From: Methylotenera oryzisoli
GTDB taxonomy: Bacteria > Pseudomonadota > Gammaproteobacteria > Burkholderiales > Methylophilaceae
Length of the DNA stretch: 64,000 nucleotides
Assembly (NCBI GenBank): GCA_945881735.1
Contig: CAMCVF010000001.1
Span: forward strand, 62,001 to 126,000
Direction of reading: 5' to 3'
Part shown: positions 1 through 64,000 of the stretch, in pieces
Position numbering within the stretch: the stretch's first letter is position 1
Layout: every line of letters starts with the position of its first letter
Position numbers and translations under genes: made by a program
The notes under the pieces: generated by a model
Told to the model about the DNA's origin: nothing
The model's database searches: none
The model's input: the letters and a program-made list of their open reading frames with translations, nothing else

Positions 1-1
1 T

Positions 2-1237
2 GAACCCACTTTTTTACCCAACAAACAGATAATGACTGTCAGCGAGCTAAATCGTTTAGCGCGCGAAGTATTAGAGCAATCTTTTCCGCTGTTTTGGGTG
101 TCGGGTGAAGTATCAAACTTCACCCGAGCGGCAAGTGGTCATTGGTATTTTTCGCTTAAAGACACTACCGCACAAGTGAAATGCGTGATGTTTAAAGGGC
201 GCAATAGCTATGTGGATTTTATACCGCGTGAAGGCGATAATATTGAAGCTCGCGCCACGGTGACATTATATGAAGCGCGTGGTGACTTTCAGCTAACGGT
301 TGAATTTTTACAACAAGCTGGTTTGGGCGCGCTTTTTGAGGCATTTGAAAAACTCAAAGCCAAATTGGCACATGAAGGCTTATTTGATGCGGCGTTTAAA
401 AAGCCAATACCTACTCATCCATCCGCCATTGGCGTTGTTACCTCGCCCGATGCCGCCGCGTTGCGGGATGTACTTACCACATTAAAGCGCCGAAACCCCA
501 ATATTAGCGTGATTATTTACCCCACGCCCGTGCAAGGCAAAGGCGCGGCGGTACTAATAGCCAAAGCGATTCATACAGCAAGCCAGCGCGCCGAAGTAGA
601 TACGCTGATTATTTGCCGTGGTGGCGGCAGTATTGAAGACTTATGGCAATTTAACGAAGAAGTAGTAGCGCGCGCGATTGACGATTGCCCTATTCCGACT
701 ATTTCTGGCGTTGGCCATGAAACGGATTTTACTATTTGTGATTTTGTAGCCGATACGCGCTCCGCAACGCCTACAGCAGCGGCAGAGATGGCTTGTGCCG
801 ATATTCGGGTGTTGCAGAGTCAATTATCCAACTTGCAAAACAGACTGAATAAACAAATTAATTTTTTGATGAATCAAACCGCACAAAAACTTGATTTTTT
901 AGCGCGAAGGCTATTTTCGCCCCAGCAACAAATTGAAAATCGTGCCATGCAAATCAAGCAGCTACAGCACCGTTTATCGCTAGCCATGCAACAAAACCTG
1001 CAAGTCAATCAACACATATTATTGCGGCTAGCCAGAAGCATAGAGCAGCTCAACCCCAAGTCGGTATTGGCAAGGGGCTATGCCATTGTGCATGGCGAAA
1101 TTAGCCATAACGATTTGCTCAACACATTGCAGCAACAACTGATTACCGATGCACAACAAATCAAGCCAGAAACGCGGCTGAATATTACTTTTTACAAGGG
1201 TAGTGCCGCAGCTAAAGTGATTAGCACTGAAAATTAA
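2..1237 (+). CDS. xseA: Exodeoxyribonuclease VII large subunit (5' end outside window)
   Basis: Large, catalytic subunit of exonuclease VII, which with XseB degrades single-stranded DNA to oligonucleotides in the cytoplasm. An N-terminal OB-fold (roughly the first 100 residues) is followed by the Exonuc_VII_L catalytic region with conserved stretches CRGGGSIEDLW and GVGHETDFT, then a Gln-rich coiled-coil. The first ATG is at 32, but the frame stays open to the window edge and reads EPTFLPNKQI before MTVSEL. XseA proteins normally have about ten residues before TVSEL, so the true start probably lies left of the window. About 411 residues are visible, a little shorter than the E. coli protein (about 456). 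The family is certain; the start is not. Confidence 0.93.
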   Translation, partial: EPTFLPNKQIMTVSELNRLAREVLEQSFPLFWVSGEVSNFTRAASGHWYFSLKDTTAQVKCVMFKGRNSYVDFIPREGDNIEARATVTLYEARGDFQLTVEFLQQAGLGALFEAFEKLKAKLAHEGLFDAAFKKPIPTHPSAIGVVTSPDAAALRDVLTTLKRRNPNISVIIYPTPVQGKGAAVLIAKAIHTASQRAEVDTLIICRGGGSIEDLWQFNEEVVARAIDDCPIPTISGVGHETDFTICDFVADTRSATPTAAAEMACADIRVLQSQLSNLQNRLNKQINFLMNQTAQKLDFLARRLFSPQQQIENRAMQIKQLQHRLSLAMQQNLQVNQHILLRLARSIEQLNPKSVLARGYAIVHGEISHNDLLNTLQQQLITDAQQIKPETRLNITFYKGSAAAKVISTEN

Positions 1238-1315
1238 CCTAATTTAATCTCATTTGCGCTTGGTTTGACCATTCAATTGGTTGATAATAGCTAATCGTAA
1301 TCGTCGCACATTAAC

Positions 1316-3199
1316 ATGGACAATCAATCTACCAAAAAAGCAGCCTTACCTACCATGGCATTAGCCGCTCTGGGCATCGTATTTGGCGACATTGGCACCA
1401 GCCCCTTGTACACCATGAAAGAAGTTTTTTCAGTAGGACACCATCCACTTCCACTTAATGCCATGAATGTTTACGGTATTTTGTCGCTCATCACTTGGGC
1501 GCTTATTTTAATTGTGTCTATTAAATACGTGGCCTTTATTATGCGTGCCGATAACCGTGGTGAAGGCGGCATTATGGCTTTGCTGGCCTTGGCATCCAGA
1601 AACGCCGAAGGCAATAGCAAGAAACAGCACAATATTATGTTGCTAGGTATTTTAGGCGCTTGTATGTTTTATGCAGATGGTATGATTACTCCCGCCATTT
1701 CAGTGTTATCGGCGATTGAAGGTTTGGAAGTTGCTGCCCCAAGCCTTCATCCCACTATTGTGCCGATAACTTTAGTCGTGCTCTTTATGCTGTTTTGGGC
1801 GCAAAGCAAGGGCACCGCAGTAGTCGGTGCTTTTTTTGGGCCTGTCATGTTGCTGTGGTTTGGTACTTTAGGTTTGTTAGGCATCATCAACATTCTGCAC
1901 GATACCACCATACTGAATGCACTCAACCCTTTTTATGCATTTACCTTTTTTGCCTCTCAACCGTGGATAGCTTTTGTAGCGCTTGGCGCAGTTGTTTTAT
2001 CAGTAACTGGTGCAGAGGCGCTTTATGCTGATATGGGTCATTTTGGGCGTTACCCTATTCGCTTGGCTTGGTTTGGTTTTGTATTACCCTCTTTATTGCT
2101 CAATTATTTTGGCCAAGGCGCGTTAATGCTGCATAACGCCGCCTCCATAAAGAACCCGTTCTATTTTTTAGCTCCAGAATGGGCTTTGTTTCCGTTGATT
2201 ATTTTAGCCACAATGGCCACGGTAATTGCATCTCAGGCCGTTATTACTGGCGCGTTCTCAGTTTCGCGCCAAGCATTGCAGTTAGGTTATTTGCCACGCA
2301 TGCACATTCAACATACGTCAGAAAGTGAGCAAGGCCAAGTCTATATGCCGCGTGTTAACTGGGGCTTAATGGTGGCGGTAATGTCCTTGGTGATTGGCTT
2401 TGGCAGCTCTGGCGATTTAGCGGCGGCTTATGGTATTGCCGTCACTGGCGACATGGTCATTACCACTTTACTGGCTGCCGTGGTGTTTAAGGAGATTTGG
2501 CGCTGGAGCAAACTAAAAACTAGCTTGTTAATTACGCTGTTTTTAGTGATTGATTTAGCGTTTTTTGGTGCCAACATACTAAAAGTGCCTGATGGCGGCT
2601 GGGTGCCATTGGTGATTGGCGTGATTATTTTTGTGCTAATGCTGACATGGAAAAACGGCCGCATCTTGGTGTATAGCCGACTTAAATCAGAATCGATGGC
2701 AATTGAGCCATTTATTGAAGCCGTTGGCGCACACCCACCACCACGCGTGCCCGGCGTAGCGGTGTTTATGACGCCAAACCCTGAGGGCGTGCCGCATGCT
2801 ATGCTGCATAATTTAAAGCATAATAAAGTCTTGCATGAAAAAGTGATGATTTTAACAGTTAAGTTTCTAGATGTGCCTCACACTAATACACAAGAGCGCG
2901 TAACGGTTGAAGCAATGTTGCATGAGTTTTATCGTGTAACAGTATGCTATGGTTTTAAAGATGAGCCTGATTTGCCACGCGATTTAATTTTATGTGCCTC
3001 TAGAGGTTTAAATGTTGACCCAATGGACACCTCATTCTTTATTGGCAAAGAGATTTTAATTCCTACTGAAAAAACCGGCATGGCGATTTGGCGAAAAAAA
3101 ATATTTGTTGGCTTATTTCGCACGGCTGAGACTATTACCAACCAGTTTAAACTTCCGCCTAATCGCGTTGTTGAATTAGGTTCGCAACTGAAAATTTAA
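1316..3199 (+). CDS. kup: Kup-family potassium uptake permease
   Basis: Inner-membrane K+ transporter of the KUP/HAK/KT family, thought to work as a K+/H+ symporter. The 627 residues match the family length. The hallmark GDIGTSPLYT is at residues 24-33, followed by about twelve hydrophobic segments to about residue 450, then a soluble C-terminal domain of about 160 residues. The ATG at 1316 gives a normal short N-terminal tail, although no clear Shine-Dalgarno sequence precedes it. It stands alone: 78 bases separate it from xseA and a hairpin follows the stop. Substrate is inferred from the family. Confidence 0.95.
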   Translation: MDNQSTKKAALPTMALAALGIVFGDIGTSPLYTMKEVFSVGHHPLPLNAMNVYGILSLITWALILIVSIKYVAFIMRADNRGEGGIMALLALASRNAEGNSKKQHNIMLLGILGACMFYADGMITPAISVLSAIEGLEVAAPSLHPTIVPITLVVLFMLFWAQSKGTAVVGAFFGPVMLLWFGTLGLLGIINILHDTTILNALNPFYAFTFFASQPWIAFVALGAVVLSVTGAEALYADMGHFGRYPIRLAWFGFVLPSLLLNYFGQGALMLHNAASIKNPFYFLAPEWALFPLIILATMATVIASQAVITGAFSVSRQALQLGYLPRMHIQHTSESEQGQVYMPRVNWGLMVAVMSLVIGFGSSGDLAAAYGIAVTGDMVITTLLAAVVFKEIWRWSKLKTSLLITLFLVIDLAFFGANILKVPDGGWVPLVIGVIIFVLMLTWKNGRILVYSRLKSESMAIEPFIEAVGAHPPPRVPGVAVFMTPNPEGVPHAMLHNLKHNKVLHEKVMILTVKFLDVPHTNTQERVTVEAMLHEFYRVTVCYGFKDEPDLPRDLILCASRGLNVDPMDTSFFIGKEILIPTEKTGMAIWRKKIFVGLFRTAETITNQFKLPPNRVVELGSQLKI

Positions 3200-3210
3200 T
3201 CGATTTAAAT

Positions 3211-3242
3211 ACGTCAAAAATGACATCAACCATTTTTGGCGT
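3211..3242 (+). terminator. Hairpin after kup
   Basis: A 12-bp stem (ACGTCAAAAATG with CATTTTTGGCGT, one G-U pair) with an 8-base loop begins 12 bases after the kup stop. No strong T-run follows, so termination efficiency is uncertain, but the position fits the end of the kup transcript. Confidence 0.55.
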
Positions 3243-3294
3243 TAATCGTTTAACAAGTAAAGACTATTTTGTATAACAACTTTAGGGAGTAATT

Positions 3295-4110
3295 ATGCAA
3301 AAAATTACCTTCATTTTAGTCACCGCACTTAGCCTGCAACTTGCAAGTTGTGCTACCACCACAGCAGATAGTACCTCTGGTGTTAAACGCTCACAGTTTT
3401 TAATGATGCCTGCAAGCTCTGTAGATAGAATGTCTGCGCAAGCGTACGCCGCAACCTTAAAAGAAGCGGAGCAGAAAAAAACCTTAAACGCCGATAAAGC
3501 CATGCTGGCACGCGTACGTGGTATTTCTAATCGATTAATCGCACAAGTTGCCGTGTTTCGCCCCGATGCAGCCCAGTGGAAATGGGAAGTAAACGTTGAA
3601 AAAAATGACGCGCTAAACGCCTATTGCATGCCAGGGGGCAAAATCATGGTGTTATCTGGCTTGGTCGAAAAAATCAACGCTACAGATGATGAGTTAGCCG
3701 CTGTGATTGGCCATGAAATTGCACACGCTTTGCGTGAACATGGCCGCGAGCGCATGTCGCAAGCTTATTTACAACAATTTGGCTTACAAGCACTAGCCGC
3801 ACTGGCTTCTGGATCAGCCGTTGGCGGCGCAGCAGTGCAAGCAGTTGGTGCTGGCTCACAATTGTTTTTTGCTTTACCTAACGGCCGCGAGCAAGAACGT
3901 GAAGCCGATAAAATGGGCTTAGAATTAGCCGCACGCGCTGGGTTTAATCCAAATGCTGCAGTAACTTTATGGCAAAAAATGGATGCGCAATCTAAAACCG
4001 CTCCACCAGAATTTTTTAGCACACACCCCGCCAATCAAAACCGCATTGCTGATTTAAAAGTACTGATGCCAAAAGTAATGCCTTTGTATGAGGCGGCTAA
4101 GAAAAGTTAA
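3295..4110 (+). CDS. M48-family metalloprotease, predicted lipoprotein
   Basis: Zinc-dependent peptidase of the M48 group (LoiP/BepA/YggG-like), likely anchored in the envelope on the periplasmic side and acting in outer-membrane protein quality control. The N-terminus is a lipoprotein signal with lipobox LASC, so Cys19 would be lipidated. The zinc site HEIAH is at residues 140-144, with the third ligand in the READKMG segment (Glu203). At 271 residues there is no TPR tail, so it is closer to LoiP than to BepA. The start has a good RBS (AGGGAG). It sits alone between two hairpins. The exact substrate cannot be read from sequence. Confidence 0.88.
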   Translation: MQKITFILVTALSLQLASCATTTADSTSGVKRSQFLMMPASSVDRMSAQAYAATLKEAEQKKTLNADKAMLARVRGISNRLIAQVAVFRPDAAQWKWEVNVEKNDALNAYCMPGGKIMVLSGLVEKINATDDELAAVIGHEIAHALREHGRERMSQAYLQQFGLQALAALASGSAVGGAAVQAVGAGSQLFFALPNGREQEREADKMGLELAARAGFNPNAAVTLWQKMDAQSKTAPPEFFSTHPANQNRIADLKVLMPKVMPLYEAAKKS

Positions 4111-4139
4111 ATTAGCACTTAATTTGCTAGCTAACCAAA

Positions 4140-4174
4140 AGCGCACTGCTTACCACAGTGCGCTCTATAATTTT
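4140..4174 (+). terminator. Rho-independent terminator after the M48 protease gene
   Basis: A perfect 9-bp stem AGCGCACTG/CAGTGCGCT with a 7-base loop, followed by ctataatttt, lies 30 bases after the protease stop. Confidence 0.75.
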
Positions 4175-4252
4175 AAGTGCATTATTTTTGGCTAAATGTT
4201 GATATAGGTTAAAATAACACTTTTTGATTATTTAACACTTACAGAGAAAAAT

Positions 4253-5080
4253 ATGGATCCACGTCAAAGTATTATCGCAGACGCGTTTGAAGACCGCGTC
4301 AATATCAACCCTGCTAATGCCTCAGCTGAATTAAAAGCGAATGTTGAATCTGTATTAAAAGATTTAGACGCTGGCAAGTTGCGCGTGGCAACCCGTATTG
4401 GGGATACGCAAGCTTGGGAAACACATCAATGGCTAAAAAAGGCTGTATTGTTGTCATTTAGATTAGACGACAATATGCTAATGGATGATGGTGTGACGCG
4501 CTACTTTGATAAAGTACCGCCAAAATTTGCCAACTACTCAGAGGAAGACTTTAAAGCGGGCGGTTTCCGTGTAGTACCAAATGCGATTGTACGTCGCGGT
4601 TCTTTTATTGGCAAAAATGCGGTGTTAATGCCTTCATACGTCAATATTGGCGCATACGTTGGCGAAGGCAGCATGGTGGATACTTGGGCAACCGTTGGCT
4701 CATGTGCACAAATTGGTAAAAATGTGCATTTATCTGGTGGCGTAGGAATTGGCGGCGTATTGGAGCCAGTACAAGCTGGCCCAACCATTATTGGCGACAA
4801 TTGCTTTGTAGGCGCGCGCAGTGAAGTGGTTGAAGGTGTGGTTGTGGAGGATAACTGCGTAATTTCAATGGGCGTGTATATCGGTCAAAGTACCAAAATT
4901 TACGACCGTGAAACAGGCGAAGTGTTTTATGGACGTGTACCAGCAGGCTCAGTAGTGGTTTCTGGCAACTTACCATCAAAAGATGGTAGCTACAGCTTAT
5001 ATTGTGCGGTAATTGTTAAAAAAGTAGATGCCAAAACATTAGGTAAAGTAGGCATTAACGAATTATTACGTGGCATTTAA
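4253..5080 (+). CDS. dapD: 2,3,4,5-tetrahydropyridine-2,6-dicarboxylate N-succinyltransferase
   Basis: Transfers succinyl from succinyl-CoA to tetrahydrodipicolinate in the succinylase branch of meso-DAP/lysine synthesis, in the cytoplasm. The 275 residues match the family (E. coli 274). The helical N-terminal domain is followed from about residue 105 by a left-handed beta-helix of hexapeptide repeats ([18 protein letters not shown] region) and the conserved C-terminal [22 protein letters not shown] region (shown here only in part as a landmark). RBS-like AGAGAA precedes the ATG. dapE, for the later desuccinylation step, lies 2.8 kb downstream but is separated by a terminator and the GGDEF-EAL gene, so the two are not one operon. 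Confidence 0.97.
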
Positions 5081-5200
5081 CAGAAATTAACAACTGCGCT
5101 AATATTTCATCAATTAGCGTGCAAAACCCTTTTATAAGACATACATAATAAAAATTTTTTAGTTATATAAATAAGTTTATTTATAACCAAAAAAATATTT

Positions 5201-5243
5201 AACCATACTATTTATGCGCTTGCGTAGGTAGTATGGTTTTTTT
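5201..5243 (+). terminator. Strong hairpin with T-run in the dapD/GGDEF-EAL gap
   Basis: A perfect 10-bp stem AACCATACTA/TAGTATGGTT is followed by seven T; the loop (TTTATGCGCTTGCGTAGG) can pair further inside. A-rich sequence precedes it, so it could act on both strands. It lies 120 bases beyond dapD. A weaker 7-bp stem (5097-5119) sits closer to the dapD stop. The remaining AT-rich bases of 5081-5340 show no coding signal. Confidence 0.75.
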
Positions 5244-5340
5244 CTCCTATTCATATCATGAAATTAGCTGCCAACATTGAATGTGGCACAGTATGTGCTT
5301 TGAGGTGTATTAACATAATTAATAATCTCAAAAAAAAATC

Positions 5341-7470
5341 ATGATCATGAAAGCATCTTACGATATTTGGCTCATACCACTCTCACTATCAGCGAGTGCT
5401 TTTGCTATGTATGTCACTTTTGGTTTTGTTGAAAACCTCTACCGCACTGCAAGCCAGCACCGCGCCATATTGTTTAATGTGTACTCTATTGCAATCGGTA
5501 CGGGTTTATGGGCCATTCACTTTGTTAACTTACTCATTTTCTATGGCAATCAAGCATTTACGGTATTTTCGTTGGCAATATTTGCGTCTTGGTTAGTCGC
5601 TTTGAGCATAGGCTATACCATTTGCGCGACCAGCAGCAAAAAAGTCATGACTTTTAATTGCTTAATATTTAGCGGGATTGTAATAGGTCTAGGTAGTTAC
5701 CTAATGTTTTACCTTTCTTTAAGTGGCTTAAACGAAACCAATAATCTTTGGAATCTAAGCACCAATATTTCTTTTTACCCAATTTCACTATTGCTAGCAC
5801 TTAGTACTGCGTTCGGTGCAGGCCTGCTTTCAGTAGTAACACTTTCATGGATTAAACACTATATAGGCGATAACAAGCTATTGATTAAGGTCATTTTTTC
5901 GGTAATTACTGGCATCGCAATTTTGGCGATACACGCTACATTTAATACCACTGTTGATGTGCAATCACAGATAGTAGAATCACAAATCTTACTAGCCGAT
6001 AAAACCTTATCAGAGGTATTAATTACCCTGGGCCTAATCTGCCTGTTTCTGCTCGCTTTTGTGGTGGCTTTGTACTATGAAAAATTTAATACAAGCACAC
6101 TAAAACACCTCTTAAACACTCAAAAAAGTACAGATAGCGCCAACTCAGGCTTTAAAGACCCACTAACACAATTACCTAACAGACGCGCGTTTAAACGCGA
6201 ACTTGAAACCGCCATCAAACGCAGTGAGCGTGCCAGCAGCACTATCGCACTAGCCTATATTGATTTAGATCACTTTAAACCAATTAATGACAGCCATGGC
6301 CACCACGTGGGCGATGCTGTGCTAATGCTTGTGGCACAACGATTAAATGCCGCTGTGCGTGTTTGCGACACCGTAGCGCGCATTGGCGGCGATGAATTTG
6401 TGGCTTTAATCGAAGAAATTAAATCCGATGAAGATATTATTCCAATCGTAGAGCGTATTGTTAACTCGATTAAAGAACCCTTCTTGGTGAGTGGCCAGCA
6501 AATCGATATTTCATGCTCGGTTGGCATTGCGGTTTACCCACGTGATGGCGATATGGAAAGGCTGATGATTCGTGCCGACGCCGCTATGTACAAAGCCAAA
6601 GAAAACGGTAAAAATCAGTTTAAATTCTTTGATTCTGAAATTGAATCAGCGTCAGATAAAATGTTGGAAATGCATCGTGATTTGCAATCTGCTATTGAAA
6701 ACAACGAGTTTAGTTTAGAGTTTCAACCAAAAGTTAATTGCAAAAATCAATCCCTAGAGGGCGCAGAGGCTCTTATTCGCTGGAACCACCCCACTAAAGG
6801 CGTCATTTTACCGAAAAAGTTTATTCCAGCAGCTGAGCGTTTTGGCCTGATTAATCAAATCAACGATTGGGTTGTTGAAGAAGGTTGCCGTGCGATTCGC
6901 CGTGCCAAAGATGACGGTGTTGATTTAAAATTATCGATCAATTTAGCACGACAACAATTTAGAAACCCGAAATTGGTGGACAAAATATTGCAATTACGTA
7001 AACGTTACAAAATACCTGCAGCCAACTTAATGTTTGAAATCAAAGAAACTACTGCCATTAAAAATGAAAATCAATTTAAACACTTGCTGCTTCAATTTAA
7101 AGCGGCAGAAATTAAAGTAGCACTGGATGACTTTGGTTCGCAACAATTTAGTTTGAGCTATCTGCAACATTTAAATATTGATGAAGTTAAGCTAGATAAA
7201 GTATTTATTGGTCAAATTAACGAAAACAAAGCATCACGCGCATTAGTTGATGCTGTAATTCGCTTAGCGCACGCATTAGATTTAAATGTGGTGGCAGAAG
7301 GCGTAGAAACAGAAACGCAACGTGAAGCATTGGCCGATTTAGGTTGCAATCAAATGCAGGGCTACTTAATCTCAAAACCGATATCAGAACGAAAATTATT
7401 AAATCTATTTAAACGGCTAAATGTAATTGATCAATTTTGGGTGTCCGATCATCAATCAGAAGCCGCATAA
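5341..7470 (+). CDS. Membrane-bound GGDEF-EAL protein with MHYT-like sensor
   Basis: Cyclic-di-GMP signalling protein of 709 residues. The N-terminal ~245 residues hold about seven hydrophobic segments with degenerate MHYT-like patches (WAIHFV near 57-62, AIHAT near 196-200), the pattern of the MHYT integral-membrane sensor. A GGDEF domain follows (GGDEF at 349-353, with the inhibitory RxxD site RVCD at 340-343), then an EAL domain (EAL at 476-478). Downstream, the DDFG, AEGVET and MQGY motifs and the Lys before the FIGQ segment are present. Both halves therefore look catalytically competent, and net activity cannot be read from sequence. Two in-frame ATGs (5341, 5347) are possible starts. 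The gene stands alone. Confidence 0.93.
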   Translation: MIMKASYDIWLIPLSLSASAFAMYVTFGFVENLYRTASQHRAILFNVYSIAIGTGLWAIHFVNLLIFYGNQAFTVFSLAIFASWLVALSIGYTICATSSKKVMTFNCLIFSGIVIGLGSYLMFYLSLSGLNETNNLWNLSTNISFYPISLLLALSTAFGAGLLSVVTLSWIKHYIGDNKLLIKVIFSVITGIAILAIHATFNTTVDVQSQIVESQILLADKTLSEVLITLGLICLFLLAFVVALYYEKFNTSTLKHLLNTQKSTDSANSGFKDPLTQLPNRRAFKRELETAIKRSERASSTIALAYIDLDHFKPINDSHGHHVGDAVLMLVAQRLNAAVRVCDTVARIGGDEFVALIEEIKSDEDIIPIVERIVNSIKEPFLVSGQQIDISCSVGIAVYPRDGDMERLMIRADAAMYKAKENGKNQFKFFDSEIESASDKMLEMHRDLQSAIENNEFSLEFQPKVNCKNQSLEGAEALIRWNHPTKGVILPKKFIPAAERFGLINQINDWVVEEGCRAIRRAKDDGVDLKLSINLARQQFRNPKLVDKILQLRKRYKIPAANLMFEIKETTAIKNENQFKHLLLQFKAAEIKVALDDFGSQQFSLSYLQHLNIDEVKLDKVFIGQINENKASRALVDAVIRLAHALDLNVVAEGVETETQREALADLGCNQMQGYLISKPISERKLLNLFKRLNVIDQFWVSDHQSEAA

Positions 7471-7539
7471 TAACGACAACTACCGCTCGTAGGTGATAAA
7501 ATAAGGCTTAAATTAACGAAGCCCTCAGCACCTACTCCC

Positions 7540-7890
7540 ATGACACTTTATGGCATTCCAAATTGCAATACCGTTAAAAAAGCCCGCGACTGGCTAGCAG
7601 AGCACAAAATTGTGCTTGAGTTTCACGATTTTAAAAAACACGGCATTGCAGCGGCAGAGTTATCCAACTGGCTCACCCAAATACCACAAGATAAACTCAT
7701 TAATCGCGCTGGCCTTACTTGGCGTGGCCTAGATGAACAAACCAGAATTAGTATCACAAGCGATGCTGCCGCCATCGCATTAATGCAATCCAAAACCTCA
7801 GTGATTAAACGCCCTGTGCTAGTTAAAGAGGGCATCGTTTTATGCGTGGGTTTTGACGAAACACGATATGCCGATATTTTTAAATCTTAA
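7540..7890 (+). CDS. ArsC/Spx-family thioredoxin-fold protein (YffB-like)
   Basis: A 116-residue protein of the arsenate reductase/Spx fold. It has a single N-terminal Cys (Cys9 in YGIPNCNTVKKA), the family pattern for YffB-type proteins rather than true ArsC with its full arsenate site. YffB of Pseudomonas/E. coli has been described as GSH-dependent; the function here is inferred only loosely. It lies 15 bases upstream of dapE, the same pairing seen in E. coli (yffB-dapE), which supports co-transcription. Confidence 0.85.
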   Translation: MTLYGIPNCNTVKKARDWLAEHKIVLEFHDFKKHGIAAAELSNWLTQIPQDKLINRAGLTWRGLDEQTRISITSDAAAIALMQSKTSVIKRPVLVKEGIVLCVGFDETRYADIFKS

Positions 7891-9054
<1,164 letters not shown>

Positions 9055-9082
9055 CAATATTAATTAAATAGAAACAGAACAT

Positions 9083-10012
9083 ATGACGCATTTTCCCAGT
9101 TTATCAGAAGAGTTATTCACCATCCGCGACTGGCTACGCTTTACGGTGAGCCGGTTTGAGGAAGCGGGAGTTTTCTTTGGCCATGGTACCGATAACAGCT
9201 ATGACGAAGCAGTCTGGTTGATAATGAGCGCCCTGCATCTGCCGCACGAAACCCTCAACAATTTTTTAGATGCGGTGATAACCGAGCAAGAACGCAAAAA
9301 ATTGGCCCATTTAATTGAACAGCGCATCACCAAACGCACGCCAACCGCATACCTAGTGCGCGAGGCATGGCTGCGTGGCTTTAAGTTTTATGTGGACGAG
9401 CGCGTGATCGTGCCGCGTAGCTTTATTGCCGAATTATTAGACTTTAACGAAGAAGGCGAGCATGGCTTGCAACCGTGGATTGAACATCCCGAACTGATTA
9501 ACTCTGCTGCCGATATCTGCACAGGCAGCGGATGCTTGGGCATTTTGCTAGCCAATGTCTTTCCAGATGCCGCTATTGATGTAATTGATATTTCGCCAGA
9601 TGCAATTGCAGTGGCTAATATCAATATTGCCAATTATGCATTACAAGAGCAAATTAAAGCGATTGAATCGGATATGTTTACTGCCTTAGAAGGCAAAACC
9701 TACGATTTGATTATCAGTAACCCGCCTTATGTAAACGCACACAGCATGACAAAGCTACCCACAGAATACCGCAATGAACCGCAATTGGCGTTGGGTAGCG
9801 GCGCCGATGGATTGGATCATACGCATACGATTTTGCGTGAAGCGGCAAAACACTTAAATGACGACGGTATATTAGTCGTTGAAATTGGCCACAACAGAGA
9901 AGCTTTGTTGAGTGCTTATCCGAATTTAGACTTTACTTGGTTAACGGTTGAATCGGGTAATCAATATGTGTTTCTACTCACTAAAGATCAGCTTATTCAC
10001 ACTACTGATTAA
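9083..10012 (+). CDS. prmB: 50S ribosomal protein L3 glutamine N5-methyltransferase
   Basis: SAM-dependent methyltransferase that modifies a Gln of ribosomal protein L3. The Rossmann SAM site is DICTGSGCLG (residues 144-153), and the substrate-Gln motif NPPY is at 213-216. The long N-terminal helical region (about 100 residues) and the total of 309 residues separate PrmB from the release-factor enzyme PrmC, which has a similar core. It is the last gene of the dapE group and converges on rluB with only 22 bases between stops. Confidence 0.93.
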   Translation: MTHFPSLSEELFTIRDWLRFTVSRFEEAGVFFGHGTDNSYDEAVWLIMSALHLPHETLNNFLDAVITEQERKKLAHLIEQRITKRTPTAYLVREAWLRGFKFYVDERVIVPRSFIAELLDFNEEGEHGLQPWIEHPELINSAADICTGSGCLGILLANVFPDAAIDVIDISPDAIAVANINIANYALQEQIKAIESDMFTALEGKTYDLIISNPPYVNAHSMTKLPTEYRNEPQLALGSGADGLDHTHTILREAAKHLNDDGILVVEIGHNREALLSAYPNLDFTWLTVESGNQYVFLLTKDQLIHTTD

Positions 10013-10034
10013 GCAAATAGCTGACTATGTAAGC

Positions 10035-11141
10035 CTAACGCTTTTTGGTCGTCGTTGCAGGTAAATCACTGGATTGACGGACACGCCTGTTAGCGGTTTT
10101 TCGTGGTTTTGAATCTTTAAGCGTAGGCTTTTTAGCCTCTGTATTTTTTGCCGCACGTCCGCGATAATCAGGCTTACCATCTTCACCTAATTCGCGCACA
10201 GGTCTATCCAGCGCGCTCATTCTTTGTTTACGCACTTTTGGCACAAATACGGCGGTAGCTTTATCTTTTTCGCGTTGGCTTAATTGTCTTAATGGTGCTT
10301 TTGGCACCTCTAAGCCAGCCCATTCCAACAAGTCCACTACGGTTTTTTGTTCCAGCTTAAGCATAGTGCCTCGCTTTACCCTAGGAGGTAGATTCACAGG
10401 GCCAAATCGCACGCGCATTAAGCGGCTAACAGGCAATTGAAAAACTTCAAACAAACGCCGCACTTCGCGATTACGGCCTTCTCGAATAATTACTTGATAC
10501 CAATGATTGGCACCCTCACCGCCTTGCGCGCTTATGCTGTCAAAGCTAGCAGGGCCGTCTTCCAGCTCAATTCCTTGCGTGAGCATGCTCATTTGTTCAT
10601 CGGTTAATTCACCAAAAATACGCACGGCATATTCTCGCTCAACTTCATAGCGAGGGTGCATAAAACGGTTAGCCAATTCGCCTGAGTTGGTAAATATTAA
10701 TAATCCGCTAGTATTCATATCCAAGCGTCCTATTGCAATCCATTTGCCTTGTTTAATTTTTGGCAACTTATCAAAAACCGTGGCGCGGCCTTCTGGGTCG
10801 TCCTGACTAACGATCTCACCTTCCGGCTTATGGTAAATTAGTACTTGTGGCAATTCAGCTTCAAACGATAAGCGTACAGGTCGGCTATCAATACGCACAA
10901 TGTCATATTGGGTAACACCCGCGCCAACTTTGGCAATTTCGCCATTAATCGTCACACGACCACTGGCAATCAGCTCTTCCATATCGCGGCGTGAACCCAA
11001 TCCTTGCATCGCTAACAATTTATGTAGGCGTTGAGTTGGTTCGGGTGAGTCATCTTCGTCCACTTCCAGCTTGGTAAAGTTAGTTTTGGGACGACGAATA
11101 GGTGCTTGTGGGTCGCGCTGTTGCTTGAAAGGACGTGCCAT
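10035..11141 (-). CDS. rluB: 23S rRNA pseudouridine synthase, RluB type
   Basis: Isomerises a uridine in 23S rRNA (U2605 in E. coli). An S4 RNA-binding domain (about residues 36-80) precedes the catalytic RsuA/RluB core with the Asp-containing motif GRLDMNTSG (Asp141). The C-terminal ~80 residues form a Lys/Arg-rich, probably disordered extension, common in RluB. The 368 residues exceed E. coli RluB (about 291) because of both tails. It lies 88 bases downstream of scpB in a - strand cluster, an arrangement common in proteobacteria. RluE/RluF are unlikely given the neighbours and the tail. Confidence 0.92.
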   Translation of the reverse strand: MARPFKQQRDPQAPIRRPKTNFTKLEVDEDDSPEPTQRLHKLLAMQGLGSRRDMEELIASGRVTINGEIAKVGAGVTQYDIVRIDSRPVRLSFEAELPQVLIYHKPEGEIVSQDDPEGRATVFDKLPKIKQGKWIAIGRLDMNTSGLLIFTNSGELANRFMHPRYEVEREYAVRIFGELTDEQMSMLTQGIELEDGPASFDSISAQGGEGANHWYQVIIREGRNREVRRLFEVFQLPVSRLMRVRFGPVNLPPRVKRGTMLKLEQKTVVDLLEWAGLEVPKAPLRQLSQREKDKATAVFVPKVRKQRMSALDRPVRELGEDGKPDYRGRAAKNTEAKKPTLKDSKPRKTANRRVRQSSDLPATTTKKR

Positions 11142-11229
11142 GATGAGCTTGATTTATTTGCTAAGCAATGATTTTACAGTAGTTACTGCGAAAATCAGCA
11201 TAAATTAATGGATTGGTAAAAGCGGTGAA

Positions 11230-11799
11230 TTAATTATCTAGTGGTATTTCTGTTTGCGCAAACTCTTCAAATGGCGGCAACTCGCTTAAACTACGCAAAC
11301 TCAGGTCATCCAAAAAGTGCTTTGTGGTGGCATAAAGTGATGGTCGACCTGGCACTTCACGCTGCCCCACCACGTCAATCCAATCACGCTCTTGCAATTG
11401 GCGCATCACATTTGGGTTAACTGCTACACCCCGAATTTGCTCAATATCACCTCTTGTAACTGGCTGCTTATAGGCAATAATTGCTAAAGTTTCCATCACG
11501 GCGCGCGAATATTTTGGTTGCTTTTCTGGACTTAATCGCGCAATAAATTTGCTAAACTGCGGCTTGGCTTGGAAGCGGTAGCCTGTAGCCACTTGCACTA
11601 ATTCCAGCGTTTTGGCGGTATTCTCCTGCGCCCAATCCTGCTTTAATTCATCTAAAAGCATGCGCAAGGTGGTACGCTCCATGCGCCCTGCGAATAACTT
11701 TAATAAATCATCCAAGCTAAGTGGCTGGCCTGCAGTCAATAATGCGGCTTCCAGAATCTGCTTGAATTCAGTAATGTTATCGGGTTCTTTCACAATCAC
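11230..11799 (-). CDS. scpB: Segregation and condensation protein B
   Basis: Regulatory subunit of the SMC-ScpAB condensin, two tandem winged-helix domains, 189 residues. The second winged helix holds the conserved stretch ETLAIIAYKQPVTRGDIEQI. Its start overlaps the end of scpA by 4 bases, so the two are translationally coupled. No smc gene is in this window; it must lie elsewhere if the complex is complete. Confidence 0.94.
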   Translation of the reverse strand: MIVKEPDNITEFKQILEAALLTAGQPLSLDDLLKLFAGRMERTTLRMLLDELKQDWAQENTAKTLELVQVATGYRFQAKPQFSKFIARLSPEKQPKYSRAVMETLAIIAYKQPVTRGDIEQIRGVAVNPNVMRQLQERDWIDVVGQREVPGRPSLYATTKHFLDDLSLRSLSELPPFEEFAQTEIPLDN

Positions 11800-12581
11800 T
11801 CACTGGCATTGGATTGTAAATAAATAGGCGAAAATGCTTGTTGTTGTGTGATGCGTATTAAGCCTTCTTTTGCCAACTCTAGAATCGCCAAAAAGTGCAC
11901 CACCAGTTTTGGCAAACCATCTGTCAACACATCAAATAAGGCCGAAAATTCCACCATGCCATCTGCTTTTAAGCGTCGTAGAATCTGGCTCATGTGTTCT
12001 CGCACCGATAATTCGGCTTTGCCGATTTTATGATTCGTGGTTAATTTTGCGCGTTTGAGCACATTGCGCCAAGCTTCTACCAGTTCATCCAGGCTTACTT
12101 CAGGCGGTTTGATATCGGCAATATGCTGGTAACAAGCGGCTGCCACTTGTATTTCTCCACCCACTTGCGGCATTGCATCCAAACGCTGTGCCCCCAGCTT
12201 AATCGCTTCATACTCCATTAATCGACGTACCAACTCAGCACGCGGGTCGTCCTCTTCTGGCACTTCTACTGGCTTTGGCAGCAACATGCGCGATTTAATC
12301 TCAATCAACATGGCTGACATCAGTAAATAATCTGCCGCTAACTCCAGCTTAATCACCTTCATCTTTTCGACATATTCCATATATTGCTCAGTCAACTGAG
12401 CCATAGGGATATCCAGAATATCTAGATTGTGCTTACGAATCAGGTATAGCAGCAAATCTAGAGGACCTTCAAAGGCTTCTAGATACACCTCCAGCGCATC
12501 TGGCGGAATATATAAATCTTGCGGCAATTCCGATAGGGTTTCGCCATGAACGCGTATGCCTAATATGAGTTGCGTTTGCAT
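11796..12581 (-). CDS. scpA: Segregation and condensation protein A
   Basis: Kleisin subunit linking SMC heads in chromosome condensation. The N-terminal region holds the family pattern FEGPLDLLLYLIRKHNLDI (about residues 34-52), the middle is charged, and a winged helix ends the protein (total 261 residues). It is followed by scpB with a 4-base overlap and preceded by an SMR gene 8 bases upstream. Confidence 0.94.
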   Translation of the reverse strand: MQTQLILGIRVHGETLSELPQDLYIPPDALEVYLEAFEGPLDLLLYLIRKHNLDILDIPMAQLTEQYMEYVEKMKVIKLELAADYLLMSAMLIEIKSRMLLPKPVEVPEEDDPRAELVRRLMEYEAIKLGAQRLDAMPQVGGEIQVAAACYQHIADIKPPEVSLDELVEAWRNVLKRAKLTTNHKIGKAELSVREHMSQILRRLKADGMVEFSALFDVLTDGLPKLVVHFLAILELAKEGLIRITQQQAFSPIYLQSNASE

Positions 12582-12589
12582 TAGCTAAC

Positions 12590-12922
12590 TTAATGACCTA
12601 CTGACTTTGAGAACAAATTAATCACAAAAACTCCTGCAATAATTAAACCCATACCAATCATAGATGGTAAATCTAATGTCTGTTTATAAACCAGCCAGCC
12701 AATGATTGAAACCAGCACAATACCCATACCTGACCAAATGCCGTACATAATACCAACTGGCAATACGCGCAGGCTAATCGACATAAAATAAAATGCAGTA
12801 CCGTAACCGATGACTACAATCAGAGATGGTATTATCCGCGTAAACTCGTTTGAGGCTTTCAGCGCAGTTGTGGCAATCACTTCACCGGATATTGCAATTG
12901 CTAAAGCTAACCAAGGATTCAT
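12590..12922 (-). CDS. SMR-family small multidrug efflux protein (EmrE-like)
   Basis: A four-helix inner-membrane antiporter of the small multidrug resistance family, 110 residues. The essential membrane Glu is present (Glu14 in SGEVIATTALK), and the fourth helix ends with GLIIAGVFVINLFS. Sequence favours the EmrE/QacE branch over SugE/Gdx, but substrate choice (quaternary cations or guanidinium) cannot be settled by eye. It sits between trpS (16 bases) and scpA (8 bases), so it is probably co-transcribed. In many betaproteobacteria trpS and scpA are direct neighbours, so this looks like an inserted gene. Confidence 0.88.
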   Translation of the reverse strand: MNPWLALAIAISGEVIATTALKASNEFTRIIPSLIVVIGYGTAFYFMSISLRVLPVGIMYGIWSGMGIVLVSIIGWLVYKQTLDLPSMIGMGLIIAGVFVINLFSKSVGH

Positions 12923-12938
12923 GTCGATTATTTTAATC

Positions 12939-14141
12939 TCATGAATAATTCAAACCCATCGCGTCTCGCACATCGCGCATGGTTTCTCTTGCCAACTTAC
13001 GCGCTTTTTCACAGCCTTCTGCGACGATATTTTTAACTAAAGTTGGGTCATCGGCGTATTGGGCTGCACGTTCCTGAATCGGTTGTAGTTCTTTTAATAC
13101 GCCCTCAATCACTGGGCCTTTGCATTCAATACAGCCAATTGATGCAGATTTGCAGCCGTTTTGTACCCAATCTTGGGTGGTTTTATCTGAATAGATTTCG
13201 TGCAATTGCCAAACAGGACATTTGACTGGATCACCTGAGTCAGTGCGGCGAATACGCGCAGGATCGGTGGGCATAGTTTTGATTTTTTTTGCGATTACAT
13301 CTTTACCTTCGCGTAATGAAATGGTGTTGTTATACGATTTAGACATTTTCTGACCATCTAAACCCGGCATTTTTGAGGCTGGCGTAAGCTTATAATCTGG
13401 CTCTAGCAGAATCATTTTACCGCCGCCCTCTAAGTAGCCCAGCAAACGTTCTTTATCGCCCATGCTCATGCCTTGCTGTTCTTCAATCAAAGCGCGCGCT
13501 GATTCTATGGCTTCTTCATCACCCGCTTGTTGATAAGCGCTACGCATCTCTTCATACAACGCACCTTTTTTGCTACCTAATTTTTTGATAGCGGCTTTGG
13601 CTTTTTCTTCAAATCCGGTTTCTTTGCCATAAATATGGTTAAAGCGGCGCGCGATTTCACGGGTGAATTCGATATGCGGGATCTGGTCTTCGCCAACAGG
13701 AACCTGAGTTGCTTTGTAAATAAGGATATCCGCGCTTTGCAATAGCGGGTAACCCAAAAAGCCGTAAGTAGATAAATCTTTGCTAGCTAATTTTTCTTGC
13801 TGATCTTTATAGGTTGGCACACGCTCTAACCAACTTAAAGGGGTAATCATGCTTAATAATGTATGCAATTCGGCATGCTCTGGCACGCGCGATTGAATAA
13901 AAATAGTCGCATTAGCTGGGTCTACGCCGGCTGCCAGCCAATCAATGACCATTTCCCAAACCGATTCTTCAATGATTTCTGGCGTATCGTAGTGAGTGGT
14001 CAATGCATGCCAATCGGCCACAAAAAACAAGCATTCGTGCTCATGTTGCAGCTTAATCCAATTTTTAAGCACGCCATTGTAGTGGCCTAAATGCAAACTG
14101 CCTGTTGGGCGCATGCCCGATAAAACGCGTTCTAACGCCAT
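12939..14141 (-). CDS. trpS: Tryptophan--tRNA ligase
   Basis: Class I aminoacyl-tRNA synthetase that charges tRNA-Trp. ATP-site signatures are HLGH (residues 17-20, the HIGH motif) and KMSKS (265-269). At 400 residues it is longer than E. coli TrpS (334) because of an insertion at about 178-245, a form known in betaproteobacteria. It lies 51 bases downstream of the site-2 protease gene. Confidence 0.96.
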   Translation of the reverse strand: MALERVLSGMRPTGSLHLGHYNGVLKNWIKLQHEHECLFFVADWHALTTHYDTPEIIEESVWEMVIDWLAAGVDPANATIFIQSRVPEHAELHTLLSMITPLSWLERVPTYKDQQEKLASKDLSTYGFLGYPLLQSADILIYKATQVPVGEDQIPHIEFTREIARRFNHIYGKETGFEEKAKAAIKKLGSKKGALYEEMRSAYQQAGDEEAIESARALIEEQQGMSMGDKERLLGYLEGGGKMILLEPDYKLTPASKMPGLDGQKMSKSYNNTISLREGKDVIAKKIKTMPTDPARIRRTDSGDPVKCPVWQLHEIYSDKTTQDWVQNGCKSASIGCIECKGPVIEGVLKELQPIQERAAQYADDPTLVKNIVAEGCEKARKLARETMRDVRDAMGLNYS

Positions 14142-14192
14142 ATTTAACCTTGTGAATGACTTATTATATTTTTGTAAATGATACTTATAGTA

Positions 14193-14861
14193 CTAGAAAA
14201 AAACCGCTGAAATACCCTGCAAAGTTAACATCACAAACGGCCACATAATTTTATCAAGAATATGCGTGACCAATAAAAAAATTAAAATAATAAAACCATA
14301 GCGCTCAATTTGTGCGTATTTAATCGCTAAATTGTTGGGCAGCAAGCTCACCGCAATGCGTCCACCATCTAGAGGCGGCAATGGTAATAAATTAAGCACC
14401 ATTAAAATGATATTGGTTAATATACCCGCCGCACCCATCAAGGCAAATGGCAGCGCCGCATATTCAGGCAAAAAGTGTGCAAACTGCATGGCAATTGCCC
14501 ACAAAATTGCCATCACTAAATTGGCGCCCGGCCCTGCAGCGGCTACCCACAACATATCGCGCTTGGGGTGGCGTAAACTCATAAAGTTAACCGGCACTGG
14601 CTTGGCCCAACCGAAGAAGATACCGCCAACTAGCATGGTAATGCTTGGCACAATAACGGTACCAACCAAATCAATATGGCGGATGGGATTAAGCGAAATA
14701 CGACCTAAATTGTGCGCGGTCATGTCTCCATAATAGCGCGCGGCGAAGCCATGCGCCGCTTCGTGCACAGTAATGGCTAGAATCATGGGGATGGCTGTTA
14801 CCGCAATACGTTGAACAGTAGTGAGTGATTGCAACGCGTTTAAAAGATTAAAAAAATCCAT
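14193..14861 (-). CDS. Site-2 protease family (M50) membrane metalloprotease
   Basis: Polytopic inner-membrane protein of 222 residues with the intramembrane zinc motif HEAAH (residues 33-37) and a PPLDGGRI segment supplying the Asp ligand (the NPDG-like motif). There is no PDZ domain, so this is the short S2P form found beside trpS in many proteobacteria, not RseP. The physiological substrate of this subgroup is unknown to me. Neighbours are the YciO-like gene upstream (55 bases) and trpS downstream. Confidence 0.9.
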   Translation of the reverse strand: MDFFNLLNALQSLTTVQRIAVTAIPMILAITVHEAAHGFAARYYGDMTAHNLGRISLNPIRHIDLVGTVIVPSITMLVGGIFFGWAKPVPVNFMSLRHPKRDMLWVAAAGPGANLVMAILWAIAMQFAHFLPEYAALPFALMGAAGILTNIILMVLNLLPLPPLDGGRIAVSLLPNNLAIKYAQIERYGFIILIFLLVTHILDKIMWPFVMLTLQGISAVFF

Positions 14862-14916
14862 ATTGCTTTCTGAAAATTATTTTTAAATATTAATTTATTT
14901 TGTGATATAAAGTGTT

Positions 14917-15540
14917 TTAGAAACCAAACGGCGCCGCATCTACCATGCCTTGGCGTATTAAGGCAGGCTCAACGGCGGTTAAATCAACCACAGTAGTTAG
15001 GCCTGCGACACTAATTGCCGAATCAATCACTAAATCTACTTGGCTCTCTAACCTATCGCGAATTTCCCACGCATCGTTTAAAGGCGCGTCATCCGCTGGC
15101 AATTGCAAAGTCATGCTTAACATCGGCTCTGCCAATTCATCTAACAAGGCCTGCACTACTAAGTGATTGGGCACACGGATACCAACAGCGCTGCGCTTGG
15201 GGTGCTGCAAGCGGCGCGGCACTTCCCGTGTGGCTTTTAATATAAAGGTAATTGCGGCTGGGGTATTGGCTTTAAGCAATCTAAATTGACTATTATTTAC
15301 TTGCGCATACACGCTTAATTCACTCAGGTTGCGGCAAATTAAAGTAAATAAATGATCATCTCCCAAGCCACGAATTTGGCGAATTTTGTCTTGCGCCTCT
15401 TTAAACCCAATCATACAACCCAAAGCGTAACTAGAGTCGGTAGGGTAAGCAATCACGCCGCCTTCCCGCAAAATCTCAACCGCATGTTTTATTAAACGTG
15501 GTTGAGGGTTATCGGCATTTATTACAAAATACTGAGCCAT
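14917..15540 (-). CDS. YciO/YrdC/Sua5-family protein
   Basis: A 207-residue protein with the YrdC fold (dsRNA- and nucleotide-binding). Landmarks are YPTDSSYALGC near residues 36-46 and SAVGIRVPNH near 116-125. Family members include TsaC/Sua5, which makes threonylcarbamoyl-AMP for t6A in tRNA, and the YciO paralogue. Length, single domain and position next to a PHP gene (as trpH/yciV and yciO in E. coli) favour YciO; a role in t6A synthesis is less likely. It is 22 bases downstream of the PHP gene. Confidence 0.87.
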   Translation of the reverse strand: MAQYFVINADNPQPRLIKHAVEILREGGVIAYPTDSSYALGCMIGFKEAQDKIRQIRGLGDDHLFTLICRNLSELSVYAQVNNSQFRLLKANTPAAITFILKATREVPRRLQHPKRSAVGIRVPNHLVVQALLDELAEPMLSMTLQLPADDAPLNDAWEIRDRLESQVDLVIDSAISVAGLTTVVDLTAVEPALIRQGMVDAAPFGF

Positions 15541-15562
15541 TTTAAAACAGTGCCATGTTGGG

Positions 15563-16414
15563 TTAATTTAAATTTTTCGCTTCTGGCCAATCGCCCCAGA
15601 TGGGCTCGCAGCCAACGGGCAAATCAGGCATGCAACCCATAGCCATATAGGATAAGCCAGGACCATGATAATCGGAGCCAAGTGAGGCTTTTAAGCTAAA
15701 ACGATGTGCGATTTTGGCAAATTGTTGGTATTGCGGTGGATTGTGGCTACCAGTTACCACTTCAATCGCGGCGCCGCCATAACTTCTAAACTCGTGCATC
15801 AACAACATCATGTTTATGGTGCCTAAATCGTAACGTCCGGGGTGCGCAATCACCGCTTGACCGCCTGCATTGGTAATCAAACTCACTGCAGACTCTAAAT
15901 CCATCCATTTATAGTCAACAAAACCCGGCTTGCCTTTGACTAAAAAATTTTTAAAGACCGATTTAACATCTTTAGCATATCCATTTTTAACCAAAAACTG
16001 TGCGAAATGGCTGCGCGTCAAAATACTTTGTTTGGCGATTTCTTTTGCACCTTCATAAGCGCCTGCAATACCCGCTTTGACTAAGCCTTCTGCCATTTGC
16101 AAAGCGCGTTCATCGCGCCCAATGCGTACACCCGCCAACGCATTTTTTAAAGCCTCATTTTCGGCATCAAACTTTAAACCCACAATATGCAAAGTACGTT
16201 TTTTCCAAGTGACTGAAATCTCAACACCATTTATAAAATGAATACCGTTATCAATCGCCGCATTGCGCGCAATATGCAAGCCAGTAATATCATCATGATC
16301 GGTTAGCGCCATCACTTTAATGCCGCTTTTAGCAGCCAGCGCCACAATTTCTTGCGGCGCTAATAAGCCATCTGAAATGGTAGAGTGGCAATGTAAATCT
16401 ATCTGTGCAGCCAT
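15563..16414 (-). CDS. PHP-domain phosphoesterase (RNase AM / TrpH-like)
   Basis: A 283-residue polymerase-and-histidinol-phosphatase family hydrolase. Metal-binding clusters are DLHCHS (residues 6-11), LTDHDD (near 38-43), and later AHPGRY and LGSDYHG. The E. coli orthologue (YciV/TrpH, now RNase AM) is a 5'-to-3' exoribonuclease on short RNAs that also matures 5' ends of rRNA; an equivalent role is inferred from family and context. It heads the - strand cluster, with yciB divergent 109 bases away, so the promoter for both directions lies in 16415-16523. Confidence 0.87.
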   Translation of the reverse strand: MAAQIDLHCHSTISDGLLAPQEIVALAAKSGIKVMALTDHDDITGLHIARNAAIDNGIHFINGVEISVTWKKRTLHIVGLKFDAENEALKNALAGVRIGRDERALQMAEGLVKAGIAGAYEGAKEIAKQSILTRSHFAQFLVKNGYAKDVKSVFKNFLVKGKPGFVDYKWMDLESAVSLITNAGGQAVIAHPGRYDLGTINMMLLMHEFRSYGGAAIEVVTGSHNPPQYQQFAKIAHRFSLKASLGSDYHGPGLSYMAMGCMPDLPVGCEPIWGDWPEAKNLN

Positions 16415-16523
16415 AAATATTTTTCGGTTATCGAATATTTTGCAAACAATCGTAAATCATAGCAAAATACAATCTTTACAGATAGTTAAGCTTTTATTTA
16501 GATCACTCCATTTTAAGGCTCGC

Positions 16524-17075
16524 ATGAAATTTCTCTTTGATTTGCTTCCTGTTATTTTATTTTTTGTGGGCTTTAAGCTTTACGGTATTTTCACTGCCAC
16601 CGCCATTGCCATTGCGGCTACAATTGCCATGATAATTTACGCCAAAATCCGCCATGGTGTAGTAGAAAAAATGTTGTTAATCAATGGCGCGATTATTGGC
16701 GTGCTGGGTGGAGTTACTCTTTTACTACACGACAAAACGTATATTATGTGGAAACCAACCGTGCTTTATTGGCTATTAGCGGTTGTGTTATTAATTGCCA
16801 ATTTGTTTTTTAAGAAAAACTTTATTCAACAAATGATGGGCAAAATGCTAGACGCGCCTAAGTCTATTTGGGATAAGCTTAATCTTGCTTGGGTGGTATT
16901 TTTAGTGATATTGGGCTTTGTAAATTTATATGTCGCGTTTCACTACTCTGAAAATGCTTGGGTAAACTTTAAACTGTTTGGCGTAACCAGCATTATGTTT
17001 GTTTTTATTATTGCGCAAACACTGTTGCTAAAACAATATTTAATTGAGCCAGCCGACGATAAAGAGAAAAAATAA
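16524..17075 (+). CDS. yciB: Inner-membrane septation protein YciB (IspZ family)
   Basis: A polytopic membrane protein linked to septation and envelope integrity, 183 residues. It starts [14 protein letters not shown] as in the family and has about five or six hydrophobic helices. The frame is open further left to 16320, but the ATG at 16524, after TTTTAAGGCTCGC (AAGG), gives the family N-terminus, and anything upstream overlaps the divergent PHP gene. Its stop overlaps the start of yciI by one base (TAATG). Confidence 0.93.
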
Positions 17076-17374
17076 TGCTGTACGCCATTATTGCTGAAGA
17101 TAGCCCAAATAGCTTAGATAAACGATTACTCAACCGTCCTGCACACTTAGCCAGATTAACCGAATTGCAAAACCAGGGAAGATTAGTGTTAGCAGGGCCA
17201 ATGCCCGCCATTGATAGTATTGACCCAGGCCCTGCAGGTTTTAGTGGCAGCTTAATTGTGGCCGAATTTAGCGATTTAGAAACAGCAAAAAATTGGGCAA
17301 ATGCAGATCCATTTGTAGGCGCAGGTGTTTATACAAACGTTATGGTTAAACCGTTTAGAAAAACACTCCCTTAA
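17075..17374 (+). CDS. yciI: YciI-family protein
   Basis: A 99-residue cytoplasmic protein with the ferredoxin-like YCII fold. The conserved His-containing segment RPAHLARL and the GPMPA and ADPF landmarks are visible. Biochemical role is unsettled for most members; some relatives are dehydrochlorinases or accessory domains. It is translationally coupled to yciB (ATGA-like overlap of one base), the same pairing as in E. coli and many betaproteobacteria. Confidence 0.9.
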
Positions 17375-17440
17375 AATTAAGGTATTCTGCTTAACAATAA
17401 CTAATTTTATCATTTAAGCTTTTTGAGTACTTAAAAACGA

Positions 17441-17710
17441 ATGAATTTAACTGAAATCATCAAAACCAAACTGGCAATATTGGAACCTATCAGCTTAACA
17501 CTTAAAGATGATAGCGCTTTGCATGCAGGCCATGCTGGCAATGGCGGTGGAGGACATTTCAGCCTCACTATCGTTAGCTCGCAATTTTCCCAAAAATCAC
17601 CGATAATGCGACATCGTTTAATTTATGAAGTACTTACCGACTTAATGCCGCAACAAATTCATGCTATAAGCATTCTTGCAATTTCGCCAGATGACCCCAA
17701 TTCAACTTAA
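17441..17710 (+). CDS. bolA: BolA-family protein
   Basis: An 89-residue BolA/IbaG-fold protein. Conserved features are HAGH (near residues 28-31), the GHFSLTIVSSQF strand, MRHRLIYEVL and IHAISI. BolA proteins partner monothiol glutaredoxins in Fe-S cluster handling and influence cell shape and stress responses. It lies between yciI (66 bases) and a peptidylprolyl isomerase gene (49 bases), a neighbourhood common in betaproteobacteria. Confidence 0.92.
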   Translation: MNLTEIIKTKLAILEPISLTLKDDSALHAGHAGNGGGGHFSLTIVSSQFSQKSPIMRHRLIYEVLTDLMPQQIHAISILAISPDDPNST

Positions 17711-17759
17711 TTAGCATTCTAATAACTCTAAAATACTTCATCTAAGACTAAGGATTTTT

Positions 17760-18566
17760 ATGAAAATCACCCAAATTTTTATTGCAATTGCAGCACTAAC
17801 GACTCTTTCTATTACTCCAGCCGTATACGCTTCCGATGCAGCTGCTACCGTTAACGGCAAACCCATTAAACAAGCTTGGGTTGATTACATTATGAAAGAC
17901 GCGCAAGCACGCGGCCAAAAATCTTCAGATGGTATGAAAAATGCCATCATTAACGAATTAGTGGGGTCGGAATTAGCCTATCAGGAGGCTCAAAAACAAG
18001 GCATTGATAAAATGCCTGACTATAAAATTAATGAAGAGCTTTCACAGCGCAAACTACTAGTAAATATTTTCTTAGCGGATTTTATGAAAAAAAATCCAGT
18101 GACCGAAGCCGATACCAAAGCAGCTTATGAACAATACAAAAAAGAGCTAGGTGATAAAGAATATAACGCTCGCCATATTTTAGTTAAAACAGAGGCCGAA
18201 GCGAACGAGATTTTGGCACAAGTAAAGAAAGGCAGCGATTTTGCTAAGTTAGCAAAAGAAAAGTCAATGGATCCTGGCTCTAAAGAAAAAGGTGGCGATT
18301 TAGGCTGGTTCTCACCTGCTGGTATGGTAAAACCATTTAGCGAAGCGGTAACCACCCTTAAAAAAGGCGAAGTAACAGCTGCTCCAGTACAAACGCAATT
18401 CGGCTGGCACGTAATCAAAATGGTTGATACACGTGCAACTCAAGTCCCTACCTATGAAAAAGTAAAAGAAAGTTTAGAGCGCACTTTACAACAGCGCAAA
18501 CTGGAAAAAATGATGTTAGATTTAAAAGCAAAAGCAAAAATTGAAGTAACTGGGGCGGCAAAATAA
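17760..18566 (+). CDS. Periplasmic parvulin-type peptidylprolyl isomerase
   Basis: Exported folding catalyst of 268 residues. A signal peptide is predicted with cleavage near residue 24 (AVYA-SD). A SurA/PrsA-like helical N-domain follows, then a parvulin domain (about residues 130-225) with ARHILVKTEAEA, GGDLGWFSPAGMV and TQFGWHVIK. It is smaller than SurA (one parvulin domain), so it is closer to PpiC/PrsA-like proteins. An AAGG-type RBS precedes the ATG. A strong terminator follows, closing the yciB-yciI-bolA-ppi group. Confidence 0.93.
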   Translation: MKITQIFIAIAALTTLSITPAVYASDAAATVNGKPIKQAWVDYIMKDAQARGQKSSDGMKNAIINELVGSELAYQEAQKQGIDKMPDYKINEELSQRKLLVNIFLADFMKKNPVTEADTKAAYEQYKKELGDKEYNARHILVKTEAEANEILAQVKKGSDFAKLAKEKSMDPGSKEKGGDLGWFSPAGMVKPFSEAVTTLKKGEVTAAPVQTQFGWHVIKMVDTRATQVPTYEKVKESLERTLQQRKLEKMMLDLKAKAKIEVTGAAK

Positions 18567-18625
18567 ATTTAAATACAAGTTTTAAACACATTTGAAACGT
18601 AAATATTAATTGTCAGTTTCATTAT

Positions 18626-18653
18626 AAAAAAGCCTGCATTAGCGGGCTTTTTT
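18626..18653 (+). terminator. Rho-independent terminator after the PPIase gene
   Basis: A 12-bp stem AAAAAAGCCTGC/GCGGGCTTTTTT (one G-U pair) with loop ATTA and six T lies 60 bases after the stop. This is a textbook intrinsic terminator. Confidence 0.88.
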
Positions 18654-18695
18654 ATTGCCTGTAGGTAGTGAATTTTAAAAATATATGTCACAATC

Positions 18696-18714
18696 AAGAA
18701 CTATTATCATTTAG
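18696..18714 (+). promoter_or_regulatory. Possible weak Fur box upstream of the FTR1 gene
   Basis: The 19 bases AAGAACTATTATCATTTAG match the classic Fur consensus at 11 positions, all of the second-half core ATCATT included. They lie about 35 bases before the chosen FTR1 start. Iron control of an iron permease is biologically sensible, but in AT-rich DNA an 11/19 match can arise by chance. Confidence 0.3.
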
Positions 18715-18748
18715 ATTAAACTAAATAAAAACTTAATTGGGATTACCT

Positions 18749-19537
18749 ATGTTTGAAACCTTAATGATTACTTTTAGAGAAGGCTTAGAAGCTTTTTTAA
18801 TTATTGCGATCGCTGTCGCATATTTAACCAAAACAGGTGGCCAAAAATTAATTCCATCTGTACGTAACGCTTGTTATGTAGGCGTTTTAGGCTGCGTGAT
18901 TTTGGGTATTGTGTTGGCGCGCATTGGCGGTTTAACGCCGTTTTGGGAAGGCACGTTAGCGCTAACGGCAGCTATATTAGTCATTAGTTGTACTGTGCAT
19001 ATGCTTAAAATGGGCAAGCACATGAAACGTGAAATAACAGGCGCTATTGATAAAGCGGTTGCCAACCCAGGTAATGGGGCAAAAGTAGCCGTATTTGCGT
19101 TTGTATTACTTATGATTGGGCGCGAAGGCTTAGAAGCCTCTACCATGATTGCATCATTGGCACAAACCAATGACAGTACGCACTTGGTTATTGGCGGCAT
19201 TTTAGGCTTATTGGTTGCGGGCGCTGTAGCGTTGGCATGGAGCAAATATGGCCACCGCGTCAACTTAGGCTTATTTTTTCAAGTCACCGCCTTATTTATG
19301 GTGCTGTTCTCCATACAACTACTTATCTACGCTTTTCATGAGTTTACGGAGTCAGTTGAATTTTATAATTTAGGTCTATTTGATAACGCGTACTGGCATG
19401 CCGCTACCGAAGACTGGGGTCCTAAAGGCCGTATCGGCGCATTAATTTCGTACAGCTTGGTGGTGGTGCCTCTTGCATTTTTAATTTACAGCTTTGTCAC
19501 AAACAAAAACATACCTAAATTAGCAAAAAGTAATTAA
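18749..19537 (+). CDS. FTR1-family high-affinity iron permease
   Basis: Seven-helix inner-membrane permease of the Ftr1/EfeU family, 262 residues. Both REGLE iron-binding motifs are present (residues 10-14 and 125-129). The frame can be opened at a TTG (18737), but the ATG at 18749 gives the family N-terminus MFETLMITFREG and has GGGA upstream. Neither efeO nor efeB is adjacent, so the usual ferrous-iron partner components are missing locally. Flanked by terminators on both sides, it is a single-gene transcript. Confidence 0.92.
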   Translation: MFETLMITFREGLEAFLIIAIAVAYLTKTGGQKLIPSVRNACYVGVLGCVILGIVLARIGGLTPFWEGTLALTAAILVISCTVHMLKMGKHMKREITGAIDKAVANPGNGAKVAVFAFVLLMIGREGLEASTMIASLAQTNDSTHLVIGGILGLLVAGAVALAWSKYGHRVNLGLFFQVTALFMVLFSIQLLIYAFHEFTESVEFYNLGLFDNAYWHAATEDWGPKGRIGALISYSLVVVPLAFLIYSFVTNKNIPKLAKSN

Positions 19538-19542
19538 TATTC

Positions 19543-19575
19543 AAGTGCATTTTTAGAATGTCTAAAAATGCACTT
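19543..19575 (+). terminator. Perfect 15-bp hairpin after the FTR1 gene
   Basis: AAGTGCATTTTTAGA pairs exactly with TCTAAAAATGCACTT across a 3-base ATG loop, starting 6 bases after the FTR1 stop. It ends ctttc rather than in a T-run. Position and stem strength argue for termination or 3'-end protection of the mRNA. Confidence 0.7.
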
Positions 19576-19712
19576 CTTTCATCGGTTAGACAAAGCACTG
19601 TAAAAATACTTCGAGCAATATGCGTTAACACTTAAAGCATTTAATCAGATTAGCCATTGCGCTTTCTGTTAAAATATTGATAATTTTTAAATTTTTCAAT
19701 TGCTTATCATCC

Positions 19713-22700
19713 ATGTCTTCCGCTTCAATTTCTAGCACTTCGTTTCTACCACTTCGTGGCAGCCCAGCTTTATCCACATTCCGCCTAGATAAACTGTACG
19801 CTTCTTTAAAGCAATACTCCCCTAGCATCACGCATATTTATGCGGAGTTTACACATTTTATATTTAGTGATTCAGTACTTAGCAATTCCCAGCAACAAAC
19901 GCTTGAGCAAATTCTAACTTATGGGCCGCAGGCACAATCAGAAGAGCCCATTGGGCAGTTTTTTTTAGTGGTACCACGAATTGGTACTATTTCGCCATGG
20001 GCATCGCGCGCAACCGATATCGCGCACAACTGTGGCATAGAAAACGTATTGCGCATTGAGCGCGGCGTCGCGTATTTCATCAAAACAGTCAATAACAAGC
20101 CTTTAAGCGAAGCTGAAAAAACAGCCTTTAAAGCAGCAATTCACGACCGTATGACAGAAGCTGTTTTAAACAATTTAAGCGATGCTCAGCAGTTATTTCA
20201 TAGCGCAGAACCTAAACCATTAAATACGGTAGATATTCTGCAAGGCGGCAAAACCGCGCTTAATACGGCTAATAGCGAAATGGGCTTGGCTTTATCGCCT
20301 GATGAAGTGGATTATTTGGTTGAAAACTTCAGAAAAATAGGCCGCAACCCAACAGACGTTGAATTGATGATGTTTGCACAGGCTAACTCAGAACACTGCC
20401 GCCATAAAATATTTAATGCCGACTGGGTAATTGATGGTGAGGTGCAAGATATCTCGTTGTTTGGCATGATTCGTAATACGCACAAATTAAATCCTGGCTA
20501 TACTGTTGTTGCCTATTCCGATAACTCTTCAATTGTGGCTGGCCAAAAAACCCAGCGTTTTTATCCAAATTCAAACGGTGAATATGGCTTTAATGAAGAT
20601 GAAATGCACTACTTAATGAAAGTAGAAACGCATAATCACCCTACCGCTATTTCGCCTTTTGCGGGCTCTGCAACTGGCGCGGGCGGTGAGATTCGTGATG
20701 AAGGCGCAACCGGAATTGGCTCTAAACCGAAAGCGGGCTTGACGGGCTTTTCAGTATCTAATTTAAATATACCTAACTTTACCCATCCCTGGGAAAAGGC
20801 CTATGGCAAACCAAGCCGTATTGCCACGCCACTGCAAATTATGACAGACGGACCATTGGGTAGCGCCGCTTATAATAATGAATTTGGACGTCCCAATATT
20901 GCCGGCTATTTCCGCACCTTTGAATTAGAATCAATTGACTCTGAGGGTAAGGCTGAAGTGCGCGGCTACCATAAGCCGATTATGCTGGCTGGTGGCGTTG
21001 GTAATATTTCGGCGGATCATTCTCATAAAAATGAGATTCCTGCTGGTGCCGCATTGATTCAATTGGGTGGTCCAGCCATGTTAATCGGCTTGGGCGGTGG
21101 CGCTGCATCCAGCATGGATACGGGCAGCAATACCGAAAACTTAGATTTTGATTCAGTGCAACGCGGCAACCCAGAATTGCAACGCCGCGCGCAAGAAGTG
21201 ATAGACCGTTGCTGGCAATTGGGTGATGCGAACCCTATTTTGAGCATTCATGATGTTGGTGCTGGCGGCATTTCAAACGCCTTCCCTGAGCTGATAAACG
21301 ATGCCAAAGTGGGTGCTGTTTTTCAATTGCGCGATGTGCATAATGAAGAGCGCGGCATGTCACCACGCGAATTGTGGAGCAACGAATCGCAAGAACGTTA
21401 TGTGATGGCAGTTTTGCAAAAAGACTTGCCATTATTTAAGGCCCTTTGCGAGCGCGAACGTTGTCCGTTTGCGATTGTGGGTTATGCGACTGAAGATCCC
21501 CATTTAACGGTAGCCGATAGCCACTATGACAATAAACCTGTCGACATGGATTTATCCGTCTTATTAGGCAAGCCACCTAAAATGACGCGCGATGTAAAAA
21601 GCATAGCTAAAAAATTAAGCGCTTTTGACACAAAAAAAATTGATTTAAAAGATGCTGTTACCCGCGTTTTAAGGCTGCCAGGTGTAGCAGATAAAACGTT
21701 CTTAATCACCATTGGTGACCGCACAGTAACTGGCTTAATTGCGCGCGACCAATTTGTGGGCCCTTGGCAAATTCCAGTGAGCGATGTAGCTGTCACTTTG
21801 GCGGGCTATGAAACCAATGTAGGCGAAGCTTTTGCAATTGGCGAACGTGCGCCTATTGCATTAATTGATGCGCCTGCTTCTGGCCGTATTGCGATTGGTG
21901 AAGCGATTACCAATATCGCCGCTGCAAAAATTAGCGACATTAGCAACCTAAAATTATCAGCCAACTGGATGGCGCCTGCAGGTCACTCTGGTGAAGATGC
22001 GGCCTTATTTGCTATGGTAAAAGCTGTTGGCATGGAGTTATGTCCGGCACTTGGCATTAGCATTCCTGTTGGTAAAGATTCCATGAGCATGAAAACGGTG
22101 TGGCAAGATAGCGACGTCAAAAAAGCCGTGACTTCACCTATTTCGTTGGTAGTCACCGCTTTTGCCAACACAACGGATGCACGCAAAACCTTAACGCCTC
22201 AACTACGTACCGACCTATGTAGTCAAAATCTGGGTGAAACCAAGTTAATTTTAATTGACTTAGGTAATGGCAAAAACCGTATGGGCGGCAGTAGCTTGGC
22301 GCAAGTTTATGGCCAAGTGGGGGATACAGCGCCAGATGTGGATAATCCATTGCAATTAAAAGCATTTTTTGCCGCCATACAACAATTAAATACTGAGAAC
22401 AAACTACTGGCTTATCATGATAGAAGTGATGGCGGCTTGTTTTCAACCATAACTGAGATGGCACTTGCCGGGCATTGTGGCTTAAACGTTGATATTTCTA
22501 GTTTAAGCGGTGACGTTGCCAGCATATTATTTAATGAAGAATTAGGCGCTGTGATTCAAGTGCGCGCAGGTGATGCTGATGCTGTTTTAGCGCAGCTTAA
22601 AACAGTATTAAGTGCGCATATAATTGGCGCTGTGAACAATCAAAATCAAATCATCATTACACAAAACGGCAAATCTGTTTTTACTGATAGCTGTGTTAAC

Positions 22701-23648
22701 TTGCATCGTATGTGGTCAGAAACCACCTATCACATGCAAAGCTTACGTGATAATCCAGTATGCGCACAGCAAGAGTACGACCGCATACTAAACGAAGCAG
22801 ATGCTGGCTTACATGTGAACTTAACATTTGATATTAATGAAAATATTGCCGCGCCGTATATCAATACTGGCATACGCCCAAAAATGGCCATATTGCGTGA
22901 GCAAGGCGTAAACGGCCAAGTGGAAATGGCGGCCGCGTTTGACCGCGCAGGTTTTAATAGTGTCGATGTGCATATGAGTGACGTGATTAGTGGTCGCGTA
23001 TCACTGAAAGAATTTGCCGGATTGGTGGCTTGCGGGGGCTTTAGTTATGGCGATGTGCTGGGTGCAGGCGAAGGTTGGGCTAAATCGATTTTATTCAATA
23101 ATCGAGCAAACGATGAATTTAGTGCGTTTTTTAATCGTAACGATTCTTTTGCGCTGGGCGTTTGCAACGGCTGCCAAATGATGAGCAATTTGCACAGCAT
23201 TATTCCAGGTAGTGAGCTCTGGCCGCATTTTGTTAAAAACAAATCAGAGCAATTTGAAGCACGTTTTGCGATGGTAGAAGTATTAGAATCACCTTCAATA
23301 TTCTTCAATGGCATGGCTGGCAGCCTTATGCCGATTGCCGTTGCACATGGTGAAGGATTTGCGGAATTTTCTGAAACTAGTGATGTCAATGCGGTGTTAG
23401 ACGAAAAGTTGGTAACGATGCGTTTTACAGACAATACGTCAGCGCCAACAGAAGTATACCCGTTTAATCCTAACGGTTCGCCGCTCGGAATTACGGGTTT
23501 AACTACCCCAAATGGACGATTTAGTATTATGATGCCACATCCTGAACGGGTATTTAGAACGGTACAGCACTCATGGCACCCAGACGATTGGTTAGAAGAC
23601 GCGCCTTGGATGCGGATGTTCCGCAATGCAAGAAAAATCATTGCTTAA
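19713..23648 (+). CDS. purL: Phosphoribosylformylglycinamidine synthase
   Basis: Large single-chain PurL (1311 residues from this start) that converts FGAR plus Gln and ATP to FGAM in de novo purine synthesis. The family N-terminus ([15 protein letters not shown]) is followed by two AIRS-like synthase halves ([10 protein letters not shown] and [14 protein letters not shown] landmarks) and a C-terminal class I glutamine amidotransferase with catalytic Cys1151 (GVCNGCQMM) and HPER near the end. The frame opens at a TTG (19677); the ATG at 19713 is preferred on family length, although no strong RBS is visible. Confidence 0.96.
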
Positions 23649-23706
23649 GTTGGCATTTTGCCAAGCACGCACTTTATTAAAAACAACAAGGTTGGAGAAA
23701 AATAGA

Positions 23707-24201
23707 ATGAAATTATTAAAAGCACTTTTTACAGTTTTGGCTTTAAGCTTATCAATGCACGCCTTTGCAATGACAGATGATGAATCAGTTGAATTTAGCG
23801 ATGCGGTTGGTAAGGGCGATATGAAAATTGTCAAAAGATACGTGGCAAATGACGCAAAAGTAGTTAATGAGAAATTCTTTGCTTGGACTCCAATCCAAAT
23901 GGCGGCCACTAAAGGTCAATTTGAAATGGTGAAGTACTTACTTGAAAAAGGTGCTGATAAAGACTATGTTCATCCAATCACTAAAATGACGGCATTTCAT
24001 TTAGCGGCTTTTGACAATCATGCTGATATTGTTAAATATCTAGCTGAAAAAGGAGCTGACATAAACAAAAAAATGAAAGCAGACATTTCAATTCTTCGCG
24101 TTATGAAAGATGAAGGTGAGCGCGGTGCCGATATGGTTAAATTATTAACATCACTTGGCGTTAAAGATGATGGCTGCCTAGAAGAAAAATGCTTTGAGTA
24201 G
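23707..24201 (+). CDS. Exported ankyrin-repeat protein
   Basis: A 164-residue protein with a signal peptide (MKLLKALFTVLALSLSMHAFA) and about three or four ankyrin repeats (for example TPIQMAATKGQFEMVKYLLEKGAD and TAFHLAAFDNHADIVKYL, both landmarks only). Ankyrin repeats mediate protein binding; in proteobacterial periplasm such small proteins often accompany redox or catalase genes, but no partner is proven here. The ATG has a GGAG RBS nine bases upstream, better than earlier in-frame codons that overlap purL. A C-terminal Cys pair (DGCLEEKCFE) could form a disulphide. A second exported ankyrin protein is at 33 kb. Confidence 0.88.
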   Translation: MKLLKALFTVLALSLSMHAFAMTDDESVEFSDAVGKGDMKIVKRYVANDAKVVNEKFFAWTPIQMAATKGQFEMVKYLLEKGADKDYVHPITKMTAFHLAAFDNHADIVKYLAEKGADINKKMKADISILRVMKDEGERGADMVKLLTSLGVKDDGCLEEKCFE

Positions 24202-24207
24202 TGATGG

Positions 24208-24237
24208 TTTGCGCTACAACTTTAGTTACAGCGCAAA
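24208..24237 (+). terminator. Hairpin after the ankyrin gene
   Basis: TTTGCGCT pairs with AGCGCAAA around a 14-base loop that contains a short AACT/AGTT pairing, 6 bases after the stop. There is no clean T-run, so it is a weak terminator candidate separating the ankyrin gene from the cytochrome genes. Confidence 0.4.
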
Positions 24238-24286
24238 ATCATTGATCTTATTAAAATAGTGTTTTTATTTCAATAACAAACACTAA

Positions 24287-24682
24287 ATGATTAGTAAAAC
24301 ATTCTTTTCAAGAAAGTTACTATTAAGTGTCATCCTAATATCCTCATTTGACTTGCCAATTGTAGGTAAAGCCAATGAGGATATTTCTTTTTCAGCGCCT
24401 AATTTACACACCCAAACCCTTGCTGCTTCATGTGCGGCTTGCCATGGTAGCAACGGTAATGCATTAGTTGGAAATGCTGTATTAGCTGGGATGGATAAAA
24501 GCTATTTTATTAGCCAAATGCTGGCTTTTAAAAATGGTGATAAATCCGCCACGGTTATGCATCGTCATGCCAAGGGTCTGCAGGTGGAGGAAATCAATGA
24601 ACTAGCCGCCTATTTTGCTGCGCAGAAAAAAGTGCCCGCCATAAGCCCAGCTATGCAACGCTTGAAGGCCAATCATGACTAA
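24287..24682 (+). CDS. Periplasmic monohaem c-type cytochrome (FccA-like)
   Basis: A 131-residue exported protein with an N-terminal signal (hydrophobic to about residue 28) and one haem-binding CAACH (Cys49, Cys52, His53). Met91 in the ATVMHRHAKG segment is the likely sixth ligand. Its 3' end overlaps the next gene by 8 bases, and that gene encodes a flavocytochrome c sulfide dehydrogenase-like flavoprotein, so this is probably its cytochrome subunit, taking electrons from sulfide oxidation. FccA proteins in phototrophs are often dihaem; this one has a single haem site. Confidence 0.88.
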   Translation: MISKTFFSRKLLLSVILISSFDLPIVGKANEDISFSAPNLHTQTLAASCAACHGSNGNALVGNAVLAGMDKSYFISQMLAFKNGDKSATVMHRHAKGLQVEEINELAAYFAAQKKVPAISPAMQRLKANHD

Positions 24683-25982
24683 ACTAAAATCAATTAACAC
24701 AGCAAGCAATAGCCGCCGCCATTTTATTAAAGCAATTAGCGCAAGTGGCTTATTAGTATCTAGCTATTCATTATTAAGTGCTTGTGCCAATAACACAAAA
24801 AAGTCGGCTACAGGTACCGTAGTGATAATTGGTGGCGGTTATGCGGGTGCAACGGCTGCCAAATATATTCGCCTGTGGAGCGTAAACAATATTGATGTAG
24901 TGTTGATTGAAAAATCCACTCAATTTGTATCTTGCCCGCTCAGTAATTTAGTGCTTGGTGGTAGCAAAACCATTAATGACCTTACATTTGGCTACGATTT
25001 AGCCAAAAAAAATCATGGCGTGCAGTGGATTAATGATGAAGTAACCGTGATTGATACCGCCAATAAAAAAATAAGCATGAAGCGCGGCGAAATCAGTTTT
25101 GATCGCTTAATTATCGCGCCTGGCATTGATTTTATCTATGATTCGCTGCCTAATTTGCAATCAACTGAAGCACAGAAAGCAATACCACATGCCTGGAAAG
25201 CAGGCTGGCAAACGGTTAATTTGCGTTCACAATTAGAAAGCATGTTTAATGGGGGCGTGTTTGTGATGAATGTACCCAAAGCACCCTACCGTTGCCCGCC
25301 CGGTCCTTATGAGCGCGCGTGTCAGGTGGCCAGCTATTTCAAGAACCATAAACCTAAAAGCAAAGTGATTGTGCTGGATGCCAACCCAGAAATCACCTCT
25401 AAAAAAGGGTTATTTACTAAAGTATTTAATGAGATGTACGCAGGCATCATTGATTACCGCCCTAACAATTTAGTACTAGATGTAGATATTAAAACAAAAA
25501 CAGTGAAAACCGATTTTGATACAGTGTCTGCCGATGTGCTGAATATTATTCCGCCACAACGCGCAGGCAAACCAGCGCAAATGGCAGGCCTAAACAATAT
25601 TGATAAAAGCTGGTGCGAAGTGGATTTTTTAACTTATGAATCCAAGATAGCGCCATATATTCATGTGATTGGCGATTCTGTTTCAGCTGCACTGCCAAAG
25701 TCAGCACATATGGCCACCAGCCAAGCACGGGTTTGCGCCAGCGCAATTGTAGAGTTAATGCAACATCGTGTGCCAGATCAAAACCCCGTTTTTGCCAACA
25801 CTTGCTACAGCTATGTGGATGACAAACAAGCCATGCATGTAGCCAATGTTTACCGCTATGATGAATCAAAAAAAATCATGGTATCGGCTGAGGGTGGCGG
25901 CGTTTCGCTTAAACCTTCAGAGCTAGAAGGCGGCTACGCAAGCGCATGGGCCACTAATATATGGTCAGATGTGTTAACTTAA
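24675..25982 (+). CDS. Flavocytochrome c sulfide dehydrogenase-like flavoprotein (FccB family)
   Basis: A 435-residue FAD protein predicted to be exported by Tat (SRRHFIKA near residues 13-20). The dinucleotide fold GGGYAGATAA lies near 53-62. Three Cys positions known from Allochromatium FCSD are present: Cys87 (SCPLSN, covalent FAD attachment) and the redox pair Cys207 (YRCPPGPYE) and Cys377 (NTCYSY). The C-terminal FCSD domain is complete. The expected reaction is oxidation of sulfide to sulfur or polysulfide with electrons passed to the cytochrome encoded just upstream (8-base overlap). Substrate is inferred from the family; SoxF-like roles are an alternative. Confidence 0.9.
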   Translation: MTKLKSINTASNSRRHFIKAISASGLLVSSYSLLSACANNTKKSATGTVVIIGGGYAGATAAKYIRLWSVNNIDVVLIEKSTQFVSCPLSNLVLGGSKTINDLTFGYDLAKKNHGVQWINDEVTVIDTANKKISMKRGEISFDRLIIAPGIDFIYDSLPNLQSTEAQKAIPHAWKAGWQTVNLRSQLESMFNGGVFVMNVPKAPYRCPPGPYERACQVASYFKNHKPKSKVIVLDANPEITSKKGLFTKVFNEMYAGIIDYRPNNLVLDVDIKTKTVKTDFDTVSADVLNIIPPQRAGKPAQMAGLNNIDKSWCEVDFLTYESKIAPYIHVIGDSVSAALPKSAHMATSQARVCASAIVELMQHRVPDQNPVFANTCYSYVDDKQAMHVANVYRYDESKKIMVSAEGGGVSLKPSELEGGYASAWATNIWSDVLT

Positions 25983-26013
25983 GCTTTTATCTTTACTTAA
26001 TAGTCTCCATCAA

Positions 26014-27231
26014 ATGCTTAGTGCTTTTTTTAATCAGCTTGGCTTATACCTTAAAATTGGTTTATGTCAGATAGCGAGTATTGGTTGTGCTTATGGCGCA
26101 GAATCGATAGATCCGCCCAATCAATTAGCTCTTAATTTGCCGTCAGGCTTTGAAGCAAGCATCTATGCAAAATTGGCTAAAAACTATGGTCAGCCGCGCA
26201 TGATGGCACTGGATAAAGAGGGGCGACTATTTGTTGCTTTAGGCTCATCTAACCAAGTGCTCATGCTGCCAGATGCCAATAAAGACGGCATTGCTGAAAA
26301 CCCTGTTGTGATTGCAAACAATCTAAACGCACCAAATGGTTTGGCTTTTATAAACGATGATTTGCTGATTACAAACCAAGACTCAGTTGTTAAATTAACG
26401 CAAAAAAATGGAGTTTGGTCTGCACCACAGCCGTTTATTAGCAATTTGGCTTTTGGGCACCATACTGTTAAAACCATTAAATTGGGCCCAGATAATCATC
26501 TATATATCAATATTGGCTCAAGCTGTAATGTATGTTTAGAGGAAAATGCAACGCGCGCTACTATTCAACGCTACACTGCAGAGGGCAGGCCTGCAGGTAG
26601 CTTGATCACACTGGGCCGACATGCACCCGACCCCACATGGGCAAAAGGTTTGCGCAATAGCCAAGGTTTTGCATGGCACCCGAAAACGGGCGCCATGTTT
26701 GCCACTAATAATGGTTCTGATATGCGGTCCAGCACCAAAAACGGCAAAGTAAACGACGAAATTCCACCTGAACATTTAAACCGTATCGAATCTGGCAAGC
26801 ATTATGGCTGGCCTTATTGCTGGGGTAACCCCGATAATTTAAAAGCAATGGTTGAAGACCCGAATTTCATCGGTGCTGAAAATTTTTGCAAAACGGCAAC
26901 GCCGCCTGCTATTACGTTTATTTCGCATTCAACCCCTATTGGCATTAGCTTTTTAGATAAAACCAATTGGCCTGCTGAATATAAGAATGATGCGATTGTG
27001 GCTTTGCATGGGTCATGGAATCGCCAAAATCCTAGCGGCTACAAATTGGTACGTGTTAAATTTAATGGTGATACACCAACAGAAGTGACTGACTTTGCCA
27101 CGGGATGGTTAAACGGTAAAAGTGTTTGGGGGCGACCGACAGATGTTATCGTTGGCACAGATGGCGCATTGTATGTGTCAGATGACCGCGCAGGCTATAT
27201 CTACCGTATTGGCTATCAGCCAAACAAATAG
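26014..27231 (+). CDS. Exported sorbosone/glucose dehydrogenase-like beta-propeller
   Basis: A 405-residue protein of the PQQ-dependent soluble glucose/sorbosone dehydrogenase (GSDH) family. A hydrophobic N-terminus (to about residue 28, ending near CAYGAE) suggests export. Family landmarks include GHHTVKT, LRNSQGFAWHP, HYGWPYCWGN, HGSWNR and GRPTDVIVG, spread across the six-bladed propeller. Many relatives are annotated L-sorbosone dehydrogenase without proof; PQQ binding, substrate and electron acceptor are not known. It starts 31 bases after the FccB-like stop, so it shares a transcript with the cytochrome and flavoprotein genes. Confidence 0.86.
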   Translation: MLSAFFNQLGLYLKIGLCQIASIGCAYGAESIDPPNQLALNLPSGFEASIYAKLAKNYGQPRMMALDKEGRLFVALGSSNQVLMLPDANKDGIAENPVVIANNLNAPNGLAFINDDLLITNQDSVVKLTQKNGVWSAPQPFISNLAFGHHTVKTIKLGPDNHLYINIGSSCNVCLEENATRATIQRYTAEGRPAGSLITLGRHAPDPTWAKGLRNSQGFAWHPKTGAMFATNNGSDMRSSTKNGKVNDEIPPEHLNRIESGKHYGWPYCWGNPDNLKAMVEDPNFIGAENFCKTATPPAITFISHSTPIGISFLDKTNWPAEYKNDAIVALHGSWNRQNPSGYKLVRVKFNGDTPTEVTDFATGWLNGKSVWGRPTDVIVGTDGALYVSDDRAGYIYRIGYQPNK

Positions 27232-27265
27232 ACGCAAACCGAATTAATAACAAGGCAATAATTGC

Positions 27266-27865
27266 ATGATTAAAAATCGCTTTATACAAATAGTGACTTG
27301 CTTTATTACAAGTGCATTTATTAATAATATGGTACTAGCGCAAGGCGCCAAATTGCCAGGCAATATCGCGGTACATATTGCAAAACTGCACTATGAACAT
27401 CCTGTGCGCCTACTGCACCCTTATTTGGATGTATGGCATATGAAAGGCCCACTGGCTGAAAAGGCCGCACTTAAAGAATTGGGGAAACGATTCGCCAATA
27501 TACATTTATGCAAAAGCGGTGAAAGCACCAATGTGGTTTTATTGCTTGAGCCGCATATGTTTTATAACGCTCAGTTGCGGGTTTTTCATGGTGAAATCAT
27601 TGCCAGAGTGTTTACTAATGTCTCAGCATCTGATTTAGAAAATCCGATTGTAAGTATTAAAAAACAAGCTCAACAAAATGGTGAGCTTGGCATTAAGCCT
27701 GAATTTTATATGGAAAAAGCCTACGCAAAAGCAATGGATAAAGTCATTAAAAAACTAGAAATTGATAAATCATTTTTAGCCGCAATTGATACCACCGCCA
27801 ATGGCAGCGCAGTCAATCTATGCTCAGCTTTAGATGATTTGCCATTTAGCAAAATTTACTACTAA
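27266..27865 (+). CDS. Exported protein of unknown function
   Basis: I do not recognise this 199-residue protein. It has a signal peptide (cleavage near residue 25, VLAQ-GA), then a mixed alpha/beta soluble region with many His and aromatic residues in the first half (HYEHPVRLLHP, WHMKGP, LLEPHMFYN) and a single late Cys pair candidate (CKSGES and NLCSAL). There are no transmembrane segments and no haem or FAD motif. It lies 34 bases after the propeller gene and 38 before another propeller gene, so it is probably co-transcribed and periplasmic. Confidence 0.75.
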   Translation: MIKNRFIQIVTCFITSAFINNMVLAQGAKLPGNIAVHIAKLHYEHPVRLLHPYLDVWHMKGPLAEKAALKELGKRFANIHLCKSGESTNVVLLLEPHMFYNAQLRVFHGEIIARVFTNVSASDLENPIVSIKKQAQQNGELGIKPEFYMEKAYAKAMDKVIKKLEIDKSFLAAIDTTANGSAVNLCSALDDLPFSKIYY

Positions 27866-27903
27866 TTTTATTTAAACGCACCACCTTAAGAAAGGTTATA
27901 GAT

Positions 27904-28740
27904 ATGAAAAAAACACTATTAGCATTGGCTTTACTGCAAGCATTAACCGTGCATGCCATAGAGCCAATTCCTACCAAAATTACAGGGCTAAAAACACCAG
28001 AATCTGTTGTACAAGGCAAAGATGGCAGCATTTATATTTCTGAAATTGGAGAGTTTGGCAAAGATGGTGATGGCCAAATTAGCAAAGTGGACAAAAAAGG
28101 TAACATAGCCGTGTTTGCAAAAGGCATGGATGACCCAAAAGGTTTAGCCATGATAGGTGACAAATTATATGTGGCAGATAAAAACCGTGTGCTAGAAGTA
28201 AGCAAAGACGGCTCTTGGCAAGTATATGGTGCGCAAATGGCTTTTCCGAGTACACCTGTTTTTTTAAATGATATTGAAGCGGACAAATTAGGCAGTTTAT
28301 ATGTATCTGATAGCGGTGATTTAAAATCAGGCGGGCAAATTTATAAAATCGCTAAAGGTGGTGCACCAATTACCCTGATTGCGGATAGCAAAAACCCCGA
28401 TATTTTGGCGCCCAATGGTTTGCTGTTCGAAGGCCGCAATCATTTATTATCTGTCGATTTTGAATCTGGTATTTTGTATCGCGTGAATTTAAGCACTGGG
28501 GCAACTACTAAAATAGCCGAAGGCTTTGGTGGCGGTGACGGTATAGTTAAAACCAAAGCAGGAAAAATCATTATAAGCGACTGGAAAACGGGCAAGATTT
28601 ATGAACTGGTGGCAGGTAAAGCGCGCTTGATGAAAGAAGGCTATCAAGCAGCTGCCGACATTGCATTAACAAACGATGGAAAATATTTAATGGTGCCCGA
28701 TATGAAAGCAGGCGAATTAGATTTTGTTGAAATCAAATAA
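27904..28740 (+). CDS. Exported SMP-30/NHL-like beta-propeller protein
   Basis: A 278-residue protein with a signal peptide (to about residue 19, LTVHA-IE) and repeated propeller blades of the SMP-30/gluconolactonase/NHL type (GSIYISEIG, DKLYVADKNRV, GSLYVSDSGD, APNGLLFEG, GKIIISDWKTGKI). A Glu after the first strand (TPESVV), an Asn (APNGL) and an Asp (ISDW) could form the SMP-30 metal site. A lactonase or periplasmic binding role is possible; neither is shown. AAGAAAGG precedes the ATG as a good RBS. It closes the redox/propeller group. Confidence 0.85.
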   Translation: MKKTLLALALLQALTVHAIEPIPTKITGLKTPESVVQGKDGSIYISEIGEFGKDGDGQISKVDKKGNIAVFAKGMDDPKGLAMIGDKLYVADKNRVLEVSKDGSWQVYGAQMAFPSTPVFLNDIEADKLGSLYVSDSGDLKSGGQIYKIAKGGAPITLIADSKNPDILAPNGLLFEGRNHLLSVDFESGILYRVNLSTGATTKIAEGFGGGDGIVKTKAGKIIISDWKTGKIYELVAGKARLMKEGYQAAADIALTNDGKYLMVPDMKAGELDFVEIK

Positions 28741-28742
28741 TC

Positions 28743-29537
28743 TTGTTATTAAGCAATATTGAATGCCGCAAAGCCGCACTAGATTTGCTTTGCGAACATG
28801 ACTCCTGCAGCAAAGCGGCAGGTGTATTGGCTTTAGGCAAAAATCCATCTGTTTTGATTGAGCCTTCAACACAATTCACCCCAACCGCAGCCATACCTGG
28901 CCGCCCGCTTAAACCAATACTAGTTAGGCCGCTTGCATTACCCAAACGTTCTATGCGCTCTATTGATGGCCGCGCCGCTTTGATTCACGCCTTGGCCCAT
29001 ATTGAGTTTAATGCGATTAATTTGGCGCTGGATGCCATTTGGCGTTTTGCTAATATGCCAGAAAACTACTACCGCGACTGGCTCAAAGTCGCAGCTGAAG
29101 AAGCCCATCATTTTTTACTCTTGAATGCGCACTTACAATCAATAGGCTATGAATACGGCAGTTTTAGCGGACACGATAGCTTATGGGAAATGGTGGACAG
29201 AACTAAAGACGATGTATTGGCACGCATGGCCTTGGTGCCGCGCACCATGGAAGCACGCGGTTTAGATGCATCGCCGCAATTGCATAATAAATTCATGCAG
29301 GTTGGCGATTTAAAAATGGGTGAAATCTTAACGATTATTTTGCGCGATGAAATTGGCCATGTGGCGATTGGCAATATTTGGTTTAATTGGTTATGCCAGC
29401 AGCGAAAATTAGAGCCGATTGCTACGTTTGAAACGTTGAGAAATCAATATGCCGCGCCCAAATTGCGCCCACCTTTTAATATGGAGGCAAGGCGACTTGC
29501 TGGCTTTAACGAAGCCGAGTTAGCCTTATTAAACTAG
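28743..29537 (+). CDS. DUF455 ferritin-like protein
   Basis: A 264-residue DUF455 protein. Di-iron-type helix motifs are visible: HIEFNAINLALDAIWRF, AEEAHHFLLL and DEIGHVAIGN, the ferritin-like EXXH pattern. Function is unassigned; relatives are sometimes linked to MiaE-like hydroxylation. The start is a TTG two bases after the previous stop. No in-frame ATG is near, and the TTG gives the family N-terminus (ECRKAALDLL). There is no signal peptide, so it is cytoplasmic unlike its upstream neighbours. It converges on serB with 13 bases between stops. Confidence 0.87.
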   Translation: MLLSNIECRKAALDLLCEHDSCSKAAGVLALGKNPSVLIEPSTQFTPTAAIPGRPLKPILVRPLALPKRSMRSIDGRAALIHALAHIEFNAINLALDAIWRFANMPENYYRDWLKVAAEEAHHFLLLNAHLQSIGYEYGSFSGHDSLWEMVDRTKDDVLARMALVPRTMEARGLDASPQLHNKFMQVGDLKMGEILTIILRDEIGHVAIGNIWFNWLCQQRKLEPIATFETLRNQYAAPKLRPPFNMEARRLAGFNEAELALLN

Positions 29538-29550
29538 ACTGTAAGCAAAG

Positions 29551-30390
29551 CTAGGCCGTAAACAAAGCAGCTACCGAATCCAAACCAGTAAAGTTTAGCG
29601 CATAAGTTGCTTGTGCTTGCACTAATGGTTTAGCATGGTACGCCACACCAACGGTTGCAACTGCCATCATTTTTAAATCATTGGCGCCATCACCTATCGC
29701 AATGGTTTGATCGGCTTTTAAGCCTAAATTATCGCGCAACTTTAACAGCTCTTGCGCTTTACGCTCAGCGTCTACAATATCACCCACAATATTACCCGTT
29801 AACTTGCCGTCAATAATTTCTAAAGTATTAGACACGGCGTAATCCAATCCCAACAATTGTTGTACATGGTCGGCAAAAAACGTAAAGCCGCCAGAAACTA
29901 ACATGGTTTTGATATTGTTGGCTTTGCAAGCCGCAATCCACTGTTTCGCACCTGGGTTCAACTTTAAGCGCTCATCAACCACGCGCTGCAGTGCGGCTTC
30001 TGGCAAGCCTTTAAGCAAAGCAACGCGCTGTTTTAAACTTTCTGCAAAGTCTAGTTCGCCACGCATGGCGGCTTCTGTTACCGCCGAAACTTGCGGCTTA
30101 ATTTGCATCATGTCGGCAATTTCATCAATACACTCTATACTGATTAAGGTTGAATCCATATCCATCACACATAAGCCGAAATGACTTAATCGTTGGGCAT
30201 CGGGTACTAACGCATAATCAATTTGTTGCTCTGCACAAAACGCCTTAACTGCTTCTACATCGCTTGATTGCGTGGGCAAATAATAGCTAAATTCGCCCAC
30301 TTGCATAAACTGTGTATTGCCACCGGTTAAACGATGAATATGGGTGAGATGCGCAACAGTGATGGCGCGGCCTTGGACAACTAAACGCAT
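29551..30390 (-). CDS. serB: Phosphoserine phosphatase
   Basis: HAD-family phosphatase that makes L-serine from O-phosphoserine. Motif I is DMDST with nucleophile Asp in the FGLCVMDMDST segment. The later LVSGGF and GDGANDLKMM motifs (motifs II-IV) are intact, and an ACT-like N-terminal region precedes them. The first in-frame ATG is at 30402; the ATG at 30390 (GGA eight bases upstream) gives the usual start MRLVVQG and is preferred. Either is possible. Confidence 0.95.
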   Translation of the reverse strand: MRLVVQGRAITVAHLTHIHRLTGGNTQFMQVGEFSYYLPTQSSDVEAVKAFCAEQQIDYALVPDAQRLSHFGLCVMDMDSTLISIECIDEIADMMQIKPQVSAVTEAAMRGELDFAESLKQRVALLKGLPEAALQRVVDERLKLNPGAKQWIAACKANNIKTMLVSGGFTFFADHVQQLLGLDYAVSNTLEIIDGKLTGNIVGDIVDAERKAQELLKLRDNLGLKADQTIAIGDGANDLKMMAVATVGVAYHAKPLVQAQATYALNFTGLDSVAALFTA

Positions 30391-30549
30391 AACAACATCC
30401 AAATAACTTTAAAAAGGCTAATTATACCAGTTCAATTTTCAATCACAGCCTATGCTTTTACAACCAATTTAACTCGGCATGCTAGTTTACAAGGCTTATC
30501 TCGCCTATAATATTTCCAAGTACCCCAATTCGAGTTATTCGCAATGAAA

Positions 30550-30772
30550 TCAACCAATATAAGCCGTAATATCATACGGCGTACCCACCCCTACAAGCAT
30601 TCTGAATATGCATAAAGGGAATGTTTCAATCGCGCGCCATTTGCAATAATTGTTGCGCTTCCAAAATAGCGAGCTCTACATTAGACAACTGCATTACGCC
30701 ACTGCGAAAGGTGTTTTGGCAATCGACCATAACTCATGCTGAATCTTTTAGGCTGGCATGATTAAAGCCCAT
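30550..30772 (-). pseudogene. Remnant of an isochorismatase-family cysteine hydrolase gene
   Basis: Within the 508-base serB/sucC gap, the - strand reads MGFNHASLKDSA, stop, VMVDCQNTFRSGVMQL, then SNVELAILEAQQLLQMARD, stop, NIPFMHIQNACR. After a one-base frame change it reads GVGTPYDITAYIG. Intact family members run ASLKDSALVMIDCQNTY ... LEAQ-LL-ARD--IPVIHIQHDAGVGTPYD, so the match is collinear through about 75 residues. There are two in-frame stops (30734-30736 and 30626-30628), a frameshift near 30590 and no remaining C-terminal two thirds. Family assignment rests on my memory of the conserved pattern, including the catalytic Asp in VDCQ. The rest of the gap (30403-30549, 30773-30852) shows nothing else. 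Confidence 0.82.
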
Positions 30773-30852
30773 ACCCTATATCTAAAGTAACGTTTGGAAT
30801 GCTTGTGTCGTTTGATTTCCTTATTGAGAAATGGCTTTTTTACTAGCTTATA

Positions 30853-30866
30853 GCGCACTTTTGCGC
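30853..30866 (+). promoter_or_regulatory. Structured leader hairpin upstream of sucC
   Basis: GCGCA/TGCGC with a CTTT tetraloop forms a tight hairpin about 45 bases before the sucC start, and flanking TAGCT and AGCTA can extend it. It may be part of the 5' untranslated region or a protein-binding inverted repeat. No known riboswitch matches by eye. Confidence 0.35.
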
Positions 30867-30910
30867 GAAAATAGTAGCTAAAATTAAAACTAGCAAAAAA
30901 TCACTTTAAA

Positions 30911-32095
30911 ATGAATCTACACGAATATCAAGCTAAACATTTGTTGCAACGCTATGGACTTGTTACCCCTACAGGAATAGTCGTGCAATCAGAAGAGGCT
31001 GCAGCGGCAGCCACTAGAGAAATTGCCGGTTGTGCATGGGTAGTGAAAGCACAAGTGCATGCAGGTGGTCGCGGCAAAGCGGGTGGCGTTAAAATTGTTA
31101 AATCAGCGCACGAAGCGCATGCAGTAGCCAGCGCGCTTTTGGGCAAATCTTTAGTCACTTACCAAAATGCACCAGAAGGCCAGCCTGTGCATCAAATCTT
31201 GGTTGAGCAAACGCTACCCATTGCGCGCGAATTGTATTTATCCATGTTGGTTGACCGCACTTTAGAACGCGTCGTCATCATTGCATCCTCTGCCGGCGGT
31301 ATGGATATTGAGGAAATTGCATCTACGCAACCCGAAAAAATCTTGCAAGAAGTATGCGATCCCTTGAATGGTTTAGTCGATTATCAAGCACGTAATTTAG
31401 CGTTTGCGTTAGATTTAAGTGGCGACCAGATTATGGCTTTTGCTAAATTAACAAAAGGCTTGTACAAACTATTTAAAGAAAACGATTTAGCGCTACTAGA
31501 AATTAATCCATTGGTGGTGACTTGCGATGGCAAACTGGTGGCACTGGATTGCAAAATGACAGTGGATGACAATGCGCTGTATCGCCAAAAAGGCTTGGCC
31601 GAGCTGCAAGACTGGTCTCAAAGTGACGCCAAAGAAGCAGTGGCACATCATGCTGGGCTCAATTATATTGCATTAAATGGCAATATTGGCTGCATGGTAA
31701 ATGGCGCTGGCTTAGCCATGGCGACGATGGATTTAATTAAATTGCATGGCGGCATGCCAGCCAACTTTTTAGACGTGGGAGGTGGCGCAACGGCTGAAAC
31801 CGTAACTAAAGCGTTTAAGATTATTTTGGCAGATAACAACGTTAAAGCGATTTTGGTGAACATTTTTGGCGGTATTATGCGTTGCGATATTATCGCTACG
31901 GGCATCATTGCGGCAGTAAAAGAAGTGGGTATGACTATTCCAGTAGTGGTGCGTTTGGAAGGTACCAATGTAGAGTTAGGCAAACAAATATTGGGTGAAA
32001 GTGGTCTTAATATTACCTCGGCAGAAAACTTAACCGATGCAGCTAAGCAAGCTGTGCTTTCAGTTAATAATTCGGCTATAAAGGCAGTAGCATAA
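30911..32095 (+). CDS. sucC: Succinate--CoA ligase (ADP-forming) subunit beta
   Basis: The ATP-grasp subunit of succinyl-CoA synthetase, 394 residues against about 388 in E. coli, aligned end to end from MNLHEYQAK. Landmarks are [33 protein letters not shown] and [10 protein letters not shown]. It forms the alpha-beta enzyme with SucD (adjacent, one-base overlap TAATG). A malate--CoA ligase (MtkAB) identity is possible in methylotrophs, but the sequence looks like ordinary SucC, and no serine-cycle genes are nearby. Confidence 0.95.
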
Positions 32096-32979
32096 TGGCG
32101 ATTTTAGTTAATAAAAACACAAAAGTTTTATGCCAAGGCTTTACGGGTAAACAAGGCACATTCCACTCTGAACAGGCGCTAACATACGGTACCAAAATGG
32201 TGGGCGGTGTCACGCCAGGCAAAGGCGGCCAGTTTCATCTTAACCTACCAGTATTTAACACGATGCGCGAAGCTGTGCGCGAAACACAATCCAATGCCAG
32301 CGTGATTTATGTACCGCCACCGTATGCGGCCGATTCAATTTTAGAAGCGGCCGATGCAGGTATTGAATTAATTGTGTGCATTACGGAAGGCATTCCTGTA
32401 TTGGATATGCTCAACGTTAAAGCCGCCTTAAAAGCCAATGGCACCAAATTAATTGGCCCTAACTGCCCTGGCATTATCACGCCAGATGAATGCAAAATTG
32501 GTATTATGCCTGGTAGCATTCATCTGCGTGGCAAAGTGGGAGTAGTATCGCGCTCTGGTACGCTTACTTATGAGGCTGTACATCAAACTACGGCACTGGG
32601 TTTGGGTCAAACAACCTGTGTGGGTATTGGTGGCGATCCAATTAAAGGCTTAAACTTTATTGAATGCTTAATGCTATTTGAAGCCGACCCTGAAACTGAA
32701 GCTATTATTATGGTGGGTGAAATTGGCGGCAATGATGAAGAAGCGGCGGCTGACTTTATTAAAAACCATGTGACCAAACCAGTAGCCGCTTATATTGCTG
32801 GCTTAACCGCCCCTGCAGGTAAGCGTATGGGCCATGCGGGCGCCATTATTTCGGGCGGCAGTGGCCGTGCAGAAGATAAAATTGCGGCTCTAGAAAGCGC
32901 TGGTTGTGTGGTGGCAAGCTCACCCGCTAGCTTGGGCGAGGCCGTTGTTAAGGCCATTGAATTAAAATCGAAAAGGTAG
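32095..32979 (+). CDS. sucD: Succinate--CoA ligase (ADP-forming) subunit alpha
   Basis: CoA-binding subunit that carries the phosphohistidine in GHAGAII (near residues 247-253). 294 residues. Conserved elements are [16 protein letters not shown] at the N-terminus, a GNCPG-like segment ([10 protein letters not shown]) and MVGEIGG. Its ATG overlaps the sucC stop by one base, so translation is coupled. No 2-oxoglutarate dehydrogenase genes are adjacent, which fits the incomplete TCA cycle usual in obligate methylotrophs of this family (inference). Confidence 0.95.
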
Positions 32980-32981
32980 AA

Positions 32982-33941
32982 TTGTTGAAAATAAACAATA
33001 TAAATATCACCAACATGATGGTGGCTTTAGTACTTTGTGTTGCTTCGCAATTAAGCATGGCGGCAGAAATTCCGTATTTGCTAACGGCTGCTTCTAAGGG
33101 CGATTTAACAACTGTTAAAGCGATGTTAAACGGCGGTGCCAACGCCAATACCAAAGATGAAAACGATATTACTGCATTGATGTATGCGGCACGCAAAGAC
33201 CAAGCTGAAGTGGTTGCCGCTTTATTAGAAAAGGGCGCCGAGGTTAACGCCAAAGATAAAGGCGGCTGGACTGCGCTGATGTTTGCCTCGAAAAAAAATT
33301 ACATTAAGACAATTAAAGTGCTACTTGAAAAAGGCGCAGACCCTAAAATTCGCGATGAAAGTGGCTGGAGTGCTTTTGGAATGGCCGCTACAGCGGGCCA
33401 TGCCGATGCGGTTAACTTAATTATTCAGCATGGAGTAGATGCCAACGCAAAATCGGATGATGGTAAAACAGCGTTGATGTATGCTGCCAAAAGTGGTGAT
33501 GTGCCGACTATTTCATCACTAATGTCAAAAGGTGCACTGCCGAATGTAGCCGACAGATTAGGCGCTACACCATTGATGTATGCTGCGCGTGAAGGCCATG
33601 CGCCAGCCGTAACATACATGATTGAAAAAGGTGCCAATATGAATCTGCAAGATCAATCAGACTGGACGGCATTGACGTGGGCGATTAAAAAATCGCAACT
33701 AGAAACCGCCAAAGTGCTCATTAATAAAGGCGCAGATGTCAATCATGAGGACTCTGAAGGCACGCCATTGTTGCAGCTTGCGGTTAGTAACGGTTCTGCA
33801 GAATTAGTATCATTGTTACTGGACCACAAAGCAGATGTAAAAGCACGCGATAAATACGGCTTAACCGCTTATGTATATGCGCTTAAAAAAGGTGATGTAG
33901 AAATTGTTCGCTTGATTAAAGATGCTGGCGGCAAATATTAA
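32982..33941 (+). CDS. Exported ankyrin-repeat protein, eight or so repeats
   Basis: A 319-residue protein with an N-terminal signal (hydrophobic MMVALVLCVASQ, cleavage near AAE) and a solenoid of about eight 33-residue ankyrin repeats recognised by TALMYAARKDQAEVV, LLEKGAEVNAKD and ATPLMYAAREGHAP-type units. The start is TTG (32982 or 32985), with AAGG upstream, two bases after sucD; ATG 33015 is a later alternative. It is probably translated from the sucCD transcript. Binding partner is unknown. It is longer than the ankyrin protein at 23.7 kb but shares the exported architecture. Confidence 0.9.
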   Translation: MLKINNINITNMMVALVLCVASQLSMAAEIPYLLTAASKGDLTTVKAMLNGGANANTKDENDITALMYAARKDQAEVVAALLEKGAEVNAKDKGGWTALMFASKKNYIKTIKVLLEKGADPKIRDESGWSAFGMAATAGHADAVNLIIQHGVDANAKSDDGKTALMYAAKSGDVPTISSLMSKGALPNVADRLGATPLMYAAREGHAPAVTYMIEKGANMNLQDQSDWTALTWAIKKSQLETAKVLINKGADVNHEDSEGTPLLQLAVSNGSAELVSLLLDHKADVKARDKYGLTAYVYALKKGDVEIVRLIKDAGGKY

Positions 33942-33977
33942 CTCCACTTTTGAACGCTTTTCAATAGTTACTAAGCC

Positions 33978-35585
33978 ATGAAAATAGCGCTGGCACAAAT
34001 TAACGCGACTGTTGGCGATATCGCTGGCAATGCCGACAAAATTATCGACTTCGCCAACCGTGCGCATGCACAAGGCGCAGGCTTGCTGATTACGCCTGAA
34101 CTGGCGTTATGCGGTTACCCGCCGGAAGATTTATTATTTAGAGAAGATTTTAATCTCGCTTGTGAACGCGCACTTAAGCGCATTGCCAATGCACTACCAC
34201 ATATGTCGCTTTTAGTAGGCCATCCACATAAGGTGAATGATGATTTATTTAATGCGGCTTCGCTTGTCCAAAATGGCAAAATCAGCGCCACTTACCACAA
34301 ACAAAGCCTGCCTAATTACAGCGTATTTGATGAGGAACGCTATTTTACTGCAGGTGATAGCCCTTTAGTTTTTGAGTATGAAGGCACAAAATTTGGCGTA
34401 TTTATCTGTGCCGATGGCTGGGGATCTGACCCTGCGATTCAGGCAAAACTGGCAGGAGCACAAGCACTACTGTCTTTAAACGCATCGCCCTACCATATGG
34501 ATAAGCTTGAAACGCGCTATGAAGTATTAGCCAAGCGCGCAACTGAAACGGGCTTAAGTGTGGTGTATCTTAATTTAGTTGGCGGGCAAGACGAATTAGT
34601 GTTTGATGGTGGTTCGTTTGTGCTTGATAAGACTGGGAAAGTGGTGCAACAGCTACCTAACTTTGTTGAAGACTTAGATTTTGTTGAATTTATTAATCAT
34701 CAACCAGTGTCAGCAATTGTTTTACCAAAGCTAACTATTGAGTCTGCTGCTTACCATGCACTAACAATTGGCTTAAAAGATTATGTGAATAAAAATGGCT
34801 TTCCAAGCGTTGTGTTGGGATTGTCTGGTGGAATTGACTCGGCCTTAACACTAGCCATTGCAGTTGATGCCCTAGGCGCGGAGCGGGTAAAAGTGGTGAT
34901 GATGTCATCAGAGTTTACCGCCAGTATGAGCGTTGATGACGCGATGGAAATGGCGAACTTAGTGGGTGTGAAATACAGCCAAATCCCCATCAAAGATTTG
35001 TTTAATTTATTTTGCGATACATTAAAACCTGAATTTGGCGATTTACCCTTTGATACTGCAGAAGAAAACTTGCAAGCGCGTATTCGCGGAATGTTATTGA
35101 TGGCATTAAGCAATAAATTTGGCAGCATTGTGCTCACCACAGGCAATAAATCTGAAATGGCAGTTGGCTACAGCACGTTATATGGCGATATGGCAGGTGG
35201 ATTCTCACTATTAAAAGATGTGCCAAAAACGCTGGTTTATAAGCTGGCCGAATACCGCAACCATTTATCGCATGTGATTCCGTTGCGCATTATCACGCGC
35301 GCACCAAGTGCTGAGCTGCGTGCTAATCAAACCGACCAGGATAGTTTGCCACCTTATGAAATTTTGGACGCAATTATGCAGGCTTATGTTGAAGATGACG
35401 CAAGTCGCACTTCTATCGTGCAAATGGGATTTAGTGAAAAAGATGTGAATTGCGTAACCAATTTGATTGACCGCAACGAATATAAACGACGCCAAGCGCC
35501 AGTTGGCGTTAGAATTACACAACGTGGCTTTGGTAAAGATAGGCGCTACCCTATTACCGCCAAATTAAAGTTTGATGTGGCATAA
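33978..35585 (+). CDS. nadE: Glutamine-dependent NAD+ synthase
   Basis: Two-domain enzyme of 535 residues that amidates nicotinic acid adenine dinucleotide. The N-terminal nitrilase domain supplies ammonia with the triad Glu41 (TPELALCG), Lys108 (YHKQSLPNY) and Cys144 (FICADGW). The C-terminal synthetase has the PP-loop SGGIDS (283-288) and a second ATP-binding region (TTGNKSEMAVGYSTLYGD). It starts 36 bases after the ankyrin gene and precedes glnB by 81 bases. nadC, for the same cofactor pathway, is at 61 kb. Confidence 0.96.
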   Translation: MKIALAQINATVGDIAGNADKIIDFANRAHAQGAGLLITPELALCGYPPEDLLFREDFNLACERALKRIANALPHMSLLVGHPHKVNDDLFNAASLVQNGKISATYHKQSLPNYSVFDEERYFTAGDSPLVFEYEGTKFGVFICADGWGSDPAIQAKLAGAQALLSLNASPYHMDKLETRYEVLAKRATETGLSVVYLNLVGGQDELVFDGGSFVLDKTGKVVQQLPNFVEDLDFVEFINHQPVSAIVLPKLTIESAAYHALTIGLKDYVNKNGFPSVVLGLSGGIDSALTLAIAVDALGAERVKVVMMSSEFTASMSVDDAMEMANLVGVKYSQIPIKDLFNLFCDTLKPEFGDLPFDTAEENLQARIRGMLLMALSNKFGSIVLTTGNKSEMAVGYSTLYGDMAGGFSLLKDVPKTLVYKLAEYRNHLSHVIPLRIITRAPSAELRANQTDQDSLPPYEILDAIMQAYVEDDASRTSIVQMGFSEKDVNCVTNLIDRNEYKRRQAPVGVRITQRGFGKDRRYPITAKLKFDVA

Positions 35586-35654
35586 AAATGTCATTAATAT
35601 TAAGCATGCAAAATGCGTAGTTAACAGATACGATTAAAACGAACCAATAATTAA

Positions 35655-36005
<351 letters not shown>

Positions 36006-36019
36006 ATATTAAGCATGTC

Positions 36020-36052
36020 GTTCAGTCACCACCCATAAAGACGTGACTGAAC
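36020..36052 (+). terminator. Strong hairpin after glnB
   Basis: A perfect 10-bp stem GTTCAGTCAC/GTGACTGAAC with a 13-base loop begins 15 bases after the glnB stop. No T-run follows (aaaacaat), so it may stabilise the mRNA end rather than terminate alone. Confidence 0.5.
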
Positions 36053-36067
36053 AAAACAATAATCTAG

Positions 36068-36418
36068 CTCATACTATGGTTTTTCATTAAAAGCTTTATT
36101 TCAAATGTCTTTATGACATTTGATTGGTGTGTTCATCTAAAAGAACTCAATAACACAACTTGGATTATTGCTGCGCTGATTAGTTGGAGTATTGTGCTGG
36201 TGGAGTATTTATTTCAAGTGCCTGCCAACCGTATTAGCTTTACTGTGCTATCGATAGGGCAACTGAAAATGTTGCAATAAGTCATCACATTAAGTGTATT
36301 TGAGCCCTTTACCTTTTTTTATATGCACCAACCGTTAAAGCTGGATTTTTTGTACAGGATTGTTTTTACTGGGTGCGGTGTATTTTATTTAGAACTAATA
36401 TTTAAAATAGCTGCTTAA
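36068..36418 (+). pseudogene. DUF486 (DMT-like) membrane protein pseudogene
   Basis: The glnB/kdsB gap (409 bases) holds one continuous frame related to DUF486 small membrane proteins. From about 36068 it reads LWFFIKSFISNVFMTF, then HLKELNNTTWIIAALISW, EYLFQVPANRI and GQLKMLQ, a TAA (36278-36280) where the family has Glu (LQEVITLSVF), then VITLSVF, PFTFFYMHQPLKLDFLY and a TAA at 36416-36418 overlapping the kdsB 3' end by 4 bases. No ATG precedes the conserved SNVFMTF segment in frame (a TAG lies at 36065), so both start and middle are damaged. Nonsense change from GAA to TAA is the simplest reading. Confidence 0.82.
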
Positions 36419-37155
36419 ACTAAAAATAAGCTTCGCACGTAATCTAAATCTTCTTGCGTATCTACACCACTTGCGGGTGCATTGTTAGTGGTGGTAACTA
36501 CAATTTTGTAACCGTGATGCAATACTCTTAATTGCTCTAAACTCTCAATTTTCTCTAACTCTGTGGTGCTTAATTGCGCGTATTTTTTCAAGAATCCTAC
36601 GCGATAGGCGTAAATACCAATATGGCGATAGGCTTGAATATTGTTTTTATAAGTATCATCGCGCGGATAGGGAATCGGCGCACGGCTAAAATATAAAGCG
36701 TTGCTATTTGCATCAATCACCACTTTAACGACATTAGGATTCAATAGCGCTGCCTCATCATGTATAGCATGGCAAGCCGTTGCCATTACTGCCTCTGTGC
36801 TGTTAGCTAAGTGCTGCGCCACCTCTTGAATCAATATTGGCTCAATCAGCGGCTCATCACCCTGTACATTCACCACAATGTCAATATCTGCCCAGTTTAG
36901 CTTTCCGGCCACTTCGGCAATTCTATCGGTGCCAGAGGTATGGTCAATACGCGTCATTACCGCTTTAATATCGTGCTGCGCGGCTATATGGCAAATTTTC
37001 TCAAAGTCGGTCGCAATGACAATTTCATTGGCGCCACTTTTTGCGGCTTGCTCTGCCACGCGAATGACCATTGGCTTACCAGCAATATCCAATAGCGGCT
37101 TACCAGGCAAGCGGGTGCTGGCGTAGCGGGCAGGAATGACGACTTTGAAATTCAT
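36415..37155 (-). CDS. kdsB: 3-deoxy-manno-octulosonate cytidylyltransferase
   Basis: Activates Kdo to CMP-Kdo for LPS inner-core synthesis. 246 residues. N-terminal nucleotide-binding signature PARYASTRLPGKPL, plus NVQGDEPL and the later RHIGIYAYR segment. It is the last gene of the - strand envelope cluster, 30 bases after the Trm112-like gene. Its 3' end abuts the DUF486 remnant. Confidence 0.96.
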   Translation of the reverse strand: MNFKVVIPARYASTRLPGKPLLDIAGKPMVIRVAEQAAKSGANEIVIATDFEKICHIAAQHDIKAVMTRIDHTSGTDRIAEVAGKLNWADIDIVVNVQGDEPLIEPILIQEVAQHLANSTEAVMATACHAIHDEAALLNPNVVKVVIDANSNALYFSRAPIPYPRDDTYKNNIQAYRHIGIYAYRVGFLKKYAQLSTTELEKIESLEQLRVLHHGYKIVVTTTNNAPASGVDTQEDLDYVRSLFLV

Positions 37156-37185
37156 GCAAACATCCTAATTACTCTGATTAAATTT

Positions 37186-37389
37186 TTAGGATGCGTCTTT
37201 TTCGTCTGCACCGATTTTTTCATCAGGACTTAGCTTTCTAGCCTCCTCTTGCAACATGACTGGGATGCCATCGCGAATCGGGTAGGCTAAACGTGCCGAT
37301 TTAGAGATAAGCTCATTATTTTTTTTATCAAAAATCAAAGGCCCTTTGGTAACGGGGCAGACTAAGATATTCAGTAATTTAGAGTCCAT
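37186..37389 (-). CDS. Trm112/YcaR-family protein
   Basis: A 67-residue Trm112-fold protein starting [18 protein letters not shown]. Eukaryotic and archaeal Trm112 activates methyltransferases; the bacterial YcaR group is uncharacterised. The zinc-ribbon Cys set is incomplete (a single Cys, in VCPVTKG), as in many bacterial members. It lies between lpxK and kdsB as in E. coli (lpxK-ycaR-kdsB), which supports assignment and co-transcription. Confidence 0.9.
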
Positions 37390-37434
37390 GTTGTGCCTTT
37401 TTTGATATCAATTAATTGATATTGAGTTTAATAC

Positions 37435-38394
37435 TTAATGTATGCTTTGTTGCAATTTTTTCATCACTAAGTGCATCAAGTCGCCGTCTATCTTTGCCGC
37501 TATAGGCAATACCCAATGGTGAGGCTGTGCAAATGGCTTGCATTTCACGGCGTCTTTTTCTGTCATTAACAATACATCACATTCCAATTGCGCTAAATCA
37601 GACGCCGCAAAGGCGTGATGATCTTCAAAACTAGAGGATGAAAAGTTTAAACCTAATTGGCGTAAGTGTTCATAAAACCGCGCAGGGTTGCCAATGCCGG
37701 CTATAGCTTTAATAATTTTTCGCTTAAAATATACAACGCTGGCTTTTATTTTGGGATCTACTAAGTTATAAAACTGAGAGCCGACTAATTGCATTTGATA
37801 GGCGTTGGTGTCCGATTCTGAATGCTCAAATTCAGTATCTTCAAGCCCATTCTTAATGATTGCATCTACCTTACGTAAACGACGCATAGGCTCTCTTAAA
37901 GAACCGGCTGGCAGCAAGCGTGCATTTTTCAAGTAGGATTCAGCATCAATAACTGCAATCTCTAAATCGCGTTTTAAACGATAATGCTGCAAACCATCAT
38001 CGCTAATGATCACATTACAACTTGGATGGGCTTTTAACAATTCAAGCCCTACATGTACACGATCTGTACCCACATATATCGGGCAATCACATCTGTAAGC
38101 AATCAGTACAGGTTCATCGCCAACTTCTTTGGGGTTACTATTAGCATGAACAGCGGTGGGCAACTTAACAGTACCACCATAACCACGGCTAATCACCGCA
38201 GGCTGATAACCTTGCTGCCTTAATTGCTCTACCAGCCAAATAACAACTGGGGTCTTACCGCTGCCGCCAATATGAATATTACCAACAATAATCACTGGTA
38301 CCGTCAGCGAATGAGATTTCAGTATACCCAATCGATAGGCCCAGCGCCTTAACAAACTAATCAGCGCGAATACCCAAGATAACGGCACCAGCAC
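37435..38394 (-). CDS. lpxK: Tetraacyldisaccharide 4'-kinase
   Basis: Inner-membrane-associated kinase that phosphorylates the lipid A disaccharide. The P-loop GNIHIGGSGKTP is at residues 38-49 from the GTG start used here (319 residues). The frame remains open upstream of this GTG to a TAA near 38464 and reads IIHQAWCKKNTLFYC before VLVPLSW, which looks like the normal LpxK N-terminal helix. No ATG, GTG or TTG lies in that stretch. An ATT at 38436 with CAAGAA upstream is a candidate start (333 residues). It lies between exbD and the Trm112-like gene. Confidence 0.92.
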   Translation of the reverse strand: MLVPLSWVFALISLLRRWAYRLGILKSHSLTVPVIIVGNIHIGGSGKTPVVIWLVEQLRQQGYQPAVISRGYGGTVKLPTAVHANSNPKEVGDEPVLIAYRCDCPIYVGTDRVHVGLELLKAHPSCNVIISDDGLQHYRLKRDLEIAVIDAESYLKNARLLPAGSLREPMRRLRKVDAIIKNGLEDTEFEHSESDTNAYQMQLVGSQFYNLVDPKIKASVVYFKRKIIKAIAGIGNPARFYEHLRQLGLNFSSSSFEDHHAFAASDLAQLECDVLLMTEKDAVKCKPFAQPHHWVLPIAAKIDGDLMHLVMKKLQQSIH

Positions 38395-38514
38395 GCAATA
38401 AAACAGTGTATTTTTTTTGCACCAAGCTTGATGAATGATTTCTTGAGTGATGATGAACTCGCTTTAAAAAATAATTCAAAATGTAGAATTAATTAATTAA
38501 GTTTAATCAATCTG

Positions 38515-38545
38515 AGCCAACGAACAGTCATAACAAACGTTGGCT
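38515..38545 (-). terminator. Hairpin between exbD and lpxK
   Basis: AGCCAACG/CGTTGGCT (8 bp) with a 15-base loop lies about 25 bases beyond the exbD stop on the transcribed strand. No T-run follows, so it is a weak terminator or processing-site candidate within the cluster. Confidence 0.3.
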
Positions 38546-38567
38546 ATCAAAAAAATAGCTAAATAAA

Positions 38568-38990
38568 TTAAGTTCCTGAACCGACTTGGGTAGCAAACGT
38601 AATATGCGTGTAATTAGCTAATCTCGAAGCCTCCATCACGTTAACTACGGATTGATGCGTGGCTTTTGCATCTGCGTTAATCACAATTGTCGGCTCTTTA
38701 CCGCTTCCTACCGCTTTAACCAGTGCGCTAGATATATCATTAATACTGACATTATCGACTGCATTGCCATTTACTACGTAACGACCACTTGCATCGACTT
38801 CAACTGTGATAATCAGGGGTTTATCTTGAGGGCTGCTAGCCTCTGCCGTTGGAAGATTAATTTGTAGCTCGCTGGTACGCGAAAAAGTCGCACTTACTAC
38901 CAAGAAAATAATAATAACCAAGAGTACATCAATCAGTGGCACTAGATTCATCTCTAGCTCTTCGTGCCTTTTACCGCGTTGAAAATTCAT
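38568..38990 (-). CDS. exbD: ExbD/TolR-family biopolymer transport protein
   Basis: A 140-residue inner-membrane protein with one N-terminal transmembrane helix (about 17-37) carrying the conserved proton-conducting Asp (NLVPLIDVLLVIIIFLV), then a periplasmic domain. With ExbB it forms the proton-driven motor that energises TonB- or Tol-type systems. It is separated from exbB by 153 bases, more than usual for this pair. No tonB is adjacent; the location in a lol/lpxK cluster is typical of betaproteobacteria. Confidence 0.92.
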   Translation of the reverse strand: MNFQRGKRHEELEMNLVPLIDVLLVIIIFLVVSATFSRTSELQINLPTAEASSPQDKPLIITVEVDASGRYVVNGNAVDNVSINDISSALVKAVGSGKEPTIVINADAKATHQSVVNVMEASRLANYTHITFATQVGSGT

Positions 38991-39143
38991 ATTTTTCCTT
39001 TTACCGCCAATTACTTTATAGCCATAACTTTAGAATGCTCTTTCAAATTAGGTGAAGACAAGGCATTTTGCGCAGACAGTACAATTAAGTACGGCAAACA
39101 AAAATAACGCCGTAATCACATGATTTCAAGAGAATTGCTTAAA

Positions 39144-39749
39144 TTATTTGCGTTCACCGTGAAGTGTCTCTACCAACTTAATCGCCTGTTGTTCCATATC
39201 CACCAAAATTCCATCCACTTTTGCACGGAAATAGCGATAAGCAATCATAGCAGGCACCGCCACAACAATACCCGCCGCCGTATTGTAAAGCGCAACAGAA
39301 ATACCACGCGCAAACTGCGCAACATCGTGACCGCTATTGGTAAATGAGCCGAATAATTCCACCATACCGATAACTGTTCCTAGCAAACCTAATAATGGCG
39401 CAACAGTTGCGATCGTGCCTAGTGTTGGCAAATAGCGCTCAAGTTTATGCGCTACTGCCCGGCCCGTTTCTTCAATGACCTCTTTGGTGATTTCACGCGA
39501 ACTTTTGCTATTTGCTAAAGCGCTTGCAAAGACCTCACCAAGTAAGGAATGTTTTTCTAGTTTTGTCAGTGTTTCTTTAGTGACACCTCCTTGGCTTAAC
39601 CATTTTTGGACTTCTGGCAATAAACTACTTGGCGTGACCACTTCAGTACGTAAAGCCCAGGCACGTTCACCAATAATGGCCAACGCAATAATTGAAGCAA
39701 TAATTAAAGGCCAAATTGGCCAGCCAGCGGCCAGAATAATTTCCCACAC
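39144..39749 (-). CDS. exbB: ExbB/MotA/TolQ-family proton channel protein
   Basis: Inner-membrane partner of ExbD, 201 residues from the chosen start, with three transmembrane segments and the family block LERYLPTLGTIATVAPLLGLLGTVIGM (landmark GLLGTV near residues 117-122). The frame can be extended to an ATG at 39818, but the GTG at 39749 is preceded by GGAG seven bases away and gives the usual N-terminus MWEIILAAGWP. The 153-base gap to exbD shows no convincing gene. Confidence 0.92.
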   Translation of the reverse strand: MWEIILAAGWPIWPLIIASIIALAIIGERAWALRTEVVTPSSLLPEVQKWLSQGGVTKETLTKLEKHSLLGEVFASALANSKSSREITKEVIEETGRAVAHKLERYLPTLGTIATVAPLLGLLGTVIGMVELFGSFTNSGHDVAQFARGISVALYNTAAGIVVAVPAMIAYRYFRAKVDGILVDMEQQAIKLVETLHGERK

Positions 39750-39836
39750 AGCAAAACTCCTTATGTTTTTAAAAACTACTATAACTTTAGCTTGAAGCGG
39801 CGTTTTCAGCAAGTTCAAGTTGCATTGCTTTACACT

Positions 39837-42263
39837 TTAATCGGCTATTATTTGATACGAATCATGCCAATATTTGGGCTGCTTTTGCCGCCATGATTCT
39901 ATGCTTGGCGGCTGATTTTGGCTAAAGTTAATCTGTAGTGCACCATGATAATCTGAGCGATAATTGTTTGCGCCATTGGCGCTATAGCGCGATTCAATCA
40001 TCGGTTTTGGATGTTTAAATCGATTTAAATAACCCACAGTAAAAATAACTTGCTTGGCATTTACGGCTTGCACAAAATCGCTGGTAGATGAAGTTTTGCT
40101 GCCATGATGCGGCGCAATGAGCACATCGCTTTCCAGCATATCGCCAGAACCTAATTCTTGATTGGCTTGGAGCAATGCCGCCTCTGCTGATTTTTCAATA
40201 TCGCCTGTGAGTAGAATACTGCCGAATTGACTAGTGACTTTTAACACGCAACTGCGATTATTGTCGCTAATTTTAGTATTTCCGTAACTGTCTAAATTAG
40301 GATTAAGCACTTCAAATTTTACGTTATTCCATTCCCAAGTTTGACCAGCAAAACATTTAATTGCCTTTTTAGCCTGCCAATGATCTGGAAAATCAAAAGA
40401 AGTCGCCACCCAATTCACAGGCATTTGCTCTAAAACAGATGCCGAACCACCACTATGGTCACTGTCGTCATGGCTAACTATAAAGCCATCCAACTTGCTA
40501 ATACCTTCACCGCGCAAATAGGGCATCACAATACGAGCGCCTGCATCATTTTGGCTGGAATAGCGACTTCCAGCATCATATAACAATACATGATTGACGG
40601 TTTTAACCAAAACGCTTAAACCTTGGCCTACATCTAAAACGGTTACTTGCATGGAGCCAGCTTCTAACTGTTTAATGGGCACTATAAACAAAGGCATTAA
40701 CAGCACAAATCCCAACCAGCGCTGAGGAAAGCCGCGTGGCAATAAAAGCCACAAAACACCAAACACTGCTGCAAAAAAAGCCCACGCAGGCGGTGTAGCT
40801 TGTTGCCAAACAGCTATGGGCAAATTAGCCAGCCAATTTAATCCAATCATGCACCATTCAAGTACCGTATGCGCGCCATTTAGAACAATATCCATAGGCA
40901 AAAAACTACCTAATATACTAAAAGGCACCACAATTAAGCTAATAATAGGAATAGCAAAGGCGTTTGCCAGAGGCGAAATGATGGATGTTTGACCAAATAA
41001 CATAATTAAAATAGGCAACAAACCCAGCGTAATGGACCATTGGGTGTGTATAGCGGCGGCTATCCAATGCGGCGCGTGTAACCTACCGACAGTCACATAG
41101 GCAATAAACGCCACCGCACAAAAAGATAACCAAAACCCAGGCGCGATGACAGCCCAAGGGTCAATAAGTACAACCACAAGTAGCGCAATTGCCAATGCGC
41201 GTGAAATGGCTAGATTGCTCCCCAGCATTAGCGCTAGAGCAAATGTCGTCAACATAAATAAGGTGCGCTGTGTGGGTATGGACATGCCCGCCAAGCAAGC
41301 ATAAATAACGGCAATAACCAAGCCTGCAATGGTGGCGGCTTTGCGGGTAGGCAACAATAAAACTAAATTAGGGATGCGCCGCCAAATAAAAGCGGTAAAC
41401 GCAAAAGCCAAACCAGCCAGCATAGTAATGTGCAAGCCAGATATGCTCATTAAATGGTTAGTGCCTGTGCGCAAATACACAGTCCAATCGTCTGTACTAA
41501 TTTGACTATCATCGCCCACCACCAGTGCGCGTATGACGCCCGCATAGGGCTTTCCAGCTAAATCTTGTGAAATGCGATTACCAATTTTTTCACGGCAATA
41601 TTCAACCAAATACGCTGATTTAAACACAAAGTTTTGCAGCTTTCTATTGCCACTTTTATTGGAAATAGTGCCAGTGGCCCTTATATTTTGCGCTAAGGCC
41701 CAAGCTTCAAAATCAAAGCCATGCGGATTAAATGTGCCATGTGGGCGCTTTAATTTAACATTAAATTGCCAGCGCTGACCTGCGTGAAATTGGCTGATTG
41801 GCTTTAATGAATTGGCGGCATTAGATGAGTTTGTAGAGTTAAAAGTTGATTTTGGATAGAAGCTTAGCGATATATGCTTTGGCACGTTTAAATCGAGTGC
41901 CTTGGTTAATACTTGCTCAACATCAAACTTAAAGCGCTCACCATGCTCGGTCTGCTCTGGCAAGCTGGCAATAACACCAATTATGATGATGCTTTTTTGC
42001 TGCCAGTTTTTAGGTAGCTGATCGTTTAACCGAATATGTGCAAGTGTGGCTGCCCAGCAAAAGCCGATTGAAAAAGCCGTTAAGAAAACTAAACTATTTT
42101 TAACTAAATAATTGTTTAAATTGAAGGCTGTAGGCTGAGATTTTGCTAATCTAAACGCTATCAACAATAAAAGTGAAAGCAGCCAACACCAAACGCTTGG
42201 CAAAATGACCTGATGTTGAAGCCACAAAGCCCCTAATACAAAGCCTATTGCCGCAATAATCAT
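39837..42263 (-). CDS. comEC: DNA internalisation competence protein ComEC/Rec2
   Basis: A large polytopic inner-membrane protein (808 residues) that forms the channel for single-stranded DNA uptake in natural transformation. N-terminal hydrophobic and OB-like (DUF4131) region, the central Competence domain (GTNHLMSISGLHITMLAG segment), and a C-terminal metallo-beta-lactamase domain (LDVGQGLSV, VSHDDSDHSGG, APHHGSKTSS) with its metal ligands intact, so it is likely full length and functional. A type IV pilus system would deliver DNA; pilT, pilU and a PilB-like gene are at 51-64 kb. It lies between lolD and exbB. Confidence 0.95.
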   Translation of the reverse strand: MIIAAIGFVLGALWLQHQVILPSVWCWLLSLLLLIAFRLAKSQPTAFNLNNYLVKNSLVFLTAFSIGFCWAATLAHIRLNDQLPKNWQQKSIIIIGVIASLPEQTEHGERFKFDVEQVLTKALDLNVPKHISLSFYPKSTFNSTNSSNAANSLKPISQFHAGQRWQFNVKLKRPHGTFNPHGFDFEAWALAQNIRATGTISNKSGNRKLQNFVFKSAYLVEYCREKIGNRISQDLAGKPYAGVIRALVVGDDSQISTDDWTVYLRTGTNHLMSISGLHITMLAGLAFAFTAFIWRRIPNLVLLLPTRKAATIAGLVIAVIYACLAGMSIPTQRTLFMLTTFALALMLGSNLAISRALAIALLVVVLIDPWAVIAPGFWLSFCAVAFIAYVTVGRLHAPHWIAAAIHTQWSITLGLLPILIMLFGQTSIISPLANAFAIPIISLIVVPFSILGSFLPMDIVLNGAHTVLEWCMIGLNWLANLPIAVWQQATPPAWAFFAAVFGVLWLLLPRGFPQRWLGFVLLMPLFIVPIKQLEAGSMQVTVLDVGQGLSVLVKTVNHVLLYDAGSRYSSQNDAGARIVMPYLRGEGISKLDGFIVSHDDSDHSGGSASVLEQMPVNWVATSFDFPDHWQAKKAIKCFAGQTWEWNNVKFEVLNPNLDSYGNTKISDNNRSCVLKVTSQFGSILLTGDIEKSAEAALLQANQELGSGDMLESDVLIAPHHGSKTSSTSDFVQAVNAKQVIFTVGYLNRFKHPKPMIESRYSANGANNYRSDYHGALQINFSQNQPPSIESWRQKQPKYWHDSYQIIAD

Positions 42264-42303
42264 TTGACTTTTCTAAATATGAATCGCTAGATATTAAAAC
42301 ACT

Positions 42304-42981
42304 CTAATCAACAAGCGGCTGCAATTGGCCGTCTACCAGACGATATTGGCGCTGCATTTTGGAGGCCAAGCTTAAATCGTGCGTGACCACTACCAGGCTC
42401 GTGTTTTGCTCCTTATTGATTTCCAACAATAAATCAAATACTTGGTTAGCCGTCACGCGGTCTAAATTACCTGTGGGCTCATCTGCCAATATACAGGCGG
42501 GCTTTGTGACTAATGCCCTGGCTAGCGCGGCGCGTTGGCGCTCACCACCCGATAATTCGCCTGGCATATGCTCTAGGCGATGGCCTAATCCAACTTTTAA
42601 TAACGTTTCTTTTGCCATCGCCATAGCTTGCGCGCTTGGCATACGACGAATCAACAAAGGCATGGCCACATTTTCAATGGCGGTAAATTCTGGCAATAAA
42701 TGATGGAATTGGTACACAAATCCTAAGCTTTGGTTACGCAATTGGCCCTTTTGCGTTTCGGATAATTTGCTCAACTCATTGTCGATTAAGCTAACGGAAC
42801 CGCTAGTTGGCGTATCTAGTCCGCCCAACAAATGTAGCAAAGTGCTTTTGCCTGAGCCTGATGTGCCGACAATGACGATTTGCTCGCCTTTATTGACTGT
42901 TAGATCTATTCCATTTAATACGGTCACATCTAAGCCTGTATAGGTTTTGGTTAAAGCATTACACTTCACTATATTATTCAT
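42304..42981 (-). CDS. lolD: Lipoprotein-releasing ABC transporter ATP-binding protein LolD
   Basis: ATPase subunit of the LolCDE complex that extracts outer-membrane lipoproteins from the inner membrane. 225 residues. Walker [10 protein letters not shown] (39-47), ABC signature ELSGGERQR, Walker [10 protein letters not shown] and the H-loop VVVTHD are all intact. Its start overlaps the lolC stop by 8 bases, so translation is coupled. Confidence 0.95.
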
Positions 42982-44254
42982 ATCTTAATGCCTCTGCTGG
43001 GTTGATTTTAGAGGCTTTATAGCTAGGGTAAATGGTAGCCAACATGCTCAAAACAAAAGACATCACCACAATCGTAATCACATCAAGCCATTCTACTTTT
43101 GATGGCAAATCGCTGATGTAATAAACATCTTTGGCCAAAAATTGCACATGGAAAATGCGTTCTAACAGCGGCACGATGGTATCAATATTGAGCGCAATCA
43201 GCACACCAAATACAGCGCCCATTAAAGTGCCAATCACACCAATCAGCGCTCCTTGAATCATAAAAATACGCATGATGCTGCCAGGGCTGGCGCCAAAAGT
43301 ACGCATAATAGCAATGTCCGCGCGCTTATCTGTTACCGCCATCACTAGCGTTGATACGATATTAAAAGCGGCAACCGCTACAATTAACGTTAAAATAATA
43401 AACATCACGCGCTTTTCAAGCTGCACCGCTTTAAAAAAATTGGCGTGTTGCTGTGTCCAATCGGTGACAAAATAGCTGGTATCTGTTTGGCTTAAACTTT
43501 GAGTCAACTTGGCCGACATGACTGGCGCATCAAACAAATCATCCAGCTTTAAACGCAAGCCCGATACGTTATCACCCATGCGGTAGAGCTTTGCTGCATC
43601 ATCAATATGAATTAGTGCTAAGCCTGCATCGTATTCGTACATACCGATTTGAAACAAGCCAACCACTTTAAATTGCTTAATACGCGGTACTACACCAGTT
43701 GGCGTAAATTGGCCTTGTGGAGCCAATAACACGACTTTTTCGCCCACGCTAATACCTAATAATTGCGCCAAATCGCCACCCAGCACAATATTAAATTCGC
43801 CCGCTATGAGGTCATCTAGGCTGCCTACTTTCATGTGCTTGCCTAAGTCGGCAACTTTATCTTCTAGCTTGGGCATCACGCCACGTACGATTGCACCTTG
43901 GACGCCTTGGCCGTAACTCAGCATGCCTTGCGCCATCACATAGGGCGCGCTAGATTTCACTTCTGGATTGGATTTGACCTGATTAGCCAGTTTTGACCAA
44001 TCGCTTAATTGATTGTTAGCGCCTGTGATTTCTAAGTGCGAAGCCACACCCAAAATACGATTCCGCAGTTCTGCCTGAAAACCATTCATAACTGACAGCA
44101 CAATAATGAGCGCAGCCACCCCCAGCGCAATGCCAATCATACTTGTAAACGAAATAAAGGAAATAAAATGATTTTTGCGTTTGGCCTTGGTGTAACGCAA
44201 GCCAACGAATAATTCAAAAGGTAATTTGGAAACGATTTGGGTAAAAATTGACAT
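42974..44254 (-). CDS. lolC: Lipoprotein-releasing ABC transporter permease (LolC/E family)
   Basis: Inner-membrane permease of 426 residues with the MacB/LolC architecture: one N-terminal transmembrane helix ([20 protein letters not shown] region), a long periplasmic domain (about residues 50-270), and three C-terminal helices with [16 protein letters not shown]. Only one permease gene is present beside lolD, so this lineage may use a homodimer (LolF-type) instead of separate LolC and LolE. That is inference; a second copy could lie elsewhere. It is the first gene of the cluster. Confidence 0.92.
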
Positions 44255-44411
44255 AAGGCGAATCTTAGCAGTTTATCTGGCTTTGATTCTAGCTGAGATT
44301 CTATATCACCCGCCATTTTGATCACTGAATTGTTTTTTGCTGCTAGAAAAACGTGGCTAATTTAAAAGACTCATCATGCAACTCCACGCCAACCTACTCA
44401 GGATGTTTCAT

Positions 44412-44786
44412 TTATAAAATAACGGTTTGAACCAGATTTTCATTACAACCTGCTTGAATAATATATTGTGTATAGGCTATATACAATTGGCGATAATACA
44501 AGTATGCGGCGTTATAAATACTGACTTCTAGTTTTTTATTAATTCTTAATAATCTTAGATACTTATGCATTTCTTTCTTAGCATAGAGGTAGATGTAGTG
44601 GTCGATTTCTAGCACTACATCAATTTGAAGTTTGGCTTGTTGAATAGACTAAAATGGGATTCTTGCCAACTGCTGTCTGATTTCAATTAACACATCCAGC
44701 TCGGCTTTTTCGGGTAAAGTATTTACCCAGCCGAGCGTTTTCTGCATTTCTTGATGCTGAAAATCAGACTGAATTTTAGTGACAAC
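44412..44786 (-). pseudogene. Decayed reading frame of unknown family
   Basis: The 710-base lolC/ribE gap holds one continuous - strand frame with a single in-frame TAG (44649-44651). Before it, 45 codons read VVTKIQSDFQHQEMQK, then WVNTLPEKAELDVL and RQQLARIPF. After it, 78 codons read SIQQAKLQIDVVLEID, then YAKKEMHKYLRLLRIN and YLYYRQLYIAYTQYI, to a TAA. Charge pattern and codon texture look protein-like, but I recognise no family, and there is no start codon with an RBS. A remnant of an inactivated gene is the best reading; two unrelated short ORFs remain possible. The rest of the gap (44787-44964) shows only AT-rich sequence. Confidence 0.45.
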
Positions 44787-44964
44787 TCAGACAACATTGC
44801 GCAAAGCTAACATTTGTAATCTATCGAAGTATTTCTATTATTGTTAGTTATGCAAAATACGTATTACTTATTAAGTACAATTTTAGCGTTTTTAATGTGG
44901 CAAATTCAGATTTTATTACAGTTCTGATTAACTACTGATAGGACACAACTGTTAAAATGTATGC

Positions 44965-45585
44965 ATGTTTACAGGAATAATTCAGGCCGTAGGCCATATT
45001 GACAGCATTACAACTCTCGGCGACGATATTAAGTTGCAAATTAATGCGCAAGATTTGGGTTTAGATGATGTTGCAATAGGCGATAGTATCGCAGTAAATG
45101 GTGCATGTTTAACAGCCACTCAACTGCTAGAAACCAATGGCATCAAAACGCACTTTACCGCGCATGTTTCAACAGAAACGCTTAAAGTAACCACTGGCCT
45201 AAATCAGACAAAGCCAGTCAATTTAGAAAAAGCGTTGCGTTTAAATGACAGGCTAGGTGGCCATTTAGTTAGCGGTCACGTCGATGGTATTGGCATCGTT
45301 GTTACCTTTACCGATTTAGGCGATTGCTGGACCTTGGCTATTGAAGCGCCACGTGCGTTATCCAAATACATTGCCCAAAAGGGTTCGATTTGCGTAAATG
45401 GCGTAAGCCTTACGGTAAACAGCATTAATAAAAACATCTTTACCATGAATATTATTCCTTACACTCTTCGACACACCATGTTTAATCAACTTAGAACTGG
45501 CAGCCAAGTCAATTTAGAGATTGACCAAATTGCGCGCTATGTTGAGCGCATGACCGAGTGGGCGAATGAACCACTAGACGAATGA
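44965..45585 (+). CDS. ribE: Riboflavin synthase, alpha subunit
   Basis: Makes riboflavin and a pyrimidine from two lumazine molecules. 206 residues, two tandem lumazine-binding domains (starting MFTGIIQAVGHI and, near residue 98, HLVSGHVDGIG). The gene lacks an FMN-riboswitch sequence upstream. A TAAAAT box lies 7 bases before the ATG, so the transcript may have a very short leader. It is followed by ribBA after 26 bases. Confidence 0.96.
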   Translation: MFTGIIQAVGHIDSITTLGDDIKLQINAQDLGLDDVAIGDSIAVNGACLTATQLLETNGIKTHFTAHVSTETLKVTTGLNQTKPVNLEKALRLNDRLGGHLVSGHVDGIGIVVTFTDLGDCWTLAIEAPRALSKYIAQKGSICVNGVSLTVNSINKNIFTMNIIPYTLRHTMFNQLRTGSQVNLEIDQIARYVERMTEWANEPLDE

Positions 45586-45611
45586 AAAATCAGGCAAATG
45601 AAATTTAAACT

Positions 45612-46715
45612 ATGCCACTAAAATCGATTAGCCCTATTAGCGACATTATTGCCGATATCAAAGCCGGAAAAATTGTTATCTTAGTGGATGACGAAAGCCG
45701 TGAAAACGAAGGCGATTTTGTGATTGCAGCCGAATTTGCCACGGCAGAATATATTAACTTTATGGCAAAATTTGGCCGAGGCTTAATTTGCTTAACCTTA
45801 TCGGAAGCACACTGCAAACAATTGAATTTGCCGCCCATGGTACAAAAAAATGGCACACGCTTAGGCACTAATTTTACTGTTTCTATTGAAGCGGCAACGG
45901 GCGTTACAACTGGCATATCGGCCAAAGATCGCGCCACAACCATTAAAGCCGCTGTTGCCAAAGATGCCACACCTAAAAGTATTATTAGCCCAGGTCATAT
46001 TTTTCCGCTTACCGCTTTAAATGGCGGCGTACTGGTTCGCGCGGGCCATACAGAAGCAGGCTGCGATTTAGCGGCGCTGGCTGGTATGCAACCAGCCTCG
46101 GTTATTTGCGAAATACTAAAAGATGACGGCGAAATGGCGCGCTTGCCTGACCTGGTCGAAATAGCGCAAAAACATGATATCAAAATTGGCACTATTGCCG
46201 ATTTGATTCATTATCGCAGCGAAACCGAAAGACTGATTGAGCGCGCGGCAGAACGATTAATCACTACAGCATACGGGCCAATGCGCTTGATTGCCTATGC
46301 CGATAAAATCGCCAATGAAACACATTTAGCCTTAGTAAAAGGTGAGCCTTCTGCAGATAAAGAAACTTTGGTGCGAGTGCATGAACCGCTATCTGTTTTC
46401 GATTTGCTAGATAGCACCAGTTGCACGCATAGCTGGAATATGTTGCAAGCCATGCGCGTGTTGTCAGAATCCAATTGTGGCGTGATTGTATTGCTGCATC
46501 ACAGTGAAAGCGCGGGTGATTTACTCTCGCGAATTTCACATGCTGATGAGCCGGTTCGCTATAATCAAGAGTTGCGCACTTATGGTATTGGCTCGCAAAT
46601 TTTGCTCGATTTAGGTGTTCGCAAAATGCGCTTAATGGCAACTCCGCGCAAAATGCCTAGTATGATGGGTTTTGGCTTAGAAATAACCGGTTATTTGGAA
46701 TTCGAAAAACCATAA
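45612..46715 (+). CDS. ribBA: 3,4-dihydroxy-2-butanone-4-phosphate synthase fused to degenerate GTP cyclohydrolase II
   Basis: The N-terminal half (about 1-205) is a complete DHBP synthase with VDDESRENEGDFV and GRGLICLTLSE, making the four-carbon riboflavin precursor. The C-terminal half follows the GTP cyclohydrolase II alignment (YGPMRLIAYADK, HLALVKGEP, TYGIGSQILLDLGVRKMRL) but lacks the zinc-binding Cys cluster (CxxGDxxGSxxCDCG) and the QEGRGIG motif; it reads HEPLSVFDLLDSTSCTHSWN there. So cyclohydrolase activity is probably lost, as in RibBX-type proteins, and a separate ribA should exist elsewhere. 367 residues. Confidence 0.92.
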   Translation: MPLKSISPISDIIADIKAGKIVILVDDESRENEGDFVIAAEFATAEYINFMAKFGRGLICLTLSEAHCKQLNLPPMVQKNGTRLGTNFTVSIEAATGVTTGISAKDRATTIKAAVAKDATPKSIISPGHIFPLTALNGGVLVRAGHTEAGCDLAALAGMQPASVICEILKDDGEMARLPDLVEIAQKHDIKIGTIADLIHYRSETERLIERAAERLITTAYGPMRLIAYADKIANETHLALVKGEPSADKETLVRVHEPLSVFDLLDSTSCTHSWNMLQAMRVLSESNCGVIVLLHHSESAGDLLSRISHADEPVRYNQELRTYGIGSQILLDLGVRKMRLMATPRKMPSMMGFGLEITGYLEFEKP

Positions 46716-46791
46716 TTGCCTATCAAAAAAATTATAAAATATTCGTTAAGCAATTGATTAAATTAACTAAATAATGTTAAACTAACAAAAA

Positions 46792-47367
46792 TTGGAAAAT
46801 ATTAATCTAACAGGTCAGTTTCTCATCGCGATGCCCGCCATGACAGATCCTTATTTTTCTAAAACCGTCATTTATATTTGCACACATAATCAAGACGGTG
46901 CAATGGGGTTAGTGATTAATCGTGCGACTGATATCACCATAGTTGATCTATTCGAACAAATCAAACTCAACCCTGACTCACCCGCCTTACTCGAAAAAAT
47001 TGTGCATTACGGCGGCCCAGTTCAAACTGAGCGTGGATTTATTTTGCACACACCGCATGAAGATTACAACTCAACCATCTTGGTCAATAACACCATTGCA
47101 CTTACTACTTCCAAAGATATTCTAGAAGCGGCTTCGAAAAGTACGGGGCCCGAAAAAATATTGATTGCGCTGGGTTATGCAGGCTGGACAACTGGACAGT
47201 TAGAAGATGAAGTATTACAAAATGCGTGGTTAAATATGGATACCAATAATATCCATGACATTCATACTTTAATTTTCGATGCGCAAAACGATTCAAAATT
47301 TGATATTGCCATGCAGTTAATGGGTTTAAATTTAGCTAACTTCACGCATAACGCAGGGCATGCTTAA
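46792..47367 (+). CDS. YqgE/AlgH family protein (UPF0301)
   Basis: A 191-residue UPF0301 protein with the family start (LTGQFLIAMPAM) and the MGLVINRATD and YGGPVQ blocks. In Pseudomonas the homologue AlgH affects alginate regulation; molecular function is unknown. The start is a TTG: no in-frame ATG exists upstream before a stop, and the TTG gives the conserved N-terminus. It is directly followed by ruvX (stop and start abut), the standard yqgE-yqgF pair. Confidence 0.92.
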   Translation: MENINLTGQFLIAMPAMTDPYFSKTVIYICTHNQDGAMGLVINRATDITIVDLFEQIKLNPDSPALLEKIVHYGGPVQTERGFILHTPHEDYNSTILVNNTIALTTSKDILEAASKSTGPEKILIALGYAGWTTGQLEDEVLQNAWLNMDTNNIHDIHTLIFDAQNDSKFDIAMQLMGLNLANFTHNAGHA

Positions 47368-47370
47368 GTG

Positions 47371-47877
47371 ATGACGGATGCGCCAGACAACCCAAGCAGC
47401 GCCAAAAGTCCTAAAAACCAGAGTCATTTACCCATTTTAGAACGCAAATACCCCGATATTATTGGCACTGTACTTGCCTTCGATTTTGGTGAAAAACGGA
47501 TTGGCGTAGCGGTTGGCGAAATCATACTCAAAGAAGCCTACCCTGTTACCACTATTGAAGTCGAAACCAATGATGCCAAATTTGCAAAAATTGCTCACCT
47601 CATTCAAGAGTGGCGCCCTAGCTTGCTGGTAGTAGGTTTGCCAACACACATGGATGGCACCGAACACACCCTGACCCATTTAGCCAAAAAATTTGCGCAG
47701 CGCCTAGAAGGTCGCTTTAATTTGCCAGTCACCATGATGGATGAACGATTGACTTCTGTTGAAGCGGTCGAGCGCTTACAAGCAGCAGGTATTAAAGGTG
47801 CCAAACAAAAAAACCTGATGGATTCAGTGGCCGCGCAAAGCATATTACAATCTTATTTTGAGCAATTAGCTTTCTAA
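47371..47877 (+). CDS. ruvX: Holliday junction resolvase-like RuvX / pre-16S rRNA nuclease YqgF
   Basis: RNase H-fold nuclease needed for maturation of the 16S rRNA 5' end. The first catalytic Asp is in AFDFGEKRIGVAVG, followed by VGLPTHMDGTE and MDERLTS. A disordered N-terminal extension of about 35 residues precedes the domain. The first ATG after yqgE is at 47371, one codon after an in-frame GTG at 47368. It precedes pyrR by 16 bases. Confidence 0.93.
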   Translation: MTDAPDNPSSAKSPKNQSHLPILERKYPDIIGTVLAFDFGEKRIGVAVGEIILKEAYPVTTIEVETNDAKFAKIAHLIQEWRPSLLVVGLPTHMDGTEHTLTHLAKKFAQRLEGRFNLPVTMMDERLTSVEAVERLQAAGIKGAKQKNLMDSVAAQSILQSYFEQLAF

Positions 47878-47893
47878 TTATTAGAAAAAACGT

Positions 47894-48442
47894 ATGCAAC
47901 TACCAAACCCAGAAACACTATTAAGTGATATCAGCACCAAAATTCTAGCGCATCTGGCGAATCCTGAATTATCCGAAAATAGTGCGTTAGTCGGCATTCA
48001 TAGTGGTGGCGTTTGGTTAATGCAACGCATTTTAAGTCAACTTAAAACTGCTATTTCTTACGGCACGCTAGATGCCGCATTGTATAGGGATGATTATTCA
48101 CAGCGTGGCTTAAAAGCCGAAATACAGCCATCTAATATTGCATTTAACGTGCAAGATAAACACATTATTTTGATTGACGATATTTTTTACACAGGCCGTA
48201 CCACGCGCGCTGCTATGAATGAGCTTTTTGATTATGGCAGGCCTGCCAGTATCACACTGGCGGTGTTGATTAATCGCGGTGGCGCACAACTACCTATTAA
48301 GCCACAAATTGTAGGTGCAGAAATTCTGCTTAGATCCAATCAGAGCTTGCAGTTATCGCAAGATACCAGAGGCAAATTACATTTAAGCCTAGAAACTGAC
48401 GATATGTCAGCAACAAACGATTTAAAGGCAAGCAATGTATAA
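47894..48442 (+). CDS. pyrR: PyrR: uracil phosphoribosyltransferase / pyr regulator
   Basis: A 182-residue type I phosphoribosyltransferase with the PRPP-binding loop [16 protein letters not shown]. In Gram-positive bacteria PyrR binds pyr mRNA to attenuate transcription; in proteobacteria the protein is common next to pyrB, but the RNA-binding role is not established. I see no attenuator stem-loop between ruvX and pyrR. It overlaps pyrB by 8 bases. Confidence 0.93.
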
Positions 48443-49388
48443 CCCGCAACTAGACTCTGATGGCAATCTAAAGCACTTGCTGACTATTGAAGGCTTACCA
48501 AAGCGTATTTTGAATCAAATTTTAGATACGGCTGAAACATTTGTAGGTGTGGCAGAGCGCGATATTAAAAAAGTGCCATTGTTACGTGGTAAAACCGTGT
48601 GCAATATCTTCTTTGAAAACAGCACCCGCACCCGCACTACCTTTGAAATCGCAGCCAAGCGCTTATCAGCCGATGTGCTTAATCTTAATGTTGGTACATC
48701 AAGCCAATCTAAAGGTGAAACCATTCTAGATACGGTGGATAATTTAATCGCCATGCACGCTGATATGTTTGTGGTACGCCACGCGCAAAGCGGTGCAGCG
48801 CATTTTATTGCCCAGCATGTGCGTGACAATATTAGCGTGATTAATGCAGGAGATGGTCGCCATGCGCACCCAACGCAGGGTTTGTTGGATGTATTTACCA
48901 TCCGCCGCTACAAGCCTGATATGCATAATTTGCGCATAGCTTTAGTGGGTGATGTGTTGCACTCAAGGGTGGCAAGAAGCGAAATTCATGCGCTTACTAC
49001 TTTAGGTGTACCAGAAGTGCGCGTGATTGCCCCTAAAACATTATTGCCAACTGGCATTGAAAAAATGGGCGTGCAAGTGTTTCACGATCTAAAAGCCGGC
49101 TTAAAAGATGTAGATGTGATTATGATGTTGCGCCTGCAAAACGAACGTATGAGTGGCGCAATGCTGCCTAGCGCACAAGAATATTTTAAAACCTTCGGCT
49201 TAACCCAAGAAAAACTCAAACTTGCTAAGCCAGATGCCATTGTAATGCACCCGGGGCCTATGAATCGCGGCGTAGAAATTGACTCTAGCGTAGCAGATGG
49301 CAGCCAATCGGTGATTTTACCGCAAGTGACATATGGTATTGCGGTGCGGATGGCGGTGATGGCAATGCTTGCCGGGGGTACAGCATGA
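48435..49388 (+). CDS. pyrB: Aspartate carbamoyltransferase catalytic subunit
   Basis: Catalyses carbamoyl phosphate plus aspartate to carbamoyl aspartate in pyrimidine synthesis. 317 residues; carbamoyl-phosphate site [12 protein letters not shown], plus HPTQGLLD and [11 protein letters not shown] near the end. No pyrI regulatory gene is adjacent; instead a dihydroorotase-like gene follows with a 4-base overlap, the layout of pyrBC' in pseudomonads and betaproteobacteria where both chains form one dodecameric ATCase. Confidence 0.97.
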
Positions 49389-50665
49389 AAATTCATATCA
49401 AAAATGGTCATGTGATTGACCCTAAAAATAATATTAATACTAAACAAGATATCTATATCGCGGCGGGTAAAATCTTGGGGGTTGGCAATAAACCAGCAAA
49501 CTTTGCCCCTAATCAAACCATTGATGCAGAAGGCTTAATTATAAGCCCAGGCTTTGTAGATTTAAGTGCACGCTTGCGCGAACCAGGCTCAGAATATTCA
49601 GCCACTTTGGTGAGTGAGTTACATGCCGCGGCCGCAGGTGGTGTTACCAGTATTGCCTGCACGCCAGACACACAACCCGTACTAGATGAACCTGGCTTGG
49701 TTGAGATGCTTAAATATCGTGCTAGGCAAATCAACCTTGCTAACGTTTATCCGCTTGGTGCCTTAACACGGCAGCTAAATGGCAAACTGCTCACAGAAAT
49801 GTGCAAGTTAACAGAGGCTGGTTGCGTAGGTTTTAGCCAAGCCGATAGCTCCATTACCGATACCCAAGTGCTTTGGCGTGCTTGCGAATATGCGGCTACA
49901 TTTGGCTACACCTTATTTTTGCGTGCTCAAGACGAATATTTGGCCAAAAATGGTGTGGCGCATGACGGCGAAATGGCTAGCAGGCTTGGTTTAAAAGGTA
50001 TTCCAGCGGCAGCAGAAGGCTTGGCCATTGCCAGTATCTTAAGAATTGCTCAAGAAACCAATACCAAAATTCATCTGTGCCGATTATCAACCGCGGAAGG
50101 GGTCGCGTTGGTACGCGATGCCAAAAAGCAGGGCATACAAGTCACGGCCGATGTAAGCGCGCAGCACTTGCATTTAACCGATTTTGACATAGGTTATTTT
50201 AATACTCATGCCAATTTAAAACCGCCACTACGAAGCCAGCGCGATAAAGATGCTCTGTGCGCTGGACTGAAGGATGGCACCATTGATGCCGTTTGCTCTG
50301 ACCATACGCCAGTGAACGATGATGCAAAACTATTGCCTTTTGCTGAAGCCGAAGCTGGGGCCACTGGCTTAGAATTACTGTTACCACTCGCATTAAAATG
50401 GGCTAGCCAACATAAATTATCGGTTTTGGATGCGATTAGCAAAATCACTAGCCAGTCAGCCGCAATATTAGGCATAACAGGCGGCAATCTTTCAATTGGC
50501 AGCGATGCCGATATAGCCATATTCGACCCAGAACAAGTATGGACAGTTACACCAAACCAATTGGTTAGCCAAGGCAAAAATACTCCCTTTTTGGGCATAG
50601 AAATGATGGGGAAAGTGCAATATACTTTATTGCACGGACAAATCACCTATCAAGCAAACCTCTAG
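49385..50665 (+). CDS. pyrX: Dihydroorotase-like protein PyrC' (probably inactive)
   Basis: A 426-residue amidohydrolase of the dihydroorotase type I fold. The metal-binding HxH of active enzymes is replaced by SAR (residues 61-63 in [10 protein letters not shown]), and another ligand position reads Arg in HLCRLST instead of His; TLFLRAQDE also lacks the expected His. The CSDHTP Asp is still present. These losses match the pseudomonad PyrC' scaffold that is needed to hold PyrB, not to catalyse. It overlaps pyrB by 4 bases. An active pyrC must exist elsewhere. Confidence 0.92.
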
Positions 50666-50809
50666 TCGTCAACATTTTGGATAATGTTAAGTTTTATGTT
50701 TAGGAACAGTTCGGCCTGATAACTACTTGACGTTTCTATAAAAAGGGCCGATAGACACCACAGTGTTGTAAGGTTTCGATGCAACTATTAGGTTAGTTGC
50801 GATTGTTGA

Positions 50810-51001
50810 TTGGCTAAAACACATCCTAAATCTAAAGCAATACTTTCTGGTTATCGTAATCCAAAAGGCAACCAAATCTCTAATGAAGCCTAAGCAAAAT
50901 AACGGGCTGAATCAGTAGAAGATACTTTGGAAGATGCTAGATTTGACGAAGAAAGAATCGATAAACGCAAACCACGGAGCGTATATGGCGGCTCCTATTA
51001 A
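50810..51001 (+). pseudogene. Short decayed reading frame of unknown family
   Basis: In the 446-base pyrC'/pilU gap the + strand reads (from a TTG) AKTHPKSKAILSGYRN, then PKGNQISNEA, stop, AK, stop, then RAESVEDTLEDARFDEERI and KRKPRSVYGGSY before a TAA. Two in-frame stops (50891 and 50900) lie close together. The charge pattern looks like a real small protein, but I know no family. 50666-50809 and 51002-51068 show no gene. Confidence 0.35.
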
Positions 51002-51068
51002 GCAGAGGCGAGAGGCGTAGAGGTTTCTGTTGAGTAATCAATTTCTCTACTTAAACTTCTAGCCGTTA

Positions 51069-51100
51069 AAAATGCCTATGTATGCATCGGCATTTTATTT
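51069..51100. terminator. Bidirectional terminator between pyrC' and pilU
   Basis: AAAATGCC/GGCATTTT (8 bp) with a 12-base loop and AT-rich T-containing flanks lies between the convergent pyr cluster and pilU, 12 bases beyond the pilU stop. It can serve both strands. Confidence 0.65.
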
Positions 51101-51111
51101 ATTTATTAACT

Positions 51112-52248
51112 TTACACAATGCCTAAATGATCTAAACCAGAAGATACATCTTTATCATGCGCACCTTTTCCGTGCAGTTTAATTTTAAGTCGTATGTCGT
51201 TGACTGAGTCAGCATTTTTAAGCGCATCTTCGTAACTAATTGTACCCGATTCATGCAGATCGAATAAAGCTTGGTCGAATGTTTGCATACCAATTTCGCG
51301 CGAACGGCCAATAATCTCTTTAATTTCATGCACATCGCCTTTAAAGATTAAATCAGAAATCAATGGCGAATTAATCATAATCTCAATCGCTGCCGCGCGG
51401 CCAATACCATTAACCTTAGGAATCAAACGTTGTGAAATAAACGCACGCGTATTCAGTGACAAATCCATTAACAGCTGATGTCGCCGCTCTTCTGGGAAGA
51501 AGTTAATAATACGATCCAGCGCTTGGTTGGTGCTGTTAGCGTGCAAAGTTGCCATGCATAAGTGGCCCGTTTCTGCGAAAGCAATCGCATAATCCATGGT
51601 TTCGCGATCGCGGATTTCGCCAATCAGAATCACATCAGGTGCTTGGCGCAGCGTATTTTTAAGCGCAATATGCCAATTCTCAGTATCTACACCCACTTCC
51701 CGTTGGGTGATAATGCAGTTTTTATGATCGTGCACAAACTCAACCGGGTCTTCTATAGTAATAATATGGCCATAGCTATTTTCATTGCGATAGCCAATCA
51801 TAGCTGCTAAAGAAGTAGATTTACCAGAGCCTGTACCGCCCACAAAAATCACCAAACCACGCTTGGCCATGGCAATATCTTTTAATATTTCGGGCAAGCC
51901 TAAATCTTCAAATTTAGGGATTTTGGTGGCAATGGTCCTAAATACCAAACCCACAGAACCGCGTTGTACAAAGGCATTCACCCTAAAACGCGCCACACTT
52001 GGCAAACCAATAGCAAAGTTACATTCGTTGGTGGCATCAAACTCTGATGCTTGCTTATCATTCATTATAGATCGAGCAATTTCCCGTGCTTGTTGCGCTG
52101 ATAATACTTGCTGGCTGATGGGTGTCATTTTGCCATCAATCTTCATTGCTGGCGGAAAGCCCGCGGTAATGAACATATCCGAGGCTTTTTTGACAATCAT
52201 TAAGCGCAATAAGTCAAATACGAACTTTTCAGCCTGGCCTTTTTCCAT
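51112..52248 (-). CDS. pilU: Type IV pilus retraction-associated ATPase PilU
   Basis: Hexameric ATPase of the PilT/PilU group, 378 residues, cytoplasmic at the base of the type IV pilus. Walker A GGTGSGKST (137-145), Walker B DVILIGEIRD, and the His-box segment GHLCMATLH are present. It lacks the AIRNLIRE motif of PilT (reads LISDLIFKGDVHEI), as PilU does. It lies 41 bases downstream of pilT and works with it in pilus retraction. Confidence 0.94.
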   Translation of the reverse strand: MEKGQAEKFVFDLLRLMIVKKASDMFITAGFPPAMKIDGKMTPISQQVLSAQQAREIARSIMNDKQASEFDATNECNFAIGLPSVARFRVNAFVQRGSVGLVFRTIATKIPKFEDLGLPEILKDIAMAKRGLVIFVGGTGSGKSTSLAAMIGYRNENSYGHIITIEDPVEFVHDHKNCIITQREVGVDTENWHIALKNTLRQAPDVILIGEIRDRETMDYAIAFAETGHLCMATLHANSTNQALDRIINFFPEERRHQLLMDLSLNTRAFISQRLIPKVNGIGRAAAIEIMINSPLISDLIFKGDVHEIKEIIGRSREIGMQTFDQALFDLHESGTISYEDALKNADSVNDIRLKIKLHGKGAHDKDVSSGLDHLGIV

Positions 52249-52289
52249 TATTAATTCCTAGTATTATCTATTAATATTACTGTCAATTT

Positions 52290-53333
52290 TTAGCCAATAA
52301 TTGAATCTTTATTGGATGCTTTGCTACGTGCCTCGTTAGCTGAAATAATATTACGGCGCACTAAATCTTGCAGATTTTGATCCAGTGTTTGCATGCCAAT
52401 ATTTTGGCCTGTTTGAATCGCCGAATACATTTGCGCTACTTTATTTTCACGAATCAAGTTACGAATAGCGGGTGTACCAATCATAATTTCATGCGCCGCC
52501 ACACGGCCTTGCTCATCTTTAGTTTTACACAAAGTTTGCGAAATCACAGAGCGCAGTGACTCAGACAGCATTGACCGCACCATTTCTTTTTCTGCCGCTG
52601 GGAACACATCCACAATACGGTCTACTGTTTTAGCAGCAGAGCTGGTATGCAAAGTACCAAATACCAAGTGACCTGTTTCCGCGGCACTTAGCGCCAAGCG
52701 AATCGTTTCCAAATCGCGCATCTCGCCCACTAGAATCACATCAGGGTCTTCACGCAACGCAGAGCGCAAGGCATTTTGGAATGATAGGGTGTGAGGCCCT
52801 ACTTCACGCTGATTAATCAGACATTTTTTAGAGGTATGCACAAATTCGATTGGGTCTTCTACCGTTAAAATATGGCCCATTTCGTTTTCGTTAATATAAT
52901 CTACCATAGCCGCCAAGGTTGTGGATTTGCCTGAACCAGTCGGCCCTGTGACCAGCACAATGCCACGCGGTGTATTGGCAATTTCTTTAAAAATCGCCGG
53001 GCAATTCAGTTGCTCTAGCGTTAAAATTTTAGAAGGAATGGTCCTGAAAACGGCGCCAGAACCACGATTATGATTAAACGCATTAACGCGGAAGCGCGCT
53101 AAATTAGGGATTTCGAATGAAAAGTCACATTCCAGTGTTTCTTCATACACTTTGCGTTGGACATCGTTCATGATGTCGTACACCATGCCACGTACTTGAG
53201 TGTGATCAAGCGCGGGAACATTAATTTTGCGAATGTCACCATGCACACGAATCATAGGGGGCAAGCCTGCTGAAAGATGCAAATCCGATGCTTTATTCTT
53301 AACCGAAAAGACCAGTAAATCTGAAATATCCAC
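52290..53333 (-). CDS. pilT: Type IV pilus retraction ATPase PilT
   Basis: Retraction motor of type IV pili, 347 residues. Walker A GPTGSGKST (130-138), Walker B DVILVGEMRD, GHLVFGTLH, and the PilT-specific C-terminal motif AIRNLIREN are all intact. It is the first gene of pilT-pilU and lies back to back with yggS (100 bases), the divergent arrangement found in Pseudomonas and many betaproteobacteria. Confidence 0.96.
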   Translation of the reverse strand: MDISDLLVFSVKNKASDLHLSAGLPPMIRVHGDIRKINVPALDHTQVRGMVYDIMNDVQRKVYEETLECDFSFEIPNLARFRVNAFNHNRGSGAVFRTIPSKILTLEQLNCPAIFKEIANTPRGIVLVTGPTGSGKSTTLAAMVDYINENEMGHILTVEDPIEFVHTSKKCLINQREVGPHTLSFQNALRSALREDPDVILVGEMRDLETIRLALSAAETGHLVFGTLHTSSAAKTVDRIVDVFPAAEKEMVRSMLSESLRSVISQTLCKTKDEQGRVAAHEIMIGTPAIRNLIRENKVAQMYSAIQTGQNIGMQTLDQNLQDLVRRNIISANEARSKASNKDSIIG

Positions 53334-53433
53334 GTGCGGCTCCTGCTATAATATAGACTTGCATTAGCGTTTAATCAATAAATTATCACTATTAATAAGT
53401 TACATTAAAAAAATTACTTAAACTATTTGAATT

Positions 53434-54126
53434 ATGACCATAATTGCGGATTCCTTGCAAGAGATTCAAGTAAAAATTCATACGGCTTTACGCTCTGCAA
53501 ATCGCCAAGATACTTTACAACTGTTAGCCGTTAGCAAGGCACAAACAGCTGATAAATTGCGCGAAGCATATTTGAGCGGCCAGCGTTTGTTTGGTGAAAA
53601 CTATTTGCAAGAGGCTATTTGTAAGCAAGAGCAATTAGCTGATTTAAATATTGAATGGCATTTTATTGGTCCAATTCAAAGCAATAAAACGCAACTAATT
53701 GCTCAACATTTTGATTGGGTGCACTCTGTGGATAGGCTTAAAATAGCACAGCGTTTATCGGATGCCAGACCAAGCAAACTAGCCCCGTTGAATATTTGCA
53801 TTCAAATAAATAGTAGCTTTGAAGACACGAAAAGCGGTGCTGATTTAGCCGAAGTGACTACGCTGGCGACTGCCATTAATCAATTACCCAATCTAAAACT
53901 TCGTGGCTTGATGTCGATTCCTGCGCCCGCCAGCGATTACGACAAACAACGTGCACAATTTAAAATTGTGTCAGATACTTTTAACAGTTTAAAGCGGCAG
54001 GGGTTCATTATAGACACTCTATCTATCGGTATGTCCAATGACTATGTTGCTGCGATTCACGAAGGTGCTACTATCATACGTATTGGCTCTGCCTTATTTG
54101 GCGAACGGAAAGTATCAACAACTTAA
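53434..54126 (+). CDS. yggS: YggS-family PLP homeostasis protein
   Basis: A 230-residue single-domain PLP-binding protein (PLPBP/PROSC). The PLP Lys is Lys35 in LLAVSKAQ; FGENYLQEA and SIGMSNDY are conserved blocks that close the PLP pocket. It buffers free PLP and affects amino acid pools; no enzymatic activity is known. It is followed by proC at 28 bases. Confidence 0.95.
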   Translation: MTIIADSLQEIQVKIHTALRSANRQDTLQLLAVSKAQTADKLREAYLSGQRLFGENYLQEAICKQEQLADLNIEWHFIGPIQSNKTQLIAQHFDWVHSVDRLKIAQRLSDARPSKLAPLNICIQINSSFEDTKSGADLAEVTTLATAINQLPNLKLRGLMSIPAPASDYDKQRAQFKIVSDTFNSLKRQGFIIDTLSIGMSNDYVAAIHEGATIIRIGSALFGERKVSTT

Positions 54127-54154
54127 TTAGAACAATAGAATGAGATTACGTTAA

Positions 54155-54970
54155 ATGAAATTGGCTTTTATTGGCGGCGGCAACATGGCACTTGCCTTGA
54201 TACTGGGATTAAAAAAACGAAAAGTCAGCATGTCCAATATCTTGGTGGTGGAACACGATGTGAGCAAATGGCAAGTATTAGAACAGCATGGTGTAAATGT
54301 CAGCGCTGATTTAAGCACTGTTGCCGATTGCAGCACCATTGTATTAGCGATTAAGCCGCAACAATTATCGGCATTGGCAAAAACCTTAACACCGCTACTG
54401 AACGCAACCGAACGGCCCTTGATTATTTCCATTGCAGCAGGCATTCGCTTGATGGATTTAAGCCGCTGGTTGGGCAATTATCCAATTATTGTTCGCGCTA
54501 TGCCCAACACCCCAGCACAGATTCAAGCAGGCGTTACTGGCTTATATGCCATGCCAAGCGTATCTAAAAAACACATCACGCTAGCAGACCAAATATTAAA
54601 AGCGGTTGGCAACACAATTTGGTTGGATTCGGAAGAGAAATTAGATGCGGTTACGGCCATTTCCGGCAGTGGCCCTGCCTACGTATTTTATTTTATAGAA
54701 GCTTTAGAAGCTGCCGCCCTAAACTTAGGTTTAAATGAGCAACAAGCCAAAGAGTTAAGCATTGCCACTTTTAAAGGCGCGAGCTTATTGGCCGATGTCA
54801 GTGCAACGCCGATTGAAACCTTGCGCAAGCAAGTGACATCAAAAGGTGGTACAACAGAACAAGGCGTGTTGAGTTTAGAAAATTCACAAGTAAAACAAGC
54901 TATTATGCTGGCTGCGCAAAAAGCTTGCGAACGCGCCAATACCTTAGGTATTGAATTAGGTAAAGATTAG
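54155..54970 (+). CDS. proC: Pyrroline-5-carboxylate reductase
   Basis: Last step of proline synthesis with NAD(P)H. 271 residues; N-terminal Rossmann motif GGGNMA (near 7-12), NTPAQIQAGVTGLYA, and the C-terminal ISGSGPAY and TSKGGTTEQGV blocks that form the active-site helices. It sits in the conserved yggS-proC-yggT group. Confidence 0.96.
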   Translation: MKLAFIGGGNMALALILGLKKRKVSMSNILVVEHDVSKWQVLEQHGVNVSADLSTVADCSTIVLAIKPQQLSALAKTLTPLLNATERPLIISIAAGIRLMDLSRWLGNYPIIVRAMPNTPAQIQAGVTGLYAMPSVSKKHITLADQILKAVGNTIWLDSEEKLDAVTAISGSGPAYVFYFIEALEAAALNLGLNEQQAKELSIATFKGASLLADVSATPIETLRKQVTSKGGTTEQGVLSLENSQVKQAIMLAAQKACERANTLGIELGKD

Positions 54971-55010
54971 TTTTTAAACTCACCAATATCATTAAAAGGC
55001 TTTTATTAAC

Positions 55011-55586
55011 ATGTTAAGCACCGCGCTACAATTTTTACTGACAACAGTTTTTAATTTACTCACTTTGGTATTTTTATTGCGCTTTTTTATGCAGTATTTA
55101 AGGTCACCATTTAATAACCCATTAGGATTAATGGTAGTTACACTTACCGATTTTGCTGTTAAGCCCGTACGTAGAATCATTCCCAGCTTTAAAAAAATCG
55201 ATTTATCTACTCTGTTTTTGGGGCTAATCACACAGTTAATATTGCAATTTAGCCTACTTTTATTGCGTGACTTTCCTATTTTTGTTGCTGGCGAAACCGC
55301 TTGGCTTAGCTTTATTGGCTTAAGCTTTCTGGGAATTTTGCGCACCGCATTAGATGTGTTTTTTTATGCCATTTTGTTGCAAGTAATTTTAAGCTGGGTA
55401 AATACACGCTCTCCTTTTTCAGGAGTTTTAGATACCTTAACCAGACCGATTCTAAGCCCAATTCGCCGTTTAATTCCCAGCACAAACGGTTTGGATTTTT
55501 CACCATTGGTTGCTTTAATTTTGCTACAGATGGTGAATATTTCGGTATTTAAAACCTTAGAAGTTCAATTATTGTCGCTATTTTAG
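55011..55586 (+). CDS. yggT: YggT-family integral membrane protein
   Basis: A 191-residue membrane protein with two YGGT repeats, each with two hydrophobic helices and a loop of the RRIIPS/RRLIPS type (KPVRRIIPSFKKID and SPIRRLIPSTNGLD). Function is not settled; relatives affect osmotic or pH homeostasis and, in chloroplasts, cytochrome assembly. It follows proC by 40 bases. A short imperfect hairpin lies in the 197-base gap to rng, but no gene is seen there. Confidence 0.9.
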   Translation: MLSTALQFLLTTVFNLLTLVFLLRFFMQYLRSPFNNPLGLMVVTLTDFAVKPVRRIIPSFKKIDLSTLFLGLITQLILQFSLLLLRDFPIFVAGETAWLSFIGLSFLGILRTALDVFFYAILLQVILSWVNTRSPFSGVLDTLTRPILSPIRRLIPSTNGLDFSPLVALILLQMVNISVFKTLEVQLLSLF

Positions 55587-55783
55587 ATTGCGCAGAACAC
55601 ATGAAAATTAAATACTTAACAGTTGTAAACGTAATAAATGTTTACAGTTAATTCTCTTCAGAATCCAGCTTGGCTTTGAGGCAGTTAACCCGCGACCACT
55701 GGATATGTCAAATTTTATTAATAATATGCTCTCTCAACAAAAATGCTTTATCAAGTAACGCCTGCACAAATTAAAATCAATAC

Positions 55784-57244
55784 TTAAATCCAGATAATAT
55801 CAAATGCCTCTTTGGCATATTGGCTATCTGGCTGCAAAGTAACTCGTTTTTTTATAAAGTCTGATAAATTCGCTAAGCTTTGCGATTCTTCATCTTGTAA
55901 CATATCAATCACTTGTGTGCAGGCAATCACTTTGAATTCTTTGGCGTTAAACTGTTTCGATTCGCGCAATAATTCGCGCATAATTTCGTAACAAATGGTT
56001 TGCGCGGTTTTGTGCTCACCACGACCTTGGCACACATTGCAAGTCTCGCAAAGCAAATGCGCCAAGCTTTCCCTAGTACGTTTGCGCGTCATTTCCACTA
56101 GCCCAAGTGAGGTAAATCCATTAACACTAATACGTGCACGGTCAATGCTAACTGCTTTTTTAAGCTCTTCTAAAACGGTTTCGCGCTGTGTGTCGGTATC
56201 CATATCAATAAAATCGATAATGATAATGCCGCCTAAATTTCTTAAACGTAATTGGCGCGCAATGCAATGTACCGCTTCTAGATTGGTTTTATAAATCGTA
56301 TCTGATAAACTTTTGCCGCTAACAAAGCTACCAGTATTTACATCCACTGTAGTTAGCGCTTCGGTTTGATCAAAAATTAAATAGCCGCCTGATTTTAAAT
56401 CGACTTTACGTGCCAGCGCGCGCTTGATTTCAATTTCAATACTATAAAAATCAAAAATTGGCCGCTCACCTTGATAGTGATAAAGCGGATTTACCGCTTT
56501 TGAAACGTATAAATCGGCAAACTCTTTTAGCTGCAAATATGTTTCTTTAGAATCAACTCGAATACTGACTGTTTGGTCATTGACCACATCGCGCAAAATG
56601 CGTCGCGGCAGGCTTAAATCGTAAAAAACCAATGAGCGCTCACCTGCCGATTGACTATCCACCTGAATCTTCGCCCATACTTTTTGCAAGTAATCGATAT
56701 CGGCTAACAGCTCAGCATCACTCGCGGTTTCTGACATGGTGCGAATAATAAAGCCACCAGAACGTTTCTCTGGCAACAACCCAAGTAGGCGATTACGCAA
56801 CATTTCGCGCTCTTCTTCATCTTCAATCCGTTGCGAAACGCCAATATGATCTTGATGCGGCAAAAATACCAAAAAGCGCCCTGCAATACTCACTTCAGTG
56901 GTCAAGCGCGCGCCTTTCGTGCCAATAGGCTCTTTAATCACTTGCACGATGATCGATTGCCCTTCACGCAGTACATCTTGAATCAAGCGCTCCGTAGGCG
57001 GCTCTCCGTCAATATGACATTCCATAATATCTGCCACATGCAAAAAAGCCGCGCGCTGTAAGCCAATTTCCACAAAAGCCGATTGCATGCCAGGCAGTAC
57101 CCGGCACACTTTGCCGCGATAAACATTTCCCACAATGCCTAGTGAAGAGCTACGCTCAATGTGTAACTCTTGCGCGATGCCCTGCTCTAACACGGCCACG
57201 CGCGTTTCTTGTGGCGTTACATTGATTAAAATTTCTTGTCCCAA
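55784..57244 (-). CDS. rng: Ribonuclease G
   Basis: Endoribonuclease of the RNase E/G family that matures the 16S 5' end and degrades some mRNAs. 486 residues, the RNase G length without an RNase E tail. An S1 domain is at about 38-120, the catalytic Asp pair region is at IIIDFIDMD, and the zinc-link CETCNVCQGRG is visible. It is preceded by maf at 34 bases, as in E. coli (maf/yhdE-rng). Confidence 0.95.
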   Translation of the reverse strand: MGQEILINVTPQETRVAVLEQGIAQELHIERSSSLGIVGNVYRGKVCRVLPGMQSAFVEIGLQRAAFLHVADIMECHIDGEPPTERLIQDVLREGQSIIVQVIKEPIGTKGARLTTEVSIAGRFLVFLPHQDHIGVSQRIEDEEEREMLRNRLLGLLPEKRSGGFIIRTMSETASDAELLADIDYLQKVWAKIQVDSQSAGERSLVFYDLSLPRRILRDVVNDQTVSIRVDSKETYLQLKEFADLYVSKAVNPLYHYQGERPIFDFYSIEIEIKRALARKVDLKSGGYLIFDQTEALTTVDVNTGSFVSGKSLSDTIYKTNLEAVHCIARQLRLRNLGGIIIIDFIDMDTDTQRETVLEELKKAVSIDRARISVNGFTSLGLVEMTRKRTRESLAHLLCETCNVCQGRGEHKTAQTICYEIMRELLRESKQFNAKEFKVIACTQVIDMLQDEESQSLANLSDFIKKRVTLQPDSQYAKEAFDIIWI

Positions 57245-57278
57245 TTTGTTACCTTGTTTTCTTATTTAACTATTATAT

Positions 57279-57863
57279 TTAAAAGCCAAACCTTTTAAGC
57301 AGCATGAATGTTTCATGCACAGGCAAACCCATCACACCACTATAACTGCCATCAATTCGTTTAATCCAATTACCCGCTAAACCCTGTATGGCATAACTAC
57401 CCGCTTTGTCTTTATGATCTTTAGTAGCAATGTACGCTGCTATCATAGCATCGCTGAGCGGCATCATCTCCACCAATGTAGTGTTTAGCGCCAACTCAAT
57501 TTGCTGATTAAACATCACAGCTACTGCCGTATGAACTTGATGTTGTGTACCAGATAATTTTTTAAGCATTTCCGCAGCGTCTGCATCATCTTCTGGTTTG
57601 CCAAAAATACTATCTCTTAGTGCAACTGCAGTATCGGCTGCCAAAATGGGCATTTCAGCTTGCTTTGCGTTTAATTGCCCTTTAATGACTAGCGCCTTTT
57701 GTTTCGCCAAGCGCAATACATAATCGCTTGGCGATTCATTATCCAATTGCGATTCATCAATATCAGCAGGCATCACTACGCAATTAATACCCATTTGCAT
57801 TAAAATGGTCGCTCGGCGAGGGCTTTGTGAAGCTAATATGATTTTTTGAATATTTATCTGCAT
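57279..57863 (-). CDS. Maf-family nucleoside triphosphate pyrophosphatase
   Basis: A 194-residue house-cleaning enzyme that hydrolyses dTTP, UTP and modified pyrimidine nucleotides (YhdE subfamily). Landmarks SQSPRRATILMQMG at the N-terminus, AADTAV in the middle, and AIQGLAGNWIKRIDGSYSGVMGLP near the end (the last as a landmark only). It is upstream of rng. marC is divergent, 99 bases away. Confidence 0.93.
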   Translation of the reverse strand: MQINIQKIILASQSPRRATILMQMGINCVVMPADIDESQLDNESPSDYVLRLAKQKALVIKGQLNAKQAEMPILAADTAVALRDSIFGKPEDDADAAEMLKKLSGTQHQVHTAVAVMFNQQIELALNTTLVEMMPLSDAMIAAYIATKDHKDKAGSYAIQGLAGNWIKRIDGSYSGVMGLPVHETFMLLKRFGF

Positions 57864-57962
57864 TGCGTTGCTCTTAATTGTTTACTATAAAATTATTTAA
57901 AACCATACTAACAAAGCTATGCTTGCTTACAAACCTTAACCTGTCAATTATGAGTAAAATTC

Positions 57963-58613
57963 ATGGATTTACTGAATCAAGATTTTAGCCACTTACTCAA
58001 AATTACTATTGCACTACTAGCGATTGTGAATCCGATTGGCAGTTTGCCAATTTTTATTAGCGCAACTGATGGCTGGAGTGTGCCTGACCGTGCTAGAAAC
58101 GCGCGCACTGTTGCTGTAACTGTATTTATAGTCTTAAGTCTAGCGGCATTTGTTGGTGATGGTATGTTAAGTTTCTTTGGCATTTCTATTCCATCGTTCC
58201 AAGTTGGCGGCGGCATTTTAATTATGCTAATTTCTATCTCCATGATGCACGGAAAACAAGGCGGCAATCGCCAAACGGCTGAAGAAGCGCAAAGTCTGGC
58301 AGAACATGAAGTGATTGCTATTGTGCCACTGAGCATTCCTTTGTTAGCGGGGCCAGGCGCGATTTCTAATATGATTTTAAGCGCGCAACAACAACCAACA
58401 TTTCTTGGTCACCTTTCGCTGGTTATTCCAGTTTTGTTAGTCAGCATCATTATTTGGCTAGTGCTTAAATTATCCGATAACATTACGCAAAGACTAGGGA
58501 CCATCGGCATCAATATTATCACGCGCTTAATGGGGCTAATTTTGGCAGCAATGGCGGTTGAATTTATTGCGCATGGCTTATTAGGCTTATTTCCTCAACT
58601 CGCAAGCAGCTAG
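57963..58613 (+). CDS. MarC-family membrane protein
   Basis: A 216-residue inner-membrane protein with about six helices of the MarC/UPF0056 family. The block IVNPIGSLPIF near the N-terminus and VPLSIPLLAGPGAI are typical. No function is proven; the early multiple-antibiotic-resistance claim was not upheld. It lies 57 bases upstream of nudJ. Confidence 0.9.
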   Translation: MDLLNQDFSHLLKITIALLAIVNPIGSLPIFISATDGWSVPDRARNARTVAVTVFIVLSLAAFVGDGMLSFFGISIPSFQVGGGILIMLISISMMHGKQGGNRQTAEEAQSLAEHEVIAIVPLSIPLLAGPGAISNMILSAQQQPTFLGHLSLVIPVLLVSIIIWLVLKLSDNITQRLGTIGINIITRLMGLILAAMAVEFIAHGLLGLFPQLASS

Positions 58614-58670
58614 CGACCAATCTGATATTTTTAGGTAAAATAGGCATACTAATTAAAAAAAGTATTCTTT

Positions 58671-59123
58671 TTGAAAAATCAACAATTTAGGCCCAACTCC
58701 ACAGTCGCTGCCATTATCGAGCAAAACGGTAAGTTTTTGTTGGTAGAAGAAAAAACCGATAGAGGCAACCGTTTTAACCAACCTGCTGGCCATTTAGAAG
58801 ATAACGAAACACTTGTGCAAGCTGTGATTCGCGAAACTTTAGAAGAATCGGCCTATGATTTTGTCCCCACGGCTTTGTTGGGAATTTACCATTGGAAACA
58901 CCCGCATAACGACATCACTTATTTGCGTTTTGCCTTTATTGGCAACGTTGGCGTACATTATGAAACGCAACAATTAGACGATGGCATTATCAGCGCCGTT
59001 TGGATGACGCTTGACGAAATTCACGAAAAAGCCACATTAATGCGCAGCCCACAAGTATTAACCTGTATTGAAGACTATTTAAGCGGAAAAAGCTTTCCAT
59101 TAGAAGTGATTACTAACTTATGA
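58671..59123 (+). CDS. nudJ: NUDIX phosphatase NudJ
   Basis: A 150-residue Nudix hydrolase; the E. coli homologue dephosphorylates nucleoside tri/diphosphates and HMP-PP. The Nudix box is [22 protein letters not shown], cut here to GHLEDNE...RETLEES, with Ala where most have Gly. The start is TTG; no in-frame ATG fits. Its stop overlaps mnmA by 4 bases, the same pairing as in E. coli. Confidence 0.93.
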
Positions 59124-60214
59124 CCAAAAAGAGAGTTGTTGTAGGCCTATCTGGCGGTGTCGATTCATCTGTAACTGCGCTGTTATTGAAACAGCAAGGC
59201 TATGATGTGGTTGGCCTTTTCATGAAAAATTGGGAAGATGACGACAATGATGAATACTGTTCATCCAAGCAAGATCTAATTGATGCAGTTTCAATTGCCG
59301 ATAAAATTGGTATTGATATTGAAGCAGTGAATTTTAGTGCCGAATATAAAGACCGTGTATTTGCTAACTTTTTAAGTGAATATGAAGCAGGTCGCACGCC
59401 AAATCCTGATATTCTATGCAATGCGGAAATTAAATTTAGGGCATTTTTAGATCATGCTATGAGTTTAGGCGCCGATTTAATTGCCACTGGTCATTACGCG
59501 CAAGTGCGTGAAAACCCCTTAAAACCGGGCTTATTTCAACTACTAAAAGCCGATGATGGCAGTAAAGATCAAAGTTATTTTTTGTATAGGCTTAATCAAG
59601 CTCAATTAAGCAAAACATTGTTCCCACTGGGAAAATATCTAAAAACTGAAGTACGCGAGATTGCACGCCAAGTAGGCTTAATAAATGCGGACAAAAAAGA
59701 TTCAACTGGCATTTGCTTTATAGGTGAGCGCCCTTTTCAAGAATTTTTACAACGCTATTTGCCCAAAAAACCGGGTGTTATTAAAAATGCTGAAGGCAAA
59801 TTAGTGGGTCATCATGAAGGCTTAATGTATTACACATTGGGCCAGCGCCAAGGCTTAAAAATTGGTGGTAGCCGCGATAGCAATGGTGAACCATGGTTTG
59901 TTGCTGCAAAAGATATGTTCAAAAATGAGCTCATTGTGGTGCAAGGTCATGAACATCCTTTATTGCTAAGCGACGGCTTAAAAGCCAGCCAATTAACATG
60001 GATAGACAACGAAGAACCTATTACCAACTGGGTGTACGCTGCTAAGACGCGCTACCGCCAGCCCGATGCGCCTTGCGAAATTGATGCATTAGATAGCACG
60101 GAGCTAACGGTTAAATTTGGTCAAAAACAATGGGGGATTACGCCTGGGCAATCGGCAGTAGTGTATGAAAGCAATGTTTGCCTCGGCGGTGGCATTATCA
60201 CCACCGCCATATAA
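59120..60214 (+). CDS. mnmA: tRNA 2-thiouridylase MnmA
   Basis: ATP- and sulfur-relay-dependent 2-thiolation of U34 in tRNA-Lys, -Glu and -Gln. 364 residues; PP-loop [10 protein letters not shown] at the N-terminus, catalytic Cys pair in [11 protein letters not shown] (near 102) and TGICFIGER (near 199). It overlaps nudJ by 4 bases. hflD and purB, next in E. coli, are absent here. Confidence 0.96.
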
Positions 60215-60243
60215 AAATTCTGTGGTATTATCACTGCCGCCAT
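60188..60243 (+). repeat. Imperfect 23-base tandem duplication at the mnmA 3' end
   Basis: GGTGGCATTATCACCACCGC (with CAT after it, 60188-60210) recurs 33 bases later (60221-60243) with 19 of 23 bases conserved. The first copy encodes the mnmA C-terminus and can fold as GGTGG/CCACC. The second copy lies beyond the stop. Confidence 0.6.
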
Positions 60244-60278
60244 TTATTCTAAAGTTCGATAGTGCGATTGTGTTATGT

Positions 60279-60428
60279 TTAAAGTAAATTAATACTGCTT
60301 AGTTTTTCAGCATAAATATCGCGGATAATTCGCGTCAATTCTTTGGCGTAGTGACGTGCCATCATTTCATTAGTGCCGATTGCATGCAGCTCAGAGCGAA
60401 GTCCATTGGCGCCAATCGGCTTGACCAT
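60279..60428 (-). CDS. Small conserved-looking protein downstream of the GST gene
   Basis: A 49-codon ORF with start ATG (60428) and GGAGG 11 bases upstream. It encodes MVKPIGANGLRSELH, then AIGTNEMMARHYAKEL and TRIIRDIYAEKLSSINLL, a basic, mostly helical peptide. A GTG six codons earlier is an alternative start. It is co-directional with the GST-like gene 48 bases upstream. I know no family. Coding character (no stops, helical pattern, good SD) supports it, but it could be a remnant of a longer gene. Confidence 0.5.
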   Translation of the reverse strand: MVKPIGANGLRSELHAIGTNEMMARHYAKELTRIIRDIYAEKLSSINLL

Positions 60429-60475
60429 TACATAATTATCCTCCACATATTAAATAAATTACAAATTTAAACAAA

Positions 60476-61084
60476 CTAGTCCACTGGCATGCTTAGCTTA
60501 AAGCTGGGGCGCTTTACTAAAACGTTGTAATGCTTGGCCAAATTGGGAAATTTGTCTTGCCATTGCAAATGCTTAAATCGCAAATCGATGTATCCCAGCA
60601 TGCAACCCAAGGCAATATCGGCTAGGCTAAATGTCTCGTTTACACACCATTTTTTCTTGGTAATATCCAAATTAAGCACTTCTAAACCTAGCAACACTTT
60701 AGCCAGTTGTTTATCAATATTGGCTTGCGACTGATGCGCTGGCTCACGACGACTTTCTAACATGGCGCTAACTGCCGCATCGCAAATACCATCGGCTAAC
60801 GACTCCCAGCGGCGGGTAATCATTTTACTGGTGCTATCTTGCGGAATTAAATGAGCACCTGGGGCACGATTGTCTAAATATTCCACAATCACTTTTGAAT
60901 CGTAAACGCTGTCGTTATCATCTAAAACTAATACGGGCACTTTTCCCAACGGGTTATAATTTTTGACGGGGCAATCAGGATCTGCTAGCACCACTTCTTG
61001 CAATTCAATGTCGATGTGCTTTTCAAGCGCAACAATACGCACTTTGCGCGCATAAGGACTATTTGGGGTATATAAAAGCTTCAT
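60476..61084 (-). CDS. Glutathione S-transferase family protein
   Basis: A 202-residue protein with an N-terminal thioredoxin-like GST domain (LLYTPNSPYARKVRIVALE, GKVPVLVLDD, YDSKVIVEYLD) and a helical C-domain (NETFSLADIALGCMLGY). Catalytic Ser/Tyr-type chemistry or a structural role cannot be decided; SspA-type is less likely because the RpoZ/SspA neighbours are absent. It is followed by the small ORF at 60.3 kb. Confidence 0.88.
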   Translation of the reverse strand: MKLLYTPNSPYARKVRIVALEKHIDIELQEVVLADPDCPVKNYNPLGKVPVLVLDDNDSVYDSKVIVEYLDNRAPGAHLIPQDSTSKMITRRWESLADGICDAAVSAMLESRREPAHQSQANIDKQLAKVLLGLEVLNLDITKKKWCVNETFSLADIALGCMLGYIDLRFKHLQWQDKFPNLAKHYNVLVKRPSFKLSMPVD

Positions 61085-61148
61085 ATGATTTTGTTTTAAA
61101 TGAATTTCGCATTAACAAAGAGAAAAAAGATTCGTAATTAATTTGCAT

Positions 61149-61154
61149 TATAAT
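61149..61154 (+). promoter_or_regulatory. Possible -10 box giving a near-leaderless nadC transcript
   Basis: TATAAT lies 6 bases before the nadC ATG; a clear -35 box at 17 bases is absent. Start-site position is therefore a guess. Confidence 0.3.
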
Positions 61155-61160
61155 AGATTA

Positions 61161-62042
61161 ATGCTAACACCTCTATTTACACAACATTATCCAAGGGGAT
61201 CAGACGCATTTAACGCTTTAATTGAGCAAGATATCAGGCAAGCTTTAGAAGAAGACGTTTGTAAAAGCGATTTAACGGCAATGCTAATACCTGCCGCCAA
61301 TATAGCTCAAGCCACCATTATTACGCGTGAAGATGCTGTAATTTGTGGCATTGATTGGGCAAATGCTTGTTTTAGAGCCATCGATGCCGATGTCAAAATA
61401 AAATGGTTAGTGAATGAAGGCGAAAAAATTGCTGCTAATCAATTGTTATGCGAGATTACAGGCAACGCCCGCGCGCTATTAACAGCAGAGCGTTGCGCAC
61501 TTAACTTTTTGCAATTAATGTCGGCCGTTGCCACGCAAACGCACCAATTTGTGATGGCGGTTTCTGGTACTAAAGCGCAAATATTAGATACCCGAAAAAC
61601 CATTCCTGGCTTACGATTAACGCAAAAATATGCTGTAACGGTTGGTGGTGGCGCAAACCAACGCCTTTGTTTGTACGATGGAATTTTGATTAAAGAGAAC
61701 CATATTGCCGCAGCAGGCAGCATTTCGGCAGCGCTTGAACAGGCATTCAAAGCGCATCCAAACGTCAGTATGCAAATTGAGGTTGAAGACTTAGATCAAT
61801 TAAAACAAGCGTTAGACGCAGGCGCTACCAGTATTTTATTGGATAATTTTGGCTTGCTAGATATGAAAAAAGCCGTGCAATTTAATGAAGAGCACTTTGC
61901 TGGCCGCGCTCTGCTCGAAGCCTCTGGCGGCGTTGATTTAAGCTCTGCGCGCGCCATTGCTTTAACAGGCGTTAACCGGATTTCAATCGGCAGCCTTACC
62001 AAACATATCCGTGCCATTGATTTATCATTAAGAATCAAATAG
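61161..62042 (+). CDS. nadC: Nicotinate-nucleotide pyrophosphorylase (carboxylating)
   Basis: Quinolinate phosphoribosyltransferase that makes nicotinate mononucleotide from quinolinate and PRPP. 293 residues from the ATG at 61161; an in-frame TTG at 61143 is less likely because it overlaps a TATAAT box. Landmarks ILDTRKTIPGLR, GGGANQRLCLYDGILIKENHI (here GGGANQR) and IEVEDLDQL. The usual NHR of the family is NQR here. A TATAAT at 61149-61154 would put the transcript start at or next to the ATG. Confidence 0.94.
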   Translation: MLTPLFTQHYPRGSDAFNALIEQDIRQALEEDVCKSDLTAMLIPAANIAQATIITREDAVICGIDWANACFRAIDADVKIKWLVNEGEKIAANQLLCEITGNARALLTAERCALNFLQLMSAVATQTHQFVMAVSGTKAQILDTRKTIPGLRLTQKYAVTVGGGANQRLCLYDGILIKENHIAAAGSISAALEQAFKAHPNVSMQIEVEDLDQLKQALDAGATSILLDNFGLLDMKKAVQFNEEHFAGRALLEASGGVDLSSARAIALTGVNRISIGSLTKHIRAIDLSLRIK

Positions 62043-62113
62043 TGTACTCATAGTTAAAATATTAATATTTGCGTTTCAAGATTACTATTAAGCCATTTTA
62101 AATAAAGCAATCA

Positions 62114-63979
62114 ATGACCAAATTACCAGATACTGTCAGTAACCCTACCTTACTAAACGCTGCAAGCTTAGCAAAGCAAACTGGGCATTCTATTAGCAAG
62201 CCTGCTGGGGTATCAAAAGCAGGCGGAAAATCCAAATTAAGTTTGGGCGATGTGTTGCGCATGCTGGTGAATGATGGCAGATTAGATAAAGCGCAAGCCG
62301 AAAAGCTTTATAAGGATCGCCAACTTGATAGCTCTAACCTACACCCATTAGTGGTGATTGGAGATCAAAACTGGAAAGATTTGCGCCCGCCACACAAATC
62401 GTTAACGGTAGATTATTTAAGCCGCTGGCTATCAATACAAACAGGGCTGGATTTTTATCCTATTGATCCATTAAAACTGGATTTTACTTCTGCCGCGCAA
62501 ATCGTCTCAAAAGCCTATGCCGAAAGGTTAAGAATCATGCCTATTTCGGTGCAAGGTGATGAAGCTACTGTGGCCACCTCTGAGCCTTATCAGCTAGATT
62601 GGATACCCGATTTAGAGCGTATATTAAATATGCGCATCAAGCTAGTGTTTGCTAACCCGCTAGAAATTAACCGTTATTTGCCAGAAATTTACAGCCTCGC
62701 CAGCTCGATTAATCAAGCCAACGTGGCTAAAGCAGGGCAAATTGTTGGTGTGCAAAATTTTGAGCAACTGGTGGAGCTAGGCAAAGATAAAAACTTAGAT
62801 GCAAATGAGCAGCATGTGGTGAATATTGTGGATTGGCTGTTTAAATACGCGTTTGAACAGCGCGCCAGCGATATTCACCTAGAGCCAAGGCGTAATATGG
62901 GCATGATGCGCTTTAGAATTGATGGTGTATTGCACCAGGTATATCAGTTACCCAGCAATATTATGAACGCGATTACCAGCCGCATTAAATTACTTGGCCG
63001 TATGGATATGGTAGAAAAGCGTCGCCCACAAGATGGCCGGATTAAAACGGTTAGCAATACTGGCGCTGAAGTCGAATTACGTTTGTCCACCATGCCTACC
63101 GCATTTGGTGAAAAATTGGTCATGCGAGTTTTTACGCCAGATGTTATTGTGCAAGATTTTGTGCAATTGGGATTTTCCAAAAAACAAGCCGATTTATGGG
63201 AGAAATGGACTAAATTGCCTAACGGCATTATTTTAGTCACGGGGCCAACAGGCTCCGGAAAAACCACCACTTTATATTCCACCCTTAAACAGCTGGCAAC
63301 GCCAGAAGTAAACGTAAGTACCGTTGAAGACCCGATTGAGATGATTGAGCCTGCGTTTAACCAAATGCAAGTTACCAGTAATATTGGGCTTAATTTTGCG
63401 GATGGTATTCGCACGTTAATGCGGCAAGACCCAGACATTATTATGGTAGGTGAAATTCGCGATATTGAAACCGCCGATATGGCGATTCAAGCCGCCTTAA
63501 CCGGCCATTTAGTGCTCTCTACATTACATACTAACGATGCGCCCGCGGCTATTACGCGACTTTTAGATTTAGGCGTAGCGCCTTATTTAATTCATTCTAC
63601 CGTGCTAGGCATTATGGCTCAGCGCTTAGTGCGGACTTTATGCCCCGCTTGCAAAGCGCCACACGAAATTACAGATGATGAATGGAAATCCATCACCTAT
63701 CCATTTAAAGCAGCCAAACCCACCACTTGCATGAAAGCTGTTGGCTGCATTGAATGCCGCAACACAGGCTACCGTGGCCGCAGCGGTATTTATGAAATGC
63801 TGACCATGACACCCAAATTGCGAAAGTTGATTAGTGCAGATACCGATTTACCCATGATTAGAAACATGGCTTACCAAGATGGCATGCAGCCACTCATGTT
63901 AAATGGTGCCGAAAAAGTGGCGGCAGGATTAACTACGGTAGAAGAATTGTTAAAAGTAGCTCCACCGTTAGAATCTTAA
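62114..63979 (+). CDS. PilB/GspE-type secretion or pilus-assembly ATPase
   Basis: A 621-residue type II secretion/type IV pilus assembly ATPase. An N-terminal MshEN-like domain (about 40-200) precedes the motor: Walker A GPTGSGKTT (377-385), Asp box and Walker B DPDIIMVGEIRD, HL-box GHLVLSTLHT, and the zinc-binding CPACK...CIECRNTGY region. Extension ATPase PilB, T2SS GspE or MSHA-type are all possible; the absence of neighbouring pilin or secretin genes in the window leaves this open. The window ends 21 bases after the stop, where AAAAAG/CTTTTT may begin a terminator. Confidence 0.9.
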   Translation: MTKLPDTVSNPTLLNAASLAKQTGHSISKPAGVSKAGGKSKLSLGDVLRMLVNDGRLDKAQAEKLYKDRQLDSSNLHPLVVIGDQNWKDLRPPHKSLTVDYLSRWLSIQTGLDFYPIDPLKLDFTSAAQIVSKAYAERLRIMPISVQGDEATVATSEPYQLDWIPDLERILNMRIKLVFANPLEINRYLPEIYSLASSINQANVAKAGQIVGVQNFEQLVELGKDKNLDANEQHVVNIVDWLFKYAFEQRASDIHLEPRRNMGMMRFRIDGVLHQVYQLPSNIMNAITSRIKLLGRMDMVEKRRPQDGRIKTVSNTGAEVELRLSTMPTAFGEKLVMRVFTPDVIVQDFVQLGFSKKQADLWEKWTKLPNGIILVTGPTGSGKTTTLYSTLKQLATPEVNVSTVEDPIEMIEPAFNQMQVTSNIGLNFADGIRTLMRQDPDIIMVGEIRDIETADMAIQAALTGHLVLSTLHTNDAPAAITRLLDLGVAPYLIHSTVLGIMAQRLVRTLCPACKAPHEITDDEWKSITYPFKAAKPTTCMKAVGCIECRNTGYRGRSGIYEMLTMTPKLRKLISADTDLPMIRNMAYQDGMQPLMLNGAEKVAAGLTTVEELLKVAPPLES

Positions 63980-64000
63980 AAAGCCGCTTTTTTGTCTGGC

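Follow-up and report, generated by a model that had tools for sequence, protein, structure and literature searches.

The window, i.e., the whole 64,000-nucleotide stretch of DNA analyzed, carries five consecutive plus-strand genes encoding an FccA-type monohaem cytochrome c (24287..24682), an FCSD-type flavoprotein with a twin-arginine signal, FccB (24675..25982), a GSDH-type propeller (26014..27231), a protein without a Pfam family, hereafter the unnamed protein (27266..27865), and an SMP-30/DFPase-type propeller, hereafter SMP (27904..28740). The ORF list bears out the original prediction of five consecutive genes at these positions on a single strand, as well as the 8-base overlap between FccA and FccB, the latter starting at 24675 and the former ending at 24682. 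With ORF starts set mechanically, gaps of 31, 34, and 38 bases separate FccB from GSDH, GSDH from the unnamed protein, and the unnamed protein from SMP, respectively. Two neighbors had been omitted from that prediction, namely, an ankyrin-repeat gene located 85 bases upstream of FccA (23707..24201, plus strand; Pfam Ank_4, 2.3e-20, translated from 23704) and a DUF455 ORF located 2 bases downstream of SMP (28743..29537, plus strand; Pfam DUF455, 7.4e-91; TTG start set mechanically). In relatives, the former heads the block, with purL on its other side, and its product is probably a periplasmic partner; the latter is possibly co-transcribed with the block. Export was judged by eye from the twin-arginine motif of FccB and from the hydrophobic N-termini of the other block proteins, including the ankyrin-repeat and unnamed proteins.

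The flavocytochrome pair and the two propellers

FccB matches the Pfam families FCSD_central (5.9e-43, 146.1 bits) and FCSD-flav_bind (2.1e-21, 76.5 bits), both over cut-off, and its PDB relatives are 3vrd_B (3.1e-93), 1fcd_A, and 5n1t_A, the last of which we take to be the FCSD from Thioalkalivibrio paradoxus. Residues C87, C207, and C377 align with Cys residues of 3vrd_B and are conserved in 93/93, 93/93, and 92/93 sequences (one gap), and the twin-arginine RR is found in 91/93 (two gaps); going by their roles in FCSD, C87 is presumably the FAD-linking Cys and C207-C377 the redox disulfide. As for FccA, its best Pfam match, Cytochrome_CBB3 (4.4e-5), is under cut-off, and its PDB relatives are c4/FCSD cytochromes (1h1o_A, 5n1t_B, and 1fcd_C). 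Its CxxCH motif (C49/C52/H53) and M91, which would be the axial haem ligand, are identical in 92/92 sequences. The FCSD domains, the three active cysteines, and the adjoining CxxCH cytochrome, all in common with the FCSDs 1fcd, 3vrd, and 5n1t, confirm that the pair is genuinely of the FCSD type. With its single CxxCH, FccA is short like 5n1t_B (102 residues), whereas the cytochrome subunit of 1fcd is longer (174 residues) and presumably binds two haems. Acting as a flavocytochrome c sulfide dehydrogenase, the pair would have sulfide attacked by the FccB redox disulfide C207-C377 beside the FAD bound at C87, electrons would pass from this FAD to the haem c of FccA, and zero-valent sulfur would be released as polysulfide or on a carrier, each step being that of the established FCSD mechanism.

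Unlike known FCSD systems, FccAB of Methylophilaceae is located in a block with ankyrin, GSDH, unnamed-protein, and SMP genes. Among 80 named FccB loci fetched, 66 lie outside Methylophilaceae: an FccA-like gene adjoins FccB in 62 of these 66, and the GSDH, unnamed-protein, and SMP genes are found in 0/66 within the fetched flanks. In the available part of its description, the thiocyanate dehydrogenase cluster of Thioalkalivibrio has fccAB in the company of a periplasmic enzyme, a small cytochrome, and functionally uncharacterized genes (PMC5328954). In both cases, fccAB thus lies next to another periplasmic enzyme, but the organisms differ, and that part of the source does not name GSDH-, SMP-type, or unnamed-protein genes. 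A link with thiocyanate dehydrogenase, raised by 5n1t, was dropped, the Pfam matches of the seven block proteins suggesting no such enzyme.

The GSDH propeller matches Pfam GSDH (5.7e-19, 69 bits for a cut-off of 25) and does not reach Pfam TrAA12 (19.8 bits for a cut-off of 30.9), so that it may be described as working like AA12 and is not filed as AA12. According to the available part of the report on the fungal AA12 pyranose dehydrogenase from Coprinopsis (CcPDH, 6jt5), the PQQ/Ca contacts are R273, H363, R430, N431, D451, H539, H560, W563, N564, and R621, with W563 and N564 binding via main-chain amides and His560 and Trp563/Asn564 called distinctive of AA12 by the authors (PMC6881789). 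Their counterparts in GSDH are R62, H150, R214, N215, D236, H305, H332, W335, N336, and R374; all ten letters agree in this mapping, which was read by hand from a single HMMER alignment with an E of 3.2e-13 and a mean accuracy of 0.68 (chain number equal to residue minus 239). Furthermore, with CcPDH as reference, the ten contacts are identical in 82/82 GSDH orthologues (those with 300 or more residues aligned) and in 8/8 GSDH-SMP fusions, and PqqE is over cut-off in the same genome. The propeller itself is common to GSDH, CcPDH, and the bacterial Asd/sGDH. GSDH differs from these enzymes in having neither a cytochrome b nor a cellulose-binding domain, and in a conserved CxxC (C171 and C174). 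This probable PQQ/Ca dehydrogenase would oxidize an aldose or another cyclic hemiacetal to a lactone, with H150 acting as the base and R214/N215 placed at the quinone. A lanthanide dependence of the propeller was set aside, as the glucose dehydrogenase aligned with PedH is apparently of an unrelated kind, which we take to be the eight-bladed one. The modeling of that enzyme and its alignment with PedH are found in the available part of the source (PMC11996626).

SMP matches Pfam SGL (SMP-30; 7.7e-8, 32.7 bits for a cut-off of 26.3), and its structure model (pLDDT 90.0) adopts a DFPase/gluconolactonase-like fold, with matches to Ca-bound Cj1041c (Z 31.2), the lactonase RPA3624 (Z 29.6), and DFPase (Z 29.3). 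Non-enzymatic propellers are nearly as close (Z 28.9 for TRIM71 NHL and 28.6 for designed Pizza proteins), so that it is the metal quartet, and not the fold score, that argues for an enzyme. This quartet (E33/N122/N171/D212) is identical in 99/99 sequences (SMP domains with 220 or more residues aligned) and follows, in kind and order, the SMP30 metal ligands Glu18/Asn103/Asn154/Asp204 given in the available part of the source (PMC3551927). While the six-bladed fold and the E-N-N-D metal set are common to SMP-30/gluconolactonase, DFPase, PON, RPA3624, and Cj1041c, SMP forms a distinct subgroup, and sequence and model together make it a probable calcium-dependent lactonase. It would hydrolyze the lactone to the acid at the calcium site formed by E33, N122, N171, and D212, drawing the oxidation forward. 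The suggestion that the propellers might oxidize an organic substrate is thus likely for GSDH, given its complete PQQ/Ca site, and is not supported for SMP, which looks like a calcium-dependent hydrolase.

The two propellers also occur in a single polypeptide. Five examples of a GSDH-SMP fusion paralogue were read in Methylophilaceae, Pfam finding both domains in the one example tested. Among 311 other genomes of the same class, the SMP type is found only as a GSDH fusion (5/5 occurrences), and the fusions belong to two separate GSDH lineages, neither of which is the cluster clade, in a tree of 54 chosen rows (41 in a further tree). Judged from sequence, natural fusion makes GSDH and SMP, rather than FccAB and the propellers, the pair with the strongest functional link found, and this recurrent fusion offers a direct way of approaching the substrate used by a group of uncharacterized bacterial AA12-like quinoproteins. 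Against a tight coupling, SMP is kept in 20/20 loci devoid of GSDH, and in 18 of these 20 genomes a GSDH match is found nowhere at E ≤ 1e-60; SMP must have another role or another lactone source there. Titles and abstract beginnings in the literature yielded no description of the fusion or of the five-gene set; each enzyme type is known, and their combination in one block appears unstudied.

Gene order, losses, and physiology of the block

The order ankyrin - FccA - FccB - GSDH - unnamed protein - SMP is kept across Methylophilaceae, the methanol-using family to which the window belongs. Co-occurrence of the five families in the same order, the check originally proposed, is found in full in 68/110 loci of the family (window included), fetched mainly around matches of the unnamed protein, and the block genes share one strand in 110/110. 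This count left out lone homologues and fusion or other paralogues (L034, L035, L046, L237-L243, and L247), and split neighbors of the same kind were counted once (GSDH in L062 and L220, FccB in L225, and SMP in L214). The arrangement is more than chance. However, purL, serB, and sucCD, which flank the block, keep their order likewise, as does a second ankyrin gene, so that gene order alone is no proof of a functional link and the tie between FccAB and the propellers rests on neighborhood.

This shared order of purL, serB, sucC, sucD, and the second ankyrin gene is what would be expected if unrelated periplasmic genes, devoid of functional coupling, merely sat in an ancestrally stable stretch running from purL to serB-sucCD. 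The separate loss of block members points the same way, as do pattern scans across the block, in which promoter-like (21 found for 19.6 expected) and terminator-like patterns (10 for 9.9) are at chance level, and the openness of the block to intrusion (L032 and L044 contain an MFS gene, and L070, L074, and L075 unexplained spaces, for example). Yet the natural fusions, found both within Methylophilaceae and beyond, link at least GSDH and SMP to each other, and the constant strand is at odds with mere neighborhood; we consider this explanation rather unlikely.

SMP is the most widely kept member (141/150 genomes), FccB and GSDH being found in 101/150 and 90/150 with stricter cut-offs than for SMP; the redox genes are thus the more dispensable ones. 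Losses were analyzed in the 98 loci with near full-length purL, ankyrin gene, and downstream gene. FccB is missing in 10 of them, and FccA in all 10 as well as in L060, whose FccB fragment spans some 100 residues. GSDH is kept in 8 of the 10 loci without FccB; in 3 of these 8 genomes, an FccB homologue, albeit a more distant one, is present at another site, FccA having been looked for at the locus only. The reverse case, FccAB without GSDH, is found in 18/98 loci. On a purL tree, FccB undergoes about 8 changes and GSDH about 9, and the co-loss test by independent pairs, having few pairs, was underpowered. FccAB and GSDH appear to be lost independently, and the presence of GSDH without local FccAB in 8/98 loci argues against an obligatory electron hand-off to FccA. 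A single pathway, in which the propellers would bind or oxidize an organic substrate and feed FccA along with FccB, could draw on the gene order, the short gaps, and the 68 complete loci. The original prediction of such a pathway to the same cytochrome is not borne out by these losses and is improbable, as FccA is lost along with FccB, FccB loci outside the family have the FccA-like neighbor and not the other three genes, and SMP resembles a hydrolase.

In a protective role, FccAB would clear the sulfide released when methylated sulfur compounds are used, and the propellers would render harmless any reactive aldehydes or lactones arising near methanol oxidation. To our knowledge, dimethylsulphide use is narrower than the spread of this family-wide block, and we regard such a role as very unlikely. 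In its favor, a SoxYZ pair and, in addition, a SoxYZ fusion are encoded in the genome, and the available part of one study identifies Methylophilaceae as dimethylsulphide degraders and reports flavocytochrome c sulphide dehydrogenase genes as commoner in the heavy metagenome fraction, which also contained Thiobacillus, so that these genes are not necessarily those of Methylophilaceae (PMC4611497).

We lean, by a modest degree, toward two modules for periplasmic oxidation, FccAB on the one hand and GSDH with SMP on the other, that share one chromosomal island and form a set specific to Methylophilaceae. Electrons from both modules would enter at the level of periplasmic cytochrome c, including those from GSDH, and without carbon uptake. 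Methylophilaceae are regarded as living on one-carbon compounds, and sulfide and sugars would be a sensible extra use for bacteria so dependent. If this holds true, the family keeps a conserved periplasmic apparatus that draws electrons from sulfide and aldoses, and its nameless family-wide protein gains a testable function.

The unnamed protein

As originally proposed, the unnamed protein belongs to no known family: Pfam and PHROG give no match, the best NCBIfam (E 0.078) and PDB (E 1.1) matches are at chance level, and a profile search of the PDB gives none. In the sets searched, whole genomes being those of the same class, it is seen in Methylophilaceae only. It has two conserved Cys residues, C82 and C186 (the alignment omits L062, which contains X, and L046). 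Its AF2 model (pLDDT 83.6) matches 2iqi_F at Z 10.5 with an rmsd of 3.5 over 140, the query TM of Foldseek ranks 1-6 being 0.35-0.46, and the predicted fold may be like that of the lipoproteins LptE, PelC, PqiC (DUF330), and CsgG N-domain (Z 8.4-10.5). Unlike these lipoproteins, with which no sequence similarity was found, the protein of the window is devoid of a lipobox, and a lipobox-like pattern occurs in 4/106 homologues. Its probable role is that of a soluble accessory or scaffold. A bolder and very doubtful idea is that it is the founding member of a new family of soluble periplasmic scaffolds of the PelC/CsgG-like type, which would bring together a quinoprotein dehydrogenase, its lactonase, and a flavocytochrome in a single assembly for harvesting electrons, allowing methylotrophs that cannot grow on sugars or sulfide to respire both as extra electron donors. 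HpaA-like and ribosome-associated small folds also appear in the fold list of the model, at Z 7.0-7.3.

Organization and distribution of the gene block

On the forward strand of the window, FccA (24287-24682) and FccB (24675-25982), a pair of the flavocytochrome c sulfide dehydrogenase (FCSD) type, overlap by 8 bases and are followed, after gaps of 31, 34, and 38 bases, by a GSDH-type propeller (26014-27231), a protein of 199 residues belonging to no sequence family (27266-27865, hereafter the unnamed protein), and an SMP-type propeller (27904-28740). These ORF calls confirm the positions, common strand, and FccA/FccB overlap of the original prediction. An exported ankyrin-repeat gene (23707-24201) lies directly upstream of FccA and downstream of purL, while an ORF assigned by Pfam to DUF455 starts 2 bases 3' of SMP and precedes serB, on the opposite strand, and sucCD; purL, serB, and sucCD are named from their sequences. 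A second ankyrin-repeat protein (32982-33941), recognized by similarity to the first and with a hydrophobic N-terminus, is encoded 3' of sucD and keeps this position in relatives.

The block brings known kinds of enzyme into a new, Methylophilaceae-specific combination with one unnamed protein. The latter is found in 125 of 150 Methylophilaceae genomes (E ≤ 0.001), covering 24 of 24 genera, and in none of the 368 other genomes of the class (1 of 369 with the window's own). Among the same 150 genomes, matches at E ≤ 1e-60 occur in 101 for FccB and in 90 for GSDH, paralogues included, and SMP is present in 141 (E ≤ 1e-30). Loci were fetched around matches in genomes of the family and gene order was scored with profiles. 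Conserved co-occurrence of the five families had been suggested as a check, and the full order FccA-FccB-GSDH-unnamed-SMP was found in 68 of the 110 loci kept (window included), a biased sample because fetching was done mainly around matches to the unnamed protein. The six genes from ankyrin to SMP show no strand change in any of the 110. Since the housekeeping neighbors purL, serB, and sucC likewise stay in place in relatives, the conserved order by itself argues only weakly for a functional link.

In named public genomes, the best 80 of 584 confirmed FccB relatives divide into 14 loci flanked as in Methylophilaceae and 66 that are not, most of which are betaproteobacterial judging by their titles. 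Flanks of up to 8 kb per side, often less, were searched at these 66 loci with the window's proteins (tblastn, E ≤ 1e-5): an FccA-like match adjoins FccB in 62, and a GSDH, unnamed, or SMP gene occurs in none. Within the family, three loci (L028, L054, and L064) have genes for a response regulator and a histidine kinase inserted as a pair between SMP and DUF455, identified by Pfam in L028 and by eye in the others. In two more, an MFS transporter gene (Pfam for L032, similar sequence for L044) separates the unnamed gene from SMP, and FccAB is missing at both sites.

Predicted classes of the enzymes

The biochemical class of each enzyme is well predicted. FccB matches solved FCSDs with a best E of 3.1e-93, and its C87 (kept in 93/93), C207 (93/93), and C377 (92/93, one gap) align with cysteines of 3vrd that provide the FAD linkage and the redox disulfide. 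Its twin-arginine motif is present in 91/93 (two gaps), and the CxxCH motif and M91 of FccA in 92/92. The window's genome also encodes a SoxY-SoxZ pair, beside a BepA-like M48 protease gene, as well as a fused SoxYZ protein of type TIGR04557, which is associated with quinoprotein dehydrogenases (G000:C10:59675-59959 in L279 and G000:C5:41295-41624 in L280). For the pair, SoxZ scores above its NCBIfam cut-off and SoxY 123.1 against a cut-off of 125; SoxA, SoxX, and SoxB were not among the five L279 proteins tested.

Most of the GSDH profile can be aligned to the PQQ domain of the pyranose dehydrogenase from Coprinopsis (6jt5), with E 3.2e-13 and a mean accuracy of 0.68. PMC6881789 gives R273, H363, R430, N431, D451, H539, H560, W563, N564, and R621 as PQQ/calcium contacts of that enzyme, W563 and N564 acting via main-chain amides, and the S449 carbonyl as a calcium ligand. 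Reading the alignment (chain number being residue minus 239) maps the ten contacts to R62, H150, R214, N215, D236, H305, H332, W335, N336, and R374; the S449 position is a Gly. All ten are identical in 82/82 cluster proteins and in 8/8 GSDH-SMP fusions; in 15 non-family GSDH proteins, H332 and N336 are each kept in 14 and the other eight in all 15. As Pfam TrAA12 scores it under its cut-off, GSDH is described as probably working like an AA12 PQQ dehydrogenase, not as a member. It is the sole PF07995 match in the window's genome (92.7 percent complete), which also encodes PqqE for PQQ synthesis.

SMP scores above the cut-off of Pfam SGL. Its E33, N122, N171, and D212, identical in 99/99 cluster proteins, 4/4 proteins from streamlined genomes, and 8/8 fusions, match in order and kind Glu18, Asn103, Asn154, and Asp204 of SMP30, whose counterparts in DFPase and PON are all metal ligands according to PMC3551927. 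The structure model (pLDDT 90.0) has its best match in calcium-bound Cj1041c (Z 31.2, rmsd 2.3 over 242), followed by the propeller carried by the Deinococcus Cu/Zn superoxide dismutase (SodC) entry 9m58 (Z 30.1), RPA3624, a lactonase (Z 29.6), and DFPase (Z 29.3 at most). Because the TRIM71 NHL (Z 28.9) and designed Pizza propellers (Z 28.6) almost equal the DFPase match, the fold by itself is no proof of an enzyme.

Separate losses and a GSDH-SMP fusion

A FastTree phylogeny of purL from 98 loci requires at least 8 changes for FccB, 9 for GSDH, 9 for FccA, and 3 each for the unnamed protein and SMP. FccA is absent from all 10 loci without FccB, and from L060, where FccB is a fragment; FccA lost wherever FccB is lost thus belongs with FccB. 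FccB and GSDH occur together in 70 loci, FccB only in 18, GSDH only in 8, and neither in 2, the number expected from independence (10 x 20 / 98), and the pair test on the tree reached no significance in either direction. GSDH can therefore stand without a local FccA. Three of the eight GSDH-only genomes (G062, G010, and G023) carry a less similar FccB at another site; the other five have none at E ≤ 1e-60. The proposal that the propellers feed the same cytochrome as FccB is partly supported, in its enzyme classes and conserved order, and weakened as to the shared cytochrome, GSDH being kept without local FccA/FccB in 8/98 loci. For the two modules, FccA with FccB and GSDH with SMP, we infer a shared role in supplying extra electrons to cytochrome c.

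The pairing of GSDH with SMP is supported by more than gene order. Relatives have a paralogue in which a single open frame holds both domains: five fusions from the family were read as sequence (L237, L238, L239, L240, and L242; 655 to 695 residues), the one tested (L238) having both Pfam GSDH and SGL, and among the matches listed at least 22/150 family genomes have both in one frame of the same length; the G139 frame contains stops. Outside the family, SMP (E ≤ 1e-40) occurs in 5/311 class genomes, all five within a fusion, one of them Pfam-checked. In the GSDH tree, the fused GSDH domains occupy two separate places, both outside the clade of cluster proteins (27 rows, support 100); in the SMP tree, the fused SMP domains make up one side (support 92, not starred). 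The fusion links the two functions, its natural reading being a lactone-making dehydrogenase with a lactonase that hydrolyzes that lactone. Against this coupling counts the persistence of SMP in 20/20 loci without GSDH; only two of these genomes (G043 and G110) carry GSDH elsewhere (E ≤ 1e-60), as the fusion paralogue.

Three long GSDH proteins (L261, L263, and L266) are without a full SMP domain, and L241:3236-5107 fuses a GSDH-type propeller to a phosphatidylethanolamine-binding (PBP) domain. In L237, L239, and L242, the fusion gene is divergent from a regulator gene (Pfam AraC_N and HTH in L237, N-termini alike by eye in the others).

The unnamed protein

W57, C82, and N101 of the unnamed protein are kept in 106/106 homologues and C186 in 102/106 (four gaps). 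Its AF2 model (pLDDT 83.6, pTM 0.77, from 12 sequences) resembles DUF330 2iqi_F (Z 10.5, rmsd 3.5, 140 residues), curli-complex chain 6lqh_A (Z 10.4), PelC 5t0z_D (Z 10.4), 4q79_H (CsgG by name, Z 9.8), PqiC 8q2d_A (Z 8.7), and LptDE chain 5ixm_D (Z 8.6); with Foldseek, the best E is 5.4e-5 and query-normalized TM 0.35-0.46 for ranks 1-6. The proteins matched are accessory factors of the envelope, some of them ring-forming; the titles of the PelC entries include the word dodecamer. Assigning the unnamed protein a role as a scaffold would be a guess. The window's copy has no lipobox, and a lipobox-like pattern occurs in 4/106 homologues, versus 12/82 for GSDH and 32/103 for SMP. In two small genomes of about 1.3 Mb (L034 and L046), a diverged homologue stands alone, adjoining genes that by eye are glutathione-peroxidase-like and PEP-synthase-like, and several small-genome matches to it contain stop codons.
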